Below are positions 1-64,000 of a stretch of 64,000 bases of DNA, piece by piece. The translations under genes were made by a program, and so were the position numbers. The first letter of the stretch is position 1; each line of letters starts with the position of its first letter. The notes beneath the pieces are model-generated. The model was not told where the DNA came from, searched no databases, and saw only the letters and a program-made list of their open reading frames with translations. The DNA is taken from contig NZ_CP159307.1 in assembly GCF_040448695.1 (NCBI RefSeq), positions 1,612,001 to 1,676,000 of the forward strand, read 5' to 3'. This DNA is from Dehalogenimonas sp. 4OHTPN (lineage in GTDB: Bacteria > Chloroflexota > Dehalococcoidia > Dehalococcoidales > Dehalococcoidaceae).

Positions 1-90
1 GGCTTGCCAGCGCGCCTGATCAAGCAGCCACCAGATGAGGATAGCGGCTCTGGGACCGATGAGCAAGGCAATTACGGCGGGGCAGCACAT
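1..90 (-). CDS. Small membrane protein, N-terminal part only
   Basis: Reading leftward from an ATG, the first 30 codons encode a hydrophobic segment beginning MCCPAVIALLIG and continuing with WWLL, typical of a membrane helix. A good Shine-Dalgarno (GGAGGTG) lies four to five bases before the ATG. The gene runs off the left edge, so length and family are unknown. I do not recognise it; only the start and its membrane character are supported. Confidence 0.55.
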   Translation of the reverse strand, partial: MCCPAVIALLIGPRAAILIWWLLDQARWQA

Positions 91-151
91 TTGACACCTC
101 CATCGAGCGATGGTTTCATTATAATCTCCGGCTGCTGGCCAGACAATAGGA

Positions 152-598
152 TTAGTCCTTTTTATCTCCGATATAACTGAAGGCGATCAGGGCGCCGGAG
201 ACAACCGCCACGCCAAGCCCGAAAAACAACGTTCCCTGGGGATCATCCCAGGCCGCCAGGTGCTTCAGGAAAAGGATGCCCATGACCATGATCACCACGC
301 TGGAAAGCTTCACTTTGAGATCGTGCAGGTTTTTGATCACCAGCCAGGCGGGCAGGGTCAGTTCGCCGATAAACAACTCGTAAATGCCGAGGGCGAATAT
401 CAGCAGCACGGTGGCGATCAGGAAGATATCCATAAGTTCGATCAGAGGCACGATATCGGCGCCGTCCGTCTTCAGGAAGCTGAACAGCACTTCGACCGAA
501 TGTACCAGTCCCCAGATGAAGGCCACCACCGAGGCGAGCAGGGCGGCCGCGGAAGCGACCAAAGTAATATACTTGCTGAATTCGAGCAGCCTTCTCAT
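152..598 (-). CDS. YqhA/UPF0114 family membrane protein
   Basis: A 148-residue integral membrane protein with about four hydrophobic segments and the conserved LPAWLVIKNLHDLK stretch in the middle, as in the UPF0114 (YqhA) family, whose function is not established. I chose the ATG giving MRRLLEFSKY because AAGGGG stands just before it. An ATG 33 bases upstream overlaps a TATAAT hexamer and would probably not be transcribed. It appears to be a single-gene unit. Confidence 0.8.
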   Translation of the reverse strand: MRRLLEFSKYITLVASAAALLASVVAFIWGLVHSVEVLFSFLKTDGADIVPLIELMDIFLIATVLLIFALGIYELFIGELTLPAWLVIKNLHDLKVKLSSVVIMVMGILFLKHLAAWDDPQGTLFFGLGVAVVSGALIAFSYIGDKKD

Positions 599-629
599 AA
601 ACCCCTTCAATTCGGCAATATTACCCGGC

Positions 630-635
630 ATTATA
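630..635 (-). promoter_or_regulatory. -10 element of the YqhA-family gene
   Basis: A perfect TATAAT on the reverse strand, about 31 bases before the chosen ATG. Transcription would begin near 623, leaving a short leader that contains the Shine-Dalgarno. No convincing -35 is seen. Confidence 0.5.
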
Positions 636-725
636 ACAATTTACCGCCCTCGATGCCCTGTTTGGCCGAGAGAACTTCCCGCCATGTACAATGACGTGCT
701 GTAAAAACAGGAAATCAAGACCGAT

Positions 726-1163
726 TTGATTAAACAACGCTTTCTAAAGCCAGCCGCCTGGATAATCTCAGCAACTGTGCTCACGCTATTACTAGCCTTT
801 CAGGCGGCCTGTTCCGATCAGCGGGCGGCGCTTCGAGACCAACTGGACCGAACGGCTGCCCGGATTGAAAAAACGGCGCGGCATTACGAAGATCCCGCCA
901 ACCTCGGCTGTCTCGGGCCGCTGCTGGTACTGGACAGAAACAGAAATGATCTGTCCGCCGCAGAATCAGCCTGGGCGGCCGGCGACTATGATCAGGCTGA
1001 ATCTATCATTCAGGCGATTAATGATTCGCTCGACCGGATGACCGGCCAGAGGGGAGATGAATGGATCATTGCCGGCTTTGCCGGACTCAACCTGATGCTG
1101 GCGGCGGTGGTGGTGCTGCTCTTCCGTAAACGTGGGCGGCGCCATTTGACTGGCAGCCAGTAA
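726..1163 (+). CDS. Hypothetical lipoprotein-like protein with C-terminal membrane helix
   Basis: A 145-residue protein starting at TTG. Residues 10-30 form a signal-like helix ending in FQAAC, which resembles a lipobox, so lipid attachment at the cysteine is possible. The middle is charged and helical, with two further cysteines spaced around NLGCLG. Residues about 113-133 form a second hydrophobic helix followed by a basic tail (RKRGRR). I do not recognise a family. It precedes another lipoprotein gene on the same strand, which has its own promoter. Confidence 0.6.
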   Translation: MIKQRFLKPAAWIISATVLTLLLAFQAACSDQRAALRDQLDRTAARIEKTARHYEDPANLGCLGPLLVLDRNRNDLSAAESAWAAGDYDQAESIIQAINDSLDRMTGQRGDEWIIAGFAGLNLMLAAVVVLLFRKRGRRHLTGSQ

Positions 1164-1174
1164 AGTATTAGTAT
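1146..1174 (+). promoter_or_regulatory. Promoter placed for a leaderless GTG start
   Basis: TTGACT at 1146-1151, a 17-base spacer and TAGTAT at 1169-1174. Only six bases separate the -10 from the GTG of the next gene, so transcription would start on the start codon itself. There is no Shine-Dalgarno. Confidence 0.6.
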
Positions 1175-1180
1175 GCTGCC

Positions 1181-1594
1181 GTGATTCGGAAGCGGCTGGC
1201 CGGGACGGTATTTGTCTCTCTAGTCATCTTCATCCTTCTTTTCACCTCCGGGTGCGACAGCCTGAGCAACCCCTTTAAATCCGATGAAACCTCATCGCCT
1301 TCAACCACGCCGCCGGTGACCGCGGCCAAACCCAAACCGGTGGTTAAATCGGTTGAAGCGACGACATCGGGCATGGGCGACCACTATTTCGCCATCCTGG
1401 AGATCACTATCGACAACCGCGGCACCGACGGCACCGTGGTGGTGACCGCCAGCCTCACCCAGGGCGGGGTAACTCAAACCAACGAGATGATAACCAACCT
1501 GAACAAGGATAAAACCCAGGTACTGCGCCTGACTTTCCCCCTCAAATGGAAGGGCGGCGATTGGACCCAGACCGTCGAAGTCACCGTGCCCTGA
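1181..1594 (+). CDS. Small secreted lipoprotein of unknown function
   Basis: A 137-residue protein with a GTG start, basic N-terminus, hydrophobic helix and lipobox LFTSGC at residues 20-25, so it is probably lipid-anchored outside the membrane. A Ser/Thr/Pro-rich linker (about residues 38-60) leads to a beta-rich domain, roughly residues 60-137, that looks like an immunoglobulin-type or FxLYD-like fold. The family assignment is tentative. The start is set by the lipoprotein signal; the gene seems leaderless. Confidence 0.65.
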   Translation: MIRKRLAGTVFVSLVIFILLFTSGCDSLSNPFKSDETSSPSTTPPVTAAKPKPVVKSVEATTSGMGDHYFAILEITIDNRGTDGTVVVTASLTQGGVTQTNEMITNLNKDKTQVLRLTFPLKWKGGDWTQTVEVTVP

Positions 1595-1617
1595 TTCTCT
1601 CCGGGCCCGAAGATGAT

Positions 1618-1646
1618 TTGCCCCAAGTTAAGCGATAGGTTACATT
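1618..1646 (+). promoter_or_regulatory. Promoter of the peptidase/ATP-grasp pair
   Basis: TTGCCC at 1618-1623, 17-base spacer, TACATT at 1641-1646. It lies in the gap before the metallopeptidase gene, which also has a GAGGTAA Shine-Dalgarno. Confidence 0.45.
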
Positions 1647-1673
1647 GTTAGTATCCTCGTTTTGAGGTAAAAA

Positions 1674-2690
1674 GTGACCGGGGCTGACCAGACACTGCTT
1701 TCCCGCCGCATAGCCGACCTCGGGCTAAAAATCCGCGGCAGCCGGCTGGAACCCTTGCTGGGCCGGCTGCATGCCGAACTCCTGGAAGCAGGCGTCACCG
1801 GTTTCCAACCGGAGGCTTATTTTTCCGATGAATGGGGATGCCCCGCCGGGATGCCGGTTATCGGCATCCCTTTTTACCTGGCGAGCAGCGAATTGTGCCG
1901 GCTGGAAGGCAGCATGACCGGCATCGAGGCCGAAACCGACGAAGAAATAATGATGTATCTTCGGCACGAGGCCGGGCATGCCTTCAACTACGCCCACCGG
2001 CTGTACCGGTACCGCCTCTGGCAGAGGCTTTTCGGCGATTACGGCGAGCCTTACCGCGAAGTTTACCCGGTAGTCCCTTTCAGCCCGGCTTTTGTCCGGC
2101 ACATCCCCGGCTGGTACGCCCAAAAGCATCCTGACGATGACTTTGCCGAGACTTTCGCCGTGTGGCTGACCCCAGGCGCGGCGTGGCGCGAGGTTTATTC
2201 AGGCACCCCGGCGCTTAAAAAGCTGGAATACGCCGAACGGGTGGCGCGGATTTACGGGCCGCGGCTGGTACGATCGCCAGCCGGCAGGCTCGATACCCCG
2301 GTCGGCGAATTAACGATGACTCTCGATTCATGGTACCGCAGCTGCGGCGAACACCGGCACGCGCCGGTGGCGACACACCGGATTCTTGACGAGGACCTGC
2401 GCCGGGCTTTCCCTGACAGGCGTGGGATCGCGGCATCGGAAGCGGTCGAAGCCAGGCACGGTATTCTGGTGCTTGAAATCAACCGCTGGACCGGCCTGGA
2501 ACGGCATGTCGCCACCGGCCTGCTGGCCGACCTGACCGCCCGCTGCCAGCGGCTTAACCTCCAGATAGATCAAAGCCGTATCGAAGAGCGGATGACCGGT
2601 TTCGCGGTCATGGCGGCAGCCCTGGCGATGAATTTTACCAGCCGGGGCCGGTTCGTTGAAAAAAGCGGCAGGAGAGACAGGCATGGATAA
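1674..2690 (+). CDS. Putative zinc-binding metallopeptidase (HExxH type)
   Basis: A 338-residue, apparently cytosolic protein. The zinc motif HEAGH lies near residue 98, with a probable third ligand in the downstream DDDFAETFAVW segment; the spacing matches the putative zinc-binding metallopeptidase family (Peptidase_Mx type). The substrate is unknown. The start is GTG, preceded by GAGGTAA. Its last eight bases overlap the start of an ATP-grasp ligase gene, so the two are almost certainly cotranscribed and translationally coupled. That coupling suggests a joint role, perhaps making and processing a peptide or amino-acid conjugate; this is inference. Confidence 0.75.
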   Translation: MTGADQTLLSRRIADLGLKIRGSRLEPLLGRLHAELLEAGVTGFQPEAYFSDEWGCPAGMPVIGIPFYLASSELCRLEGSMTGIEAETDEEIMMYLRHEAGHAFNYAHRLYRYRLWQRLFGDYGEPYREVYPVVPFSPAFVRHIPGWYAQKHPDDDFAETFAVWLTPGAAWREVYSGTPALKKLEYAERVARIYGPRLVRSPAGRLDTPVGELTMTLDSWYRSCGEHRHAPVATHRILDEDLRRAFPDRRGIAASEAVEARHGILVLEINRWTGLERHVATGLLADLTARCQRLNLQIDQSRIEERMTGFAVMAAALAMNFTSRGRFVEKSGRRDRHG

Positions 2691-3765
2691 GCTGAAAATC
2701 AGCGTCCTGTTCTGGGAAGAACGCAGCCCGGACGAAATCACCCATGACGAGGTGGTTGACCAGGTCTCCGAAGCGCTGCGTGGGGCCGGGCACGAGGTCT
2801 CGGCCATAGGGCTATGTGACGACCTGCGGGAACTGCTGGACAAGCTGGATGAATACCGTCCGGATCTGGTTTTCAACCTTTGTGAGCGTTTTGCCGACAA
2901 CGATAATTTCGAGATGAATGTTACGGCAGTGCTTGAGATGCTGGGGCAACCATTTACCGGCACCGGGCCCCAGGGAATGGCTGCGCGGCAGGATAAGGTG
3001 TTGACCAAAAAACTGCTGCAGTTTCACGGCGTGCCCTATCCCAATTACGCGGTTTTCGACCGGCATAACATCGAGTTCGCCGGGAAAATGCACTTCCCGC
3101 TGTTCGTTAAACCTCTGAGGGGCGATACTTCGCTCGGCATCGGGGAAGCGTCGCTGGTCACCGAGTATCCAAAGCTGGTGGAGCGGATTGATTTCATCCA
3201 CAACCAACTGAAAGAACAGGCGCTGGTAGAGGAATATGTCGAAGGCCGGGAGTTTTACGTCGGCGTCCTGGGAAACGACCCACCCGAAGCCCTCCCGCTG
3301 ATGGAACTGGATTTTTCCAGCCTGCCGCCCGGAACGCCCCGCGTCTTCAGCCGTGCCCTGAAAGACGACTCCGACCCGGACCACCAGTTCATCAACGTCC
3401 AGGTAGCCACCGATCTGGCACCGGAAACCCGAGCCCGCATCATCGCCGCCGGCCGCGAGGCGGCCTTCGCATTAAAAGTGCGTGACTACGCCCGAGTCGA
3501 TATCCGGCTGCCTGCCACCGGGACGCCAGTGGTGGTCGAAGTCAACGCCAACCCGTATCTGGAACGCACCAGCGCCTTTGCCCTGGCGGCTTTGCAGTCC
3601 GGACTGGGATTCGCCAGCCTGATTGACCGCATCGTCGAGACAGCCTGGCGGCGGAACGAGCCGACGCCTTTCCTGGAAGGCCTTCAAAAAGCGCGGGCGG
3701 AGCGGGCGCAGGCGCGCCGGGCGCTTTCCGCTCTGATTGAAAAATGCGATATCAAACCGGCTTGA
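2683..3765 (+). CDS. D-alanine-D-alanine ligase-like ATP-grasp protein
   Basis: A 360-residue ATP-grasp ligase. The N-terminal Rossmann-like part contains PDLVFNLCE, the central part has the ATP-grasp lid and glycine loop (KPLRGDTSLGIG), and the C-terminal part has DIRLPATGTP and the metal-binding VVEVNANPYLE, as in Ddl enzymes. These enzymes form a peptide-like bond between a carboxylate and an amine using ATP. The start is the ATG with GGAGAG upstream, overlapping the preceding peptidase gene by eight bases. The linkage to a peptidase rather than to murein genes argues against ordinary wall synthesis. The C-terminal 40 residues are Arg/Ala-rich. Confidence 0.8.
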   Translation: MDKLKISVLFWEERSPDEITHDEVVDQVSEALRGAGHEVSAIGLCDDLRELLDKLDEYRPDLVFNLCERFADNDNFEMNVTAVLEMLGQPFTGTGPQGMAARQDKVLTKKLLQFHGVPYPNYAVFDRHNIEFAGKMHFPLFVKPLRGDTSLGIGEASLVTEYPKLVERIDFIHNQLKEQALVEEYVEGREFYVGVLGNDPPEALPLMELDFSSLPPGTPRVFSRALKDDSDPDHQFINVQVATDLAPETRARIIAAGREAAFALKVRDYARVDIRLPATGTPVVVEVNANPYLERTSAFALAALQSGLGFASLIDRIVETAWRRNEPTPFLEGLQKARAERAQARRALSALIEKCDIKPA

Positions 3766-3779
3766 TAACCCGACGAAGA

Positions 3780-3808
3780 TTGGGGGATAACCGCTCAAGG
3801 GGTATAAT
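3780..3808 (+). promoter_or_regulatory. Strong promoter of the CxxC microprotein
   Basis: TTGGGG at 3780-3785, a 17-base spacer and a perfect TATAAT at 3803-3808. It is followed by AGGAGG and the small ORF, so the microprotein has its own promoter and ribosome-binding site. Confidence 0.65.
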
Positions 3809-3832
3809 CAATACCGCAAGGAGGCGCTAAAT

Positions 3833-3946
3833 ATGTGCAAAACCTGTCGGACACACCATCCGGAACTATACGCCGATAAGCCGGCCGCCAAACCGGCGCC
3901 CGCGAAAAAAGAAGCCGCCGCGGCGCCCGCCCCTAAGAAAAAGTGA
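3833..3946 (+). CDS. 37-residue CxxC, Lys/Ala/Pro-rich microprotein
   Basis: Starting at an ATG eight bases after a consensus AGGAGG, this ORF encodes 37 residues. The N-terminus MCKTCRTHH holds a CxxC plus two histidines, a possible metal or redox site. The rest alternates Lys with Ala and Pro (for example KPAPAKKEAAA), like the disordered basic tails of nucleic-acid-binding proteins. Promoter, ribosome-binding site and clean stop make it a believable gene. I do not recognise a family. It stands alone between an ATP-grasp gene and a convergent lipoprotein gene. Confidence 0.65.
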   Translation: MCKTCRTHHPELYADKPAAKPAPAKKEAAAAPAPKKK

Positions 3947-3964
3947 TCTGCCTTTGACGAGCGG

Positions 3965-4762
3965 CTATCTTCCGGCCAAAGCCGCCTGCAGCACTTCGCC
4001 GGAAGCGGATTTGATGAAAACAACGGCCTGCAGATTGGTCTGGCTGCCGCCGTAGCTTGATTTGACTGAAAATTGTTGACCGGCGCCGGAGCCCAGGCCG
4101 CCGATAGCGACCGGGGGAAGAACGTCGCGCACCGTATAGTGGTGCTCGGCGGTGCCTAGGTCTTCATAGAGGACGACATATAGCTTCAGACCAGAAAGCG
4201 CCGCTGCCCCGGTATTGGTGACGGCGACAGTCAAGGTAATGCCGCCGGAAAAGCTGACGGCAGCGCTCAGAGCGACAGACGGCGGTGTAGCGAGCGCGGC
4301 GACGATTTTGGATGTCTGGGCGTTATAGGCGGACTGTTCGCTGCCCGCGCCGATGGCCGGATTACCGCCGTCGAAATAGATTGAAGGGAAGCCCCTCACG
4401 CCGTATTCGGCGGCTTTAGCCTCGGTGGCCGGGGTGGCGTATTTGTCCCCGGAATGGTACTGCAGCACAAGGAGTGTTCCCGGCCCAAGCTCGGCGGCGT
4501 GTTTTTCGATCGCTCGCGACGCGAACGGGCAGTAGCCTCACCAGTCCCCGGTGAACATTTCGGCCAGCACAACTCTGGTTTGAGCCGCCGCGGTAGCCGA
4601 CGGCGGCAGGCTAGCCGTTGGCGATGCCGATGGAGGCTGGGAAGGCGACACGGTAAACGGAGACTCGGTGGCGGGACTTGCTGCCGGGCCGCAGCCCGCG
4701 CCGGCGAGGGCGAGAGCGACGACGGCGGCTAACGATAAGACGAATTTCAACACTTCAACCAT
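3965..4762 (-). CDS. Probable selenocysteine-containing thioredoxin-fold lipoprotein (in-frame TGA)
   Basis: Two reverse-strand reading frames are in the same phase, separated by one TGA and 23 sense codons. Read through, they give one 265-residue protein. Residues 1-24 are a lipoprotein signal (lipobox LAGAGC), followed by a Ser/Pro-rich linker. The thioredoxin-like core begins EMFTGDW-(TGA)-GYCPFA, so TGA occupies the first cysteine of a WCxxC redox motif (position 75, resolving Cys 78). A cis-proline-like GFPSIYFDG follows, then a beta-rich C-terminal domain. A hairpin fitting bacterial SECIS lies just downstream of the TGA. A TATAAT (4784-4789) and GAGAGGG precede the ATG. The alternative is a single nonsense mutation, but the exact position and the intact 167-codon remainder favour selenocysteine. 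Confidence 0.7.
4511..4527 (-). promoter_or_regulatory. Candidate bacterial SECIS hairpin
   Basis: In the mRNA, eleven to twenty-seven nucleotides after the UGA, CGUUCGC pairs with GCGAGCG (seven pairs, one G-U) around a GUC loop. The loop starts 18 nt past the UGA and has G as its first base, which fits the published bacterial SECIS pattern (loop about 16-37 nt downstream with an early G). The hairpin also encodes the CPFASRA segment. No computed folding energy is available. Confidence 0.55.
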
Positions 4763-4841
4763 TCCCTCTCAAACGCCTTACCAATTATATCCCTCGGGTC
4801 AATCGCCGACAGGCGATTCGCGATTGCCGGCCGACCTCCAA

Positions 4842-5105
4842 TCAGCGCAGGGCCGCCCGTCGGTATCTAAAATACATAGCTATGGCCGACAACAGAATGA
4901 TAAGACTGACGAGATTCGCCGCGACGATGACAGGATCCTTCAAATGCCAGCCGTACACACCCCATATCGTGACGCCGACGCAAAACTGGATCAGAGTCAG
5001 CAGGCTGATATCCTTTACCGATCTGGTCCGTCTCATTTTAATAATCTGAGGCACAAACCCAAAAGTCGTAAGTACAGCCGCCGCAGCGCCTACCAGATAC
5101 CACAT
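4842..5105 (-). CDS. SemiSWEET/PQ-loop small transporter
   Basis: An 87-residue protein with three membrane helices and the PQ-loop signature GFVPQIIKMRRTRSVKDIS near residue 18, matching bacterial SemiSWEET sugar transporters, which work as dimers of one triple-helix bundle. I chose the ATG giving MWYLVG because TGAGGAGT sits seven bases before it; an upstream TTG is possible but less likely. The substrate cannot be read from sequence. It lies upstream of the putative selenoprotein gene on the same strand, but that gene has its own -10. Confidence 0.8.
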   Translation of the reverse strand: MWYLVGAAAAVLTTFGFVPQIIKMRRTRSVKDISLLTLIQFCVGVTIWGVYGWHLKDPVIVAANLVSLIILLSAIAMYFRYRRAALR

Positions 5106-5212
5106 TCCGGTACTCCTCAACCTGCCGCTGACGGCATGGTTCGACCATATCGCCCGTTTGTGTCATCATTATAGCGAAACGAGCGATTTGAGGCATCGAA
5201 CAGGGGAACCGA

Positions 5213-5467
5213 ATGGCGAAACTGGTGCTTGACCTGCACGAAATTTATAACCGCGGGGCGGCTATTGAAACGGAGTTGAACCGGATCATCTCCGAAGCGG
5301 TAAAAAAGAGGATAGAACTCATCGAGATCATCCCGGGCAAGGGTTCGGGCGCCCTTAAAAAGCATGTTCTCAAGTTTTTAACTCAACCGGGTATAAAGCA
5401 GCAGTACCACCGGATTGAGAAGGACGATAAAAATTTCGGACGCATCTTCGTCCACTTCAGGTTTTAG
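5213..5467 (+). CDS. Stand-alone Smr-domain protein
   Basis: An 84-residue protein that is essentially one Smr (small MutS-related) domain: LDLHEIYN near residue 6, the central PGKGSGALKKHV and a C-terminal GRIFVHF strand. Smr domains bind or nick nucleic acids. Here the usual HGxGxG motif begins with Pro instead of His, which may affect catalysis. The ATG follows AGGGG. It is a free-standing gene, 170 bases ahead of the glutaredoxin gene, which has its own promoter. A second Smr protein at 31489 keeps the His. Confidence 0.75.
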   Translation: MAKLVLDLHEIYNRGAAIETELNRIISEAVKKRIELIEIIPGKGSGALKKHVLKFLTQPGIKQQYHRIEKDDKNFGRIFVHFRF

Positions 5468-5477
5468 CCCCACGGCG

Positions 5478-5506
5478 TTGACCCGCGCCCTTATCCGGCA
5501 TAGAAT
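5478..5506 (+). promoter_or_regulatory. Promoter of the glutaredoxin leader
   Basis: TTGACC at 5478-5483, exactly 17 bases, then TAGAAT at 5501-5506. Transcription should start near 5513, giving a leader of about 125 nt before the glutaredoxin ATG. Confidence 0.6.
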
Positions 5507-5514
5507 TGTTCTCA

Positions 5515-5595
5515 GCAGGGGCGCGGCCATGGTGGAAGCCTGGAGGAGGGCGGACATCGTCTCGCGGCGATGAGCGGAGGCCGGCCGGCCCCTGC
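5515..5595 (+). other. Structured leader or small RNA upstream of the glutaredoxin gene
   Basis: GCAGGGGC (5515-5522) pairs with GCCCCTGC (5588-5595), continued by GGCC/GGCC (5525-5528 with 5583-5586). Inside, CATCG/CGATG closes an apical hairpin (5555-5572). The result is a compact, closed RNA domain just after the promoter. I recognise no riboswitch family. A 14-codon frame starts at the ATG at 5529 but has no good ribosome-binding site. Confidence 0.4.
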
Positions 5596-5637
5596 CCCAT
5601 TATTGCCGGAAGGATTAGCCGAATCTCGGAGGTCAGA

Positions 5638-5883
5638 ATGGCTGACGAAATCATCATGTACGGCACCACCTGGTGCCCCGATTGCGTGCGCGCCAAATCA
5701 GTCTTCAAACAACTGGGCGTAACCTATAAATGGATTGATATCGCTACCGACGCCGGCGCCGCGGCTGAGGTAGAACGCATCAACAAGGGTTTTAAAAGCG
5801 TCCCGACTATCCTCTTCCCGGACGGCGCCGTTCTGGTTGAACCGTCCCGAGTTGAACTCGAAAACAAATTGAGTCAGAAGTAA
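5638..5883 (+). CDS. Glutaredoxin-family protein
   Basis: An 81-residue thioredoxin-fold protein with the redox motif TTWCPDC near residues 10-16, the cis-proline segment SVPTILFPDG and no signal peptide, so it acts in the cytosol as a small disulfide reductase of the glutaredoxin/mycoredoxin type. The ATG follows GGAGGTCAG; the frame is open upstream but lacks a ribosome-binding site there. It has its own promoter and a structured 125-nt leader, suggesting control at the RNA level. The CPDC centre differs from the CPYC of classical glutaredoxins. Confidence 0.8.
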   Translation: MADEIIMYGTTWCPDCVRAKSVFKQLGVTYKWIDIATDAGAAAEVERINKGFKSVPTILFPDGAVLVEPSRVELENKLSQK

Positions 5884-5978
5884 GACATCGGCACCCATCC
5901 CCGGCACAATAAAGCCCAACCCGATTACTTCAATGCTCCGCTTTATATCGGTTTGTGTTTGATACTGGAAAAGCCTGA

Positions 5979-6659
5979 ATGAAAAGAATAACCACCTGGT
6001 TCAAGGCCAGTCTTAAAAAGGAATTCCTCGCCGGACTGTTGTTCCTGGTGCCGCTGCTGGCATCGGTCCTGATCCTGATGTGGATGTTCAACACCATCGA
6101 CGGGATTCTGCAGCCGGTCATCAAGCTGTTCTTCGGCCGGGAGATTGTGGGGCTGGGACTGGCCGGCACCATCGTCCTTATTTGGATCGTGGGGATCATC
6201 TGGCACAACGTGGTGGGACGCAGCATACTGAAAACCGCCGACCAGGTTTTTTCCAGGCTGCCCGTATTCTCCCAGATATACACCGGCGCCAAGCAGGTAG
6301 TTGACTCGCTGGGCGGCGTCAAACGCAGCGCTTTCAAAGAAGTCGTCATCGTCGACTTCCCCCAGAAAGGGGTGAAGTCGCTGGCCTTCATCACCAACGA
6401 CATGGAAGACGAAAACGGCAAGAAGATATATGTAGTCTATGTCCCCGGATCTCCCAATCCGACTTCCGGCTTTTTACAGCTGCTGCGGGAGCACCAGATA
6501 TCCCGCCCGAACATGAGCGTCGACTGCGCCATGAGGATGATCATTTCCTGCGGCATGGTCACGCCTGAAAAATGCCAGGGCGTTGAGTTGGCCGACGGCG
6601 CCGATACGGACGGCGGAACACCAGCACCGGCCGATGAGGGGTCGGCTACCGCTTTGTAG
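5979..6659 (+). CDS. DUF502 family membrane protein
   Basis: A 226-residue protein of the DUF502 type. It has a basic amphipathic N-terminus (KRITTWFKASLKKEF), two strong membrane helices at about residues 18-40 and 55-80, then a soluble region with FSRLPVFSQIYTGAKQV, VIVDFPQKG and YVPGSPNPTSGF, the recognisable family core. The C-terminal 25 residues are acidic and variable. The function is unknown. It stands alone; the cyclophilin gene downstream has a separate promoter. Confidence 0.85.
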   Translation: MKRITTWFKASLKKEFLAGLLFLVPLLASVLILMWMFNTIDGILQPVIKLFFGREIVGLGLAGTIVLIWIVGIIWHNVVGRSILKTADQVFSRLPVFSQIYTGAKQVVDSLGGVKRSAFKEVVIVDFPQKGVKSLAFITNDMEDENGKKIYVVYVPGSPNPTSGFLQLLREHQISRPNMSVDCAMRMIISCGMVTPEKCQGVELADGADTDGGTPAPADEGSATAL

Positions 6660-6778
6660 TCACCTATACACCTGGCCCGCCAGCCCGCACCACCGTCCTG
6701 TCAGCCCCGATAAAAAAACGGGTCGCCGCCTGCTGCAGCCACAACGCCGCGTGGCTTGCCGGCAGCCAGGTTCTCCGC

Positions 6779-6808
6779 TTGGCAGAACGATGCGTTATCC
6801 CGTATCAT
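6779..6808 (+). promoter_or_regulatory. Promoter of the cyclophilin lipoprotein gene
   Basis: TTGGCA at 6779-6784, an 18-base spacer and TATCAT at 6803-6808, about 30 bases before the ATG of the first cyclophilin gene. Confidence 0.5.
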
Positions 6809-6838
6809 AGAGACCGGTCTTTTTGCATCGAGGAAGAA

Positions 6839-7417
6839 ATGAACTTATATAGAAAACTGCTGGTCGTGGTGCCTCTGCTGGCGATCCTGACAGTTGGAGG
6901 CTGCGGCGACCCCAAACCCACATACGCCACCATCGAGACCAACCTGGGCAGCTTCAAGATAGAACTTTTCACCAAAGACGCGCCCAAGACGGTGGAAAAT
7001 TTCATCTCCCTGACCGAAAAGGGTTTTTACAACCAGAGCGCGGACAACAAAATCATCTTTCACCGCATCATGAAGGAGTTCATGGTCCAGACCGGCGACC
7101 CCGCCGGCACCGGCGCCGGCGGTCCGGGGTACACTTTTGCCGACGAGCTGCCGGTTAAAAGGTCGTACGAACCAGGAATCGTCGCCATGGCCAACCGTGG
7201 ACCTGACACCAATGGCAGCCAATTTTTCATCTGTACCGGAGCCCAAGCCAAAAACCTGGACCAGAACCCGGCTTATACCCAGTTCGGCATCGTCGTCGAG
7301 GGCATGGATGTTGTCCGAGCTATCGCCTCGGTGCCGGTTGTTCTGACCTCGACCGGCGAACTCTCCAAGCCCGTCGATCCGCCCTATATCATCAGGATCA
7401 CCATCGAAAAAACCTGA
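6839..7417 (+). CDS. Peptidyl-prolyl cis-trans isomerase, cyclophilin type, lipoprotein form
   Basis: A 192-residue cyclophilin preceded by a lipoprotein signal (lipobox LTVGGC near residues 17-22), so it should be anchored outside the membrane and assist folding of exported proteins. Catalytic landmarks are FHRIMKEFMVQTGDP, the GSQFFICT strand and the YTQFG segment. The ATG after GAGGAAG was chosen because it gives a proper signal peptide. A cytosolic paralogue follows 30 bases later, so the pair is probably a tandem duplication serving both compartments from one transcript. Confidence 0.9.
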   Translation: MNLYRKLLVVVPLLAILTVGGCGDPKPTYATIETNLGSFKIELFTKDAPKTVENFISLTEKGFYNQSADNKIIFHRIMKEFMVQTGDPAGTGAGGPGYTFADELPVKRSYEPGIVAMANRGPDTNGSQFFICTGAQAKNLDQNPAYTQFGIVVEGMDVVRAIASVPVVLTSTGELSKPVDPPYIIRITIEKT

Positions 7418-7447
7418 TTCCAGATTGTTGCCTCAATAAGAAAGGAA

Positions 7448-7996
7448 ATGATGATGCCCGAAGTCAAACGCTGGACCACCGCCCCTTCAATGCAGATCGA
7501 TCCTAATAAAAAATACACCGCCGCGATCGACACCTCCCTGGGCAGTTTCAAGATCGAACTGCTGGCCAAGGAAAGTCCCAAAACGGTGAACAACTTCGTC
7601 TTTCTGGCTGGCGAGGGTTTTTACGACGGCGTTATTTTCCATCGCATCATCGCCCCGTTCATGATCCAGACCGGAGACCCCACCGGCACCGGCGGCGGCG
7701 GTCCGGGCTACCGCTTCAATGACGAACTGCCGGCGAAGCATTCCTACGATCCCGGGATAGTAGCCATGGCTAACGCCGGCCCCAATACCAACGGCAGCCA
7801 GTTCTTCATCTGCACCGGCCCCCAGGCCCGCGGCTTGAACGGCTGCCCCAACTACACCCAGTTCGGGCGGGTTACCGAAGGTATGGACACGGTTCAGAAG
7901 ATCGCCGGGGTCAAAGTTAGCCGCTCGCCTCACGGTGAAATGTCCATGCCGCTTGATCCGCCGGTGATCAAAGGAATCTCCATAACCGAGGCCTGA
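7448..7996 (+). CDS. Peptidyl-prolyl cis-trans isomerase, cyclophilin type, cytosolic form
   Basis: A 182-residue cyclophilin without a signal peptide. It retains FHRIIAPFMIQTGDP, GSQFFICTG and YTQFGRVTEGM, the catalytic and substrate-binding signatures, and is closely similar to its upstream lipoprotein paralogue. Three ATG codons in a row follow AAAGGA, so the exact start could shift by one or two residues. It most likely shares the transcript of the preceding gene. Confidence 0.9.
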   Translation: MMMPEVKRWTTAPSMQIDPNKKYTAAIDTSLGSFKIELLAKESPKTVNNFVFLAGEGFYDGVIFHRIIAPFMIQTGDPTGTGGGGPGYRFNDELPAKHSYDPGIVAMANAGPNTNGSQFFICTGPQARGLNGCPNYTQFGRVTEGMDTVQKIAGVKVSRSPHGEMSMPLDPPVIKGISITEA

Positions 7997-8025
7997 TGTC
8001 TCCGGAGATACTAGGCGTTTAATAA

Positions 8026-8430
8026 ATGGCCGATAAAACGATCGTGCAGCTGGCAGTTTTCGAGGCTCCGGCGCGGCGCGTTTTTGAAGCGTTGACGGAT
8101 TCGGCGCAACATTCGGCTTTCACCGGTGCGGTGGCGTCCATCGACGCCCGGCCCGGCGGCAGCTTCAGCGCCTACGACGGCTACATTAGCGGCAAGTTTC
8201 TCGAGCTTGAGCCCGGAGCAAGGTACGTCCAACGGTGGCGGGCTTCTGACTGGCCGGAAAGTGTTTTCTCTACCGTTTCGGTAGAGCTTGGTGAAAAAAG
8301 AGGCGTGTCCACTCTAAGGTTCACCCAACAGGGCGTGCCTGAGGCCTTCGCCGAGGAGATTGCCCAAGGCTGGCATGATTTCTACTGGGACCGGCTGCGG
8401 CTTTACCTGGAAAAATCTCCCGGACGATAG
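8026..8430 (+). CDS. SRPBCC/AHSA1-like protein
   Basis: A 134-residue protein with the START/SRPBCC fold typical of AHSA1-type small proteins: the opening strand VFEAPARRVFEALTD, a central PGGSFSAYDGYISGKFLELEPG, and a C-terminal helix QGWHDFYWDRLRLYLE. These proteins bind hydrophobic ligands or co-chaperone partners; the ligand is not predictable here. The start is an ATG with only a weak ribosome-binding site. It stands 29 bases after the cyclophilin gene and may be read from the same transcript. Confidence 0.8.
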   Translation: MADKTIVQLAVFEAPARRVFEALTDSAQHSAFTGAVASIDARPGGSFSAYDGYISGKFLELEPGARYVQRWRASDWPESVFSTVSVELGEKRGVSTLRFTQQGVPEAFAEEIAQGWHDFYWDRLRLYLEKSPGR

Positions 8431-8541
8431 CGCCGCTACCTGTTCCGCCCCTGAGTATTTGCCCTTCAAACGGCGGACACATCAGCGGATATTCCCCGTC
8501 AACTTTCCAGAAATGAAAACTTGACATATAATGGTAATGTC

Positions 8542-9537
8542 ATGCTTACCCGGCATAAGGCAGAAACCCAGGCTTCGGGACAGCCGCTAGCCAAAGCGTA
8601 TGAGTCCGCTTCGGCGATCATCGAAAACGTCGGCAAGGTCATCGTCGGCAAAGCGGAGGCAATCAGGTTGGCGGTAGTTGCCATTCTGGCCGGCGGGCAT
8701 TTACTCATCGAAGATGCTCCCGGCGTCGGTAAAACGATGCTGGCCCGGTCACTGGCCAGGTCGCTGGAGTGTTCATTCAAGCGCCTCCAGTTCACCCCTG
8801 ACATGCTTCCCGGGGATATCACTGGCACGACCGTCTATAACCAAAAAAGCGGAGATTTTGAATTCCGCCCGGGACCGGTAATGGCCCAGATCGTGCTGGC
8901 TGACGAGATCAACCGAGCCACGCCTAAAGTTCAGTCAGCCCTGCTGGAATGCATGGAGGAGCACCAGATCTCGGTAGACGGCGTAACTCACCGGATGCCA
9001 GTGCCCTTCCACGTGCTGGCTACCCAGAACCCGGTGGAATTTGAAGGCACTTTCCCCTTGCCGGAAACCCAGCTCGACCGCTTCCTGCTTCGCCTGTCTT
9101 TGGGTTTCCCCGATCCGGCCGGCGAATTGACGATCTTGGAAAACCAGCGCTTCCGTCATCCTATCGAAGACCTGACGCCGGTGGTCCACGCCGAGGCACT
9201 CATCGGCCTTCAGGCGGCGGTCAAGGATATTTTCGTAGACCGCCTGGTCAGCCAGTATATTGTCGCCCTGTCCGGCGCTACCAGAAATCACCGGTCGTTG
9301 TATCTGGGAGTTTCGCCCAGGGGTTCGCTGGCCCTCTACCGCACCGCCCAGGCACTGGCGCTGGTCAGCGGCCGGGATTATGTCCTGCCTGACGACGTGA
9401 AAGCCCTGGCGGTGCCGGTCCTGGCGCATCGGCTGGTCCTTGACTCGTCCGTATCTCACAGGACCTCCAACCGCGATATAGTCACCGAGATAATTAACAG
9501 CCTGCCGGTGCCGGGAGCCCTGTCCGGCCGAAACTGA
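8542..9537 (+). CDS. MoxR-family AAA+ ATPase
   Basis: A 331-residue AAA+ ATPase with Walker A APGVGKT (about residues 57-65), Walker B VLADEINRA, and the MoxR signature ATQNPVEFEGTFPLPE. MoxR ATPases act as chaperones for partner proteins, commonly DUF58 and transglutaminase products, exactly the genes that follow. TATAAT at 8526-8531 lies 10 bases before the ATG with no Shine-Dalgarno, so the mRNA is nearly leaderless. A TTG 21 bases upstream is in frame, but it overlaps the promoter. Confidence 0.9.
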   Translation: MLTRHKAETQASGQPLAKAYESASAIIENVGKVIVGKAEAIRLAVVAILAGGHLLIEDAPGVGKTMLARSLARSLECSFKRLQFTPDMLPGDITGTTVYNQKSGDFEFRPGPVMAQIVLADEINRATPKVQSALLECMEEHQISVDGVTHRMPVPFHVLATQNPVEFEGTFPLPETQLDRFLLRLSLGFPDPAGELTILENQRFRHPIEDLTPVVHAEALIGLQAAVKDIFVDRLVSQYIVALSGATRNHRSLYLGVSPRGSLALYRTAQALALVSGRDYVLPDDVKALAVPVLAHRLVLDSSVSHRTSNRDIVTEIINSLPVPGALSGRN

Positions 9538-9560
9538 TCTGGGTTAGTTGGGGAGGGGGA

Positions 9561-10784
9561 ATGCGCCCACGTATGGGACTTTTGGTCTCTACGCTGATCC
9601 TGGCGGGGGCGGTAGCGGTTACCGGCTCCGTGCTGGCGCTGCGCTTGTTCTACGTCTGGCTTTTGATCCTGCTGGCGGGGTGGTTGTGGATTACCCTGTC
9701 CATCCGCGGCCTCAAGTTCGAAATGTCTCCCCTGCCGGAACGCGCCAAGGCCGGCACAGCCTTACTACAGGAAGTGTCCGTTTCAGCGGCCGATAAATTG
9801 CCGCGTTTCGGGCTGACGCTGCAGGCGTGGACAAATGCCTTCATCGGACCAGCAGCAAATATCGATCTTCCATCCGGCCGGACCGCCCGGTGGCAGGCGA
9901 ATTATCCTCTGCCGCGCCGCGGCCGCTACGCCCTCGGCCGGATCATGGTGACTGCTTCTGAGCCGTTCGGCCTGCTGAGCCGTAAGACGATAGCCGGAAA
10001 CGCCTCAACAGTCATCGTCCACCCGGCAGCGGTACCGATGCCGCCGTTCAGTTTACTGGGGCTGGCCGGATCAGGCCTATCCACCAGGATGCCGGAAGCG
10101 CTCTCAGCCTCGGCCTCCAGTATCCGGGAATATACCACCGGCGACTCTTTGCGCCACGTCCACTGGAAAAGCACCGCCCATACCGGCAAATACATGGTGA
10201 AAACCTTTGACGCCGACCGTTCCCGACACCGCGCTAAAAACTACTGGATCATTCTGGACATGGCCGCCGCGGTACATTCCGGCGAGGCCGCCGAATCAAC
10301 CGCCGAGTATGCGGTCACACTCGCCGCGTCCCTGGCCAAGAAATACCTGGACGGCGGCTACCGCTTAGGCCTGGTGACAGCAGCCCCCGAATCATTGGTT
10401 CTACCAGCCAGCTCCGGCCAAAAGCACCTGACCGACATTCTGGACAGACTGGCGGTCATTGAGCCGAACAGTTCCATCCCTATCGGCGTGCTGATCGCCC
10501 GCCACCAGGGCCTATTCGGATCTGACGCCACAGTCGTGGTCATCACCCCCTCGACGTTCAGCGCCATGACCGAGGGCTACCACCAGCTGACTTCACGCGG
10601 CGCCACGGCGGCTTTTTTCCTTATCGACGGCACCGGTTTCGGCGGCGTATCACCCGCGGGGGTCGGCCGTTCCCTGATCCAGCTTGGAGCGCCGGTCTAC
10701 CTGCTGCGCCGCGCCGAGACCTTCCCGCAGTCCCTGCAACAAGCGGCCCGCGGCACCGGCTGGCACGGGGACAGCCGCTCATGA
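9561..10784 (+). CDS. DUF58 domain membrane protein
   Basis: A 407-residue protein with two N-terminal membrane helices (about residues 8-50), a beta-rich region, and the DUF58 core around residues 188-216 (IREYTTGDSLRHVHWKSTA), followed by a von Willebrand A-like domain (IILDMAAAVHSGE). DUF58 proteins are standard partners of MoxR ATPases. The start ATG follows GGGAGGGGG. It lies 23 bases after moxR, and its stop overlaps the start of the transglutaminase gene (ATGA), so translational coupling is likely. Confidence 0.88.
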   Translation: MRPRMGLLVSTLILAGAVAVTGSVLALRLFYVWLLILLAGWLWITLSIRGLKFEMSPLPERAKAGTALLQEVSVSAADKLPRFGLTLQAWTNAFIGPAANIDLPSGRTARWQANYPLPRRGRYALGRIMVTASEPFGLLSRKTIAGNASTVIVHPAAVPMPPFSLLGLAGSGLSTRMPEALSASASSIREYTTGDSLRHVHWKSTAHTGKYMVKTFDADRSRHRAKNYWIILDMAAAVHSGEAAESTAEYAVTLAASLAKKYLDGGYRLGLVTAAPESLVLPASSGQKHLTDILDRLAVIEPNSSIPIGVLIARHQGLFGSDATVVVITPSTFSAMTEGYHQLTSRGATAAFFLIDGTGFGGVSPAGVGRSLIQLGAPVYLLRRAETFPQSLQQAARGTGWHGDSRS

Positions 10785-12922
10785 ACGCGCCGTCAGCCAC
10801 CCCTTCTCGGATTGCCTCACTGGCCGTGCTGCTGACTCTGGCGGCGCTGGGAGTAGCCGTCCGGGCACTGGAGGCCGCGCAATGGGTCAGCCCGCAGCCA
10901 TCGCTGGTGCTTGTGCTGGCGCTGGGCCTGGGCAGCGGGGCCTTGCTGGCCGCCAGCCGCCTCAAAGGTTCCCTGGCTCTCCTGCTGCTCCTCGCCGCGG
11001 GCTCGGCTTTGGCAGCCTGGCAGTCGGCAGCTCTCTTCCCAGCCGACGGCGACCAGAGCGCCTGGTCGCGCTGGCTGGAGGCGGTGTCCCGGCCGACGGA
11101 AAGCCAGGCTGCTTTCGTCACCTTCCTTTCGGCGGTGAGCTATTTTTCCGGAGCCGCAGGCGCCTGGTTCGTGATTCGCCGGCGCAACGGCTGGCCAGCA
11201 TTCACCGCTGGCGCCCTGGTTGTCGTACTGAATTTAACAAACCTACCGCCCAGCTTTGATTTCGTCCTGCCCCTTTACCTTACGCTCGGACTGATCCTCT
11301 TGGTAGAGACCGGCTGGCGCCGTCTCGTCATCACCCGGGACCGGCAGCGGGCGCGTTTGCTGGTGGGACTGCCTTTATGCCTGGCTATCGTTGCTGGAAC
11401 CTTCATTCTGCCTCAAACTCCGGCTGAGAAACTCAAGCTTGACCTCGAACTTGACGCGGTATACTCGTCAATCAAACGTAATACCCTGAATATCTTCCAG
11501 GCGGTGCCGTCCAAGGTCAAGACAGTCCGGGCCTCGGCCCAGGAGGCGGTGGTTTTTAAGGCACAACCCGAACTGAGTGAGACCGTCAGATTCACCATCA
11601 ATCTTGCCCAGCCGGGGTATTTCCGGACCCGCTATTATGACGTGTATTCGGCATCCGGTTGGAGCAATAGTCCCCTTTCCGAGGGGGTGATCGGCTCGGG
11701 CCAAACCATCGCCGACGCTGTGCCGCTGGCCCGATCGGTAGTAATCAAGTACCGGGTAGAAAACCAGGTCAAGACCGACCTCATCCTGCTGAACGGGCAG
11801 CCTTCCAGCCTCAGCATTCCGGCGGCCTCCCGCTGGCTGCCCGCCGCCGGGAACAGCGACATCATGGCCCTGGTATCGCCGCGGCTGCTCCCGGCTTACC
11901 AGAGCTACGAGGTAACCGCCCGTCTGCCCCAGGTCACCGCCGCTGAACTGGCCGGGGCAGGCGGCGACTATCCGGAATGGATCACCAACCGCTACCTGCA
12001 ATTACCCAATAATCTGCCGCCTTCGGTGCGCCTCCTGTCACGCCAGTTGACCTACGGCCGGGAAACCGCATATGCCAAGGTTCAGGCGGTTAAGGACTAC
12101 CTGTCCAGGCTTGGTTACAATGTCGACGGCGCCGATGTCGTCGATGGCGCCGACGGCGTAGCTTTTTTCCTGTCTGCTAAAACTGGCAACTGTGTCAATT
12201 TCGCCTCTGCGCTGGTCGTCCTGCTGCGCGAAGCCGGGGTTCCGGCCCGATTCTGCCAGGGTTACCTGGGAACGGAACTGGACGAGTCCGGTAAAAGCCT
12301 GGTTATCAGAGGCCGCGACGCCCATGCCTGGGCGGAGGTCTATTTCCCCGGCTTTGGCTGGATCATGGTCGAGGCTACGCCCGGCCGGCCGGCCGACGGC
12401 TTCGAGGCTGACGCGCCGATCATCCCCAACCAGGCGCTCCCGCCGGGTGAAGTCTTTCCGTCAAACCCAGGCAGCCAGGCTGACGACATTCTGCCGACCG
12501 ATGTCGAGAACAGCGACGCCGGTGATTTGGGTTCATCCCTGCCGCCGCTGTTGATCACTGTTTTGCTTCTTGCCGGCGTGGTCCTGGCGGGCGGGGCCGG
12601 AGGTATATTCTACCTGTCCCGGGCCAATGACCCCGGCGGCGCTTACCGCCGATTGGCCATCATAGGCAAGCTGTTCCGGCTGCCGCCATGCCCCGCGGAC
12701 ACGCCCCTGGAGTTTGCCCGCCGTTTGAGCGCCCGCCTGCCTTCGGAGACTGTCGGTATCGATAGTGTCGCCGGGTCATATTCCAGGCTCCGCTACGGGC
12801 CGGCCAGGACCCGGTCAGAGCAGGACGACGATGGGTTACGGCACCAGTGGCGGCAGTTGAGCCTGCGCCTTATCCGATACAGGCTCAGACTGGCCAGTCC
12901 GGAAACTAACCGTCGCGCTTAA
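10781..12922 (+). CDS. Membrane-bound transglutaminase-like protein (TgpA type)
   Basis: A 713-residue protein: several membrane helices in the first 210 residues, a large external region, a transglutaminase-like core with catalytic Cys in TGNCVNFASALV (about residue 470) and His in RDAHAWAEVYF (about residue 514), a final membrane helix near residue 590, and a C-terminal cytosolic DUF4129-like segment. It completes the MoxR-DUF58-transglutaminase set, whose role is inferred to be cell-surface protein processing or cross-linking. Its stop overlaps the convergent trpA stop by four bases, with no terminator between them. Confidence 0.88.
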   Translation: MNAPSATPSRIASLAVLLTLAALGVAVRALEAAQWVSPQPSLVLVLALGLGSGALLAASRLKGSLALLLLLAAGSALAAWQSAALFPADGDQSAWSRWLEAVSRPTESQAAFVTFLSAVSYFSGAAGAWFVIRRRNGWPAFTAGALVVVLNLTNLPPSFDFVLPLYLTLGLILLVETGWRRLVITRDRQRARLLVGLPLCLAIVAGTFILPQTPAEKLKLDLELDAVYSSIKRNTLNIFQAVPSKVKTVRASAQEAVVFKAQPELSETVRFTINLAQPGYFRTRYYDVYSASGWSNSPLSEGVIGSGQTIADAVPLARSVVIKYRVENQVKTDLILLNGQPSSLSIPAASRWLPAAGNSDIMALVSPRLLPAYQSYEVTARLPQVTAAELAGAGGDYPEWITNRYLQLPNNLPPSVRLLSRQLTYGRETAYAKVQAVKDYLSRLGYNVDGADVVDGADGVAFFLSAKTGNCVNFASALVVLLREAGVPARFCQGYLGTELDESGKSLVIRGRDAHAWAEVYFPGFGWIMVEATPGRPADGFEADAPIIPNQALPPGEVFPSNPGSQADDILPTDVENSDAGDLGSSLPPLLITVLLLAGVVLAGGAGGIFYLSRANDPGGAYRRLAIIGKLFRLPPCPADTPLEFARRLSARLPSETVGIDSVAGSYSRLRYGPARTRSEQDDDGLRHQWRQLSLRLIRYRLRLASPETNRRA

Positions 12923-13701
12923 CCCGATCCGTCGAGCGCGGCGCGGACTCCGGCGGTGAACTTTTCAAGAGACCCAAGCGATGAGTCTTCTTCGATCAGC
13001 TTTAAGAGCTTGCTGCCGATAATAACGCCGTCGGCGTAACGGCTGATTGCCGCCGCCTGTCCCGCCGCCGATACGCCAAAACCCACCGCCAGCGGCAGAC
13101 TGGCCTGCTGCCGTACCTTCTCGACGAAATCGGGCAGGTACTTTGGTACGTCGTCGCGGGCGCCGGTGACCCCGGCCACCGAGGTCAAATAAATAAAACC
13201 GCGCGCTTTCTCAGCTACCTGAGCGATACGCGCGGCGGTCGAGGTCGGCGCCAGGAGATATATCAAATCTATGCCATGTTTTAGGGCTGCCGCATCGAGG
13301 TCTCCGGACTCGTCCGGCGGCAGGTCCGGCACGATCAAACCGGAAACGCCGGCGGCGGCCGAGTCACGGCAGAAAAGCTCGATTCCGTAGCTCAAAATGG
13401 GGTTGTAATAACCCATGAAGACCAGCGGCACATTCAAACCCCGCCGCCTGAGTTCGGCGGCGGTCTCGATGCAATACGCAGCGGTGACTCCATTCTGCAG
13501 CGCCCTGAAACTGGCCGCCTGAATGACCGGCCCATCGCCGATGGGATCGGAAAAGGGAACCCCCAGCTCGATGATATCGCAGCCGGCTCTTTCCAAAACA
13601 ACCGCCGCTTTTAACGTCGTCTCGATGTCCGGATAGCCAACGGTCAGGTAGCCGATGAGCGCCTTGCGCCCACCGCCGAAAGCCCTGGATATATCACTCA
13701 T
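12919..13701 (-). CDS. trpA: Tryptophan synthase alpha chain
   Basis: A 260-residue TIM barrel that cleaves indole-3-glycerol phosphate to indole and glyceraldehyde 3-phosphate and channels indole to TrpB. The catalytic region ELGVPFSDPIGDGP (Glu and Asp near residues 46-58) and the phosphate-binding GFGVS and VIIGSK loops are present. It is the last gene of the trp operon; its ATG overlaps the trpB stop by one base. Length is normal. Confidence 0.97.
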   Translation of the reverse strand: MSDISRAFGGGRKALIGYLTVGYPDIETTLKAAVVLERAGCDIIELGVPFSDPIGDGPVIQAASFRALQNGVTAAYCIETAAELRRRGLNVPLVFMGYYNPILSYGIELFCRDSAAAGVSGLIVPDLPPDESGDLDAAALKHGIDLIYLLAPTSTAARIAQVAEKARGFIYLTSVAGVTGARDDVPKYLPDFVEKVRQQASLPLAVGFGVSAAGQAAAISRYADGVIIGSKLLKLIEEDSSLGSLEKFTAGVRAALDGSG

Positions 13702-14885
13702 CAGCTCACTCCCATAGCCTTCATCACTATATCCATATCTTTATCCCCGCGGCCGGACAGGCATACAAGGATCGTTTGACTCTTGTCGAGCGCCGCCGCC
13801 AGCCTGGCCGCCAGGGCGACGGCGTGCGACGATTCCATAGCCGGCAGTATACCCTCGGTCTCCGACAGCAGCCGGAAGGCGACCAGGGCTTCCTCGTCGG
13901 TTACCGCCACGTACTCGGCGCGGCCGGAATCTTTCAAAAAGCTGTGCTCCGGCCCGACGCCGGGGTAGTCCAGGCCGGCGGAGATGCTGTGTGTCTCCGC
14001 CACCTGGCCGTAGGCGTCCTGCATCAGGTAGGACCGCGCCCCGTGAAGCACCCCGGGCCGCCCGGCGGAAAGGGTAGCGGCATGTCTGCCGGTACCGATG
14101 CCGGAGCCGCCAGCCTCAACGCCGATCAGCTTTACCAACGAGTCGCTGATGAAAGGATAGAACAGGCCGATGGAGTTTGAACCGCCGCCGACACAAGCCA
14201 CGGCGTAGTCCGGGAGTTTTCCGGTGGCGTCGAGCATTTGCGTCCGGGCCTCGCGCCCGATGATCGACTGGAAGTCCCGTACCATCAGCGGGTATGGGTG
14301 CGGGCCTACGACCGAGCCGATCAAGTAATAGCTGTCCTCAGGGTGGGATACCCAGTCTCGCATGGCCTCGTTGATGGCGTCTTTCAGCGTCCGCGACCCG
14401 GAAGCCACCGGCCTGACTTCAGCGCCCATCAGGCGCATGCGGAAGACGTTCAACGCCTGGCGCTTGACGTCGTCTTCGCCCATGTAAACAACACAGTCAA
14501 GCCCGAGCATGGCGCAGACGGCGGCAGTGGCCACGCCGTGCTGCCCGGCGCCGGTTTCGGCGATAATCCGCTGCTTGCCCAGGTGTTTTGCCAGCAGCCC
14601 CTGGCCAAGAGCGTTGTTGATCTTGTGCGAGCCGGTATGGGCTAAATCCTCACGCTTCAAAAAGATTCTAGCCCCGCCACAGCGGCGGGTCAGATTAGCG
14701 GCGTAATACAGCGGCGTGGCGCGGCCGGCGTAGTGAGCCAGCAGCCTGCCGAGTTCACTCTGAAAAGAGGGGTCGGTTTTAACCGCTTCGTAACCGGCGG
14801 TCAAGTCCGTAAGCGCCGGCACCAGCGTCTCCGGGACATAACGTCCGCCGTAATCCCCAAAATATCCCCTGTTATCAGGCAGCAT
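13701..14885 (-). CDS. trpB: Tryptophan synthase beta chain
   Basis: A 394-residue PLP enzyme joining indole and serine. The PLP lysine is in [13 protein letters not shown] (near residue 87), the phosphate-binding loop is VGGGSNSIG, and the N-terminus [14 protein letters not shown] is typical of the major TrpB1 type. It overlaps trpF upstream by 11 bases and trpA downstream by one. An excellent match over the full length, with no oddities. Confidence 0.97.
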
Positions 14886-15537
14886 TCCTAACTCCTTTCA
14901 AGCGGGCGTCCGCGGCTTTTACAGCGCGGATGAAGGCCAGGATTTTGGCCGGATCCTTGATGCCGCGGCTCTCGACGCCTGACGACACATCCACCCCCCA
15001 GGGATGGTAGCGCAAAATCAGCTCGCCGACATTTTCCGGGGTAAGGCCTCCGGCCACCATCAACGGCAACGAAGGTTCAAGCGCCCCCAAAATGGTCCAG
15101 TCGAATTTTTCGCCGGAGCCGCCGTAGGCGTCATCGGCGCGGCGGTCTAACAGGTGGATAGTTCGCGGCCGGGCGGCGGCGATACGGCTCTCGATCTCCT
15201 CGGCGCCAGTGTCGCCGCCGATCCGGGTAACCTTGATCAGCGGTCGTTCGATGCGGCGGCAGTAATTCTCGTCCTCATCGCCTGAAAGCTGTACCCGGTC
15301 AAGACGGCAATATTCAGCGATGCGGTTAACCTCGTAAGCCGAGGCATTGACGAAGACACCGGCCAGTTTCGGCCGCTTCGGCATGGTAAAAAGATGATGG
15401 GTCAACTCCAGAGCCCGTTCCGGCGACAATTTACGGCGGCTCTCGGCGAAGACCAGGCCAATGAAGTCAGCTCCCAGACGGGCGCACAGGCCGACTGTCT
15501 CCACATCCGTGATACCACAGATCTTGATGCGCGTCAT
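14875..15537 (-). CDS. trpF: Phosphoribosylanthranilate isomerase
   Basis: A 220-residue TIM barrel that rearranges phosphoribosylanthranilate to the CdRP intermediate. The catalytic Cys is in KICGITD at the N-terminus; the general acid region is LLDRRAD, and AGGLTPENV plus DVSSGVES form the phosphate site. It sits between trpC (overlap of four bases) and trpB, the usual order of this operon. Confident assignment. Confidence 0.96.
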
Positions 15538-16313
15538 ACTGAAAGCTCCCTAAGTTTGGCGCCGATGTCCGGCGCTGTCATCAGCGCCTCCCCGACCAAG
15601 GCAGCGTTGATTCCGAGCGATTGCAGGTACTTTATGTCATCGCGGCTAACAATACCGCTCTCGGAGACGATAATGCGGTCGGCAGGTATCAACCGCCTGA
15701 GCCCGCCGGTGGTCGCCAGGTCAACTTTGAAGGTCTTGAGATCGCGGTTGTTGATGCCGATGATTTTTGCGCCACTGGCTACGGCTGCCTCGACTTCGGT
15801 CTCGTCATGCGCCTCTATAAGAGCCGCCATACCCAGGCGGCGGGCTAATTCAAGTAATGAGATCAGCTCCGGAACAGTCAAGATGGCGACAATAAGCAGT
15901 ACCGCATCGGCGCCGCAAGCCCGCGCCTCGTAGAGCTGGTATTCGTCTATGATGAAGTCCTTACACAGAAGCGGCGGATGGCTCATCCCCAGGTAGTCGG
16001 CGATAGCTTTCAAATATTCCGACCTGCCCTGGAAGTACTTCTCCTCAGTCAACACCGAGATGGCTGCTGCGCCGCTGCAGGCATATTCCCGGGCAATGAC
16101 TACAGGATCGAAATCAACCCTGATTACGCCTTTCGACGGCGAGGCTTTTTTTACCTCGGCGATAATTTTCACTCCCCCACCGGCGATGGCGGCGGCGAAA
16201 TCTTTCGGCGGCGGCTGCTTTTCGACCTCGCTGATAAGCACGTCAAGGGGTATCCGCCGCTTTCGCTCATTGACGGCCGACCGCGTCGCCGCGACAATTT
16301 CATCCAGCAGCAC
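15534..16313 (-). CDS. trpC: Indole-3-glycerol phosphate synthase
   Basis: A 259-residue TIM barrel that closes the indole ring by decarboxylation. Key landmarks are AEVKKASPSKG, SVLTEEKYFQG, LLCKDFIIDEYQ, GINNRDLKTF and SESGIVSRDD, containing the catalytic Lys and Glu residues. It overlaps trpD upstream by 14 bases and trpF downstream by four, so translation is probably coupled. Confidence 0.97.
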   Translation of the reverse strand: MLLDEIVAATRSAVNERKRRIPLDVLISEVEKQPPPKDFAAAIAGGGVKIIAEVKKASPSKGVIRVDFDPVVIAREYACSGAAAISVLTEEKYFQGRSEYLKAIADYLGMSHPPLLCKDFIIDEYQLYEARACGADAVLLIVAILTVPELISLLELARRLGMAALIEAHDETEVEAAVASGAKIIGINNRDLKTFKVDLATTGGLRRLIPADRIIVSESGIVSRDDIKYLQSLGINAALVGEALMTAPDIGAKLRELSV

Positions 16314-17328
16314 GCCTGGCCTCCAGCATCTGCGTCATTTCGACGAATTTTTCAAGTTTGGCGAGCGCCCGTCCGTTGTCGATGGCTTCGGCGGCCATGA
16401 TGACGCCCTCAGCCATGGTTTTTACTCGATCGGCGACAAGCAGCGCTGCGGCGGCGTTCAAAACGGCGGCGTCACGCAGCGCGCCGGGCGCGCCTTCGAG
16501 CAGCCGCAGCATGGCTGCGGCATTCCACCTGGCGTCACCGCCTTTTATCGCGTCAATCGAGTGCCGAGATAGCCCGACATCCTCCGGGGCGACGGTGTAG
16601 CGGTTGAGTTCATCGCCGATAAGCTCGCATACTTGAGTCGGTCCGGTGACCGTAAGTTCGTCCAGCCCGTCGCCGTGAACTACCAGGGCATGGGCGCCGC
16701 CCAGAGCTCGCAGCGCCGCTGCCATCTTGAGCACCAGGTCATTACCGGGCACGCCGATGACCTGAGCGGTAGCCCCGGCAGGATTGCAAAGCGGCCCCAA
16801 CAGGTTGAATACGGTGCGGATGCCGATCTCTTTCCGCGGCGGCCCCGCATGTTTCATGGCCGGATGGAACACGGGTGCGAACATAAAAACGATGCCGACA
16901 CGCTCCAGACATTCCGCAGCCTCCTCGGGCGACAGGTTAATACGAACGCCCAGCGCCTCCAGGACATCGGCCGAACCGCATTTCGACGACATGGCGCGGT
17001 TGCCGTGCTTGGCCACCTTGAGGCCGCAGGCGGCGGCTATGATGGCCGCGGCGGTGGAGATATTAAAGGTGCCCGCTCCGTCGCCGCCGGTGCCGCAGGT
17101 ATCCACGACCGGGCTGGCCGATTTTACCGGCAGCGCCCGGGCCCGCATCGTCCGCGCCAGACCAACCATCTCTTCCACTGTTTCACCCTTGCACCTTAAC
17201 GCGGTCACAAAAGCGCCGAACTGGGCCGGGGTGGCCACCCCGTCCATGATCTCCCCCATGACGGCCGAGGCTTCATCTGCGGAAAGAGATTTGCCGGATA
17301 CCAGGTTCTGAATCGCTTCCTTAATCAT
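16300..17328 (-). CDS. trpD: Anthranilate phosphoribosyltransferase
   Basis: A 342-residue enzyme adding phosphoribose from PRPP to anthranilate. The PRPP-binding glycine-rich motif DTCGTGGDGAGTFN (about residue 77), KHGNRAMSSKCGSADVLEALG and the metal-binding DGLDE segment are intact. Separate from trpG here (not fused as in Escherichia), with a four-base overlap between the trpG stop and the trpD start. Confidence 0.97.
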   Translation of the reverse strand: MIKEAIQNLVSGKSLSADEASAVMGEIMDGVATPAQFGAFVTALRCKGETVEEMVGLARTMRARALPVKSASPVVDTCGTGGDGAGTFNISTAAAIIAAACGLKVAKHGNRAMSSKCGSADVLEALGVRINLSPEEAAECLERVGIVFMFAPVFHPAMKHAGPPRKEIGIRTVFNLLGPLCNPAGATAQVIGVPGNDLVLKMAAALRALGGAHALVVHGDGLDELTVTGPTQVCELIGDELNRYTVAPEDVGLSRHSIDAIKGGDARWNAAAMLRLLEGAPGALRDAAVLNAAAALLVADRVKTMAEGVIMAAEAIDNGRALAKLEKFVEMTQMLEARRAAG

Positions 17329-17897
17329 CGTCCGACCCCGTTCAAGAAATTTCTAAGCAGTTCTTTGCCGTATTGCGACATGAAAGACTCCGGGTGGAAT
17401 TGGACGCCCTGGACGGGGAATTTCCGGTGCCGCAGCCCCATGATTTCACCATCGGCTGTCCAGGCAGTCACCTCCAGGCAATCAGGCAGGGAGTCCCTGG
17501 CCACCGCTAGCGAATGATAGCGGACGGCGGTGAAAGGCGACGGAATACCCTTAAAGATACCCTTCCCGGTGTGTTCTATGGCAGACGTCTTGCCATGCAT
17601 TACCGATTTGGCCCTGATGACGTCGCCGCCGTAAACGTGGCCCAGGCACTGATGCCCCAGGCAGACTCCCAGCACCGGCAGGTTCGGCCCGAAATACCGG
17701 ATGACCTCGTTGGAGATGCCGGCGCGTTCCGGCGATGACGGCCCTGGCGAGACAACAATGCGTTCAGGTTTAAGCGCCTCAATGCCGGGGATATCGACCT
17801 CGTCGTTACGCCGGACGCAGACGTCGGCGCCAAGTTCGCACAAGTACTGGAAGAGGTTATAGGTGAATGAGTCGTAATTATCTATAAGCAGTATCAT
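17325..17897 (-). CDS. trpG: Anthranilate synthase glutamine amidotransferase component
   Basis: A 190-residue class I glutamine amidotransferase that supplies ammonia to TrpE. The nucleophile is in GVCLGHQCLG (near residue 79), and the His-Glu pair is in FHPESFMS near the C-terminus. It may also serve p-aminobenzoate synthase, as in several bacteria with one such subunit; that cannot be decided here. It lies 10 bases after trpE. Confidence 0.95.
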   Translation of the reverse strand: MILLIDNYDSFTYNLFQYLCELGADVCVRRNDEVDIPGIEALKPERIVVSPGPSSPERAGISNEVIRYFGPNLPVLGVCLGHQCLGHVYGGDVIRAKSVMHGKTSAIEHTGKGIFKGIPSPFTAVRYHSLAVARDSLPDCLEVTAWTADGEIMGLRHRKFPVQGVQFHPESFMSQYGKELLRNFLNGVGR

Positions 17898-17907
17898 CCA
17901 GTCCCCC

Positions 17908-19338
17908 CTAGACTCCAGCCTCAGCCCGTTCGACGGCTTTAAACAGCGCCTGGGCTTTGCTCAGGGTCTCGAAATACTCCGACTCCGGATTGGAGTCATA
18001 GACGATGCCGGCGCCGGCCTGGACGTAAATCCTGCCGCGGGCGGCAACCATAGTACGGATGGCGATGGCCATGTCCATGCTGCCGCTATAGCTGAAGTAA
18101 CCGACTGCCCCGGCGTAAGGGCCGCGCCGCTCCGGCTCATGCTCGGCGATAAGCTGCATGGCGCGAACCTTCGGCGCGCCGGAGACAGTACCGGCGGGGA
18201 AGGTCGCCCGCAACGCGTCGCCGGCGGAAAGCCCGGGCCGCAGCCTGCCCTTGACATGGCTGACCAGGTGCATAACGTGGGAATACCTCTCGACGTTCAT
18301 CAGATCGGACACTTCCACCGAGCCGGGCATCGAAACGCGGCCGATGTCGTTGCGGCCGAGGTCCACCAGCATAATGTGCTCGGCGCGTTCCTTGGGATCG
18401 GCTTTGAGTTCAGCTTCGAGCGCCAGGTCCTCTTCGGGGGTCATCCCCCGCCTCCGGGTGCCGGCCAGCGGCCGGGTGATTACCTCGCCCCCCTCAACGC
18501 GGACGAGTATCTCAGGCGAAGCGCCGATGATCTGAAAGTCCTGGAAATCCAGGTAGAACATATAGGGTGACGGGTTGATGCTCCTGAGAGCGCGGTAGAT
18601 GTCGAAAGGCAAAGCCCCGGTGACCCTGGACAAGCGCTGAGACAACACCACCTGGATGGCTTCGCCGGCGGCGATGGCCTCTTTTATATCGGCGACGCTG
18701 GCTTCAAACGACTGTCGGCTGACCGAAGAAATGAAGGCGGACGCAACCTTCGGGACCACCCGGGTTGCCCGAGGCGGCAAAGGTCCTGCCAGGCGGCGGC
18801 ATAGTTCGTCGATTCGGGCGATGGCCTCAGAATATGCGGCATCGAGGTCGCCATCCAGCGGCATCAGCGAGACCACCCGGATGCGGTGGGAGACGTGGTC
18901 GAAAACCAGAAAGGTCTCGGTAAGCATGAAGACGGCTTCCGGCAAGCCGAGGGAATCAGTCCCGGGCGGCGGCAGCTTCTCGAACTTGCCCGCCGCCTCA
19001 TACGAGAGATAGCCCACAGCGCCGCCGCAGAAGCGAGGCAAGTCCGGCTGGCCAGCCAGTTTCCGGCCCGCCAAAGCGGCCTCGACGGACTTGATCGAGT
19101 CCCCCGCCGAGCCGAACGGAGTGACCAGGAGCTGTCTGGGTTCAGTGCCGATGAAGGAGTAGCGGGCCATGCGCTGGCCGCCTTCGACGCTCTCAAGGAG
19201 GAAGGAAGGCCCGCCGCGGGAAATTTTAAGAAAGGCGGAAACCGGGGTCTCAAGATCCGCCATGAGGTCGCGGGAGACGGCGGCGAGGTTTCCCTCACCG
19301 GTCAAGTTTCGTATTTGTTCCAGGGTCGGCGTGTACAT
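17908..19338 (-). CDS. trpE: Anthranilate synthase component I
   Basis: A 476-residue chorismate-utilising enzyme making anthranilate with TrpG. The N-terminal part contains SFLLESVEGG, whose LLES motif binds tryptophan for feedback inhibition; the C-terminal catalytic part has GASPEILVR, PLAGTRRRG, ERAEHIMLVDLGRND and GTVSGAPKVRAM. The start ATG follows GCGGAGGC. As first gene of the trp operon, it lies directly behind a T-box leader, so it is controlled both by enzyme feedback and by tRNA charging. Confidence 0.96.
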   Translation of the reverse strand: MYTPTLEQIRNLTGEGNLAAVSRDLMADLETPVSAFLKISRGGPSFLLESVEGGQRMARYSFIGTEPRQLLVTPFGSAGDSIKSVEAALAGRKLAGQPDLPRFCGGAVGYLSYEAAGKFEKLPPPGTDSLGLPEAVFMLTETFLVFDHVSHRIRVVSLMPLDGDLDAAYSEAIARIDELCRRLAGPLPPRATRVVPKVASAFISSVSRQSFEASVADIKEAIAAGEAIQVVLSQRLSRVTGALPFDIYRALRSINPSPYMFYLDFQDFQIIGASPEILVRVEGGEVITRPLAGTRRRGMTPEEDLALEAELKADPKERAEHIMLVDLGRNDIGRVSMPGSVEVSDLMNVERYSHVMHLVSHVKGRLRPGLSAGDALRATFPAGTVSGAPKVRAMQLIAEHEPERRGPYAGAVGYFSYSGSMDMAIAIRTMVAARGRIYVQAGAGIVYDSNPESEYFETLSKAQALFKAVERAEAGV

Positions 19339-19353
19339 CGTGCCTCCGCAAAA

Positions 19354-19384
19354 TTAAAAAAACCTTCGCCCCTAGGGGCGAAGG
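19354..19384 (-). terminator. T-box attenuator terminator before trpE
   Basis: CCTTCGCCCC pairs with GGGGCGAAGG (19363-19384) and is followed in the transcript by seven T residues. It sits between the T-box sequence and the trpE start, where a rho-independent terminator is expected. Binding of uncharged tRNA would favour the competing antiterminator. Confidence 0.85.
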
Positions 19385-19647
19385 TCAAAATACTTCGCGG
19401 TGCCACCCTGGTTCGGCTCAAAAGCCCTGCGGCTCAAGAACCATCTTTTGTCGGGTACGGTTACTAAAACGATACCCTGGGCCGGTTAACGGCGCCCTTC
19501 CCGGCGGAGCCTACTTGCAAAGCTTTCGGTCCGCAGCTTCCCAGTCCATTCAACGCCCGCGCAACTGCCGGCTCACACCTTACCCGGCTCTCTGAAGTCC
19601 GCCTGACGCTTACTCGTCTGGATCAACGCTTTTGAGTTGTTAAATTG
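19354..19647 (-). promoter_or_regulatory. Tryptophan T-box riboswitch leader
   Basis: The leader carries the canonical T-box AGGGTGGCACCGCG (complement of 19396-19409), stem I features (AGAGAG, then GGTGTGAGCC) and a GAA-UGG-A specifier region whose UGG (complement of 19546-19548) is a tryptophan codon. The variable T-box base is C, which would pair with the G discriminator usual for tRNA-Trp. Uncharged tRNA-Trp should therefore stabilise the antiterminator and switch on trpEGDCFBA. Confidence 0.85.
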
Positions 19648-19653
19648 CTTTTC

Positions 19654-19683
19654 AAAATACAGCATAAGGCAAACGGTTGTCAA
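19654..19683 (-). promoter_or_regulatory. trp operon promoter
   Basis: On the reverse strand, a perfect TTGACA (19678-19683), an 18-base spacer and TATTTT (19654-19659). The predicted start near 19647 gives a leader of about 310 nt containing the T-box. Confidence 0.65.
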
Positions 19684-19761
19684 ACCGGGCTGCCGGCGAG
19701 GATGACAGCGCCGCGGCGATGGGTTAAGATTCACCTGGAAAATTTTACAAAGGACAGATAT

Positions 19762-20220
19762 GTGACAGTCGAACCCGCCATCCGCCGGGCCGTAAGCAAG
19801 GATATCCCTGTAATCGTCCGCTACAATATGGCTCTGGCGGCGGAAACCGAAAAGCGGCATCTCGACCAAGCCACCATAACCGCGGGTGTAACCGCTTTTT
19901 TAGAACACCCGGAGTACGGCTTCTATATCATTGCCGAGGCAGGCGGCGAGCCGGTGGCCCAGACGATGATCACATACGAGTGGAGCGACTGGCGCAACGG
20001 CGTCATCTGGTGGATCCAGAGCGTTTATGTCAGCGCCGCCTGGCGGCGCCTCGGTCTGTACCGTAAGCTTTATCAGCACGTCAAGGAACTGGCGGCGCGG
20101 GATGGCGGGGTAAAGGAGTTGCGGCTGTATGTTGACCAGGATAATACCGCCGCGCGGCAAACCTATCAGGCGCTCGGCATGATGCCGAGCCGTTATCTTT
20201 TATACGAAGCCGATATCTGA
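19762..20220 (+). CDS. GNAT-family N-acetyltransferase
   Basis: A 152-residue GNAT protein. It has the N-terminal IRRAVSKDIPVIVRYN strand-helix, the central beta bulge VWWIQSVYV-like segment, the acetyl-CoA loop AAWRRLGLYRKL, and the closing NTAARQTYQALGM. The substrate is not predictable. I chose GTG (after AAAGGAC) because the longer open frame upstream overlaps the trp promoter region. Its 3' end overlaps the convergent DUF998 gene by 28 bases. Confidence 0.8.
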   Translation: MTVEPAIRRAVSKDIPVIVRYNMALAAETEKRHLDQATITAGVTAFLEHPEYGFYIIAEAGGEPVAQTMITYEWSDWRNGVIWWIQSVYVSAAWRRLGLYRKLYQHVKELAARDGGVKELRLYVDQDNTAARQTYQALGMMPSRYLLYEADI

Positions 20221-20879
20221 TCCGCTGCCCCGCGGGAAGCCCGGTCCAGCCCTTCGAGCAATCCGGGGAGATGGCCGCCGGCAAAAACCATCCAGGCCAA
20301 GCCGACGCCGGAGAGGAAACGTTCGCTCAGGCCGATGAACGTGTCCTCGTGGATCGGCAGAACCTGCCAGGCAACCACAGCCCCGATCACCGCCATAATC
20401 CTGGCCAGATTGCCCACCGCGGCGGCGTCAGGAAACCCCCGGACAGATCTGGCCAGAACCAATCCGGTAACCGGAAACAACACCGCCAGCAGGATTACCG
20501 CGGCCACGTGGATGCCCCCGGCGACGGTGGTCACGGCCGTTCCGGGGTCGGTATTGAAAATGATGATCACGCCAAAACAGACTGTGCTGGCGGCAAACAG
20601 CCCGCCGGAGACCAGCAGCCCCCGGTACCGCCTGCCGGCGTCGGAGGAAATCATCAGACCAGCCAGGAATGCGTTAGCTATGCCTGCCGCGGCCATGCCC
20701 CACTCCTCCAGCCAGCCGTTGGGCAGCAGCACCAGATCACTGATGGATTCACGCAGGGGATCATATCCGGGATTAAGGGAAATGGCGATGACATCGCTGG
20801 TAATCATGATGACCGCCGCCGCGCCGCAAATAAACGGCAGGGCAGGCGCGATAACCAGATAAAACCGGCGCCGGGTCAT
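20193..20879 (-). CDS. DUF998 family membrane protein
   Basis: A 228-residue protein with about six membrane helices and the DUF998 hallmark NPGYDPLRESISDLVL after the first helix. Function is unknown. A perfect TATAAT (20887-20892) is only seven bases before the ATG and there is no independent Shine-Dalgarno, so this gene looks leaderless. It overlaps the convergent GNAT gene at its end. Confidence 0.8.
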   Translation of the reverse strand: MTRRRFYLVIAPALPFICGAAAVIMITSDVIAISLNPGYDPLRESISDLVLLPNGWLEEWGMAAAGIANAFLAGLMISSDAGRRYRGLLVSGGLFAASTVCFGVIIIFNTDPGTAVTTVAGGIHVAAVILLAVLFPVTGLVLARSVRGFPDAAAVGNLARIMAVIGAVVAWQVLPIHEDTFIGLSERFLSGVGLAWMVFAGGHLPGLLEGLDRASRGAADQISASYKR

Positions 20880-20912
20880 GGAGAGGATTATACACCCGGG
20901 GCTGGTGTGCCG

Positions 20913-21149
20913 TTAGACCGCTGAAGCAGCAGCCGAGGATCCGCCGCCGGCGTCTCTGAACTGCAGCCAGGCCAGGCGTTCAACATCCTCCCGGCGGAAG
21001 CGCCGGTCGCCTCTCGGGGAGATGCGCCAGCACTCTATCCTGCCTTCATCCCCCCAGCGCCGCAGCGTATCCGGGGACACCTTAAGCAATTCGGATGCAT
21101 CCCGGGTGCTAAGCAGCCTGTGGCCATCGAGGGTTGGTGTCCTATTCAT
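20913..21149 (-). CDS. Small helix-turn-helix (MerR/excisionase-like) DNA-binding protein
   Basis: A 78-residue protein with an excisionase-like winged helix-turn-helix: LLSTRDASELLKVSPDTLRRWGDEGRI followed by a wing RGDRRFRREDVERL. The Ala/Ser-rich tail is probably flexible. Such proteins act as local transcription regulators. The target is unknown, but the gene is divergent from the DUF2178/XRE pair, so that promoter region is a candidate. A GTG codon immediately before the ATG is an alternative start. Confidence 0.75.
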   Translation of the reverse strand: MNRTPTLDGHRLLSTRDASELLKVSPDTLRRWGDEGRIECWRISPRGDRRFRREDVERLAWLQFRDAGGGSSAAASAV

Positions 21150-21211
21150 CACTCACTGTAACGGACGGCGGCCAAAAACGTCAGGACATTAGCGTTCAGT
21201 AAAAATAAATA

Positions 21212-21250
21212 TTGACATTGTGTATAGTTTATTTTACACTATGTATAGTT
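21212..21250 (+). promoter_or_regulatory. Promoter with operator-like repeats for the DUF2178/XRE pair
   Basis: TTGACA (21212-21217), 17 bases, TACACT (21235-21240). Within and after it, TGTATAGTT occurs twice (21221-21229 and 21242-21250), exactly 21 bases apart, and GTGTA...TACAC forms an inverted repeat across the spacer. This is well placed for autoregulation by the XRE protein encoded downstream. Confidence 0.65.
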
Positions 21251-21272
21251 ATATTTACTATGGAGGAGAGAA

Positions 21273-21656
21273 TTGAGCGCTGACAGTTTTAAGAAATTGA
21301 TGAGCATCATCGCCTTAGGGCTGGGGGCGTTGATCGCTTTCGCTATCGTCGCCGAGCTGCCGGTGTGGGTGCCGCTCCTGGCGGTGACGCTGGCGCTGGC
21401 CGCCGCCAATATCTTCCGCCGCGGGGTTAAAGAGGTGTTGGCTGATGAACGCAGCCGCCGTGTCGACGAGAAGGCTACGGTCTTAACCTACCGCGTCTTC
21501 ACCACCGTGACCGCGGTTGGTGTCCTTTTAGCGATGATGCTGCGCAGCAGCCTGCCGGAGTGGACTTTCATCGCCGGTCAAGCCGTGGCCTTTGCCCTTT
21601 GCGCTCTGATGCTGCTGCATCTGGCAGTCATCAGGTATTATTCGGGGAAATTGTAG
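21273..21656 (+). CDS. DUF2178-like membrane protein
   Basis: A 127-residue protein with four membrane helices in two pairs, separated by a charged loop VLADERSRRVDEKAT, the feature that recalls DUF2178 proteins. The start is TTG after GGAGGAGAG. It is followed four bases later by a small XRE regulator, a combination frequent in archaea and some bacteria. The biochemical role is unknown; membrane partner of the regulator is an inference. Confidence 0.7.
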   Translation: MSADSFKKLMSIIALGLGALIAFAIVAELPVWVPLLAVTLALAAANIFRRGVKEVLADERSRRVDEKATVLTYRVFTTVTAVGVLLAMMLRSSLPEWTFIAGQAVAFALCALMLLHLAVIRYYSGKL

Positions 21657-21660
21657 CCCG

Positions 21661-21861
21661 ATGCGCAATACACTTAAAGTTTACCGGGCGATGCATGATC
21701 TGACCCAGGAAGCTCTGGCTGAAAAACTGGGGGTAACGCGGCAGACGATCATCTCCATCGAAAGCGGCCGCTACGACCCTTCTCTGGGGCTGGCGTTCAA
21801 GATTGCCGGGTTGTTCAAGGTGAAGATCGAAGACGTCTTTTCCAGGGAAGATGCCGATTAG
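21661..21861 (+). CDS. Small XRE-family transcriptional regulator
   Basis: A 66-residue protein that is one helix-turn-helix domain: LKVYRAMHDLTQEALAEKLG, recognition helix VTRQTIISIESGRYDPS, and the GLFKVKIEDVF end typical of the short YozG-like group. It probably represses its own promoter at the tandem 21-base-spaced repeats upstream. It is translationally linked to the DUF2178 gene and overlaps the convergent DUF6512 gene by four bases. Confidence 0.88.
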   Translation: MRNTLKVYRAMHDLTQEALAEKLGVTRQTIISIESGRYDPSLGLAFKIAGLFKVKIEDVFSREDAD

Positions 21862-22394
21862 CGGGCGCCGAAGGGGATGCCATAAAAGCCGTTCGGGTCC
21901 TGGAAAATGGGCAGTTCCGGCGGGTTAAAGGTGAATAATATCATCGCCGACCCGAGGGCGATGATCATGACCAGCCCCACCCAATTCATGTAACCGGGGA
22001 GCTTGCCCGACGTAAGTATCTTGTAGCTGACTAATTGGCCGACAGCGACTGCCGCGGCGAAAATCAAAATATCGACGATGAGGACTTCTTCCCCGGTGAT
22101 CGAGGTGTAGCCATAGAATATGAGCGCTGTGACAGTTGGGATAAGATAAACGGCAACGGTCTTGGCGATCAGGATATTATTGACCTCGCCCCGTATAAAG
22201 CGATATTCGATGGCCGCCCAGAGCACCATTGGCCAGAAACCCTGCTTGAAATGTTCCCAGACACTTTCATTGACGGAGGCAAAGGCGCCGACCAGCGGCG
22301 ATTCTCCAGACCACTCAAAGACAAAATGCAGCAGCGCGCCGAGGCTGAAGACGAAGAAGATGCCGAGGAGTTCCCATCTAAGGATACGATTCAT
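21858..22394 (-). CDS. DUF6512-like membrane protein
   Basis: A 178-residue protein with about six membrane helices. The N-terminal RWELLGIFFVFSLGALLHF..FEWSG and SVNESVWEHFKQGFWP segments match what I recall of DUF6512 proteins, whose function is unknown. It ends in an extended PNGFYGIPFG tail. It is 12 bases downstream of the ABC transporter ATPase gene and could be read through from that operon. Confidence 0.7.
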   Translation of the reverse strand: MNRILRWELLGIFFVFSLGALLHFVFEWSGESPLVGAFASVNESVWEHFKQGFWPMVLWAAIEYRFIRGEVNNILIAKTVAVYLIPTVTALIFYGYTSITGEEVLIVDILIFAAAVAVGQLVSYKILTSGKLPGYMNWVGLVMIIALGSAMILFTFNPPELPIFQDPNGFYGIPFGAR

Positions 22395-22406
22395 GTTTTT
22401 GGATAA

Positions 22407-23147
22407 CTAGTGGATATGCAGCACCTTGGACAGAAATGCCCGTGACCTCTCCTCTTTGGGGTTGGTGAAGAATTCTTTAGGCGAGGCCATCTCCACAATC
22501 CGGCCTTCGTCCATGAAGATCATACGGTCGGCGGCGGCGCGGGCAAAGCCCATCTCGTGGGACACCACCACCATGGTCATGCCTTCTGCGGCCAGGGCGG
22601 CCATGACATCGAGGACCTCTTTAATCATTTCCGGGTCAAGGGCTGAAGTCGGCTCATCGAAGAGCATGATTTTGGGGTTCATCGCCAGCGCCCGGGCGAT
22701 AGCCACCCGCTGCTGCTGGCCGCCGGAAAGCTGTCCCGGGAAGGCGCCTTCCTTCTCCGGTATGCCCACCTTTTTCAAGAGCTGGCGCGCCGTCTCAACG
22801 GCTTCTTCCCTGGAGCGCTTGCGCACCTGGCACTGGGCAAGCACCAGGTTATCCAGCACCGAGAGGTGGGAAAAAAGATTGAACTGCTGGAAGACCATGC
22901 CCACCTCGCGACGGACGGCGTTGATGTTCTCGGTGGTATCCAGCGGAATGCCGTCGACGATAATCTTACCGGAGTTGTATTCTTCCAGCCTGTTGATGCA
23001 GCGGAGGAGAGTCGATTTACCCGAACCGGACGGGCCGATGATGACAACGACTTCGCCCTTCTCGATGTTGAGGCTGACGCCGCGCAGAGCATGCACCCGA
23101 CCGAAGCGCTTGTGGACGTCTTCTATCTGGATGATCGGCTCAGCCAT
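22407..23147 (-). CDS. Polar amino-acid ABC transporter ATPase (GlnQ type)
   Basis: A 246-residue ABC ATPase with Walker [10 protein letters not shown], signature [15 protein letters not shown], Walker [15 protein letters not shown] and the H-loop [14 protein letters not shown]. The whole sequence resembles GlnQ/HisP-type importers. It forms an importer with the adjacent permease and binding protein. The ATG is directly at the permease stop codon. The amino acid transported is not certain. Confidence 0.93.
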
Positions 23148-23978
23148 TTATCGCTCGTACCTTGTCTTTTTCTCGATGAAGGAGACTATTCGCGCGGCGA
23201 ACAGGGTCATGATGAGGTAAAGCAAGGCCACCATCGTCCAGGTCTCGATGGGATTAAAATTGGCAGCCATGAACTCCCGGCCGCGGCGGGTCAGGTCAGC
23301 GACGGCGACTACGGAAACCAGCGACGAATCTTTAAGCAGGGCGATGAATTCGTTGCCCATTGGCGGCAGGATGACGCGGAAGGCCTGCGGCAGCACCACG
23401 AAGCGCATCGCCTGGAAATGGCTCATGCCCAGGGAGCGGGCGGCTTCCATCTGTCCCTTTGGAATGCTTTGGATGCCGGCGCGGACAATCTCTGACATGT
23501 AGGCGCCGTAACAGACGGTGATGGCAATAATGGCAGTGACAATCGGATTGGCCTGGTAACCGGCAAGAACGGAAATGTTCAGCCACTCGCCGACTTTCTG
23601 GATCACCACCGGCGAGGCAAAATACCAGCCTATGAGCTGTACCAGGAGCGGGATGCCGCGGATGACCTCGACATAGAGAGAACTGATACCGAAAAGTATC
23701 TTATTCTTCGACAGCCGGCCCAGGCCGCCAAACAGCCCGGCGACAAGCATCAGGACATATGATGTCACTGTAACCAGGATGGTGACGGCAATCCCGTCGC
23801 GGGCAAAAACGACGAGATCGCGAAAGGGATCCGGCCGGGCAATCACCAGCAACAGGATTAGGCCAGCCACCCCTGCCACCAGCCACCACCAGGGGTCCTG
23901 ACGGATGTTGACTTCACCGCCGGTGATGAATTTAAGCTCTTCTTCCGGCGGGATTACCGGTTTCTGGTCTTTCATCAT
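23148..23978 (-). CDS. Polar amino-acid ABC transporter permease (GlnP/HisM type)
   Basis: A 276-residue permease with an N-terminal extension and several membrane helices. The cytoplasmic coupling motif GAYMSEIVRAGIQSIPKGQMEAARSLG is the His/Glu/Gln permease signature. The likely start is one of two adjacent ATGs; an upstream TTG would add four residues, and no clear Shine-Dalgarno decides. One permease gene only, so a homodimer is expected. Confidence 0.9.
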   Translation of the reverse strand: MMKDQKPVIPPEEELKFITGGEVNIRQDPWWWLVAGVAGLILLLVIARPDPFRDLVVFARDGIAVTILVTVTSYVLMLVAGLFGGLGRLSKNKILFGISSLYVEVIRGIPLLVQLIGWYFASPVVIQKVGEWLNISVLAGYQANPIVTAIIAITVCYGAYMSEIVRAGIQSIPKGQMEAARSLGMSHFQAMRFVVLPQAFRVILPPMGNEFIALLKDSSLVSVVAVADLTRRGREFMAANFNPIETWTMVALLYLIMTLFAARIVSFIEKKTRYER

Positions 23979-24030
23979 TAAGCTGACCAATCAACTCTGT
24001 GTTTACCGCGGTTTGCACGGCGCTAATAAA

Positions 24031-24056
24031 GAGAGGGTGCTTTTCAGCACCCTCTC
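24031..24056 (-). terminator. Intercistronic hairpin between binding-protein and permease genes
   Basis: GAGAGGGTGC and GCACCCTCTC form a perfect ten-pair stem around a six-base loop, followed on the reverse strand by TTTATT. The weak T-run suggests a partial terminator or 3' end stabiliser that makes more binding protein than membrane components, as is common in ABC importers. Confidence 0.65.
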
Positions 24057-24065
24057 GATTCTGCT

Positions 24066-24833
24066 TTAGCCGACCAGCCATTTCTGAATAAGTTGGTCGA
24101 TGATGCCATCGGCCTTGGCTTTGGCCAAGCCTTCGTTGATCTTGTTCAGGACGTCGGTCTTGCCTTTTGCCACAGCGATGCCGTATTCCTCGGAAGACAG
24201 GATGCCGCCAACCGTCTTGAGCTGCCCGGCGTTCTTTTTGACGTAGCCGTCGGCAACCGGGGTATCGCACACCAGTGCGTCGATCTGGTTGGTCAAAAGG
24301 GCGGCAAACGCCAGACCGATCTCGTCATAACCGACCTTGGTCACGCCAGTCATCGCCGAAACTTCATCATCGCCGGTAGTACCGGTCTGAACGCCCACTT
24401 TGCCCGAGATGTTGTTAGCCCCGGTGATGGTGGTGTTATTGGCGCGGACGACGATGATCTGGCCGGCGTTGAAGTAAGCGTTGGAGAAGTTCATTTTCTC
24501 CAAGCGGTCCGGCTTGATGGTGATGGATGAAATAGCGGCATCGTAGGTGCCCTGGGCCATGCCGGCCAGCAGGGAATCCCATTCAACGTTTTTGTATTCG
24601 ATTTGCAGGCCGGCGCGTTCGGCGATGGCATTCATCAGGTCGATGTCGAAACCGACAATCTTGCCGCTGGCGGTATCAACGTACTCAAACGGCGCCCATG
24701 TGGCATCGGTGGCGACCACGATCTTCAGCGGTCCGGCTGAAGTGGTGGGATTGGTGCTGCTGTCACCGCAGCCAGGCAGCGCCAGGCCGAAGACGGCAAC
24801 GAGGGCGACCAGGATCCAGAGGAATTTTTTCAT
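24066..24833 (-). CDS. Amino-acid ABC transporter substrate-binding lipoprotein
   Basis: A 255-residue family 3 solute-binding protein. Signal peptide with lipobox LALPGC (Cys 22), then VVATDATWAPFEYVDT, GFDIDLMNAIAER and the hinge region, typical of polar amino-acid receptors. A strong AGGAG precedes the ATG. It is the first gene of the operon and is followed by the partial terminator. Probable anchor is the outer face of the cytoplasmic membrane. Confidence 0.92.
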   Translation of the reverse strand: MKKFLWILVALVAVFGLALPGCGDSSTNPTTSAGPLKIVVATDATWAPFEYVDTASGKIVGFDIDLMNAIAERAGLQIEYKNVEWDSLLAGMAQGTYDAAISSITIKPDRLEKMNFSNAYFNAGQIIVVRANNTTITGANNISGKVGVQTGTTGDDEVSAMTGVTKVGYDEIGLAFAALLTNQIDALVCDTPVADGYVKKNAGQLKTVGGILSSEEYGIAVAKGKTDVLNKINEGLAKAKADGIIDQLIQKWLVG

Positions 24834-24936
24834 GCCTTGTCTCCTATCTTGAGATTTGAATGCCCAAGTTTACAGCATCGGTTGTCGGGATGTCCAAAAA
24901 TCACCCATTTGCGCCGGCATCGCGCCTTACGGCATA

Positions 24937-25029
24937 ATGCCTCATCGAATGTTTATCTTCATCGCCGCCGCCGCAGCTGTTTATCTCATAATCTGGGTTA
25001 TCGCCGGAGTATACCGGCATCTGCAGTAA
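24937..25029 (+). CDS. Possible 30-residue single-helix membrane peptide
   Basis: An ORF of 30 codons giving MPHRMFIFIAAAAAVYL... then IIWVIAGVYRHLQ, one clean membrane helix with basic ends. TTGCGC and CATAAT with an 18-base spacer lie upstream, the -10 overlapping the first ATG, so the ATG at 24949 would be the leaderless start (26 residues). It lies in the 220-base gap between the transporter operon and the radical SAM genes. No family is recognised; modest support. Confidence 0.35.
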   Translation: MPHRMFIFIAAAAAVYLIIWVIAGVYRHLQ

Positions 25030-25055
25030 CTATCCTAGCCGCCGGAGCATCTTGT

Positions 25056-26471
25056 TTGAAAATTCTCCTGGTTAATCCCGCCCGGAAACACCTGGCCACC
25101 TTCGGCCATCACAGCGTTTTCCCCAACAGCCTGCTTTATATTGCGGCTGTGCTGGAGAAAGCCGGCCACGACGTGCGCATCTATGACAACCAAGTAGACC
25201 TGCGCGAGCCGAAAGACTTCACCGCCTGGGCGCCCCAACTGGTCGGCTTCTCCGTTCTTTCCGGGCCTAACATCGCCGAGGCCATCCAGCAGACCAGGGA
25301 GTTCAAGGCGCTGCTGCCCGGGGTGAAGACCGTTTGGGGCAACGTCCACCCCAGCGTTCTGCCGCAACAGACCGCCGCCGAGGATTACATTGACTACCTG
25401 TGTATCGGCGCCGGGGAATACCTGATGGTCGAGCTGGCAAATCACCTCGAGACCGGGGCGCCGCCAATCGACAGGATCAAAGGACTCGTTTGGAAGAACA
25501 ACGGCAACATTGTAATAAATGAACCGAGCGAGTTCATCAAGAACCTCGACGAGCTGCCGGACCCGGCCTGGCACCTGATTGACGTGCCCAAATACTGGGA
25601 AAAATCCTTGAACACATCCCGCGGTTGCCCGTCAAAATGCACCTTCTGCTACTCGCCGCTGTTCTACAAGGGTTACTCCGGCGACCTTTCCGCCGAGCGC
25701 ATCGTCTCACAGATAGAGCACCTTTATCGCACCTACGGCGTGAAGTTCATGCGCTTCTTCGAGGATACGTTCACCTGCAATCGCGACCGGCTGCGGAAGT
25801 TCTGCGAGCTGATGATCGAACGCAAGGTGCCGGTACAGTGGGACTGCGACTCCCGCATCGGCCTGTCTGACGAGGACATCGGGCTGATGTCGAAAGCCGG
25901 CTGTTTAAGCGTCGGCTTAGGGATAGAAAGCGGCTCGCCGCGCGTCATCAAGTTCATTAAGAAGGGTATCACCGTCAAGGCGGTGGAGGAGACTATCCAG
26001 CGCCTGGCCCGGCATAAAATCATGCCCCGTTTATATTTCATTGCCGAACTGCCCACCGAGACCGTCGAGGAGTTCCAGGAGACGCAGAACCTGATCAAAC
26101 GTTTGGACAAGCCTCCCTACCAGTACATGCCCTACATGCCATTCCCGGCTACGGTGCTTTACGATTACATCATCAAAGAAGGCCTGATCCAGAAACCGAA
26201 ACACCTTGCTGAGTGGGCCGGGGTGCTAACACTGAGATCGATGAACCCCAGCTACCTCAAAGTGCCGCCGGAGATGCTGGATAAAGCCCTGGACGACCTG
26301 CGGGACATGTATTTCCTTCGCCCGCTTCGCTTCGCCCTGCGCCACATGCCGCTCTACTTCACCCGCTTGGCGCCGACGCCCGGCAACCTGCTGAAAGGCT
26401 TGAAGCGTTTCTGGCTGTATTTCAGCACGCGGCCGCTGCCGGAGGGCAGAATCCGGGGACAGCTGCGATGA
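25056..26471 (+). CDS. B12-binding radical SAM protein, first of a tandem pair
   Basis: A 471-residue protein. Residues 1-150 form a cobalamin-binding Rossmann-like domain (KILLVNPARKH, VGFSVLSG) lacking the DxHxxG ligand motif, so B12 would bind base-off without His. Radical SAM cysteines are C191, C195 and C198 in RGCPSKCTFCY, followed by RFFEDTF, GLGIESGS and AELPTETVEEF. The C-terminal region is basic. This organisation is that of BchE-type methylases or ring-forming enzymes. The start is TTG after a GGAG; it is as long as its neighbour, supporting this choice. The substrate is unknown. Confidence 0.85.
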   Translation: MKILLVNPARKHLATFGHHSVFPNSLLYIAAVLEKAGHDVRIYDNQVDLREPKDFTAWAPQLVGFSVLSGPNIAEAIQQTREFKALLPGVKTVWGNVHPSVLPQQTAAEDYIDYLCIGAGEYLMVELANHLETGAPPIDRIKGLVWKNNGNIVINEPSEFIKNLDELPDPAWHLIDVPKYWEKSLNTSRGCPSKCTFCYSPLFYKGYSGDLSAERIVSQIEHLYRTYGVKFMRFFEDTFTCNRDRLRKFCELMIERKVPVQWDCDSRIGLSDEDIGLMSKAGCLSVGLGIESGSPRVIKFIKKGITVKAVEETIQRLARHKIMPRLYFIAELPTETVEEFQETQNLIKRLDKPPYQYMPYMPFPATVLYDYIIKEGLIQKPKHLAEWAGVLTLRSMNPSYLKVPPEMLDKALDDLRDMYFLRPLRFALRHMPLYFTRLAPTPGNLLKGLKRFWLYFSTRPLPEGRIRGQLR

Positions 26472-26487
26472 TTGCGGACCTTCAACG

Positions 26488-27903
26488 ATGCGCGTCCTGT
26501 TAGTCAACCCCGCCAAGCGCTTCAAAGGCTTCCTGGGCAAAACCAGGTCGCTGCAGCCGACGGTGCTGCCCAATTCACTCCTCTATATCGGCGCGGTGCT
26601 GGAGTGCGGCGGCCACCAGGTCATGATCTGGGACCAGCAGGTAGATGATCGCAAGCCCACCGATTTCTTCGCCGCCTTCAATCCCCAAATAGTCGGCTTC
26701 TCCGTCTCTGTCGGCGGCATCATTTACGAAGCCATCGAGCAGTCGAAGGAATTTACGCGCCTCGATCCCTCGATTAAAATCGTCTGGGGCAACGTCCACC
26801 CCTCGATGCTGCCGGAACAGACGCTGGCCGAGGATTACGTTGACTTCGTGGTCATCGGCCCCGGCGAATACACCATGCTGGAATTGGCAAACCACCTTGA
26901 AAAAGGCACACCAGTAGCCCTCGCCGACATCCGTGGCCTCGCCTTCAAGCAAGATGGCAAGGTAGTCGTCAACCCCGACCGTCCCTTCATCCAGAACCTC
27001 GACGAGCTGCCGGACCCTGCGTGGCACCTGGTGCCCATGGAGGACTACTGGGAGAAGTCCCTCAACACCTCGCGCGGCTGCCCATCAAAGTGCATCTTCT
27101 GCTACAACCCGCCGTTCCATAAAGGCCAGCTCGGCGAGTTTTCCGCGGAGCGCATCGTGTCTCAGATGGAGACGCTTAAGAACCGCTATAGCGTGACCCT
27201 GTTCCGCTTCTTCGAGGATGACTTCTGCCACAACCGGCCGCGGCTGCACCGCTTCTGCAATCTGGTCATCGAGAAAAAGATGAAGATCCGCTGGGACTGC
27301 GACGCCCGCGCCGGCCTGACTGAGGAAGACGTCAGCCTGATGAAGAGAAGCGGCTGCGCCTCGGTAGGCTTCGGCGTGGAAAGCGGTTCGCCGCGGCTGT
27401 TGAAATTCATTCGCAAGACGGCCAAACTCGAGGACATCAAGCAGACGTTCAAACTCCTGGTCAAGTACAAGATCCTGCCCAAGCTGTACCTCATCTCGGA
27501 GCTGCCGACCGAGACCGTCGCGGACTTCGAAGCCACCAGGACCCTCATCAAGGAACTCGGCAACCCGCCGTACCAATACGTTTCCTTCCTGCCGTACCCC
27601 GGCACCGAACTCTATAATTACTGCGTCGCCCGCGGCCTGCAGCCCCCGAAAACAACCGAGGAATGGGCGGCTTTCATCTCCCAGCCGGACTGCGGCATCC
27701 GATGGTCGGAAGTACCCAAAGAAATGACCGCCGAATTCAAGCAAAAGCTGGTAAAATATTACTTCTGGCGGCGGACCTTCTTCGCGCTGCGGCACGGTAT
27801 GTTCTCTTTTTACATCCCGGTCAATCCCAGCCCGAAGGAATTTTTCCGCGTCATACGCTTCTGGTGGCGCTACTACGTCACCCGCCCGATAACGGGACAC
27901 TAA
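26488..27903 (+). CDS. B12-binding radical SAM protein, second of a tandem pair
   Basis: A 471-residue paralogue of the preceding protein, with the same domain order: RVLLVNPAKRF start, B12-domain VGFSVSVGG, radical SAM cysteines C198, C202 and C205 in RGCPSKCIFCY, FFEDDFCHNR, GFGVESGSP and SELPTETVADF. The 16-base gap indicates one operon. The pair probably acts on related positions or substrates; the link with the following CbiZ gene suggests dependence on salvaged corrinoid. No substrate can be named. Confidence 0.87.
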   Translation: MRVLLVNPAKRFKGFLGKTRSLQPTVLPNSLLYIGAVLECGGHQVMIWDQQVDDRKPTDFFAAFNPQIVGFSVSVGGIIYEAIEQSKEFTRLDPSIKIVWGNVHPSMLPEQTLAEDYVDFVVIGPGEYTMLELANHLEKGTPVALADIRGLAFKQDGKVVVNPDRPFIQNLDELPDPAWHLVPMEDYWEKSLNTSRGCPSKCIFCYNPPFHKGQLGEFSAERIVSQMETLKNRYSVTLFRFFEDDFCHNRPRLHRFCNLVIEKKMKIRWDCDARAGLTEEDVSLMKRSGCASVGFGVESGSPRLLKFIRKTAKLEDIKQTFKLLVKYKILPKLYLISELPTETVADFEATRTLIKELGNPPYQYVSFLPYPGTELYNYCVARGLQPPKTTEEWAAFISQPDCGIRWSEVPKEMTAEFKQKLVKYYFWRRTFFALRHGMFSFYIPVNPSPKEFFRVIRFWWRYYVTRPITGH

Positions 27904-27919
27904 TAAACTGAGAATCAAG

Positions 27920-28747
27920 ATGGACAAAACAAAAACCGAAAACTGCGCCGCCGACACAGGCCTGCCGGCGTCTAAAATTACATACCGTGAGCCGCTGGGC
28001 GACTTCCACGGCGTTAAGGCTGAGATCGTCGGCCACTGCGTCTGGGACTACCCGGCCAACACCCTGGCCCTCCGCCTGCCGCAGCCCAAGTGGGTGCTGT
28101 GCGCCTACCAGGGCTACCGCAAGGTGACCTCCGTCCTCAACTGCTTCCACCCGCCGGAGTCCTGGCACGCCGTGGACAACACCGACCGAACCTACTGGGA
28201 ATACACCCGCTGGATCCACCGGGAGATGCTCAACCAGGTAGCCCCCGGTGAAAAGACGGCTCTACTCTTCACCGGCGTGGATATGCACAAACACGTCATG
28301 GCGGAAGAAACCTACGAGGAGTTGTGGGTTCAGGCCTGGGTTACCGCCGGGGTCAAGACCAATGCCCTGCGGATTGGCCGGGACGCCGCCTACGGCATCG
28401 AACGCAAGGGGTTGTGGCAGCCGTTCGACCACAAGTCCCCGCCCCAGCCCGGCACCATCAACATCATCGTCCTGACGTCATCCGACCTCGGTCAGGCGGC
28501 CATGGCTTCCAGCTTCATCACCATCACCGAGGCCAAGACCGCCGCCCTGCAAGACCTGGACATCCGCAGTTCGTACAATTCCAAGCTCCAGGCCACTGGC
28601 ACCAGCACCGACCAGGTCTGCATCGTGCCGGGCAACGGCGACCGCTGCTTCTATGTCTCGGGTCAGGTCAAGCTCGGCGAGATGATCGCCCGGGCCGTCA
28701 CCCGCGGCGTCACGGAGGCCATCAACAAGGTGCGGGGGGAGGGGTAA
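27920..28747 (+). CDS. cbiZ: Adenosylcobinamide amidohydrolase
   Basis: A 275-residue CbiZ-type protein. The family core LTSSDLGQAAMASSFITITEAKTAAL and KLQATGTSTDQVCIVPGNG is clear in the C-terminal half. CbiZ removes the aminopropanol side chain of adenosylcobinamide, giving cobyric acid and letting the cell rebuild corrinoids with another lower ligand. It follows the radical SAM pair by 16 bases, a meaningful linkage because these enzymes need cobalamin. The ATG follows a weak AGAATC rather than a strong ribosome-binding site. Confidence 0.88.
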   Translation: MDKTKTENCAADTGLPASKITYREPLGDFHGVKAEIVGHCVWDYPANTLALRLPQPKWVLCAYQGYRKVTSVLNCFHPPESWHAVDNTDRTYWEYTRWIHREMLNQVAPGEKTALLFTGVDMHKHVMAEETYEELWVQAWVTAGVKTNALRIGRDAAYGIERKGLWQPFDHKSPPQPGTINIIVLTSSDLGQAAMASSFITITEAKTAALQDLDIRSSYNSKLQATGTSTDQVCIVPGNGDRCFYVSGQVKLGEMIARAVTRGVTEAINKVRGEG

Positions 28748-28774
28748 AACCCCTCGTAATGATAAGCTGATTGT

Positions 28775-29203
28775 ATGAAAATCCCAGAAACCGAAGATGG
28801 AATAATTCCGGCATTACTGCAAATTGCCCCCAAATTCAGTGAACAATGGAAGGAACACCTAGATTGGTGGGGCGATGAGACCGACCGTGGGATATACAAT
28901 GATATCGCTGCCTTTGCTCATTTCGTTGTTGATACCGCCGAGAATGACAAATCATGGATGCCAGAACTTTTCCAGCTAATAGAGATGATGATCACAAACG
29001 GTAATGAGCATGTCAAAGAACTAGCGATTATCGGTATCCTCGAAGATATCCAGACTATCTCAAGCTGGAGGCCGCACAAGGGGGAAATATTCCTTCAGTG
29101 GTTGGGTCCTGAATCCAAGGTGAATTGGGACAAACTTAATAAATTATGGTCCAAATACGGAAACCTGATGGATATAGTTCGAGCGGAGAATGAAAATAAA
29201 TAA
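28775..29203 (+). CDS. DUF7674-like (immunity-type) hypothetical protein
   Basis: A 142-residue, all-helical soluble protein. The pattern FSEQWKEHLDWWGDE, IYNDIAAFAHFVVD, LIEMMITNGNEHVKELAIIGILEDIQ and WLGPESKVNWDKL resembles DUF7674, found among toxin-immunity-like proteins. Base composition is visibly poorer in GC (low forties per cent by eye) than all neighbours, suggesting recent acquisition. Its stop overlaps the start of an ADP-ribosylglycohydrolase by one base. Confidence 0.6.
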   Translation: MKIPETEDGIIPALLQIAPKFSEQWKEHLDWWGDETDRGIYNDIAAFAHFVVDTAENDKSWMPELFQLIEMMITNGNEHVKELAIIGILEDIQTISSWRPHKGEIFLQWLGPESKVNWDKLNKLWSKYGNLMDIVRAENENK

Positions 29204-29973
29204 TGCTCGGCGCCGTCACAGGGGATATCATCGGTTCGGTGTATGAGTTCAACAACACTCATCGCTATGACTTTGAGCTTTTCACTCCCCACTCCACCTT
29301 CACCGATGATACCGTCCTGACCGTGGCTGTCGCGGACTGCATCCTGCACGGCAAAGATTATGCCCGCACCATCTGGGAATACGGCAACCGATACCCCGAT
29401 GCGGGCTACGGCACCCGATTCCAGAACTGGCTCGGCTCCAAAGACCTGACGCCCTACAACTCCTTCGGCAACGGGTCGGCCATGCGCGTTTCACCCGTTG
29501 GCTTTGCCTTTGACACCCTGGAGGCGACCCTGGCCGAGGCCCGCCGCAGCGCGGAGGTCACCCATAACCATCCGGAAGGCATCAAGGGCGCCCAGGCCGT
29601 CGCCGCCGCCATTTTCCTCGCCCGCCGCGGCGAGTCCAAGCCGCGGATCAAGGACTACATCACCTCGACGTTCGGCTATAACCTAAAACGGACGCTCGAC
29701 GAGATACGGCCCAACTACACGTTCGACGAGACGTGCCAGGGCTCGGTGCCGGAGGCGATAATCGCCTTCCTGGAATCAACGGACTTCGAGGACGCCATCC
29801 GCAAGGCCGTGGCCCTCGGCGGCGATTCGGATACTATCGCCTGCATCACCGGCAGCATCGGCCAGGCTTTCTACGTCGGCGTGCCGTCCCACATCGTCAC
29901 CGAGGTGCGCAAGCGCCTCGACCCGCCGCTCCTGGCTATCATCGACGAGTTTACCGAAAAATATCGCCTTTAA
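29203..29973 (+). CDS. ADP-ribosylglycohydrolase family protein
   Basis: A 256-residue DraG/ARH-type enzyme. Metal-binding aspartates lie in GAVTGDIIGS, TFTDDTVLTV and the C-terminal ALGGDSDTIACITGSIGQA; the central GNGSAMRVSPVG and VTHNHPEG are also conserved. It removes ADP-ribose from proteins or other groups. The one-base overlap with the AT-rich gene suggests a unit that could neutralise an ADP-ribosylating toxin, an inference. The C-terminus is intact. Confidence 0.88.
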   Translation: MLGAVTGDIIGSVYEFNNTHRYDFELFTPHSTFTDDTVLTVAVADCILHGKDYARTIWEYGNRYPDAGYGTRFQNWLGSKDLTPYNSFGNGSAMRVSPVGFAFDTLEATLAEARRSAEVTHNHPEGIKGAQAVAAAIFLARRGESKPRIKDYITSTFGYNLKRTLDEIRPNYTFDETCQGSVPEAIIAFLESTDFEDAIRKAVALGGDSDTIACITGSIGQAFYVGVPSHIVTEVRKRLDPPLLAIIDEFTEKYRL

Positions 29974-29981
29974 CCCTCTTG

Positions 29982-29999
29982 CCTGAGCCTGCCGAAGGG
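29982..29999. repeat. CCTGAGCCTGCCGAAGGG dispersed repeat fragment
   Basis: An 18-base sequence in the gap before the DUF2779 gene, closely resembling short palindromic intergenic repeats (CCTTCGxCAGGCTCAGG type) that I know from many bacterial genomes. Only one copy is present in the window. Confidence 0.4.
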
Positions 30000-30020
30000 T
30001 GAATAGGCTATAATGGACTC

Positions 30021-31496
30021 ATGAAAAACCGCGGCGGGAAACTCCTTACCAAGTCCAAGTTTATGGCCGGCCTCCAGTGCCCGCGCTACCTCTGGATTTA
30101 TGTCAACGAGCCCTCCCGGATCCCGCAGCCCGACCTGGTCACCCAGCACACCTTCGACCAGGGGCATGAGGTCGGCGAGATCGCCAAGAAGCTGTTCCCC
30201 GGCGGTCTGGACATGTCCGGCTTCGGCTTCAGGGAAATGCTGTCCGAGACCTCGGCGCGTCTGGCTGACCGGAAACCTATCTTCGAAGCCGCCTTCCAGT
30301 GCGGCCAGCTTTACGCCCGGATAGACATCTTGAACCCCTCCGGCGGCGGCTGGGATATCGTCGAGGTTAAAAGCTCCACCGACGTCAAAGACGAAAACAT
30401 CGCCGACGTGGCCTTTCAGCGTTACGTCGTCGAGCGCTGCGGCCTGACCGTCGGCCGCTGCCGCCTTATCCATATCAACCGCGACTACGTCCGGCAGGGC
30501 GAGATCGACCCATCCGGCCTGCTGCTGTCCGAGGACATCACCGAGCGAGTTTTCGAGGTCTCGGGCGGCATGGCCGACATGGTGGAAAACATGCTGGAGA
30601 CCATCGCCGGCGACTGCCCGGATTCGGTCATCGGCCGGCTATGCGATTCTCCCTACGGCTGCCCGCTGAAAGATGAGTGCTGGGCAAATATGCCGCAGCA
30701 CCCGGTGACCGGTCTCTACCGCATCGGGGCCAGGTCAGATGACCTGCTCAAACTCGGCGTGACTGCCATCGCCGACATCCCGGCCGATTTTATGTTGAAC
30801 GAGAAGCAGTCCATCCAGAAGACCTGCGTGGAATGCGGCCAACCCCACGTGCAATCAAGCGAGATTAACAAATTCCTGTCAGGTCTGGAATACCCTCACT
30901 TTTACCTGGACTTCGAAACCTTTTCTACGGCTATTCCGATGTTCGACGGCACCAGGCCGTACCAGCATATCCCTTTCCAGTACTCGCTGCATACCGTCGC
31001 CGCTCCGGGTGAGGAGGCGGAACACCGCTACTTTCTCTACCAGGGCAGCGGTGACCCGCGCCCGGAGTTCGTCGGCGCGCTAAAACGGGACCTTGGCGAG
31101 GACGGCACCATCATCGTCTACAACCAGGGCTTCGAGGAAGGCGTCCTCAAAAAGCTGGCAGAGGCTTACCCGGACTATGCCGACTGGATCAAGGATGCCC
31201 TTTCCCGCATGGCTGACCTGCTCATCCCCTTCCGCAACTTCCATTACTATCACCCGGCCCAGGGCGGCAGCGCCTCCTTGAAGCAGGTGCTGCCGGCGCT
31301 TACCGGCATCAGCTATGATAACCTGGAAATCTGCGACGGCCAGGTGGCCTCACTGAAATATTTCTTCGCCGCTTACGGCGGCCTGCCGGAGGCTGAACGC
31401 CGGAAGGTGTTCTCCGGTCTGCTGGAGTACTGCGGCCAGGATACCTGGGGCATGGTGCGCATCGTCGGGCGGCTGCGGGAGATATCCGGTGGCTAA
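30021..31496 (+). CDS. DUF2779 nuclease with Cas4-like N-terminus
   Basis: A 491-residue protein. The N-terminus has KSKFMAGLQCPRYLW (first cluster cysteine) and, near residue 112, DIVEVKSSTDVKD, a PD-(D/E)XK core; near residue 207, CDSPYGCPLKDEC completes a probable iron-sulfur cluster. The C-terminal DUF2779 domain begins around residue 293 with YLDFETFSTAIP, resembling DEDD exonucleases, and contains VYNQGFEEGVL. A perfect TATAAT ends six bases before the ATG, with no Shine-Dalgarno, so the mRNA appears leaderless. It overlaps the next gene by eight bases. DNA repair or defence is plausible. Confidence 0.82.
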   Translation: MKNRGGKLLTKSKFMAGLQCPRYLWIYVNEPSRIPQPDLVTQHTFDQGHEVGEIAKKLFPGGLDMSGFGFREMLSETSARLADRKPIFEAAFQCGQLYARIDILNPSGGGWDIVEVKSSTDVKDENIADVAFQRYVVERCGLTVGRCRLIHINRDYVRQGEIDPSGLLLSEDITERVFEVSGGMADMVENMLETIAGDCPDSVIGRLCDSPYGCPLKDECWANMPQHPVTGLYRIGARSDDLLKLGVTAIADIPADFMLNEKQSIQKTCVECGQPHVQSSEINKFLSGLEYPHFYLDFETFSTAIPMFDGTRPYQHIPFQYSLHTVAAPGEEAEHRYFLYQGSGDPRPEFVGALKRDLGEDGTIIVYNQGFEEGVLKKLAEAYPDYADWIKDALSRMADLLIPFRNFHYYHPAQGGSASLKQVLPALTGISYDNLEICDGQVASLKYFFAAYGGLPEAERRKVFSGLLEYCGQDTWGMVRIVGRLREISGG

Positions 31497-31788
31497 AAAA
31501 GTCCGCCGGGCTTCAACCGGTAGCGCCTGGGCGCCCCAGGCTGTGCCGTCGCTCGACCTTCACGCTCTGACCGTCGTTGAAGCTCTGCCTGAAGTGGATG
31601 TGTTCCTCCATGACTGCTTCCGCGCCGGCTATCACCGGGTGCGGGTGGTCCACGGCAAAGGCACCGGGGTGCTCAAGGCCGAAGTTACCCGCTACCTCTC
31701 CACCCATCCCCTCGTCATCGGGTATCGGGCTTTAGACGTCTATCACGGGGGCACCGGCGCCACCGAAGTTGATTTAAGCGATAAATAA
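31489..31788 (+). CDS. Smr-domain protein coupled to the DUF2779 nuclease
   Basis: A 99-residue protein with an Smr domain: SLDLHALTVVEALPEVDVFL, the catalytic-type VVHGKGTGVLK and the closing YHGGTGATEVDL. The GTG start lies inside the end of the nuclease gene, so translation is coupled. Smr domains bind or nick branched DNA or RNA, consistent with the nuclease partner. It is distinct from the PGKG-type Smr protein encoded near the left end. Confidence 0.85.
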   Translation: MAKKVRRASTGSAWAPQAVPSLDLHALTVVEALPEVDVFLHDCFRAGYHRVRVVHGKGTGVLKAEVTRYLSTHPLVIGYRALDVYHGGTGATEVDLSDK

Positions 31789-31791
31789 AAG

Positions 31792-31818
31792 AGCAGGGGC
31801 GCTAACCGCGCCCCTGCT
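31792..31818. terminator. Convergent terminator hairpin
   Basis: AGCAGGGGCGC pairs with GCGCCCCTGCT around TAACC. On the reverse strand it is followed by CTTTTATTT, so it best serves the GH3 gene, but it can also stop the Smr transcript. Confidence 0.75.
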
Positions 31819-31837
31819 GAAAACCGGACTTCGGCAA

Positions 31838-33475
31838 TTACGCTGCCGCGGCCACCGGCGCGGCCTCGGCGACTCTGACCGTCCTGGCGGTTGATGTCAG
31901 GAACTCGATGATGGCGTCATTCGCATTGAGGTGCGGCGGCTTGAGGTGCGCCAGTTCGGCCCCGGCGGCCTGCTGCTTCATCTTGTAGAGCTTGAACGCC
32001 CCGTGCGGCAGCACTGTGGCCTCGATCGGCCGCAGGCCGGTGAATTCCTCCAGCTCGGCATAGGGCGTGTCCAGCTGCTTTAACTCGGCATGAACGGCAT
32101 CGGCGATCTGGGCGGCACTGCGGCTTTCGTTTTTCTTGAGTTCTATGTAGATCCGCAGCTCGGGTTTGCCGGCGACCACCTCTTTGCGGGCCGTCCACTC
32201 TTCGTATTCGACCCCGGAATTCTCCAGCGCCTTCCAGATGACCTTTTCGGATAATCGGGTGAAACCGGCGATATCGATCTGATCGTCGACGCGAGTAAGA
32301 AAGCGCATCTGCGGAATATCGATGTCCAGCTTATCGTTGCGCATGGATGTGATCTGCACCAGGTGCCCCAGGCGGTAGCGGACAAAGGCGCCGCCGTGCA
32401 GGTTGGTGATGACCAGTTCGTAATTGCCCGGTTTGAGTTCGTCCATGAGGAACGTCTGCGGCTGATAGGCCGGATCCTGCCAGCACTTGACCGCCTCGGC
32501 CTCCGGGATGAACTCAAAGAAATTGAGGTGCGGGATGAAGGTCATGCCCTGGTGATCCCAGGTCTGCATGGCGATCACCGGAGCTTCGGTGCAGCCGTGG
32601 AAGTCCAGCGGGTACTGGCCCCACATTTCCTTGATCTTGTCGCGGAAGACTTCGCCGTCAATGCCGTAGGTGATGAGGCCCTTGAGCTTCCACAGGTCGC
32701 GCGGCAGCATCTTGCGGCCGGCCAGCCGGGCTGCCAGCTTACCCTTGACCAGCCTGGCCAGCGTCTTCGGCTTCTTGACCAGTTTCTTGATGTCTACAGA
32801 CCCGCCGTTATGCTTAAACCGTTCGCCGATGGCGTAGGCCACGCTGGACATGGACAGGACATAGTCCATGCCGCGGTCCAGGCCCATTTTGAAACCGGTG
32901 TTGATGCGGTCCTCAAATGAGGCCTGCTCTGCTTCCGAAACCGGGGGAAGGAAATCGAACATTTCATGAGGAAAGACCCGGGTCATCGTGCCGGTGGCGT
33001 AGGGGGGCGGGGCCATGCCGTACAGCACCCGGTCGCCGGGGCGGATTTTGACGTCGCGCCGTTTGGTGGCCGATGAAAAAAACGACAGGGCAAAGACCAG
33101 GGCTTCGGTTTCGTCAAGCATCCGGGCCGTCACCGGCGCCCAGCGGTAGGAGTACTCGGCGCTTTTGCCGGAAGTGTACTGCCACAGGATAGGCTTCCGC
33201 GGCAGCACTTCCCAGCGGCGCTTTAACAAGTAAGGCGCGTAGTCTTCATAGGAAGTCAACGGCACCGTCTTGCGGAACTCCTCTACCGTGGTCGGGTTGG
33301 CGCCTTTTAGAATGCCGCGTCCCAGCTGGCAGTTCTTCAGCAGTTCCAACTGTTCTAAAAGCAGCCGCTTTTGAACGTTCATGAACTCCGGCAGCGACAG
33401 GTCGATGAAGCCGCAGCAGCGGTCCCACATTTCTTCGTATTTACCCTGGCGGAATAGCTCTGATAACTGGCTCAC
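31838..33475 (-). CDS. GH3-family acyl-adenylating enzyme
   Basis: A 545-residue soluble member of the GH3 (auxin-responsive promoter) family, which in plants conjugates acyl acids with amino acids through an adenylate. The ATP loop YTSGKSAEYSY-like motif near residue 100, the LITYGIDGEVFRDKI and FHGCTEAP segments and the NLHGGAFVRYRLGHLV stretch are the recognisable positions. The bacterial substrate is unknown. It follows a membrane methyltransferase-like gene by four bases. An Ala-rich C-terminal tail ends the protein. Confidence 0.85.
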   Translation of the reverse strand: MSQLSELFRQGKYEEMWDRCCGFIDLSLPEFMNVQKRLLLEQLELLKNCQLGRGILKGANPTTVEEFRKTVPLTSYEDYAPYLLKRRWEVLPRKPILWQYTSGKSAEYSYRWAPVTARMLDETEALVFALSFFSSATKRRDVKIRPGDRVLYGMAPPPYATGTMTRVFPHEMFDFLPPVSEAEQASFEDRINTGFKMGLDRGMDYVLSMSSVAYAIGERFKHNGGSVDIKKLVKKPKTLARLVKGKLAARLAGRKMLPRDLWKLKGLITYGIDGEVFRDKIKEMWGQYPLDFHGCTEAPVIAMQTWDHQGMTFIPHLNFFEFIPEAEAVKCWQDPAYQPQTFLMDELKPGNYELVITNLHGGAFVRYRLGHLVQITSMRNDKLDIDIPQMRFLTRVDDQIDIAGFTRLSEKVIWKALENSGVEYEEWTARKEVVAGKPELRIYIELKKNESRSAAQIADAVHAELKQLDTPYAELEEFTGLRPIEATVLPHGAFKLYKMKQQAAGAELAHLKPPHLNANDAIIEFLTSTARTVRVAEAAPVAAAA

Positions 33476-33479
33476 CTGG

Positions 33480-34061
33480 TTATACCTCCGAATATTTTTT
33501 CTGTTTCAAGCCTTCGATGAAGGCGGACAGGCTGTTGCGGTTCGGCAGGAGCATCGGGGTGGACTTCTGGTAAGCGGCGTAGCCCGGGAACATCTTCGGG
33601 AAGATCTTCCGGTCTTGGAACCATACCAGAGCGGCTGAAAATAGCGTCCAGACAGCGCCGGCCTGGGCGGCCGATACCGAGCGTGATCCCAGTGCCAGGC
33701 CGGCCATAGTCAGGGCAAAGAAAAGAAGCCAGGGGTGGCGGACCAGGCGGTAGACGCCGCCGGTGACCAGCTGCCCGCTCGTCCCCGGGGCGATGTAAGT
33801 CTTACCAGCCGGCAGAGCGACGTACAGGGCATTTACCATGCCCGCCGATGCCGCCGCCGCCAGGCTCCAGCCGGCAACGGACAGCCACAGCGGCAGGTTG
33901 AATTTGACCTCATCAAGGGCTGCCGCGGTCGCCGCCACAATTATCATCGTGGTGCCGGAGACCGACAGGAACGGCTTAAGCAGAGGCAGCCGCCTCATGG
34001 AAGCAAAGTCCATAAGGTGCATCAGGAGGAACCCGGCGGCGCCCAAAAGGATGTAATTCAT
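33480..34061 (-). CDS. Isoprenylcysteine methyltransferase-like membrane protein
   Basis: A 193-residue protein with about five membrane helices and the ICMT/phospholipid methyltransferase-type signature GVYRLVRHPWLLFF followed by an IFPKMFPGYAAYQ segment. Such enzymes methylate lipid or prenyl acceptors with SAM. The ATG has no Shine-Dalgarno. Upstream is a perfect 19-base palindrome in promoter position. It is cotranscribed with the GH3 gene, suggesting a small lipid or acyl modification unit. Confidence 0.72.
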   Translation of the reverse strand: MNYILLGAAGFLLMHLMDFASMRRLPLLKPFLSVSGTTMIIVAATAAALDEVKFNLPLWLSVAGWSLAAAASAGMVNALYVALPAGKTYIAPGTSGQLVTGGVYRLVRHPWLLFFALTMAGLALGSRSVSAAQAGAVWTLFSAALVWFQDRKIFPKMFPGYAAYQKSTPMLLPNRNSLSAFIEGLKQKKYSEV

Positions 34062-34116
34062 AGTACTTTCGCCGGATACTATGACACCCTCGCCGGGAGG
34101 TTGGAAGGTATAAAGT

Positions 34117-34135
34117 ACTAGAACAATGTTCTAGT
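34117..34135. promoter_or_regulatory. Perfect palindrome in the GH3-operon promoter
   Basis: ACTAGAACA-A-TGTTCTAGT, a perfect inverted repeat. On the reverse strand, TTGACT begins at 34138 and AT-rich TTTATA/TATACC follows 18-20 bases later, so the palindrome fills the promoter spacer, the position used by spacer-binding regulators. The cognate protein is not identified. Confidence 0.6.
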
Positions 34136-34153
34136 CAAAGCTGGCTCACGAAT

Positions 34154-34181
34154 AAAAAAATTCTCCCCCGGGTTGGGGGAG
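34154..34181 (-). terminator. Terminator of the winged-helix operon
   Basis: On the reverse strand CTCCCCC pairs with GGGGGAG around AACCC, followed by AA and seven T residues. It is a classical rho-independent terminator directly after the 140-residue gene. Confidence 0.85.
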
Positions 34182-34228
34182 AGTACTTTGGGTTATGTCC
34201 GCGGCCGGCGGTCCGGCTGTGCCGGGGG

Positions 34229-34651
34229 CTACTTCCATTTGATCTTGACTTCGCGCCCTTCTTCAGGAATGTCCTTATCGGCTTCCTTATCCAGACCGGC
34301 CATCTTGCTGGTTATCTCTTTCAAGTCGATCGGCCCGTCTTTGCCCAGTTCCAAGCCGTAGCCGATGAAGAAGTCAACAAAACTCTTGAGCAGCTTCTTG
34401 GTGTCTTCCTGGAAACCGGCCATCTCGTCTTTGAGGGCGTACTTGTAGCTCTCTTTGTTGAGCATCTTGGCGAATTCGGCCTTCAGGGCGTCAAGGTCGG
34501 CGCGGGAAACGCCTCCGGCGGCAGCCGCCTGGCCTTTCAACTGGTTTTCAATCAGGAAGTCGATGAACTCGGCCTGGGGCAGATCGCCACGGTTGTCGTC
34601 GATTTTCTTTACCAGTTCAGCTGGCAAGATGAGCATGCGCTTTTCGGTCAT
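34229..34651 (-). CDS. Hypothetical protein, possibly ribbon-helix-helix
   Basis: A 140-residue soluble protein. The N-terminus RMLILPAELVKKIDDNRGDLPQ and EFIDFLIENQL resembles a ribbon-helix-helix strand and helices, followed by a long helical region with many charged residues, and a Lys-rich C-terminus. I do not recognise a full family. It lies 12 bases after the winged-helix gene, hence one operon, closed by a strong terminator. A DNA-binding role is tentative. Confidence 0.6.
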   Translation of the reverse strand: MTEKRMLILPAELVKKIDDNRGDLPQAEFIDFLIENQLKGQAAAAGGVSRADLDALKAEFAKMLNKESYKYALKDEMAGFQEDTKKLLKSFVDFFIGYGLELGKDGPIDLKEITSKMAGLDKEADKDIPEEGREVKIKWK

Positions 34652-34663
34652 ACGGGCTCCTGT

Positions 34664-34945
34664 TTAGGGCGTGTCTTCGCCGTCGTCTTTGAGATTGAGG
34701 GTGTCGAGGATCTCGTCAATGTGCCGCAGCAGAGTCAGCCCCTTCTTAGTCACCCGGTAAGCGACTGAAGGATTGCCCAGCTTTACTTTGTCGATGAGTT
34801 CCCGCTCAACCATGAAGTTCAGGTATTTCTGAAGCTGAAAATAGCTCATGTTGACGGAATACATGATCTCCGTCTTGCCTGCTTCACCCAGCCGCAGCAT
34901 GTCGGCGATGATCTCTATGCTGGACCGTCGGCGGTCTAATCTCAT
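34664..34945 (-). CDS. Winged-helix DNA-binding protein
   Basis: A 93-residue protein resembling small archaeal-type winged-helix regulators (HTH_45 like): SIEIIADMLRLGEAGKTEIMYSV, the recognition helix MSYFQLQKYLNFMVERELI and the wing YRVTKKGLTLLRHIDEI. It is likely a local regulator. AGTACT motifs in both surrounding intergenic regions are candidate binding sites. The downstream gene is in the same operon. Confidence 0.78.
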   Translation of the reverse strand: MRLDRRRSSIEIIADMLRLGEAGKTEIMYSVNMSYFQLQKYLNFMVERELIDKVKLGNPSVAYRVTKKGLTLLRHIDEILDTLNLKDDGEDTP

Positions 34946-35085
34946 CTCTGTCAGATTCTCAGTTTGTCAGTACTTTAGGCTTAACTTCAGGTTATCTTTT
35001 ATGAAGATAGTACTATTATACTACCCAAGTCAAGAGTTCTGGTGTACAATGTCCGCAATGTATCAGTTCGGCATAGGAGACCGGC
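34946..35085. promoter_or_regulatory. AT-rich divergent promoter region with AGTACT motifs
   Basis: This gap separates the winged-helix gene from pilT. It is unusually AT-rich for the window, carries AGTACT at 34969 and 35009 and a TACAAT at 35045-35050 that may be the pilT -10. The pilT gene also has a TAGGAGA ribosome-binding site. Confidence 0.45.
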
Positions 35086-36183
35086 ATGAGGGCTGACGAA
35101 CTTCTAAGGGCAATGGTCAAGGCTGGAGCCTCGGACATGCACCTCAAGGTGCCCAATCCGCCCGTATTCCGTATCGACGGCGTATTAAAAAGGCAGTCCC
35201 AGTACGCCTGCGTCACCCCCGGTGATATGGAGCGGCTGTTCCGGGAAATGACCAATCCGCAGCAGCAGGAGACTTTCCTTAGTACCAAGGAACTAGACTT
35301 CGCCATCTCGGTGCCCGACGTCTCCCGTTTCAGGGTTAACATCCTGTACCAGCGCGGCAGCATCTCCATCTGCGTGCGCATGGTCCCCTTCCAAATAATG
35401 ACCATAGATATGCTCAACCAGCCGGCTACTTTCAAGAGCCTTATCATGAAGCCGCGCGGCATGATCCTGGTCACCGGCCCCACCGGCTCCGGCAAATCAA
35501 CCACCATGGCCGCCATGCTGCAGCACCTGAATGAGAACCGCCACTCCAGCGTCATCACCATTGAGGATCCCATCGAATATGTCTTCCAGGACAATAAGTG
35601 CATCATCGCCCAGCGAGAACTGGGCGGCGATACCGCGTCATACCCTATCGCCCTGCGGCATGCCCTGCGCCACGACCCGGACGTCATCGTCGTGGGCGAA
35701 ATCCGCGACGTCGAAAGCCTGACCACCGCCATCGCCGCCGCCGAGACCGGCCACCTGGTGCTGGGAACTTTGCACACTATCAACGCCGTCCAGACGGTCG
35801 ACCGTGTCATTGACATGTACCCGCCGGGTCAGCAGCACCAGATCCGGCTGCAATTGTCGCAGGTGCTGGAGGCCGTCATTTCCCAGACTCTGGTTATCCG
35901 GGCCAACGGCCGGGGCCGGGTAGGCGTCTATGAAATACTGCTGGCCACGACCGCCGTGCGCAACCTGGTCCGCGAAGGTAAAACTTTCGAACTCCAATCC
36001 ATTATGCAGCTCAACCGCCAGATGGGCATGCAGACACTGGACCAACACCTGGCCGAACTGGCGGCCAACGGGGTAATCTCCAAGGACGAAGCCCTGATGA
36101 AATCGGACAACCCGGACCGGCTGGAGCGCCTCATCGAAGAGGCCAAGCGCAATGTCCGCGGTCCTGACCCGTTCAAGCGCTGA
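35086..36183 (+). CDS. pilT: Type IV pilus retraction ATPase PilT
   Basis: A 365-residue secretion ATPase of the PilT group. N-terminal ASDMHLKV and PVFRIDG, Walker A GPTGSGKSTT near residue 131, the Asp box ITIEDPIEYVF, Walker B VIVVGEIRDVE, the His box GHLVLGTLHT and the PilT-typical C-terminal part. PilT depolymerises pilin to retract pili. No other pilus gene is in the window, so partners lie elsewhere. It stands upstream of a c-di-GMP-related receptor gene that has its own promoter. Confidence 0.9.
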   Translation: MRADELLRAMVKAGASDMHLKVPNPPVFRIDGVLKRQSQYACVTPGDMERLFREMTNPQQQETFLSTKELDFAISVPDVSRFRVNILYQRGSISICVRMVPFQIMTIDMLNQPATFKSLIMKPRGMILVTGPTGSGKSTTMAAMLQHLNENRHSSVITIEDPIEYVFQDNKCIIAQRELGGDTASYPIALRHALRHDPDVIVVGEIRDVESLTTAIAAAETGHLVLGTLHTINAVQTVDRVIDMYPPGQQHQIRLQLSQVLEAVISQTLVIRANGRGRVGVYEILLATTAVRNLVREGKTFELQSIMQLNRQMGMQTLDQHLAELAANGVISKDEALMKSDNPDRLERLIEEAKRNVRGPDPFKR

Positions 36184-36310
36184 ACCGCCTGCCAGTTTTG
36201 GAATGGACACCCTCGGCTCAGGTCATGGTCCCCGGACGGGTAGAAACGTTCCGAACCGGCCTGAGTATAGTAAATAAGTACCATTTTACCCGGTCTTACG
36301 ATGGTTTACG

Positions 36311-36339
36311 TTGACATCCAAACTGGCGACAGCCATAAT
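36311..36339 (+). promoter_or_regulatory. Promoter of the GGDEF/HD-GYP gene
   Basis: A perfect TTGACA (36311-36316), 17-base spacer and CATAAT (36334-36339). It is one of the best promoter matches in the window, about 40 bases before the TTG start. Confidence 0.75.
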
Positions 36340-36378
36340 GTGGCAACAAACGGTATTTTCTTCCGGAGCCGGTAACGA

Positions 36379-39300
36379 TTGAATATCTGGGCCGCTATAC
36401 CGCTGGCCGCATGCCTCGCCTACCTGCTTCTGCTGCTTTTAGTCCTGCCCAACGCTCAGCAACGGGTCAGCCGCTACCTGGCTTATTTTTTGGCGGCGGC
36501 TTCGGTGTGGGGCTTCTGCTCCTTCATGATTCACCTGGATGCCCCGGCATCGGAGACATTGCTGTGGAACAACCTGCTGGCGGTCAGCCTTGTCTGGGCG
36601 CTGGTCGCCTATTTTCATTTCGTCCGCGTCTATGTCTATGACAAAGCAGGCCCCGGCCTGGTGGCGGCTTACAGCGTGCTGGCTGTTGTCGCCGGGCTGG
36701 CCGCCGCCGGGCAACTGGTTGAATCCGCCCGTGTCGAGGATGGCATCGTTTACTCGGAAATCGGGGCGCCGGTTTACCTCATCGCCGCCGCCAGCGCGGT
36801 CATGGCCGGACTCATCGCCGCCGGCTTGCTGCGAAAGTACCGCTCCCTAGCGCCGGGACTCGAAAGGCAGAGTGTCTTGTTCCTGCTCGGCGGACTCCTC
36901 ATTACCGTTACCGCCGGTTTCTCTAATCTCAGCGGCGATCCCAATATTTCCGGACTGCCGATCGACCAGCTCGCCAGCTTCATCAACGCCGCCTTTATCG
37001 GGTTAATTGTCTCCCGCTTCCGCTTCGTCAACCTCAAATTCCGCGATCCGCACCGGGGATTGACCTACGTGCTTATAGTCCCCGCCGTGGTCATTTCGCT
37101 GGCCGGTATTATTTCGGTGACCTTCGGCATTAACGGCGCCGTGCCGGAAATCGGACGCTTCAACGGCTGGGCAGTCATCCCGCTGGTGGCCAGCGTGGTA
37201 TATATCATCCTTTTATTTATGGTCGTCCAGGATTCGGAGCGCCGCGCCAACCGCTTCTTCGCCTATTTTCTCGGCGTCGGCGCTCTCTGGAGTTTCAGTT
37301 CCTTCATGCTGGTATTCAATTCAGCGGCCAGCCCTGGATACCTTCAGTTCTGGAACGAGATGGTAGTCGTCGCTATCGCCTGGGTCAGCATCGCCTATTT
37401 TCATTTCGTACGGGCTTACAACAACAAGAGCGGCGGCATCTGGATCTGGATCGGCTATATCTTTACACTTGTCCTCCTCGGACTGGCGCTGGCAGGCGAA
37501 GTGGTCAGCAACGTCCGGCTGGTGGACGGCTATCTGTTTCACGACATCCGGCCGTGGGACCTAATCGTCGGCGGCTTCATAGCCCCGTTCATCGCCGCCG
37601 GCATGGTCATGCTGATCCGCCGTTACCGCGCCTCGACTGACCCGGTGGACCGCAACCGAACCATTTATCTCATCATCGGCTCCGGCGCGCTGATCCTGTT
37701 CAGCTACGTCACCCCGTTCACGCCGGCTCTGGCTGGACTGACCACCGACCACCTGGGCAATATCGCCAACGCCGGTCTCATCGCCTATGCCATGTCCCGA
37801 TACCATTTGTTCGACATCAAGCTGGTCGCCCGCCGCGGCCTGACTTTAATCGCCCTGGTGGCTGCCATCGGCGCCGGTTACGGCGGGCTGGTCTTCATCG
37901 TCTCCCGACTGTTCCCCGGCGCCCCCAACTCCACCATTGTTCTCATCGCCGGGATTGCTGTCACCATGCTGGCGCTGTCCGGCCGATCGCTGGCCCATTT
38001 TATCTCGGTTTCAATCGATCGGCTGTTTTACAGGGACACTTACCGCCACCGTCTTGAGCTGTTGAATTTTTCTACCAAAATGAGCCACATTCTCAACCTG
38101 GACGAGCTGTCCCAGGCTCTCCTGCCACCCCTGACCAAAGCCCTGGGCATCACCCATGCCGCCCTGCTTTTCCAGGACAACAGCGCCGCCGATTTCACCG
38201 TCCAGTACACCTTCCCGGACAATCATGAACTGCGCGGGACGCTACGCCTACCGGTCGATAATCCCATCATCGAATGGATGGACCGCGAAGGCCGCCCCCT
38301 GGCGCCGTCGCAGGTCGAGTCCATCCCGGAGTTCAAAGGCCTGTGGCAGACTGAGCGCGAACAGCTTACCGGCGCCAACCTGGCCCTGCTCCATCCTATC
38401 AAGAGCCGCGGCAAGCTCATCGGCCTGATCGCCGTCGGTCAGAAGAAACGCGGCGGCATCTACAACACCGAGGACCTGGAACTCATCTCCAGGATCGCCT
38501 CTCAGGCCGGGGTAATCATCGAGAATGCCCAGCTTTATGTTCAGGCGACTACCCGCGCCAACACCGACGAGCTCACCGGCCTGTACAACCACCGCCACTT
38601 CCACGAGCGGATAGAACAGGAGATCGCCCGAGGTAGCCGCTTCGGCATCTCTTTCTCGCTCATCATCCTCGACCTCGACCTGTTCAAAGTATACAACGAC
38701 ATCTACGGCCATTTGGCCGGCGATCAACTGCTCAGAAAGGTCGGCAAGATCATTCAGAGTTCCGTCAGGTCTATTGATCTGTCTTTCCGCTACGGCGGCG
38801 AGGAATTCGCCATCATCCTGCCTGAAACCCGGATCGAAGACGCCTACCGGGTGGCGGAACGGTTAAGAAAAACGGTTGAGGCTAAATCCAGCTTCCGGGA
38901 GATGCCGGTGACCGCTTCTCTGGGCGTGGCTACCTGGCCGTCGGACGGGGTGATGAAGGAAGAGGTCATTCACCGCGCGGATATAGCCCTCTACCGCGCC
39001 AAGCAGACCGGGCGCAACCGCACCTGTCTGGCTTCTGAGGTCCAGCAGCCTGTGGCTCAACCGGCCGCGGCCGCAGTTGAAGGGGATTCCCAACCCAAAG
39101 CCCTGTCGATCATTTATGCTCTGGCTGCCACCGTTGACGCTAAAGACCACTATACCTACGGCCACTCGCGCAAAGTTTCAGAATACGCCGTCGCCCTGGC
39201 TGAAGCATTGCGGCTGGGGCAGGAAACAATTCATACCATCCGCGCCGCCGGCCTGCTGCATGACATCGGCAAAATCGGCGTGCCGGACTCGATCCTGACC

Positions 39301-39717
39301 AAACCGGGGGCGCTGGAGCAGAAAGAATGGGAACCTATCCGCACTCACCCGGAACTCGGCGTTGAAATACTGCGCCACGTCACCGATCTGTCCCAATGCC
39401 TGCCGGCTATCATGCATCACCATGAAAACTGGGATGGCACCGGCTATCCTCAGGGACTCAAAGGTCCCGCCATACCCTTGGAGGCGCGCATACTGTCCGT
39501 GGCGGATGCCTACGACGCCATCACCTCCCCCCGACCTTACCGCAACCAGCTGGCGTTAAAGGACGCCCTGACAGAACTCCGCCGCTGCGCCGGCACTCAA
39601 TTCGACCCGAGCCTCATCCCGGTCTTTTGCGAGTTGATGCAGCCGGGAGCCGGCGCCGTTCCCGGGGTCGAACGCCGTGCCGATTATCGGCCGTCTACCG
39701 AAGCCGGGCCTCAATAA
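36379..39717 (+). CDS. Membrane GAF-GGDEF-HD-GYP signalling protein
   Basis: A 1112-residue receptor. Residues 1-230 and about 255-490 look like two copies of a seven-helix histidine-kinase-type N-terminal sensor (SFMIHLDAP/SFMLVFNSA and VAYFHFVR/IAYFHFVR repeat). Then come more helices, a GAF domain from about residue 570, a GGDEF domain (DELTGLYNHRHF, active site YGGEEF near 805 with an RSID inhibitory site five residues before) and an HD-GYP domain (HDIGKIGVPD near 961, HHHENWDGTGYP near 1013). Both c-di-GMP synthesis and breakdown motifs are intact. Start TTG after GGAG. Confidence 0.92.
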   Translation: MNIWAAIPLAACLAYLLLLLLVLPNAQQRVSRYLAYFLAAASVWGFCSFMIHLDAPASETLLWNNLLAVSLVWALVAYFHFVRVYVYDKAGPGLVAAYSVLAVVAGLAAAGQLVESARVEDGIVYSEIGAPVYLIAAASAVMAGLIAAGLLRKYRSLAPGLERQSVLFLLGGLLITVTAGFSNLSGDPNISGLPIDQLASFINAAFIGLIVSRFRFVNLKFRDPHRGLTYVLIVPAVVISLAGIISVTFGINGAVPEIGRFNGWAVIPLVASVVYIILLFMVVQDSERRANRFFAYFLGVGALWSFSSFMLVFNSAASPGYLQFWNEMVVVAIAWVSIAYFHFVRAYNNKSGGIWIWIGYIFTLVLLGLALAGEVVSNVRLVDGYLFHDIRPWDLIVGGFIAPFIAAGMVMLIRRYRASTDPVDRNRTIYLIIGSGALILFSYVTPFTPALAGLTTDHLGNIANAGLIAYAMSRYHLFDIKLVARRGLTLIALVAAIGAGYGGLVFIVSRLFPGAPNSTIVLIAGIAVTMLALSGRSLAHFISVSIDRLFYRDTYRHRLELLNFSTKMSHILNLDELSQALLPPLTKALGITHAALLFQDNSAADFTVQYTFPDNHELRGTLRLPVDNPIIEWMDREGRPLAPSQVESIPEFKGLWQTEREQLTGANLALLHPIKSRGKLIGLIAVGQKKRGGIYNTEDLELISRIASQAGVIIENAQLYVQATTRANTDELTGLYNHRHFHERIEQEIARGSRFGISFSLIILDLDLFKVYNDIYGHLAGDQLLRKVGKIIQSSVRSIDLSFRYGGEEFAIILPETRIEDAYRVAERLRKTVEAKSSFREMPVTASLGVATWPSDGVMKEEVIHRADIALYRAKQTGRNRTCLASEVQQPVAQPAAAAVEGDSQPKALSIIYALAATVDAKDHYTYGHSRKVSEYAVALAEALRLGQETIHTIRAAGLLHDIGKIGVPDSILTKPGALEQKEWEPIRTHPELGVEILRHVTDLSQCLPAIMHHHENWDGTGYPQGLKGPAIPLEARILSVADAYDAITSPRPYRNQLALKDALTELRRCAGTQFDPSLIPVFCELMQPGAGAVPGVERRADYRPSTEAGPQ

Positions 39718-39720
39718 CAG

Positions 39721-39750
39721 AAATCCCCGCCGGGTGCCCGGCGGGGATTT
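39721..39750. terminator. Bidirectional terminator between the receptor gene and nadC
   Basis: AAATCCCCGCCGGG pairs perfectly with CCCGGCGGGGATTT. The symmetric A and T ends suit both converging transcripts. Confidence 0.8.
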
Positions 39751-39771
39751 CAGCGATAACTGGCCGAGATT

Positions 39772-40632
39772 CTATTGCGCCGGGCGTCCGGTCACGAACG
39801 ACAGGCTGAAATCGATGGACTTGGCAGAATGGGTAATGGCGCCGACCGAAATGACATCAACGCCGGTTTCAGCCACCGCCCGAACGTTATCCAGAGTAAT
39901 GCCGCCTGAGGCTTCCAGCTTGATTGACGCCGGTACCATTTTGACCGCCTTTTTCATGTCCTCAACGGACATATTGTCGAGCATGATGATATCCGCTCCG
40001 CCGGAAATAGCCTGCTGCAACTGGTCCAGATTCTGAACCTCGATCTCGACTTTCATACCCCGCCCCCCCTGTTTGGCTTTGGCGATGGCATCGGCTATAG
40101 AGATGCCGCGGGCAGAGAGGGCTGTCAGGTGATTGTCTTTAATCAGGAGGCCGCTGGCCAGGTCCGGCCGGTGGTTCTGACCGCCGGCGGCGTAGACGGC
40201 GTATTTTTCCAGCAGGCGCAGGCCGGGCAGCGTCTTACGGGTATCGGAAATCTTGACATCCAGCCCTTTAACCTTTTCGATGTAAGCCGCGGTTGCCGTG
40301 GCGATGCCTGAGAGGTGAGACAGGATGTTTAAGGCCACCCGTTCCGTCTTCAGGATGCTGCTGACCCGGCCAGTGACCAGCAGCACCACATCCCCCGGCT
40401 TGACCCTGCCGCCGTCGGGCACGTTGACTTTGATCTGAAGCGTATTGTCCACTTTAAGGAAAGCGATGCGGATGATTTCAGCGCCGCAGACCATCGCCGC
40501 CTCCCGGGCGATGATGCCGGCGGTGCCGCCGAGGCTCGGCGGAATAACCAGTTCGGTAGTTTTGTCGCCGCGCCCGAGATCCTCGGATAGCGCAGTGTCG
40601 ATGATCTGCTCTATTTGAACCTGGGTTGCCAT
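39772..40632 (-). CDS. nadC: Nicotinate-nucleotide diphosphorylase (quinolinate phosphoribosyltransferase)
   Basis: A 286-residue enzyme making nicotinate mononucleotide from quinolinate and PRPP. Characteristic segments are LSHLSGIATATAAY, SDTRKTLPGLRLLEKYAV, GGQNHRPDLA, IEVEVQNLDQ-like EIEVQNLDQ and EASGGITLDNV. The ATG follows AAGGAGGTAAC. It lies 10 bases after nadB; nadA is not in the window. The annotation is secure. Confidence 0.95.
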   Translation of the reverse strand: MATQVQIEQIIDTALSEDLGRGDKTTELVIPPSLGGTAGIIAREAAMVCGAEIIRIAFLKVDNTLQIKVNVPDGGRVKPGDVVLLVTGRVSSILKTERVALNILSHLSGIATATAAYIEKVKGLDVKISDTRKTLPGLRLLEKYAVYAAGGQNHRPDLASGLLIKDNHLTALSARGISIADAIAKAKQGGRGMKVEIEVQNLDQLQQAISGGADIIMLDNMSVEDMKKAVKMVPASIKLEASGGITLDNVRAVAETGVDVISVGAITHSAKSIDFSLSFVTGRPAQ

Positions 40633-40642
40633 TGTTACCTCC

Positions 40643-42175
40643 TTACCCGATGCCGATGAGTATGTGCCGGCGCCATTTTTCTGATGTCCAGGGGAAATCG
40701 GCGCGGTAGTGCGCCCCGCGGCTTTCTTCGCGGTACAGTGCCGCCTCAGCCAGCAGCCGGCCGCAGATTATCAGGTTGCGCAGTTCTTGTGATTCCCGGT
40801 CAACCGGTTGACCCGCAGCCGCCTGCCATGCTGCCAGGGTGGCCGCCAGTTCTTTGAGACCCGCGCCGTCCCTGACAATGCCGCCGTACCGCCACATCAA
40901 GTCCTGCAGCCGGCTTTTGTCAGGTAGTGATGTTACCTTATTAAGCTCGGCCGGGGCAAGCCTTCGGCGCTGCGCCGGGGTCATGCCAGCCGCCCTGCCG
41001 GCGCGGCCCGTATGCTCGACGATGCGGTGACAGAATACCAGGACCTCAAGAAGGGAATTGGAGGCGAGGCGATTGGCGCCGTGAACGCCGGTGCAGGACA
41101 CTTCGCCGGCGGCGTATAAGCCCGGCAGGGAAGACGCCCCCCAGGCGTCCACCCTGACGCCGCCAATCATGTAATGAGCCGCCGGGGCCACCGGTATCAA
41201 GTCCCGGGTGATATCCAACCCGTATTCGCGGCACTGGCGGTAGATTTGCGGAAAGCGGGTCAGCACCAGCGCCGCCGGAAGGTGGCTGAGATCAAGAAAC
41301 ACGCTTGGCGCCGCGGTCCGGGTCATTTCAGACACGATCGCGCGGGAGACGATGTCGCGCGGGGCAAGTTCAGCCTTCTCATGATAATCGGTCATAAAGC
41401 GCCGGCCGTCGACGTTGCGCAGCAGACCGCCCTCCCCGCGGACCGATTCGGAGATAAGAAAAGGCGGCGCCCCGGCCAGTTTCAAAGCGGTGGGATGGAA
41501 CTGGAAAAATTCCATGTCCATGACATCGGCTCCGGCGCGGTAGGCCAGGGCGACACCATCGCCGGTAGCTACTACCGGATTGGTGGTCAACGAAAATAGC
41601 TGGCCGGCGCCGCCCGAAGCCAGGATAAGGTGCCGGCAGGTGCAGGTCTCAAATTTCCTGGTGAGCGCCGACAGCGTCTTCAAGCCGGCTGCCCGGCCGC
41701 CTTCAACCAGGATCTCGGTGACCAGGGTGTGCTCGGCTACCCGAATCCCGGCGGTCCGCACCCTGGCAGACAGCGTTTCTTCAATGTGTCGGCCGGTGGC
41801 GTCGCCGCCGGCATGGAGAATTCGAGGCACGCTGTGAGCCGCTTCGAGGGTCAAAGCAACCTCTCCCTCGACGGTGTCGAACGGCACGCCCATCTCTATA
41901 AGATCCCTGATCCGCAGCGGCGCTTCCTCGGCCAGGATATGCACCATCGCCTCGTCGGACAGCCCGGCGCCGGCGCTGACCGTATCCTTAAAGTGGAGAG
42001 CGGCTGAATCGCCGGGGCCGATGGCGGCGGCAATGCCCCCCTGGGCATAACGAGTGTTGCATTCTTCGATGCTCCCCTTGGTGACGATCAGCACGCTGCC
42101 GCGGCGGTGAGCCAACAGGGCGCTGTACAGTCCGGCGATGCCGGAACCGACGATGATGAAGTCGTATGACGCCAA
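40643..42175 (-). CDS. nadB: L-aspartate oxidase
   Basis: A 510-residue flavoenzyme oxidising aspartate to iminoaspartate for quinolinate. FAD-binding IIVGSGIAGLYSAL at the N-terminus, TRYAQGGIAAAIGP, FFQFHPTAL, ARDIVSRAI, MIGGVRVD and GEVSCTGVHGANRLASNSLLE are all present. It is the first gene of nadBC, followed by nadC. As an oxygen-independent route would be needed in an anaerobe, fumarate may be the acceptor; that is known for the family, not visible here. Confidence 0.95.
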   Translation of the reverse strand: MASYDFIIVGSGIAGLYSALLAHRRGSVLIVTKGSIEECNTRYAQGGIAAAIGPGDSAALHFKDTVSAGAGLSDEAMVHILAEEAPLRIRDLIEMGVPFDTVEGEVALTLEAAHSVPRILHAGGDATGRHIEETLSARVRTAGIRVAEHTLVTEILVEGGRAAGLKTLSALTRKFETCTCRHLILASGGAGQLFSLTTNPVVATGDGVALAYRAGADVMDMEFFQFHPTALKLAGAPPFLISESVRGEGGLLRNVDGRRFMTDYHEKAELAPRDIVSRAIVSEMTRTAAPSVFLDLSHLPAALVLTRFPQIYRQCREYGLDITRDLIPVAPAAHYMIGGVRVDAWGASSLPGLYAAGEVSCTGVHGANRLASNSLLEVLVFCHRIVEHTGRAGRAAGMTPAQRRRLAPAELNKVTSLPDKSRLQDLMWRYGGIVRDGAGLKELAATLAAWQAAAGQPVDRESQELRNLIICGRLLAEAALYREESRGAHYRADFPWTSEKWRRHILIGIG

Positions 42176-42209
42176 TAGGCCTCCGTTGGGCTGCCTGAAA
42201 AGGCGGCGG

Positions 42210-42494
42210 TTATGGCTGAGCGGTTTCCTCTTCCTGCTGCTTCATAGCGATGCCGCCACGGACCAGGCGCAGCAGGTTTCCGGATTCGGTTTTGATAACT
42301 ACGCTCTTCTCGTCGATGGCTTCGATCACCCCGAAGATGCCGCCGATAGTTATTACTTTATCGCCGCGCTTGAGTTCGGACAACATCTGCTGTTGAGATT
42401 TCTGACGCTTCTGCTGCGGCCGGATGATCAAAAAATAAAACATGATGAACATCAATACCATGAAGCCGATTAAGGTCACTGTGTCGTTGGTCAT
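42210..42494 (-). CDS. yajC: Preprotein translocase accessory protein YajC
   Basis: A 94-residue protein with one N-terminal membrane helix and the YajC motif FLIIRPQQKRQKSQQQML, followed by a small beta domain ELKRGDKVITIGGIFGVIEAI. YajC accompanies SecDF in the translocase. SecD and SecF genes are not nearby. It lies between miaB and nadB on the same strand, with short gaps, and may be part of one transcript. Confidence 0.92.
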   Translation of the reverse strand: MTNDTVTLIGFMVLMFIMFYFLIIRPQQKRQKSQQQMLSELKRGDKVITIGGIFGVIEAIDEKSVVIKTESGNLLRLVRGGIAMKQQEEETAQP

Positions 42495-42511
42495 TTATTC
42501 TCCTTGCAGTA

Positions 42512-43774
42512 TTAAGGCCGGATCTCAGCCGGCTCCGCCGCCTCGCCGCGAAGCGACCAGGGCCCGGCGCCGGTGATCCTCACATTTACAATTTGCCCTT
42601 TGAGATCCGCTTTGCCCTTGAAGAACACCAGTTTACCACGCCGTTCCCGGCCTCGCCACTGTGTATTATGCAAGTCCTCGACCAGCACCTCGACGGTCTG
42701 CCCGATGCAGGCTTCGTTTATCTGCCGGGCGATGCTCTCCTGGAGGACTTCGAGTTCGGCCAGCCGCCGCCCTTTCTCCATTTTACACACATCGTCGGGG
42801 TATTTTTCAGCCGCTTCGGTGCCCGGCCGCGGCGAGTATGCCGCCAGATGGACTGCATCGAACCTGAGTTCTTCCAGCAGCCTGCGGGTATTGCTGAACT
42901 GTTCCGCAGTTTCGCCGGGGAAGCCGACGATGATGTCGGTGGTCAGGCCAGCTACCGGCACCGCCTGCCGGATAGCGGCTGCGAGGCGTTTGTATTCACC
43001 GATAGTATAGCCGCGGCGCATGCGCTCAAGGACAGCGTCATCGCCGGCCTGCGCCGGCAAATTCAACGAAGGGCATACTTTTGAAAGGGTTGACATCGCT
43101 TCGATGAGCCGCTGGCTCATATCCTTGGGATGATTGGTCAGGAAACGGATACGGCACAGCCCGCTGACTGCATCCACCGCCGCCAGGAGATCGGCCAGAT
43201 CCGGAGTCCCTTCCAGGTCGTGGCCCCAGGCATTGACGTTTTGCCCCAGCAGCGTCACCTCGCGGGCGCCGCGGCGTACCAGTTCCCTGACTTCAGCAAC
43301 GATGGTTTCAAGCGACCGCGACCTCTCCCGGCCGCGCCGGTAAGGCACAATACAATAGGAACAGAAGTTGTCGCAGCCCTGAATAATAGGCACGTACTCG
43401 GCCACCGCTGGAGACGCCGGCAGTATGTCCGCTGGTAGTTCGTCGAGGAAATCCGGCAGCGATCCGGCACTGAAGAAGTGGTCTACCATGGGGTACTTTT
43501 TTTTCATTGCCGGGAGATTGTCTTCGACCATACACCCGGTCAAGACGACCCTGAGCGACGGCCGGCGCTGCTTCATCCGCCGCAGCAGCGCCAGGCGGTT
43601 AGTGATCCGGTCTTCGGCGCTGCCGCGCACGGCACAGCTTACCAACAGTACCAGATCAGCCGCTTCAGCTGTCCCGACAGGGAAAAAGTCTTTCTGCGCC
43701 AGCAGGCACTCCAACCTCTCGGCCTCGGCCTGGTTCATCTGGCAACCGATGGTGAAGATATGATAGCTAGGCAT
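42512..43774 (-). CDS. miaB: tRNA-2-methylthio-N6-dimethylallyladenosine synthase
   Basis: A 420-residue radical SAM methylthiotransferase. N-terminal cluster cysteines in TIGCQMNQAE, LLVSCAVRG and VLTGCMVE; radical SAM motif QGCDNFCSYCIVPYRRG; conserved LLGQNVNAWG; C-terminal TRAM domain (GQTVEVLVED). It methylthiolates i6A37 in tRNA. It is slightly short for MiaB but complete. The MiaB identity rather than another MTTase is supported by the VNAWG segment. Confidence 0.92.
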   Translation of the reverse strand: MPSYHIFTIGCQMNQAEAERLECLLAQKDFFPVGTAEAADLVLLVSCAVRGSAEDRITNRLALLRRMKQRRPSLRVVLTGCMVEDNLPAMKKKYPMVDHFFSAGSLPDFLDELPADILPASPAVAEYVPIIQGCDNFCSYCIVPYRRGRERSRSLETIVAEVRELVRRGAREVTLLGQNVNAWGHDLEGTPDLADLLAAVDAVSGLCRIRFLTNHPKDMSQRLIEAMSTLSKVCPSLNLPAQAGDDAVLERMRRGYTIGEYKRLAAAIRQAVPVAGLTTDIIVGFPGETAEQFSNTRRLLEELRFDAVHLAAYSPRPGTEAAEKYPDDVCKMEKGRRLAELEVLQESIARQINEACIGQTVEVLVEDLHNTQWRGRERRGKLVFFKGKADLKGQIVNVRITGAGPWSLRGEAAEPAEIRP

Positions 43775-43971
43775 AAGGAATCATAAAGCTGTCGGTCATA
43801 GGCTGAGATAAGTCCCCGGTCTGAATCCTACTCAATCCGTTATCTGCAAGGTGAATATTTATATCTACACTATAACCGTAAACGCCTTTAGCACGGTACC
43901 GGTTAACGGGAACTTGTGAGACAGACCAACCGTCATTATAGACGTCGAACCGGCCGGCGACAATCCGGTAA

Positions 43972-44012
43972 AAAGCAAACGCCCTGCTCCGCCGGAGCAG
44001 GGCGTTTGCTCA
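43972..44012 (-). terminator. Strong terminator of the coiled-coil protein gene
   Basis: A 17-base perfect stem starting AGCAAACGCC around GCC, followed on the reverse strand by five T residues. The remaining 43775-43971 gap holds no ORF I can support; it is AT-rich in places and may carry the miaB promoter. Confidence 0.85.
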
Positions 44013-44026
44013 GGGAGGGCGAAAGT

Positions 44027-44770
44027 TTATGATTTGACCGGGGTTTTTGACCTGGAGATAAACGAAGCGAAATCGAACACCGTTTTCGAATCAGGAAGTT
44101 CGGTATCCTCGGCTGAATCGTCGCTATCAGTTTCTTCCTGCGCCGCGGCTTTGGCAGATTCGGCAGCCGCTTTCACTGCGGGCATTTCGCTCATCTTATG
44201 CTTCTCGGTCTCCTCCGGCATCCCGGCGATACCCGGGAAAAGGTGCTGCGGGAAGCTTTCTGCTTCAATCTGCCAGTTCAGAATCAACTCATCAGCTATA
44301 GCCTGAGCTTTCTTTTCAGTCTGGACCGCCATCGCCCGCCGGATCTTCTCGGTAATAGCGGAACAAATTTCGTCGGCTACCCGGGCACCTTCATCACGGA
44401 CGTTACGCTGCAGATCGGCCAGAATCCCTTGAAGGCGGTTGCGGTATTCTTTCATTGCCGCTTCCGACGCCCGTTGGGCTTCTAAACGCGCTTGAGAGGC
44501 TATCTGCTCGATCATCGAAGGCCCGTTTTTGATCGCGGCTTCAATACCCGCAGGTTTAATAGCTTCGGCGACTTCAGGACCGCCAACCGCCTTAACAACC
44601 TCATCGACGTTTAGGTCTTCAGTCTCTTCTTCAGTTTGCTTAGGCGCCGCTTGGGTGGAAGATTGCATCAGTTCGGTTACGTCTATCTTAGCCGGAGGCC
44701 GGACCACTTCAACAGCCTCGAGTTCTTCCTCTTTGGCGTCTTCAACTTTTTCAGCATTTTTCTTAACCAT
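44027..44770 (-). CDS. Hypothetical acidic coiled-coil protein
   Basis: A 247-residue soluble protein: an acidic N-terminus (EDAKEEELEAVEV), a central alpha-helical region (about residues 85-165) with heptad-like ASQARLEAQRASEAAMKEY and LQGILADLQRNV, and an acidic, low-complexity C-terminus ending in KTVFDFASFISRSK. I do not recognise a family. It has GGAGTAAGGT before its ATG and a strong terminator, so it is an independent gene. A structural or scaffolding role is only a guess. Confidence 0.6.
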   Translation of the reverse strand: MVKKNAEKVEDAKEEELEAVEVVRPPAKIDVTELMQSSTQAAPKQTEEETEDLNVDEVVKAVGGPEVAEAIKPAGIEAAIKNGPSMIEQIASQARLEAQRASEAAMKEYRNRLQGILADLQRNVRDEGARVADEICSAITEKIRRAMAVQTEKKAQAIADELILNWQIEAESFPQHLFPGIAGMPEETEKHKMSEMPAVKAAAESAKAAAQEETDSDDSAEDTELPDSKTVFDFASFISRSKTPVKS

Positions 44771-44967
44771 ACCTTACTCCAACAAACTTTCTGTCACCGT
44801 CTCTATCCTAGCCCCCAACCAGAAATGTCACAATCCCCCTTTAGTACCGAATACGGCAGAAAATAGTACCGGAAACCGAATTGGCTGTTGATCCAATGAA
44901 AAACCCGATGGAGGCATGGATACTGAAACACATTCAAGTAGGAATGGCCGATGACATCGAGGCGTAC

Positions 44968-45059
44968 TGGCGGAGGGAGGGAGATTCGAACTCCCGACCC
45001 CGGTTACCCGAGGCAAGCGCTTAGCAGGCGCCCGCACTAGACCACTATGCGATCCCTCC
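44968..45059 (-). tRNA. tRNA-Ser (GCT anticodon)
   Basis: A 92-base gene with encoded CCA. The acceptor GGAGGGA/TCCCTCC, anticodon loop CTGCTAA giving GCT, long variable arm and TTCGAAT in the T loop identify a class II serine tRNA reading AGC/AGU. Confidence 0.95.
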
Positions 45060-45183
45060 GGGAAAGGCAAGAACTGTAATATACCACACGGGCTGGGGCG
45101 CCTCAACCGGCAGGAGGTCAGGGTTGTCGCCAGGGGCCGCCGGAGCGCGCCTGCGGCGCCTCGCTTTCGGAGTCGGACTCATC

Positions 45184-45348
45184 TCAGCCTTGCCGCTGTT
45201 TGGCCATCCAGAAAAGGATATTGCCGATGACTCCGGTCACCAGCGCTGCCACGAATAAAGCCACTGAATCGCCGGCGATAACTGCGGCAAACATGCAGAT
45301 AATCGCCGCCACAATCAGGATCAAGCCGCAAACCCTCATGAAAACCAT
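45184..45348 (-). CDS. 54-residue two-helix membrane protein
   Basis: An ORF of 54 codons starting ATG nine bases after an excellent GGAGAGGAGG. The product MVFMRVCGLILIVAAI... has two hydrophobic stretches, residues 5-25 and 28-48, separated by GDS and closed by basic KQRQG. It has no recognised family. It is divergent from rsfS, and the ribosome-binding site makes it more convincing than its length suggests. Confidence 0.65.
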   Translation of the reverse strand: MVFMRVCGLILIVAAIICMFAAVIAGDSVALFVAALVTGVIGNILFWMAKQRQG

Positions 45349-45408
45349 AGAAAGCGCCTCCTCTCCGGGGCGGTTGTACCGCAGTACTTCGTCCCGGGTA
45401 CCCTATGA

Positions 45409-45414
45409 TATAAT
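45409..45414 (+). promoter_or_regulatory. -10 of the rsfS gene
   Basis: A perfect TATAAT about 10 bases before a TTG codon and 36 before the likely CTG start of rsfS. The -35 is weak. Transcription should start near 45421. Confidence 0.55.
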
Positions 45415-45450
45415 AAACGAACGTTGACTGACCACGCTGGAGGTACCCCG

Positions 45451-45798
45451 CTGGAAACCATTGAGATCGCCCGCCGCATCGCCGATATCGCCTCTGAAAA
45501 ACAGGGGGCCGATATCGTCGTTACCGACGTACGCGGCCTGTCGCCTATCACTGACTACCAGGTAGTGCTCTCCGCCGACAATACCCGCCTGGCGCGAGCA
45601 ATCCTGGATGAAGTCTCGGACAAGCTCAAAAAAGAAAGCGTCCGCCCGCTGCACACCGAAGGTCTCGGACCGGACCAGGACTGGCTGATCGTTGATTACG
45701 GCCCGGTGATGATGCATGTCTTCACTCCGGAGAAGCGAGCCCTATATGATTTCGACCGGCTGTGGCCGCAGGCGAAAACCGTCCTGGCTCTTCAATAA
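45451..45798 (+). CDS. rsfS: Ribosomal silencing factor RsfS
   Basis: A 115-residue RsfS/Iojap protein: ETIEIARRIADIASEKQGADIVVTDV, the ITDYQVVLSADN region, and WLIVDYGPVMMHVFTPE. It binds ribosomal protein L14 (uL14) and blocks subunit joining under starvation. The start is chosen as CTG, because a GGAGG (45439-45443) is seven bases before it and the family normally begins at LETIEIAR. A TTG 27 bases upstream is in frame but lacks a ribosome-binding site. Length fits the family either way. Confidence 0.85.
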   Translation: METIEIARRIADIASEKQGADIVVTDVRGLSPITDYQVVLSADNTRLARAILDEVSDKLKKESVRPLHTEGLGPDQDWLIVDYGPVMMHVFTPEKRALYDFDRLWPQAKTVLALQ

Positions 45799-45810
45799 CC
45801 GCCCCCGGCG

Positions 45811-46395
45811 CTAACGCGGTTTCGCCGGATCCAGCATGTCCAGCACCTTGACCGCCGTCACTCTGACGGCGTAGGCACATTCGGCTACCGGCTGCAGACA
45901 AGCCACGCCGTCATGGTTGTCGATGGTCGGCCAATTGCGGCAGGTCTGCGGTCTGATGTTATAGATGCGACACCGCCCGTTGCGTGGATTCCACCAGCGG
46001 CACGGGTGAGCATCTTTGATCCACCAGACGCCCTCCCTGAAGACAAAGAGGTCGGCTTTCTTCTGCTTCAACTCCCGGCTGATACGCTCGGCGTCCTCCG
46101 CGGAGACAATAATGCCCGAGGTCTGGGAGCAGCACCAGCCGCAGCCGGCGCAACCCTCCTTGAGGCGCTTCATCATCGCCTTGGAATCCTCGCCGACGAC
46201 ATCGACAAAAGCGATCATCTCACTCAGCCGGTCATCGGGCATTTTGCCAAATGCTTCCGGAAACTTGGCCCGCAGCAGCGCCGCCACTGCGCCGATAAAC
46301 CGCTGGTATTTTTCCCCGTGGCGCTTGCGCTTCTGCTCGATGAGCGCCAGCACCGGAGCCAGATTAAATTCGCTTGCCTTATTCTCAGGACTCAT
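45811..46395 (-). CDS. YkgJ-family cysteine-cluster protein
   Basis: A 194-residue protein with the YkgJ/UPF0153 cysteine pattern CAGCGWCCSQ followed by PCRWWNPRNGRCRIYNIRPQTCRNWP. The cysteines should bind zinc or an iron-sulfur cluster; the function is not known. The N-terminal helical region (about residues 10-75) is additional. The start is the ATG after AAGG, not the longer open frame that overlaps the lipid kinase gene. It ends 12 bases before the convergent rsfS stop. Confidence 0.8.
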   Translation of the reverse strand: MSPENKASEFNLAPVLALIEQKRKRHGEKYQRFIGAVAALLRAKFPEAFGKMPDDRLSEMIAFVDVVGEDSKAMMKRLKEGCAGCGWCCSQTSGIIVSAEDAERISRELKQKKADLFVFREGVWWIKDAHPCRWWNPRNGRCRIYNIRPQTCRNWPTIDNHDGVACLQPVAECAYAVRVTAVKVLDMLDPAKPR

Positions 46396-46432
46396 GCGAC
46401 GATGCCTTCCGCCCTGTTGGTGATTCGCGTAT

Positions 46433-47317
46433 TCACTCGGGCACGATAAAGTTAATGGCCTGCGGCCGCACCAGGATGGTGACCGGAGTCGGACCGATAA
46501 TATCGCCGTCGCCCTGGACCGCCATCCTCGGCTCGCTGGCAATCCGAATTGCCTTCCCTTCACCGATAAGCCTGATGGCGCGCTTTTTTCGCCGCAGCAG
46601 CACGTCCAGGACAGCCCCGGCGACAGTGGTCGGAGATAGCCGGGACAACCCCAGCACCTCCACTTTGCCGTCGTCGATGCGCGAGCCTTCGTGGAGGTGG
46701 TACTGCGGCGTCGCCAGCACGCCGTTGTTGGTAACGTGGATCTCGACCGCCCGGGTAGCCGAAGGCCGCCCGTCGATAGTGACCTCGTAATCCTGCGGCG
46801 AGGTCTTCAGCGTCGCCCTGGCCACGCCGACAACGTAAGAAGCCATGCCCAGCGCCGCTTTTTCTTTATCGTCCAGACAGTCCAGCGAAGCCGCAGACAG
46901 CCCTGTCGAGACATTCAGTAGATACAATCTGCCGTCGACATCCATGCCGTCAACCGCTTTAGTCCGGTTCGATAAGGCGGCCAGCCTGACCGCCCGGCCG
47001 GTGGTCAGCGGCACCCTGAGCAACCGCGCCAGGGTGTTGGCTGTACCGGCCGGAATGATAGCCAGCCGGTGCGGATGGCCGTATAAAAAAGAGGCCACCC
47101 GGCTGACTGTGCCGTCGCCGCCCACCGCTATGAAGTCGCGGTAGCCGGAGCCGAGCGCCCAATCCATCTCCGCCGCCAGTTGCGCCGCGTCTTCGATAAA
47201 ATGAAACCGCAGCGGGATGCCCGCCCTGCTGAAGGTGCGGTCTAACTGGCGGCAGACACCGGGGCGGAAGCCGCCGGCTTTTTTAGACACCAGCGCCAGG
47301 TAGCCTTTACCGTTCAT
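46433..47317 (-). CDS. Diacylglycerol/lipid kinase family protein
   Basis: A 294-residue protein of the YegS/DAGK-catalytic type. The ATP loop AVGGDGTVSRVA near residue 66, IPAGTANTLARLL and GMDVDGRLYLLNVSTGLSA are conserved; the C-terminal half is the beta-sandwich of this family. It phosphorylates a lipid or sphingoid-type alcohol. TATAAT (47329-47334) is 11 bases before the ATG, with only GAAGAG between, suggesting a very short leader. Confidence 0.88.
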   Translation of the reverse strand: MNGKGYLALVSKKAGGFRPGVCRQLDRTFSRAGIPLRFHFIEDAAQLAAEMDWALGSGYRDFIAVGGDGTVSRVASFLYGHPHRLAIIPAGTANTLARLLRVPLTTGRAVRLAALSNRTKAVDGMDVDGRLYLLNVSTGLSAASLDCLDDKEKAALGMASYVVGVARATLKTSPQDYEVTIDGRPSATRAVEIHVTNNGVLATPQYHLHEGSRIDDGKVEVLGLSRLSPTTVAGAVLDVLLRRKKRAIRLIGEGKAIRIASEPRMAVQGDGDIIGPTPVTILVRPQAINFIVPE

Positions 47318-47397
47318 CTCTTCGGATGATTATAGCAGCGTTCCGGTCTCCGGCTAAAAAGCGGAGGAAGCCCGCCGCTTCCTCCGCCGAGATTCTT

Positions 47398-47817
47398 TCA
47401 GCGAGAGATAATTTCTTCGGGTTTGAAATACAGGCTGATCTCGATCGCCGCCGATTCCGGGGAATCAGAGCCGTGAACGGCGTTGCGCTCGATGCTCTCG
47501 GCAAAATCCTTGCGGATGGTGCCCGGCTCGGCGTTGACCGGGTTGGTGGCACCCATTGCCTTGCGCACTTTGGCCACCGCGCCTTCGCCCTCAAAGACCG
47601 CGGCCACCACCGGCCCGGAGGTGATAAAACCAACCACGCCGGCAAAAAAGGGCTTGGCCCGGTGCGCCTCGTAGTGCTTTTCCGCTAAAGCTCTGGGTAT
47701 CTGCAGCATCTTGACCGCCACCAACTTGGCTCCGGTAGCCTCCAGCCTCGCCAGGATGGCGCCGGAACAGCCTTTAGCCACGGCGTCGGGTTTGACCAGA
47801 ACCAGGGTTCTTTCCAT
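47398..47817 (-). CDS. ndk: Nucleoside diphosphate kinase
   Basis: A 139-residue Ndk, which transfers phosphate between nucleoside tri- and diphosphates. The active-site histidine lies in NAVHGSDSPE, the N-terminus TLVLVKPDAVAKG and GPVVAAVFEGEGAV are standard. The start is ATG, following AAGGAGC. It stands between the tsaB-HAD gene and the lipid kinase gene. Confidence 0.96.
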   Translation of the reverse strand: MERTLVLVKPDAVAKGCSGAILARLEATGAKLVAVKMLQIPRALAEKHYEAHRAKPFFAGVVGFITSGPVVAAVFEGEGAVAKVRKAMGATNPVNAEPGTIRKDFAESIERNAVHGSDSPESAAIEISLYFKPEEIISR

Positions 47818-47837
47818 CTATGCTCCTTAAATTATTC

Positions 47838-47873
47838 TGTCATTCTGAGGGCCTTCGGATGAACCACGAAGGA
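47838..47873. repeat. Dispersed repeat fragment of the TGTCATTCTGAG type
   Basis: The gap between ndk and the TsaB-HAD gene contains TGTCATTCTGAGGGC and CCACGAAGGACT, similar to an intergenic repeat I have seen widely in environmental genomes. A single copy here; its type is from memory. Confidence 0.35.
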
Positions 47874-47878
47874 CTTTT

Positions 47879-49258
47879 TCAGGGGCGACTTTCTTGGGCT
47901 GGCTTTTCCGCTTTTGAATTGATCAGGTCCAGCACTCTCGCCGCTTCGACTTCTTCGAGCGAACCAACCACCAGATCGGCTGCCAACAGCCGCGCCGCCG
48001 GCAGCGTATTGGTTACCGCAATGACCGCCATCCCGGCCCGGCGCGCCGCCTCGACTCCGGCCGCCGCATCTTCGATGACCAGGCAAGCCGCAGCCTGCAG
48101 TCCCAGCATTGATGCCGCCCTGATGAAGACCTCCGGGTCCGGCTTGCCCCTAGAAACCTGTGACCCGTCGACGGCGGCTTCGATGAACGGGCTGAGTTTC
48201 ATCTCTTCGATGATCAGCGCCACATTGGCCGCCGGCGCCGAAGACGCGATCGCCTGCTTGAAACCGCCCTCTTTAAGAGAGCGCATCAGTTCCAGCACCC
48301 CCGGGAAAAACCGGGCGCCGCCGCGCACCATTTCCCGGTAAGCCTCTTCCTTTTCGCCGCTTATGCTCGCTACTTCAAAGCCCGCCGGCCGCTTCCCGGT
48401 GACGTGTTCGATGATATCATCATTGCGCCGCCCGAAGGTCTCGTCGAACTGCGCCCGGCTCATCAGGATGCCCCGTTTTTCCATGGCGTCCTTCCATGAC
48501 CGGTAGTGCAGGTCGGCGGAGTCGATTATAACACCGTCCATATCCCAGATGACACCGCGGCCCGGCACCCCGGTCATATCCCTGGGTGTCCTGGGAAGCG
48601 TCACCTGCGGCCGCCGCAGGTACAGCGCCTGAAGCGAGGCGGCGCTGTCGGTTTCGCCCCTTTCCAGGCGTTCTATCGCTATCCGCCCCAGCGCCGCCGC
48701 CCGGGATACCTCTGCCTCACAGACGATATCCACATCAGGCCCTGACTCGCGCAGCGCTGAGATCAGGCGTTCGGGGATATCCCCGGTCAAAATAGTTAGG
48801 GGTTTAAGCGCGGCAATGAGTTCGCCGGCTGTCATCGCCTGTTCGCCGACACTTTTTTCCCAGGTACCACCGATTTCCTCGAAAACGGCAACGGCATAAT
48901 CGTGTCCGAGCGGCAGAACTGCGGTAACCGGCCGGTTGGTGCCCGTGAACCGCCGCGCCTCAGCCTCCAGCGTTGAAACGCCGATCAGCGGCTTGCCCAG
49001 GGCGAAAGCAAACCCTTTAGCCGCCGCCATCCCTACCCGCACTCCGTTGTAACTGCCCGGGCCTTTGGTCACGGCCAGGGCATCAATTTCTTTAAAGCCG
49101 ATCCCCGAATCCTTCAGGAGGGCATCGAGCCTCGGGTACATCTCGACCGTCTGGTTGTGCCTGGTCAACCAGCATATCTCGGCGACGACTTCGCCGCCCT
49201 TAACCAGTGCCAGCCCGGTGCGGCTGGTGGCGCAATCTATGGCTAAAACCGTCGTCAT
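47879..49258 (-). CDS. tsaB: TsaB-HAD hydrolase fusion
   Basis: A 459-residue fusion. Residues 1-220 are TsaB, partner of TsaD in t6A37 tRNA modification (VLAIDCATSRTGLAL, GPGSYNGVRVGMAAAKG, GVSTLEAEA). From about residue 232 a HAD phosphatase follows: catalytic DMDGVI with D239 and D241, then IASSAPAAN, KPDPEVF and VIEDAAAGVEAARRAG, like beta-phosphoglucomutase types. Its ATG overlaps the tsaE stop. The frame is open across the junction without stop or slippery site, so it appears to be a true fusion. Confidence 0.88.
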   Translation of the reverse strand: MTTVLAIDCATSRTGLALVKGGEVVAEICWLTRHNQTVEMYPRLDALLKDSGIGFKEIDALAVTKGPGSYNGVRVGMAAAKGFAFALGKPLIGVSTLEAEARRFTGTNRPVTAVLPLGHDYAVAVFEEIGGTWEKSVGEQAMTAGELIAALKPLTILTGDIPERLISALRESGPDVDIVCEAEVSRAAALGRIAIERLERGETDSAASLQALYLRRPQVTLPRTPRDMTGVPGRGVIWDMDGVIIDSADLHYRSWKDAMEKRGILMSRAQFDETFGRRNDDIIEHVTGKRPAGFEVASISGEKEEAYREMVRGGARFFPGVLELMRSLKEGGFKQAIASSAPAANVALIIEEMKLSPFIEAAVDGSQVSRGKPDPEVFIRAASMLGLQAAACLVIEDAAAGVEAARRAGMAVIAVTNTLPAARLLAADLVVGSLEEVEAARVLDLINSKAEKPAQESRP

Positions 49259-49737
49259 CGCCCGTCCCCAAATTTGGCCGCCAGATCGTTGAGTAGCTTG
49301 CGGTATCGTTCCCCATGAGCCTCAGCCCGCAGCCTCCGCCCCCTGGCGCCTTCCCCGTATTCCAGGTCAATGCGCAAATGGTCTTCCGGCCACAGCGCAG
49401 TCGCCCGGTCAGCCCACTCGACAACTGTCACCCCTCCGCCGAAGAGGTAGTCATCCAGTCCCAGGTCGGCGATCTCGGGCATCTTTTCGAGGCGGTAGAG
49501 GTCCAGGTGGTAAAGCTTCAGGCGTCCTTCCAATTCCCGCATCAACACAAAGGTCGGGCTCATGACGCTGCCCATGACCCCAAGCCCTTTGGCGATCCCC
49601 TGCACCAGCGTCGTCTTGCCCGCGCCCAAAGGCCCGGCTAAAAGAATGACGTCTCCAGGCCGCAACCCCTGGCCGATAGCCTGCCCTATCTTCCGCGTCA
49701 CCGCTGCCGTCTTCGATTCAAATCTGATCGATTTCAT
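49255..49737 (-). CDS. tsaE: tRNA threonylcarbamoyladenosine biosynthesis ATPase TsaE
   Basis: A 160-residue P-loop ATPase with LAGPLGAGKTTLVQGIAKGLG, SPTFVLMREL and YHLDLYRLE and VEWADRA, the TsaE (YjeE) signatures. It drives the TsaB-TsaD complex. It overlaps the TsaB-HAD gene by four bases, so the two are coupled; this is the standard order. Confidence 0.95.
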   Translation of the reverse strand: MKSIRFESKTAAVTRKIGQAIGQGLRPGDVILLAGPLGAGKTTLVQGIAKGLGVMGSVMSPTFVLMRELEGRLKLYHLDLYRLEKMPEIADLGLDDYLFGGGVTVVEWADRATALWPEDHLRIDLEYGEGARGRRLRAEAHGERYRKLLNDLAAKFGDGR

Positions 49738-49762
49738 CCTGATTCGCCCGGTTACATCGTAG

Positions 49763-49783
49763 GGGCGGGTCTTTGACCCGCCC
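49763..49783. repeat. GGGCGGGTC-TTT-GACCCGCCC hairpin repeat
   Basis: A nine-pair hairpin in the 72-base gap between thiL and tsaE, preceded by GTAGGG. It resembles an intergenic repeat common in many genomes. It lacks a T-run, so it is not a clear terminator. Confidence 0.5.
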
Positions 49784-49809
49784 GATGCTTCAGAATCTGT
49801 AGTTCTGGC

Positions 49810-50799
49810 CTAAAAATGCCGCCACCCGCCGCCTTCGATGTTCATCCTGCGGCCTCGGCTGTCCATAACTTCCAGTTTGCCGGCATGGCGGGTGATCTTG
49901 CCGATGACCGTCACCGGGCAGCCAGCGTCACTGGCCACCCTTTTGACAGCTCCGGCCTTGCCGGTGAACAGCAGTTCATAGTCTTCGCCGCCGGTGAGCG
50001 CCAACTCCAGCGACTTTGCGCCGCAGGTCGCCGTGGCGGCCGGGTTAACCGGAATCTTACAGGCTTCAATCCTCGCCCCCGTCCCGCTGGCCTCAAGGAT
50101 GTGACCCAGGTCAGCCAGCAGCCCGTCGGAGATATCGATGGCACAGCGGATGCCGTGCTTGACCATGACTTTGCCTGCCTCCAGGCGCGGCTGCGGCCGC
50201 CAGAAGGCTTTCTTAAGAGCCTCGGCGTCCTGCCGGTCTATATTAATCGATCGGTAAGGCGTCTCCAGCGCCGCCGCCGCCCCGCCCAGGCTGCCGGTGA
50301 CGGCGATCAGATCGCCGTTCCGCGCCGCGCCGCGCAGCAGCGTTTTGGATTTACCGGCCGCCTCCCCAACGGCGGTGATGTGCACCGCCAGTTTTTCGGC
50401 GCGGGAGATGTTGCCCCCGGCTATAATCGTTCCTGAAGCTTTGGCCAGTTGCAGCATCCCCCGGTAAAGCCTGACCACGTCGTCAAAGTCAGTCGAGGCC
50501 GGCAGGTTCAGCGATACCAGCGCGTATTTAGGCGTCCCGCCCATGGCGGCGATGTCCGAAAGATTGACCGCCAGCGCCTTCCAGCCCAGCGCCTCCCAGT
50601 CCAGGAAGTTCATCTCAAAGTGGATATCTTCAATCAGGCTGTCGGTCGTGGCCAGTTGGTATTTGCTCTTGAATTCGATGACCGCCGCGTCGTCGCCGAT
50701 ACCTGATATCAGGCTGTCCCAGTCCCCCGGTTCGACCTTTTTGATCTCTTCGATAATTCGGTCGATCAACCTGAATTCGCCCGTTTTGGAAGCATTCAT
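49810..50799 (-). CDS. thiL: Thiamine-monophosphate kinase
   Basis: A 329-residue AIR-synthase-like enzyme phosphorylating thiamine monophosphate to the diphosphate. SGIGDDAAVIEF, TTDSLIEDIHFEMNFL, NLSDIAAMGGTPKYAL, GNISRAEKLAVHITAVG and DISDGLLADL are diagnostic. A perfect TATAAT (50808-50813) lies eight bases before the ATG without a Shine-Dalgarno, so the transcript may be leaderless. Assignment is firm. Confidence 0.93.
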   Translation of the reverse strand: MNASKTGEFRLIDRIIEEIKKVEPGDWDSLISGIGDDAAVIEFKSKYQLATTDSLIEDIHFEMNFLDWEALGWKALAVNLSDIAAMGGTPKYALVSLNLPASTDFDDVVRLYRGMLQLAKASGTIIAGGNISRAEKLAVHITAVGEAAGKSKTLLRGAARNGDLIAVTGSLGGAAAALETPYRSINIDRQDAEALKKAFWRPQPRLEAGKVMVKHGIRCAIDISDGLLADLGHILEASGTGARIEACKIPVNPAATATCGAKSLELALTGGEDYELLFTGKAGAVKRVASDAGCPVTVIGKITRHAGKLEVMDSRGRRMNIEGGGWRHF

Positions 50800-50871
50800 A
50801 TCACCGGATTATATCATATCGTTCGTTACAGGAAGTGTCGTGCGCATGCCATCGCCTCTCAGTCGTTGCAC

Positions 50872-51002
50872 GGGGACTTTCCTTGAAAGAAAGGCGCGGT
50901 AATCTACTGTTTGACCTATATTGGGCGTGATAAATCGTGCAGGACCTCAGGTTTCATCCTAAGCACGACGAGAATATCCGGGCTTTAAAAGATACAGTCC
51001 CC
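50872..51002. repeat. Intergenic block flanked by GGGGACT/AGTCCCC inverted repeats
   Basis: In the 205-base gap between thiL and the Cas4-like gene, GGGGACT (50872-50878) and AGTCCCC (50996-51002) flank about 117 bases without an ORF. This is compatible with a miniature element or REP remnant, but the termini are short. Confidence 0.3.
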
Positions 51003-51004
51003 AT

Positions 51005-51658
51005 CTAAAACGGCATCTCCCTTTCTACTGGTAACTCATCCTCAAGTTCGATCTTCTCCGGGCAGTCGGCGCGTGTCAGGTCACAGAAGCGACACTCCGC
51101 GGCGGACGGCGCCCGCCGCGGCGGCTCTTGAGCCTCCAGGATGTTGAGAAAATAGGTCACCCGGTCCTGAAACTCTTTATCAATTGCCGTTGCCGGGATC
51201 GGCGTCCTGGAGCCCTGGTACACCACGCAGCCGGAGAGCTTCTTGCCCTTGTATACCGGAGAGCCGTAAGGCAGCATCAGCATATAGAGCATTACCTGGA
51301 TAATGTCAGAATGCCGCGGAGAACCGGTCTTGATGTCGTACACCGTCGCTCCGCCGCTGTGGTCGAGGGCGATGACGTCCGGTTTACCGGAAACGACCGT
51401 CCCGCTCTTTCGAGTCACCCGGAACTGGTTCTGGTCTTCCTTAAACACCGCCGCCGCGCCGGCGCATTCCCGGCATAACTCGTCGAGACACTGGTTGTGG
51501 GCCACCATCCAGGCCGCCGCCTGGAAATCGGACGGCGCTTTTACGTAGCCCATGTATCGGGCGCGGAAATGCGCCGCCCAATGGCACTGAACCTCGCCGG
51601 CCATTAGTTTAGCCAGCCAGGTCACCCAGACATAGAGGCCGGGACGAGCGACGGTCAT
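51005..51658 (-). CDS. Cas4-like PD-(D/E)XK nuclease
   Basis: A 217-residue protein resembling RecB/Cas4 exonucleases. The core GKPDVIALDHSGGATVYDIKTGSP carries the catalytic Asp and Asp-x-Lys, and the C-terminal cysteines (ECRFCDLTRADC, with an earlier CRECAG) could bind an iron-sulfur cluster. No CRISPR locus is present, so it is probably a repair or defence nuclease. An extended -10 TGTTATAAT ends six bases before the ATG with no Shine-Dalgarno; the start is thus leaderless. Confidence 0.75.
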   Translation of the reverse strand: MTVARPGLYVWVTWLAKLMAGEVQCHWAAHFRARYMGYVKAPSDFQAAAWMVAHNQCLDELCRECAGAAAVFKEDQNQFRVTRKSGTVVSGKPDVIALDHSGGATVYDIKTGSPRHSDIIQVMLYMLMLPYGSPVYKGKKLSGCVVYQGSRTPIPATAIDKEFQDRVTYFLNILEAQEPPRRAPSAAECRFCDLTRADCPEKIELEDELPVEREMPF

Positions 51659-51681
51659 AGCCGGATTATAACACGCCCTTC

Positions 51682-52698
51682 CTAGGGCATCCCTTTCCAC
51701 GGCAGCCTTTGCGCCGCCAGCTCGATCATACGGCGCCCGAAGTCGCCATAGCTGCAGCCGATGTGCTCGGCTGCCATGATGGTGCTGGTGTCAGGGCTGA
51801 TATCGCAGTTGGGATTGACATCTATGATGTAGAAGACGCCGTCCTTCATCCTCAGGTCAATCCGGGCATAATCGCGGCAGCCGGTCACGGTGTAAGCGGA
51901 CCGGCACACCCGATCCAATTCGGCGGCCTCCTCCTCGCTCAGGACGGCGGGCAGTATCGTCCTGATATTCTGGTAGGAGATCGAATCTGGCACAAATTTA
52001 GCCTCATAACTGCATATCCGGTCGTGCTGATCGTTGAACATGGAAAACTCCATCTCGGCGGGCGGCAGCACGTCAATCTTATGGTTTCCCCAGAGTGAAA
52101 CATGAAATTCTCGGCCGTCGATGAACTCTTCCACCAAAACCGGTTGCCGGTACCGTTCGACGATATACTCGACCCGCGCCTTCAGCTCAGCCTCGTTCAG
52201 GCAGACGGCGTCGCGGTCTATCCCCTCGCTGCAATGCTCCGCGGAGGGCTTGACGATGGCCGGAAAGCGTTGCCAGCAGACCGCGGAGGCTGTGGTAAAA
52301 GCCTGCCAGACGGGTGTGGGTAAAGCTTTTTCGTCAAGAAGTCTTTTGATGCTACGTTTATCCTGGGCCAGTGCCAGGCTGGCGGCGCTCGCTCCGGTGA
52401 ACGTGAAACCGGAACGTTCAAGCTGCGCCGCGACCAGCCACTCGCTATGGGGAACCCCGGGCAGACCTTCGCACCAGTTGAGGACAATGTGGTCGAGCGG
52501 GCTGAAATCCTTGAGTTTTGTTTCGAGATCGGCGTGAGTTACAGGAACCGGAACTGGACCGCAACCGGCCTCGGCAAGGGCTTTGACCAACGCCTCCGCT
52601 GCCTCTGTCGCGGTGCGCTGTTCCTCTGCCGGCCATGTCAGATCGAGATTGTATAGGAGCACAACGGGATGTTTGAATCTACGGCTGGTTAAGAGCAA
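51682..52698 (-). CDS. ATP-grasp (D-Ala-D-Ala ligase-like) protein
   Basis: A 338-residue ATP-grasp enzyme. N-terminal LLYNLDLTWPAEEQRT and HIVLNWCEG, then the ATP-binding FPAIVKPSAEHCSEGID, VEEFIDGREFHVSLWG and metal-binding YARIDLRMKDGV...IDVNPNCDI. It is distantly like the ATP-grasp protein at 2683. The start appears to be TTG, for which I see no good ribosome-binding site, so the N-terminus is uncertain. It is divergent from the KamA-like gene. Substrates are unknown. Confidence 0.78.
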   Translation of the reverse strand: MLLTSRRFKHPVVLLYNLDLTWPAEEQRTATEAAEALVKALAEAGCGPVPVPVTHADLETKLKDFSPLDHIVLNWCEGLPGVPHSEWLVAAQLERSGFTFTGASAASLALAQDKRSIKRLLDEKALPTPVWQAFTTASAVCWQRFPAIVKPSAEHCSEGIDRDAVCLNEAELKARVEYIVERYRQPVLVEEFIDGREFHVSLWGNHKIDVLPPAEMEFSMFNDQHDRICSYEAKFVPDSISYQNIRTILPAVLSEEEAAELDRVCRSAYTVTGCRDYARIDLRMKDGVFYIIDVNPNCDISPDTSTIMAAEHIGCSYGDFGRRMIELAAQRLPWKGMP

Positions 52699-52741
52699 TG
52701 GAACATTCCCGAGCCCAACTTTGCATCCTCCGGCGCTGTGG

Positions 52742-52747
52742 TATAAT
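52742..52747 (+). promoter_or_regulatory. -10 of the KamA-like transcript
   Basis: A perfect TATAAT with CTTTGC/TTTGCA about 16-17 bases upstream. The predicted start near 52754 gives a leader of about 270 nt. Confidence 0.5.
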
Positions 52748-52754
52748 TAACCGT

Positions 52755-53027
52755 TCACGGTCCCAGAGTATCCGGCTGGTTCCGGCAGCGCCTGAATCTG
52801 AAATAGGCGGCTGCCAGGCCGATTGGCCGAATATGGCGGCATTTTATCCCATAAAGCATCCTTTAATCAATCCACTGCGCTACCGCGCTCCTTTAATAAT
52901 CTGATATCGCCTCACTGTCCCGTCCCGGTCTTTTTAGCTGAAAACAGGCGCCAGGTTCTTGACCTGTTTCCTTGTTTTCGACCGCCTCTTGACCGGGGAC
53001 CATTCACTATAAAGGGAGGTATTCACT
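52755..53027 (+). other. Long leader with hairpin upstream of the KamA-like gene
   Basis: No ORF is supported here. GGCAGCGCCT (52784-52793) pairs with AGGCGGCTGCC (52805-52815) with one bulged G, and a further AT-rich stretch and several short complementarities follow. A leader this long and structured is compatible with RNA-based control, but no known riboswitch consensus was recognised; GGGAGG just before the ATG is the ribosome-binding site. Confidence 0.4.
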
Positions 53028-54365
53028 ATGAAATACCAGTCATACGACATCAATAATTTCAGGAACATCCCTCAGGTGGCTGAAGCCCTGTCAGAGCAAC
53101 AGAAAAGAGACATCGAGATCGTCGGCTCGGTGCTGCCGTTCAAGACTAATAAATACGTCGTCGAGCAATTAATCGATTGGTCAAAAGTCCCGGATGATCC
53201 TATGTTTATCCTGACCTTTCCGCAAAGGGGCATGCTCTCCCCGGAGCATTTTGAAACTGTGGAGAAGCTGATCGATGCGGGAGCGGCAAAAACGGAGATC
53301 ACTGCGGTCGCCAACGAGATCAGAGCGTCGCTTAACCCGCACCCCGCGGGGCAGCTTGATCTCAACACCCCCGTCTGGTGCGGCCGCGAACTCCACGGTT
53401 TTCAGCATAAATACCGGGAGACGCTGGTCTTTTTCCCGGGGCAGGGACAGACCTGTCACGCTTATTGCACCTTCTGTTTCCGCTGGCCGCAGTTCGTCGG
53501 CATTAAGGACTTAAAAATCTCCAGCAAGGAGCCGCAGACGCTGGTTGATTATGTGGCTGCCAATCCACAGATCACCGACGTGCTTTTCACCGGCGGCGAT
53601 CCGCTGGTAATGAAATCGAGGATACTCGCCGCCTATATCAAGCCGCTCCTGGATGCTGAAATACCTCATCTGCGCAATATCCGCATCGGTTCCAAAGCCC
53701 TCTCGTACTGGCCGCAGCGGTTCCTGACCGACGATGATTCGTCGGAGCTGCTGAACCTGTTCCGGGAAGTGAAGATCGCCGGCAAACACCTGGCCTTCAT
53801 GGCTCACTTCAACCATCCGGCTGAACTAAAAGGGGAAGCGGTCAGGGCGGCCATAGACCGTATTAACGATACCGGCGCAATCATCCGGACGCAATCCCCT
53901 TTGCTCCAGCACATCAATGATTCGCCTGAGGCTCTGGCGGAGATGTGGCGGGCGCAAGTGGCTCTGGGCTGTGTTCCATATTACTTGTTCATCGCTCGGA
54001 ATACCGGAGCGCAGCAGTATTTTTCCGTGCCGCTGGTCAAGGCATGGCAGATCTACCGTGAAGCCTATCAGCAGGTCAGCGGTATTTGTCGCACCATACG
54101 GGGACCGGTGATGTCATGCCTTCCCGGCAAGATTCAGGTACTGGGCGCGGCGGAAGTTCAAGGGCGGAAAGTAATGGCTTTCCGCATGATCCAGGGCCGG
54201 AATCCGGACTGGATCGGCCGGCCGTTCTTCAGTGAATACGACGACAGCGCGGTCTGGTACCGCGACTTGAAGCCAGCCTTTGGCGACAGCAGGTTCTTTT
54301 TCCAGGACGAACTGGACGGGATGATGACTGCCGCCGCTGAGTGCGAGGCTGATAATCTGGAGTGA
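53028..54365 (+). CDS. KamA-family radical SAM aminomutase-like protein
   Basis: A 445-residue protein like lysine 2,3-aminomutase. Radical SAM cysteines are C143, C147 and C150 in QTCHAYCTFCFRWPQF. SAM-binding VLFTGGDPLVM, PQRFLTDDD, KHLAFMAHFNHPAEL and GAIIRTQSPLLQHIND are typical of the family, and LPGKIQVLG carries a candidate PLP lysine. KamA converts lysine to beta-lysine; I cannot confirm the substrate. The ATG is preceded by GGGAGG. It has a long leader and is divergent from the ATP-grasp gene. Confidence 0.85.
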   Translation: MKYQSYDINNFRNIPQVAEALSEQQKRDIEIVGSVLPFKTNKYVVEQLIDWSKVPDDPMFILTFPQRGMLSPEHFETVEKLIDAGAAKTEITAVANEIRASLNPHPAGQLDLNTPVWCGRELHGFQHKYRETLVFFPGQGQTCHAYCTFCFRWPQFVGIKDLKISSKEPQTLVDYVAANPQITDVLFTGGDPLVMKSRILAAYIKPLLDAEIPHLRNIRIGSKALSYWPQRFLTDDDSSELLNLFREVKIAGKHLAFMAHFNHPAELKGEAVRAAIDRINDTGAIIRTQSPLLQHINDSPEALAEMWRAQVALGCVPYYLFIARNTGAQQYFSVPLVKAWQIYREAYQQVSGICRTIRGPVMSCLPGKIQVLGAAEVQGRKVMAFRMIQGRNPDWIGRPFFSEYDDSAVWYRDLKPAFGDSRFFFQDELDGMMTAAAECEADNLE

Positions 54366-54372
54366 CTGAAAA

Positions 54373-54400
54373 GCTGACGGCTGATGGCTGAAAGCTGATA
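54373..54400. repeat. GCTGANN heptamer, four tandem copies
   Basis: GCTGA recurs exactly every seven bases (54373, 54380, 54387, 54394) in the gap between the KamA-like gene and the endonuclease IV-like gene. It is an imperfect tandem heptamer repeat in non-coding DNA. Confidence 0.6.
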
Positions 54401-54409
54401 TACTTAGAT

Positions 54410-55246
54410 ATGCTCCGCTTCGGCACCGCCGGTATCCCGGCCTCCACCAAAGCCACCGGCGATACCGTGGCCGGCCTGAAGCGCGTCGCTGAACTTGGTC
54501 TTTCCGGAATGGAGATCGAGTTCGTCCGCGGTATCTATTTGAAGGACAACACCGCCGCGCCGGTGGCCTATGTCGCCAGGAAACTCGGCCTGAGGCTGTC
54601 CTGCCACGCGCCCTACTACCTGAACCTTAACCACGCCGATGAAACGCGCCGGCGCCAGGCCGGGGGCGTGCTGCACCATGCCGCCCGGATGGCCGCCGCC
54701 GCCGGAGCCGAGACTATCGTTTTTCATGCCGGCTACTATTTGAAGGACTCCCCGGAGGCGGTTTACGATGTCATCAAGGCCGAAATCGAAACAGTCCTGG
54801 GCAAATTGCGCGATGAGGGGGTGAAAATCACCCTGCGGCCGGAACTGGCGGGCAAGACCTCCCAGTTTGGGAATCTGGCCGAACTCATCCGCCTGTCTAA
54901 GGAAATGCCAGGCGTCTCCCCGGCGGTCGATTTCGCCCACCTCCACGCCGCCACCGGCCGTTACAACTCCTACGCCGAGTTCGCGGAGGTGCTGGAGCGG
55001 CTTGGGGAGGCGCTGGGACGGGAATCCCTTGACGATCTCCACCTTCACGTGTCGGGGATCGAATACCGCGGCAGCGGCGAGCGGCGGCATCTCAACCTTC
55101 AGGAGTCGGACTTCCACTACGAAGAACTGCTGCAAGCTCTGGCCGACGTCAAAGCCGGCGGCTTGCTCATCTGCGAAAGCCCCAATATCGAGGAAGACGC
55201 CTTGCTGCTGCAGAGCGTTTTCCGTGATTTGTCGCCAAAAGTATAA
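54410..55246 (+). CDS. Endonuclease IV-like TIM-barrel protein
   Basis: A 278-residue xylose-isomerase-like TIM barrel resembling Nfo-type AP endonucleases: FGTAGIPASTK, GLSGMEIEF, SCHAPYYLNLNH, ETIVFHAGYYL, TLRPELAGKTSQFG, AVDFAHLHAATG and HVSGIEY carry His/Glu/Asp metal ligands. The expected metal-site spread is present, but the second glutamate segment (RPELAGK) differs from Nfo (ET.G..), so the role in DNA repair is plausible, not proven. No ribosome-binding site is clear. Confidence 0.75.
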   Translation: MLRFGTAGIPASTKATGDTVAGLKRVAELGLSGMEIEFVRGIYLKDNTAAPVAYVARKLGLRLSCHAPYYLNLNHADETRRRQAGGVLHHAARMAAAAGAETIVFHAGYYLKDSPEAVYDVIKAEIETVLGKLRDEGVKITLRPELAGKTSQFGNLAELIRLSKEMPGVSPAVDFAHLHAATGRYNSYAEFAEVLERLGEALGRESLDDLHLHVSGIEYRGSGERRHLNLQESDFHYEELLQALADVKAGGLLICESPNIEEDALLLQSVFRDLSPKV

Positions 55247-55254
55247 TGCTTTGG

Positions 55255-55260
55255 TATAAT
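55255..55260 (+). promoter_or_regulatory. -10 of ftsH
   Basis: A perfect TATAAT; a second one lies at 55242-55247 overlapping the preceding stop codon. The -35 is weak. AAACTTT...AAAGTTT (55269-55286) forms a small hairpin in the leader, before the TGAGGCA ribosome-binding site. Confidence 0.5.
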
Positions 55261-55305
55261 ATTCTGTAAACTTTTTTCAAAGTTTAGATTCCGGTTTGAG
55301 GCAAC

Positions 55306-57258
55306 ATGAAATTTAACTGGAAGCGCACCACCATTGCTTATGTCGTCATGCTGGTCGCCAGCATCATCATCTTTGCCATCCTCCTCCCTAATACCCAGGA
55401 CCAGCCGGAGGAGGTGGCGCAGAGCGTCCTCGTCGCCGAAACCCAGGCAAATAACGTCTCTGAGATCACCGTCGAAGGCGAACGCATAGACTTCATCACC
55501 CGGGACAACCCGCCGAGGGAGCTTTTCACCTATAAGGAGCAGTTGACCTCGATCTACGACATCCCCGGCATCGAACTTAGCGGTGTCGCTGAGGTTAATA
55601 TCAAGGGTTCCTCCGGCTTCGACTGGGGTTCCATCCTGATCAACCTCATCCCGATACTATTCATCGGCGGCATGATCATCTTCCTGTTCAGCCAGGCGCG
55701 CGGCGCCAACAACCAGGCCATGAGCTTCGGCCGCTCCCGGGCCAAGCTCTTCAACGTCGATAAGCCGACGACCACATTCGAAAACGTAGCCGGCGTAGAT
55801 GAGGCCAAGCAGGAAGTCCAGGAAATCGTCGAGTTTTTGAAATCGCGCGAGAAGTTCCAGGCTCTCGGCGCCCGCATTCCCAAAGGCGTCCTTTTAATCG
55901 GCTACCCCGGCACCGGCAAGACGCTGCTCGCCCGGGCCATCGCCGGCGAGGCTGGCGTGCCCTTTTTCTCCATTTCCGGTTCGGAGTTCGTGGAGATGTT
56001 TGTCGGCGTCGGCGCCTCCCGCGTCCGCGACCTGTTCGAGCAGGCCAAGCGCAACGCCCCGTGCATTATTTTCATCGATGAGATCGACGCCGTCGGCCGC
56101 CAGCGCGGCGCCGGCCTGGGCGGCAGTCACGATGAGCGCGAACAAACACTTAACCAGATCCTGGTGGAAATGGACGGCTTTGAAGCTAATACCACCATCA
56201 TTGTCATTGCCGCCACCAACCGCCCGGATGTCCTCGACCCGGCGTTGCTGCGGCCCGGCCGCTTCGACAGGCGGGTGGTGCTGGACATGCCTGACCTGAA
56301 CGGGCGCCTGGCAATCCTCAAGATCCACGCCAAGGGCAAACCCCTGGCGGACGATGTCAACCTGGAGAACCTGGCCAAGCAAACCATCGGCTTCTCCGGC
56401 GCCGATCTTTCCAACCTGATGAACGAGGCCGCCATTTTAGCCGCCCGTGCCGATAAAAAAGCCGTCGAGATGTCAGACCTCGAGGAGTCGATCGACCGGG
56501 TCATCGCCGGGCCGGAGCGTAAAAGCCGCAAAGTCTCGGCGCATGAGAAAGAGATCACCGCCTATCATGAAGCCGGTCATGCCCTTGTAGCCCGGATGCT
56601 GCCCCAGGCTGACCCGGTGCACAAAATCACCATCGTTGCCCGTGGCATGGCCGGCGGCTACACCAAGCAGTTGCCCGCTGAGGACCGCTATATAGCCACC
56701 GATTCTCAGTTCAAGGCCAAGATCGCCATCTCCATGGGCGGCCGCATCGCCGAGGAGATCATGTTCGGCGAGATGTCCACCGGCGCTTCCCAGGATTTCA
56801 AAGAAGCCACCAACCTAGCCAAGAAGATGGTCACCTCCTACGGCATGAGCGAAAAACTCGGGCCGCGCACCTTCGGCAGCAAGGAAGAAATGGTCTTCCT
56901 TGGCAAGGAAATTCACGAACAGCGCGACTACGGCGAGAAAACCGCCGATCTCATTGACCAGGAAGTCGAATCCATCATTCAAACCGCTTACCAGACGGCG
57001 CGCACCATTCTGGTGGATAACAAAGCCCGTTTGCAATACATCGCCGAACACCTGATGGCCGAGGAAACACTGGAAGGCGACGGCCTGGAAAAACTGTTCA
57101 CCGAGCCTCTGCCGCCGCCCGGCTCGCCGCCGCCCGCAGCTCCAGCCGCGGTTATAACAATCGAACCTGCGGTGGAAAAACAGGCCCAACCGGCACTTAA
57201 GGCGAAGGAGAAACCCGCCGAACCCGGTACCGCAGCTCCCGGTTTCGCCCCCGCCTGA
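55306..57258 (+). CDS. ftsH: ATP-dependent zinc metalloprotease FtsH
   Basis: A 650-residue membrane protease: first helix residues 11-28, external domain, second helix about residues 110-126, AAA module with Walker A GYPGTGKT at residue 199 (Tyr instead of the usual Pro), Walker [16 protein letters not shown] region [17 protein letters not shown], and protease motif HEAGH with His 421 and 425. The C-terminal 40 residues are Pro/Ala-rich. It degrades membrane and short-lived proteins. Followed by a strong terminator. Confidence 0.96.
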
Positions 57259-57271
57259 CCGATCCGTAAAT

Positions 57272-57306
57272 AAAAAAAGGCGCCCCTTCCAAAGGGGCGC
57301 CTTTTT
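57272..57306. terminator. ftsH terminator (bidirectional)
   Basis: AAGGCGCCCCTT and AAGGGGCGCCTT form a twelve-pair stem around CCA-type loop bases, with A-run before and T-run after, so it can stop both ftsH and any transcript from the opposite side. Confidence 0.9.
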
Positions 57307-57410
57307 TCGAATAACGCGCTACGGATACACTACCGGGCGTTCAGCCCTGCCTGGCAGAGAACTAGGCCGTACCCGGTGAAAGAACGGCTAACCTCCCCTT
57401 GGGCATCGGT

Positions 57411-58382
57411 CTAATTCCGCCGCCGCACCAGATAATCAGCCAGCGCCGAGAGGCCGCGGCGGCAGGCGGTGTCGGGCAAACCTTCGAGCAGGCTGACCGC
57501 CTTGCCGGAGTAACTCTCCGCCAGCTTGTAGCTCTCTTCTATCAGACCTTCGGTTTTTATCAATTTGATTGCCCGGGCGATATTGCCTTCCCGGTCTTTG
57601 CCGGCTAAAAAGTCTGATACCGGATTGTCGCCCGGGTGTTTTTGGATTAAAAGCAGTGCCGGCAGCGTCACCGTGCCATGCCGCAGGTCGGAACCCACCG
57701 GCTTGCCAAGTTCGGCCTCGGTGCCGATGAAGTCCAGGATATCGTCGACGATCTGGAAAGCCAATCCCAGGTTGTAGCCGTATCCGGCCAGAGCCTCAAT
57801 CTGCGCCTCGGTGCCGCCGGCCAGAATGGCTCCGGACTCCGCCGACATCTTGAGGAGAGCCGCTGTCTTGCCGGCGATGCGCTGCAGGTATTTCTCCATA
57901 CCCTGATCTGACGAATAGATATCGCGCGCCTGCCGCAGCTCGCCTACGGCGATGATGCCCAGCGTCTGGGAAAAGAGCTTGGTAACCCGCAGGTTGTCGG
58001 TCGAGGCGGCGAACTCGCCGGCCCGGGCGAAAAGAAAGTCACCCAACAGGATGGCTTTTTCGGTCCCCCAAAGCTTGTTCACTGTCAGCCGCCCCCGCCG
58101 GGTGTCGGCCCGGTCTATGGCGTCATCGTGCACCAGCGTCGCTATATGCATCAGTTCGTTGGCGGTAGCCATATTGAGTATCTTTTTAGACTGCCCGTCG
58201 ACGCAGCTTCCGGCCATGAAGGTCAGTGCCGGCCGGAGAATTTTACCGCCCACCAGGATATGGAGCAGCATATCGTGAAGCTCGGGAAACTCGGCTTTCC
58301 AGTAGTCGGCCAGATCCTTGAAGTTGGTCTCGACATCGGCCAGATCTCGGGCAACCGGGGCGTAAAGAGTCTTCAGGTCCAA
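57411..58382 (-). CDS. Polyprenyl diphosphate synthase
   Basis: A 323-residue all-helical trans-prenyltransferase. First Asp-rich motif LVHDDAIDRADTRRG, second FQIVDDILDFIG, plus GGKILRPAL. It elongates isoprenoids for quinones or carriers; chain length is not predictable. The start is TTG (MDLKTLYAP), 11 bases after the metG stop. The gene is likely cotranscribed with metG. Confidence 0.9.
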   Translation of the reverse strand: MDLKTLYAPVARDLADVETNFKDLADYWKAEFPELHDMLLHILVGGKILRPALTFMAGSCVDGQSKKILNMATANELMHIATLVHDDAIDRADTRRGRLTVNKLWGTEKAILLGDFLFARAGEFAASTDNLRVTKLFSQTLGIIAVGELRQARDIYSSDQGMEKYLQRIAGKTAALLKMSAESGAILAGGTEAQIEALAGYGYNLGLAFQIVDDILDFIGTEAELGKPVGSDLRHGTVTLPALLLIQKHPGDNPVSDFLAGKDREGNIARAIKLIKTEGLIEESYKLAESYSGKAVSLLEGLPDTACRRGLSALADYLVRRRN

Positions 58383-58393
58383 ATCGTCGCTCG

Positions 58394-60070
58394 CTACTTA
58401 GTTGGCAATAGGCCGAGGCGTGACATCTCTTCATCAACAACCGAATCGTCGAGTTTGATGAAGAGGGCTTCCGGCGGGTTTAAAGGCGCTTCGGGCACCG
58501 GTCGCCGCAGCTGCCAGCCGTCAGCCTCAACGCTGCCGCCGTAACCCAGAAAGCGGTGCAGCTTCTCCGAACTGAATGGCAGGAACGGATAGAAAGCGGT
58601 GCGCAGGCCGGAAATGACACAGAGCGCGGTATACAAAGCCGCGGCCGCAGCGTTCTTATCAGTCTTGACCGCCTTCCAGGGTGATTTCTCATCCAGATAG
58701 CGGTTGGCCTCGGCGGCCAGGGCCATAGCCGTCTTGATGGCTTCCTTGAAGCGGCAGGCATAGAGCAGCTCGTCCATTGTCCGGAGCGTTTCTTCGGTCC
58801 GGTCGATAATACCCGCCGACCGTTCATCGAGATCGCCGGGCTGGGGCACTTTTCCCTCGAAATGGCGCTGGAGCATTGAAAGCACCCGGTTGACCAGGTT
58901 GCCGTAAGTGGCTACCAGTTCGTCGTTGTTGCGCCGGACGAACTCGCGCCAGGAGAAATCTGTATCCGACGTATCCGGCATGTTGACCGACAGAACGTAG
59001 CGTAACGCGTCGGGCTGGTAGCGGGAGAGGAAGTCTTCCAGCCAGATGGCGATATTCTTGCTCTTGGATAACTTCTGCGCTTCGACGGTCAAAAACTCGT
59101 TCGATGGCACGTCGTAAGGCAGGTTCAGCCCTCCGTAGCCCATGAGCATGGCCGGCCAGATGATGGTGTGGAAGGGAATGTTGTCCTTGCCGATGAAGTA
59201 ATAGCTCCTGCACTCTTCCTGCCAGAACTTCCGCCACGCCTCTGGGTCGCCCGATCCCTGGGCCCATTCCTTACTGGCTGAAAGGTAGCCGATAACCGCC
59301 TCGAACCAGACGTAGATGCGCTTATCTTCATAACCCGGCAGCGGCACCGGGATGCCCCATGTTATGTCCCGGGTGATCGCCCGGTCGCGCAAACCTTCTT
59401 CGAGGTAGCGCCGTGTGAAGCGCTGGACGTTAGGCCGCCAGTGGTCAACATTTTGATTGACCCACTCAAGCAGGGTTTGCTGAAAGGCCGATAGCCGCAG
59501 AAAGAAATGCTCCGTGTGCCGGAATTCCGGCGGCGCGCCGCACAGCTTGCAGCAGGCATTCAGCAGGTCGGCCGGGTTCATAGGCTTGCCGCAGGCATCG
59601 CACTGGTCGCCGCGGGCACCGGGCAGCTTGCACGACGGGCAGACACCTTCGACATATCGGTCGGGCAGGAACCGCTTGCACTTGGTGCAGTAAGGCTGCG
59701 ATACGATATCCTTGTAGAGATAGTCTTTGTCGAGCAGCCTCAAGAAAATATCCTGGACCACCGCGGCGTGGTTGGCTGTGCCGGTGTTGGTGTACAGGTC
59801 GAAGGTGATGCCCAAGGCTGCCCAGCTATCCACGAATTTCTGGTGAAAGAAGGCCGCCACCTCAGCCGGGGACTTGCCCTCGGCCTCGGCCCTGATGGTT
59901 ACCGGCGTGCCATGCTGATCGGATCCGGAGACCATCAGCACTTCGTTTCTCTTTGTCCGATGATACCGGGCGAAAATGTCCGGGGGCAGGTAAGCCCCGG
60001 CCACGTGCCCCAGGTGCAGGCGGTTGTTGGCGTAAGGCCAGGCCACGCCGATAAAGATGCGTTCCGACAT
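58394..60070 (-). CDS. metG: Methionyl-tRNA synthetase
   Basis: A 558-residue class I synthetase. HIGH-type motif HLGH near residue 19, KLSKSKN near 332, zinc-binding CTKCKRFLPDRYVEGVCPSC and CDACGKPMNP, and the WYEAVIGY-like FEAVIGYLSAS segment. The C-terminal anticodon-binding helix bundle is present, but the tRNA-binding EMAP domain is absent, as in short MetG forms. It charges tRNA-Met. A 71-residue zinc-ribbon gene lies directly upstream. Confidence 0.95.
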   Translation of the reverse strand: MSERIFIGVAWPYANNRLHLGHVAGAYLPPDIFARYHRTKRNEVLMVSGSDQHGTPVTIRAEAEGKSPAEVAAFFHQKFVDSWAALGITFDLYTNTGTANHAAVVQDIFLRLLDKDYLYKDIVSQPYCTKCKRFLPDRYVEGVCPSCKLPGARGDQCDACGKPMNPADLLNACCKLCGAPPEFRHTEHFFLRLSAFQQTLLEWVNQNVDHWRPNVQRFTRRYLEEGLRDRAITRDITWGIPVPLPGYEDKRIYVWFEAVIGYLSASKEWAQGSGDPEAWRKFWQEECRSYYFIGKDNIPFHTIIWPAMLMGYGGLNLPYDVPSNEFLTVEAQKLSKSKNIAIWLEDFLSRYQPDALRYVLSVNMPDTSDTDFSWREFVRRNNDELVATYGNLVNRVLSMLQRHFEGKVPQPGDLDERSAGIIDRTEETLRTMDELLYACRFKEAIKTAMALAAEANRYLDEKSPWKAVKTDKNAAAAALYTALCVISGLRTAFYPFLPFSSEKLHRFLGYGGSVEADGWQLRRPVPEAPLNPPEALFIKLDDSVVDEEMSRLGLLPTK

Positions 60071-60072
60071 AT

Positions 60073-60288
60073 CTACGGCAGGAAAGTCAGCGTACGTTCG
60101 CCCTTCTCATCCCGGTAGTGGGCGTAGCCCTTGGTCAGAGCGCACTCCACGCAGTAGCGCACCGAGTTACCCTTGGGTACCTCCTCCCCGTCCTTCTCAT
60201 CCACCACCAGGTAGCGTTCGGGGTAGCCGACTATCCGGCCGCAAACGTCACATTTGATATTGCCTAATGAAATACATCCGCGTCGCAT
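60073..60288 (-). CDS. Small zinc-ribbon-like protein
   Basis: A 71-residue protein with two CxxC pairs, IKCDVCGRI (residues 12-16) and RYCVECAL (about 45-49), likely binding one zinc. Between them is a beta-rich YLVVDEKDGEEVPKG segment. I recognise no named family. The ATG follows GGAGGAC. It is immediately upstream of metG with a two-base gap, so it is probably cotranscribed, suggesting a role in translation or RNA binding, by inference only. Confidence 0.72.
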   Translation of the reverse strand: MRRGCISLGNIKCDVCGRIVGYPERYLVVDEKDGEEVPKGNSVRYCVECALTKGYAHYRDEKGERTLTFLP

Positions 60289-60323
60289 TATGTCCTCCGA
60301 AAATATCCCTGTATTATAAACGT

Positions 60324-61142
60324 TTAGCCCAATTCAAGCCAAGCACCATAGATCTCCTTGCGCGAGAGGCCGCTGTCCGATGCCACTTCGTCGACCGCGT
60401 CCCTGGCGGTAATTCCCTTCGCTTTCATCAACCGCAGCCGGTTAATGACGGTCTCGTCGAGCACCGGCTCTCGCTCGGCCGTTTTCGCGCCTTCGACCAC
60501 CAGGACAAACTCTCCTCGAGGCTCGGTGAAATGTTCGAGCGCTTCCGACAACCGGCCGCGGAAGACCTCCTCGTGGAGCTTGGTCAGCTCGCGGCAGACA
60601 GCCGCTTTGCGGTCGCTCAGCGACTCGATCAGGGCCGCGAGTGTCGCCCGCAGCCGGTGCGGCGCCTCCAGAAAGACCAGCGTCGCCTGGTCAGCCGCCA
60701 GCTTCGCCAGCACTGCCGAGCGCTCTCCGGCCTTTCTCGGCAGGAAGGCGACGAACCTGAACTCCGCGGCGGGTAGGCCGGATACCGAGAGCGCCGCCAT
60801 GACCGCCGAAGGTCCCGGCACTGCTTCTACCAGGAAACCCCGGCCGATAGCCGCGGCGATTAGTTCGGCCCCCGGATCGGCGATACCTGGCGTGCCGGCG
60901 TCCGATACCAGCGCCACATCGCCTTTTTCGAGCTGGCCGAGGATATAATCCAGCTTGGACAGCTTGTTATGCTCGTAATAGCTGGTCAGCGCCTTTTTAA
61001 TGCCCAATGCGTTTAGAAGCTTCAGGGTGCGGCGGGTGTCTTCGGCGGCGATGAGGCTGGCATCCCTGAGCACCCGCATGGCTCGGACGGTGATGTCTTC
61101 GAGGTTGCCGATAGGCGTGGCCACCACGTAGAGCGTCGGCAC
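60324..61142 (-). CDS. rsmI: 16S rRNA 2'-O-ribose C1402 methyltransferase
   Basis: A 272-residue SAM-dependent methyltransferase: YVVATPIGNLEDIT, AEDTRRTLKLL, YYEHNKLSKLD, VSDAGTPGIADPG, PGPSAVMAALSVSGL and the ETHK-like EAPHRLRATLAAL. RsmI methylates the 2' oxygen of C1402 in 16S rRNA. I chose GTG because GGAGGTAACC stands just before it; a TTG upstream would add seven residues. The C-terminal MKAKGITARDAVDEVA is the usual helical domain. Confidence 0.93.
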   Translation of the reverse strand: MPTLYVVATPIGNLEDITVRAMRVLRDASLIAAEDTRRTLKLLNALGIKKALTSYYEHNKLSKLDYILGQLEKGDVALVSDAGTPGIADPGAELIAAAIGRGFLVEAVPGPSAVMAALSVSGLPAAEFRFVAFLPRKAGERSAVLAKLAADQATLVFLEAPHRLRATLAALIESLSDRKAAVCRELTKLHEEVFRGRLSEALEHFTEPRGEFVLVVEGAKTAEREPVLDETVINRLRLMKAKGITARDAVDEVASDSGLSRKEIYGAWLELG

Positions 61143-61184
61143 GGTTACCTCCGGCCCGGACAACAGGGTGTTACGGCGGGCAAA

Positions 61185-61901
61185 TTATTCGGCTTCGTCG
61201 GGATCTAAATCCGGTTCGGCTTCAGTTGACTCGGCCGCGGTAGCCGGCGGGCTGGACACGATAGCCGCCGCCCGCTCCCTGCCCCGCTTTTTTGGCTCAA
61301 GTTCGTCGACAACATTCCTGAGGGCGGCGGTATCGATCTTGTTGGCGTCAACGACGATGCCGGTGATGCCGCGGTCCCACAGCGCCTGGAGTTTGGCCTT
61401 ATTATAGATTACCGGTAACCGTAGCAGAAGCGGCTTGCCGCACAGGTCTGTCAGGCGCTGGACGAAGAGAAGATCGCGGTAGACCAGACTCTCGCCAAGC
61501 TCGGCTTCGGCTATGAAAGCCGCGGCGTCAAGGCCGCCCAGCGCTCGCAGCTGGCCGTCGGAGAGGTCGCCGCAGATCCGGAAAAGGCGCGCCATATCGT
61601 CAGCGGTGTCGATGATTGACCCGTCGAGATCGAGAACGATGAAATCGCAGCCGCTATGCTCGGTTTCCCGGCCGACGGCGCAACCTCGCAGCATGCCCGA
61701 TTTCTCGGTTTCGCAGCGGCAGGGAGCCGCCACCACCACAGCGTCGGCACCGGGGAGTTCAGTGCCCTTGACCATGCCCGAGGCCTCAGCCATGATGAAC
61801 AGGCGTGGTTTGGCGGCCTGGGCGTACTTGCCGAAACCCATCTGCGGTTTGCTGCCGCGGACGATCTTGTCGAGTTGTTCGCTGAATCGGTTTGCCATCA
61901 T
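61185..61901 (-). CDS. Hypothetical protein, 238 residues
   Basis: A soluble protein I do not recognise. It has NRFSEQLDKIVRG, a basic Arg/Lys-rich N-terminus, AGADAVVVAAPCRCE with two cysteines, GCDFIVLDLDGSIIDTADD and VIYNKAKLQALWDRGITGIVVDANKID, which look like alternating strand-helix units of a TIM-like or Rossmann-like domain, and a Pro/Ala/acidic tail. Start codons TTG, ATG, ATG stand in a row after AGGA. It is four to seven bases after the Rieske-like gene, so they form one unit. Confidence 0.55.
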   Translation of the reverse strand: MMANRFSEQLDKIVRGSKPQMGFGKYAQAAKPRLFIMAEASGMVKGTELPGADAVVVAAPCRCETEKSGMLRGCAVGRETEHSGCDFIVLDLDGSIIDTADDMARLFRICGDLSDGQLRALGGLDAAAFIAEAELGESLVYRDLLFVQRLTDLCGKPLLLRLPVIYNKAKLQALWDRGITGIVVDANKIDTAALRNVVDELEPKKRGRERAAAIVSSPPATAAESTEAEPDLDPDEAE

Positions 61902-61907
61902 CAAATC

Positions 61908-62303
61908 CTATACGATTTTAATCTCAAGCCGGCCGCCGTTCTCTTTAACTTGGTAGCGCTTGATATCATGTTTGGCCGGGCCGGATAACGGCTTGCCTTC
62001 ATAGCTGAACGTGGAATGGTTGACGCTGCAGCACTTGAGTTTGCCTTCCCCGGGTACCGGGTCTATCTTGCGGTGGCCGTGAGTGCAGCTGTTTTCGTAA
62101 GCGTAAAGCTTGTCATCGTCTCCGCGGACCACCAGGAACGGTTTAGCCAGTCCCTTGCCTCTCAAATAGACTCCCCCGCCTTTAATCGCTAGCTGCGGCG
62201 CCGCCTTCAGATCTATCCAGACCTTACCGTCGCTTTTCTCCCAGGCCGCCACGGCCAGGGGTTTGGTTTCACAGATACCCAGAATAGCTTTAAAGATACT
62301 CAC
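61908..62303 (-). CDS. Rieske-type iron-sulfur domain protein with atypical ligand spacing
   Basis: A 131-residue protein with the beta-sandwich pattern of a Rieske domain. The first box is CTHGHRKID; the second reads CCSVNHSTFSYEGKPLSGPA, where CxxxH replaces the usual CxxH, so the cluster could be bound by the preceding cysteine differently or be altered. The rest (FLVVRGDDDKLYAYEN, IKRYQVKENGG) is Rieske-like. Function is unknown; it lies upstream of an unknown gene in the same unit. Confidence 0.7.
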   Translation of the reverse strand: MSIFKAILGICETKPLAVAAWEKSDGKVWIDLKAAPQLAIKGGGVYLRGKGLAKPFLVVRGDDDKLYAYENSCTHGHRKIDPVPGEGKLKCCSVNHSTFSYEGKPLSGPAKHDIKRYQVKENGGRLEIKIV

Positions 62304-62319
62304 GCGACCTCCGAATCGG

Positions 62320-62394
62320 TGGAGCCAGCGAGAGGATTCGAACCTCCGGCCAGCGGTTTACGAAACCGCTGCTCTACCACTGAGCTACGCTGGC
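62320..62394 (-). tRNA. tRNA-Thr (CGT anticodon)
   Basis: A 75-base cloverleaf with encoded CCA. Acceptor GCCAGCG/CGCTGGC, D arm AGCTCAGTGGTAGAGC, anticodon loop TTTCGTAA giving CGT, and T loop TTCGAAT. It reads ACG threonine codons. Confidence 0.95.
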
Positions 62395-62451
62395 GTGTAA
62401 GCCGTAATTATAACTCAACAAAGGAAGCCCGAGCAATTGATGAAGGGCTGT

Positions 62452-62835
62452 TCAAATGCTGGCCACCGCACGCTGCAACCTGGTCTCGACCTCATCGGCC
62501 AGCGGTTTCAACGCCGGATTCCCGGTCATGCTCATGGCCAGGGTTGGCCGGATGGCCGACACAAAAACCGCCCCGCCGCCCTCGTAGACGATGACGTTGC
62601 ACGGCATGAACAACCCTATGTCACGCTCGGCCAGGAGCGCTTTGTGGGCGAACGGCGGATTGCAGGCGCCCAGGATGATATAGTTATCGAAATCAGTCCC
62701 CAGTTTTTCTTTAACCGTTTTTTTTACATCGATCTCAGTTATAACCCCAAAGCCTTCCTTCTTAAGTTCCGCCCTGACTTTAGAGACGACATCGTCAAAT
62801 GCACCCGTCACTCGTCTTTTATATCCGTATTCCAT
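62452..62835 (-). CDS. DUF302 domain protein
   Basis: A 127-residue DUF302 protein: YKRRVTGAFDDVVSKVRAELKKEGFGVITEIDV, YIILGACNPPFAHKAL, IGLFMPCNVIVYEG and the C-terminal helix. The family is common in anaerobes and of unknown role, with a conserved cysteine in GACNP and MPCN. I chose the ATG with GAGGAGGG upstream, 5 bases away; an upstream in-frame start lacks such a site. It lies between two tRNA regions. Confidence 0.85.
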   Translation of the reverse strand: MEYGYKRRVTGAFDDVVSKVRAELKKEGFGVITEIDVKKTVKEKLGTDFDNYIILGACNPPFAHKALLAERDIGLFMPCNVIVYEGGGAVFVSAIRPTLAMSMTGNPALKPLADEVETRLQRAVASI

Positions 62836-63013
62836 GTGAGCCCTCCTCAAGACAATAATACAGCGGCGGCGGCTGTATCAATAAATCTTAAGCGTTAAGG
62901 GGAGTAAACCGAAGGTCCAGTTCGATGCGCAAGTTGAAACGCGGTCTGAATAGCGGCTTCTGTCGGAGGAAGAAAAAGAACCGGTTGGATACAGGATCTT
63001 GTCTTGGCTATAT

Positions 63014-63090
63014 TGGTAGCGCATACGGGATTCGAACCCGTGATCTCTGCCTTGAGAGGGCAGCGTCCTAGGCCGCTAGACGAATGCGCC
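63014..63090 (-). tRNA. tRNA-Glu (CTC anticodon)
   Basis: A 77-base cloverleaf with encoded CCA. Acceptor GGCGCAT/ATGCGCT, anticodon loop CTCTCAA giving CTC, T loop TTCGAAT. It reads GAG glutamate codons and lies eight bases after the tRNA-Gln gene, so the two are cotranscribed. Confidence 0.94.
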
Positions 63091-63098
63091 CTGAAAAC

Positions 63099-63172
63099 TG
63101 GCTGGGGATCCAGGATTCGAACCTGGCCAAGCAGATCCAGAGTCTGCTGTCCTACCGCTAGACGAATCCCCA
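63099..63172 (-). tRNA. tRNA-Gln (CTG anticodon)
   Basis: A 74-base cloverleaf with encoded CCA, starting with T as glutamine tRNAs do. Acceptor TGGGGAT/ATCCCCA, anticodon loop CTCTGGA giving CTG, T loop TTCGAAT. First gene of the Gln-Glu tRNA pair. Confidence 0.94.
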
Positions 63173-63274
63173 GCGGTTCCGTGACGAGCGGAGGAGATTA
63201 TAGCCCAAATAGCTACACCACCGCAACCGCCCATACGGTCAACCGGTGGTGTAGACCCGATTAGATTGATGCCT

Positions 63275-63391
63275 TTAGGCGGGGTTATGATTCATGAAAC
63301 CCCAGAACAGGACATAGGAGATGCCGAAGGCCACGAAAGCCATACCGGCTATGACGGCAAGCGCTACCAGGTTATCAATCAAGCTTCGCAA
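63275..63391 (-). CDS. 38-residue single-helix membrane protein
   Basis: A 38-codon ORF with TTG start after GGAGGCGGACC. The product begins MRSLIDNLVALAVIAGMAF and continues with VLFWGFMNHN, one long hydrophobic helix and a polar end. The ribosome-binding site and clean stop support a small gene between the tRNA-Gln and rnc regions. No family is recognised. Confidence 0.55.
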   Translation of the reverse strand: MRSLIDNLVALAVIAGMAFVAFGISYVLFWGFMNHNPA

Positions 63392-63483
63392 GGTCCGCCT
63401 CCGAGACGTTAATGCCTATATAATACCCGCATCAGCCGTTATCGTCAAGGGTTTTAGACCTAAAGAATTAATACCATTTTCAA

Positions 63484-63512
63484 TTGACAACCGCCGGTCG
63501 CCCGTCTATCCT
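63484..63512 (+). promoter_or_regulatory. Promoter placed for leaderless rnc
   Basis: A perfect TTGACA (63484-63489), 17-base spacer and TATCCT (63507-63512), which ends six bases before the rnc ATG. Transcription is expected to start on the A of the ATG. Confidence 0.7.
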
Positions 63513-63518
63513 AGTTGA

Positions 63519-64000
63519 ATGGCCGACCTGGAACAAGTTCAATCCACCCTTGGCATCAAATTCAAAGATCCGGCACTTCTGGAACTGGCCTTGATCCACA
63601 GCTCCTTCATCAATGAACGCCCCGGCTCGGGACTGGTTTCCAACGAACGCCTGGAATTCCTGGGCGATGCCGTGCTTGGCCTGTACATCGCCGAAAAGCT
63701 TTACCTTGATTTCCCGAATGCCGATGAAGGCGAACTCACCCGGTTCCGCTCTCTCCTGGTGCGGCGGGAAACCCTGACCCGCCTGGCGGTCTCGCTGGAC
63801 CTGGGCGCTTTCCTTTATCTGGGCCGCGGCGAGGAGCAAAGCGGCGGCCGCGCCAAGCCGGCCAACCTGTCGCGGGCTTTGGAAGCGGTAATTGCGGCGG
63901 TATACCTTGACCAGGGTTGTGACCGCGCCGCCCGTTTCATCCATCGTCTGTTTGCCGGAGAACTCGAGCGCATCGAGACGCTGGCGAGCGTCGCCGACTC
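63519..64000 (+). CDS. rnc: Ribonuclease III, N-terminal part
   Basis: The reading frame from this ATG stays open to the window's right edge. It encodes the RNase III catalytic domain: LGIKFKDPALLELALIHSSF, the signature NERLEFLGDAVLGLYIAE, the EGELTRFRSLLV helix, and RALEAVIAAVYLDQG with the metal-binding glutamate. The double-stranded RNA-binding domain would follow outside. No Shine-Dalgarno precedes the ATG, and a promoter ends six bases before it, so translation appears leaderless. RNase III processes rRNA and other structured RNA. Confidence 0.93.
   Translation, partial: MADLEQVQSTLGIKFKDPALLELALIHSSFINERPGSGLVSNERLEFLGDAVLGLYIAEKLYLDFPNADEGELTRFRSLLVRRETLTRLAVSLDLGAFLYLGRGEEQSGGRAKPANLSRALEAVIAAVYLDQGCDRAARFIHRLFAGELERIETLASVAD

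Follow-up and report, generated by a model that had tools for sequence, protein, structure and literature searches.

The window analysed here is a 64,000-nucleotide stretch of the genome of Dehalogenimonas sp. 4OHTPN (G000), which is a single contig of 1,750,158 bases. On its reverse strand, from position 4762 to 3965, there is a frame which, if one internal TGA is read as an amino acid, extends for 265 residues to a terminal TAG (Table 1). The TGA is the sole internal stop and lies at residue 75 in the translated context ...LAEMFTGDW-U-GYCPFASRAIE...; under the standard code the gene breaks into a 74-codon piece (4762–4541) and a downstream open reading frame (ORF) listed at 3965–4468. Translation could start at the ATG at 4762 or the GTG at 4753, the latter being better spaced from a Shine-Dalgarno-like stretch (AGAGGGA), and the conclusion that this is a selenoprotein gene is unaffected by the choice.

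Table 1. Features of the predicted selenoprotein gene, in window positions.
Feature	Position	Strand	Details and basis
Gene for predicted selenocysteine-containing thioredoxin-like lipoprotein	3965–4762	-	265 aa + TAG; start ATG 4762, GTG 4753 possible
Predicted signal peptide with lipobox-type Cys24	4691–4762	-	motif; G23 C24 G25 invariant in four orthologues; LAGC in G003
Ser/Pro/Thr/Ala-rich linker, poorly conserved	4577–4690	-	sequence, orthologue comparison
Thioredoxin-like domain, residues 63–145	4328–4576	-	profile match to thioredoxin 1fo5
In-frame TGA, predicted selenocysteine 75, first position of UxxC	4538–4540	-	frame, orthologues, dN/dS, alignment
Cys78, predicted resolving thiol of UGYC	4529–4531	-	invariant in 11-homologue alignment; absent from G707 Cys form (CGNS)
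Putative bSECIS hairpin	4511–4527	-	5' arm 4527–4521 CGUUCGC, loop 4520–4518 GUC, 3' arm 4517–4511 GCGAGCG
Pro126, predicted cis-Pro of thioredoxin fold (GFP)	4385–4387	-	aligned to Pro of 1fo5
C-terminal beta-sandwich domain, residues 160–265, seven strands predicted	3968–4285	-	AlphaFold2 model; conserved YED/VRD motifs

A sequence-only reading of this DNA had noted two same-phase reverse frames connected by one TGA and had taken the gene for a probable selenoprotein. The frames are as it described, with exact coordinates and no other internal stop, and the signal is real at this locus, but taken alone it is not rare: at nine sites in the window an ORF piece of 60 codons or more is linked through a TGA to 150 or more open codons in the same frame. 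Because the bare pattern is not rare in a GC-rich window, the case for a selenoprotein gene rests on comparison, and what raises 3965–4762 above chance is that three orthologues retain the TGA, that purifying selection acts before as well as after it, and that the codons which follow are frozen in the form of a hairpin. The other TGA-joined frames in the window look mostly like neighbouring genes or chance occurrences, and after inspection we rejected them as further candidates.

The same reading recognised a thioredoxin-like GDW-TGA-GYC active site and a cis-Pro region. Both are borne out by alignment of the family profile (A4) with the solved archaeal thioredoxin 1fo5 (E 1.5e-9), in which the CxxC and cis-Pro segment are in register, so that motif and profile alignment together place a UxxC in a thioredoxin-like fold. 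An AlphaFold2 model built from a three-row alignment only has pLDDT values mostly of 73–86 in the C-terminal domain and below 50 over much of the thioredoxin domain, and the latter part of the model is poor.

Two small reading frames flank the locus. A convergent ORF (MCKTCRTHHPELYADKPAAKPAPAKKEAAAAPAPKKK; window 3833–3946, forward strand), which has no Pfam match, ends right beside the 3' end of the gene. Upstream on the same strand, across a 79-nucleotide gap, there is a SemiSWEET/PQ-loop protein gene (window 4842–5120), a neighbour common to the related genome G007 and absent beside the gene in G003 and G004.

Conservation of the TGA codon and the downstream hairpin

Orthologues are present in three of the seven other Dehalogenimonas genomes (G007, G003 and G004, with 88%, 56% and 54% identity, respectively), and in each the TGA is again the only internal stop. 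The surrounding gene order is common to G000 and G007, and G003 and G004 share another location. Since the other four of the eight genomes do not have the gene, the genus can do without it. Among the four orthologues dN/dS is 0.125–0.21 over the whole part downstream of the TGA and 0.05–0.09 in the rest of the thioredoxin domain that follows it; synonymous sites are close to saturated in some comparisons, and the ratios are low even there. Purifying selection acts on both sides of the TGA, the strains carrying it show no decay elsewhere in the gene, and the combination of a conserved TGA with low dN/dS behind it excludes a decaying pseudogene.

Ten nucleotides past the TGA begins a hairpin, CGUUCGC-GUC-GCGAGCG, with a 7-bp stem and a loop that starts 17 nucleotides after the TGA. 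The published limits for bacterial SECIS elements are a loop of 3–9 nucleotides starting with G and then G or U, a stem of 4–16 bp, a spacing of 16–37 nucleotides and a minimum free energy of at most -7.5 (PMC13188914), and the hairpin lies within all of them (3-nucleotide loop starting GU, 7 bp, 17 nucleotides, -10.7 to -13.8 kcal/mol). The codons that it occupies (+4 to +9 relative to the TGA) are identical in the four species at all six positions, compared with 29 of the 105 other codons at which the amino acid is conserved (Fisher p = 0.0007). The more distant G365b and both copies in G428 retain the stem at equal spacing with loops of GGC, GGU or GGA, and the stems in G428 and G365 have compensatory changes, with UA exchanged for CG and CG for UA. 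Across the stem alignment 94.6% of cells are paired and the covariation score is 0.388, compared with 0.177 in shuffles and reached in 0 of 500, for a small sample of eight sequences of which four are close; at slid control positions pairing drops to 23–57%. The G365a hairpin is weak (-6.8 kcal/mol) and poorly paired. Folding energy in single sequences is unexceptional relative to shuffles (z between -1.55 and +0.09), and it is thus conservation and covariation that carry the argument for the hairpin. The Rfam model RF00031 (SECIS_1) has no match in the window genome or in the controls, and so is uninformative about bacterial SECIS elements; an Rfam scan of the gene region gave chance matches only.

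Selenocysteine machinery and the wider family

The window genome encodes a complete and contiguous selC-selD-selA-selB cluster, in that order (G000:C1:225969–230432), with scores of 71 bits for tRNA-Sec, 360 bits for SelD, 534 bits for SelA and 353 bits for SelB; all four of the genes for which the earlier reading would look are thus found together. They score above cut-off in all eight Dehalogenimonas genomes, and three genomes of a sister genus, probably Dehalococcoides, have no selB or selD above cut-off. SelD itself has an in-frame TGA (SGUAAKIGPGDL) followed by a hairpin in all eight (loci L023–L030). In most of the eight, L026 and other selD loci among them, this hairpin is AGGUC-CGGGU-GACCU, unlike that of the thioredoxin-like gene. 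Two reports on Dehalogenimonas (PMC4918011, PMC13390414) already describe selCDAB, a selenocysteine-containing SelD and a selenocysteine-containing formate dehydrogenase (FdnG), so that selenocysteine is not unusual in this host, contrary to what the sequence-only reading suggested for a Dehalococcoidia member. Our protein shares genus and machinery with these two selenoproteins, but is distinct both from SelD and from the respiratory formate dehydrogenase; a thioredoxin-type selenoprotein is not mentioned in the accessible text of the same reports (PMC4918011, PMC13390414), and apparently none has been described before in Dehalogenimonas.

Family profiles run against the class and the phylum, with as many as 400 genomes per search, found relatives outside Dehalogenimonas only in G365, G428, G673, G532 and G707. 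A contig search with the part of the protein after the TGA as query gave L081 and a cysteine-containing homologue from a KSB1 bacterium, L082; no viral relatives were found. At the codon in question the homologues carry either TGA, as in 12 of the 14 family members found, or cysteine. In each of the Chloroflexota genomes G365 (L046/L114), G428 (L048/L050/L115), G673 (L049/L116) and G532 (L090/L093/L117) the gene occurs as a tandem pair; every copy has TGA at the matching column, and the active sites diverge among UGYC, USGC, UEYC, UEFC, UWHC, UGVC and UTIC. The two cysteine forms, WCGYC with codon TGT in L082 and TCGNS with codon TGC in G707, where the second cysteine is replaced by serine, fall on separate branches of the family tree. 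Only five columns are invariant in an alignment of 11 homologues, namely the Sec/Cys position, the second cysteine and three other residues. All six wider-family genomes tested contain selA, including both with cysteine forms. The group is scattered in the phylum Chloroflexota and seemingly uncatalogued.

The G707 gene (L089, reverse strand from 1501) also has a hairpin-like sequence, GCCG-GUC-CGGU, near the usual SECIS position, which is perhaps a fossil SECIS left by a change from selenocysteine to cysteine, or merely reflects AGP codons.

Relation to catalogued families

Among catalogued selenoproteins the closest is GOS_C / NF045500, the 'Omp28-related selenoprotein' (PMC2398784; PMC13188914), which likewise has a thioredoxin-like fold with UxxC, is known in both Sec and Cys forms, and is of unproved function. 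The window protein differs in being shorter, anchored by a lipobox, encoded in Chloroflexota and furnished with a C-terminal domain of its own. Its match to NF045500 is 29.4 bits over model positions 33–140 of 377, far short of the curated cut-off of 200 bits, and the KSB1 cysteine homologue reaches 98 bits over positions 39–266. None of 294 Dehalococcoidia genomes sampled passes the cut-off. We read the window protein as representing a separate, distant subfamily rather than as a member of GOS_C/NF045500. Other NF045500 matches in Dehalococcoidia fall largely in a C-terminal part of the model, around positions 250–320, and were taken to be unrelated.

Similarity to the Omp28 family itself is weak and at the start of the model for PF11551 (25.8 bits, gathering threshold 34.9), and for NF033782, which is matched by 8 of 11 family members, it spans the active site at 34 bits of a cut-off of 150. 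Both scores are below the curated cut-offs. Omp28 proteins are outer-membrane lipoproteins, while Dehalogenimonas is not known to have a typical outer membrane. The MJ0307-family thioredoxins and protein disulfide oxidoreductases (TIGR00411, 1fo5, 1nho) align over the thioredoxin domain with active site and cis-Pro in register, but are small, cytoplasmic and cysteine-containing, and the window protein is predicted to be exported, to contain selenocysteine and to have an added beta domain. TlpA, ResA and similar extracytoplasmic thioredoxins linked to CcdA/DsbD resemble it in combining export with a thioredoxin fold, and in G003 and G004 a ccdA gene is directly downstream; it differs from them in subfamily, in having selenocysteine in place of cysteine, and in having no adjacent ccdA in the window genome.

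Proposed function and alternatives

We propose that SelB carrying selenocysteyl-tRNA would bind the hairpin right after the UGA and direct selenocysteine to residue 75, an insertion that we regard as almost certain. The ribosome would then continue past the UGA to yield a 265-residue lipoprotein anchored at the external side of the cytoplasmic membrane. In its thioredoxin-like domain Sec75 would attack and Cys78 would act as the resolving thiol, with the site held against cis-Pro126. The selenocysteine-containing extracytoplasmic oxidoreductase proposed by the sequence-only reading is supported by the sel cluster, the conserved TGA, the hairpin and the cysteine homologues, and a selenoprotein with a thioredoxin-type redox role outside the cytoplasm is very probably what the gene encodes, leaving aside its source of electrons.

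As to that source, G003 and G004 have a CcdA/DsbD-type gene (PF02683, 81 and 78 bits) on the same strand, 8 nucleotides past the stop codon of the selenoprotein gene (L101:6428–7114 and L102:6140–6829). CcdA proteins pass electrons from cytoplasmic thioredoxin to exported thioredoxin-fold proteins, and the simplest reading of this adjacency is therefore an exported selenocysteine-containing thiol-disulfide reductase fed by CcdA. The most likely role of the protein would be that of a thiol-disulfide (or selenenyl-sulfide) reductase outside the cytoplasm, which would draw electrons through a CcdA/DsbD-type membrane protein and hand them on to oxidised proteins or small molecules there, although we consider the reductive direction with CcdA as donor to be an evenly balanced call. 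It is quite possible that the selenoprotein is instead an isomerase, an oxidase, a peroxidase, a repair enzyme or a metal or metalloid binder. No ccdA is adjacent in G000 or G007, and none lies in the sequence read around the relatives in G365, G428, G673 and G532. The C-terminal beta domain could serve to bind one particular partner, and the variety of sites in the tandem copies (UGYC, UEYC, USGC, UWHC, UTIC) suggests different substrates. The CcdA pairing in two genomes speaks against these roles, as does the usually strongly reducing character of a selenocysteine UxxC site.

Far less probable is true termination at the TGA, in which case the gene would be a pseudogene, or would yield just a secreted stub of 74 residues, and the frame beyond it would be a relic or a gene in its own right. 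Standard gene calling would indeed split the gene, and TGA-joined frames are common in the window; however, four species retain the TGA, selection behind it is strongly purifying, nothing else in the gene is disrupted, the hairpin codons are frozen, the sel machinery is present and homologues have cysteine in the matching column, and conservation of the TGA in 12 homologues makes this reading very unlikely. We also reject the possibility that readthrough or a reassigned codon places tryptophan or some other standard residue at the UGA, as nothing was found in its favour, homologues carry cysteine and not tryptophan at this column, a selenocysteine cluster with tRNA-Sec is present, and published Dehalogenimonas genomes follow a normal code with UGA as selenocysteine in SelD and FdnG (PMC4918011, PMC13390414).

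With selenocysteine at residue 75, a thioredoxin-type protein is added to the selenocysteine proteins that the accessible text reports for Dehalogenimonas, SelD and FdnG (PMC4918011, PMC13390414), and CcdA is offered as a concrete partner for a selenoprotein class related to GOS_C, which has been without a known function since 2008. On this reading, thiol chemistry outside the cytoplasm should respond to the supply of selenium in half of the Dehalogenimonas species searched. Standard annotation splits or truncates such genes, so that a conserved redox protein of a genus used in bioremediation would be missed. A more speculative reading, which we hold to be less likely than not, is that these genes form a so far undescribed subfamily of exported Chloroflexota proteins with a thioredoxin fold, most of which use selenocysteine, and that it has expanded as tandem pairs with diverging UxxC sites. 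Coupled to CcdA in some organohalide-respiring Dehalogenimonas, they would make up a reducing pathway outside the cytoplasm that depends on selenium and may shield or mend proteins on the outer side, for example the reductive dehalogenase complex.

Further along the window, about 0.7 kb from the selenoprotein gene and on the opposite strand, there is a gene for a glutaredoxin-like protein with a WCPDC motif (5506–5883), whose true start is probably later than that listed. Beyond it, two adjoining and similar frames on the forward strand (6779–7417 and 7448–7996) look like cyclophilin-type peptidyl-prolyl isomerases, the first of them with a lipoprotein-like signal.
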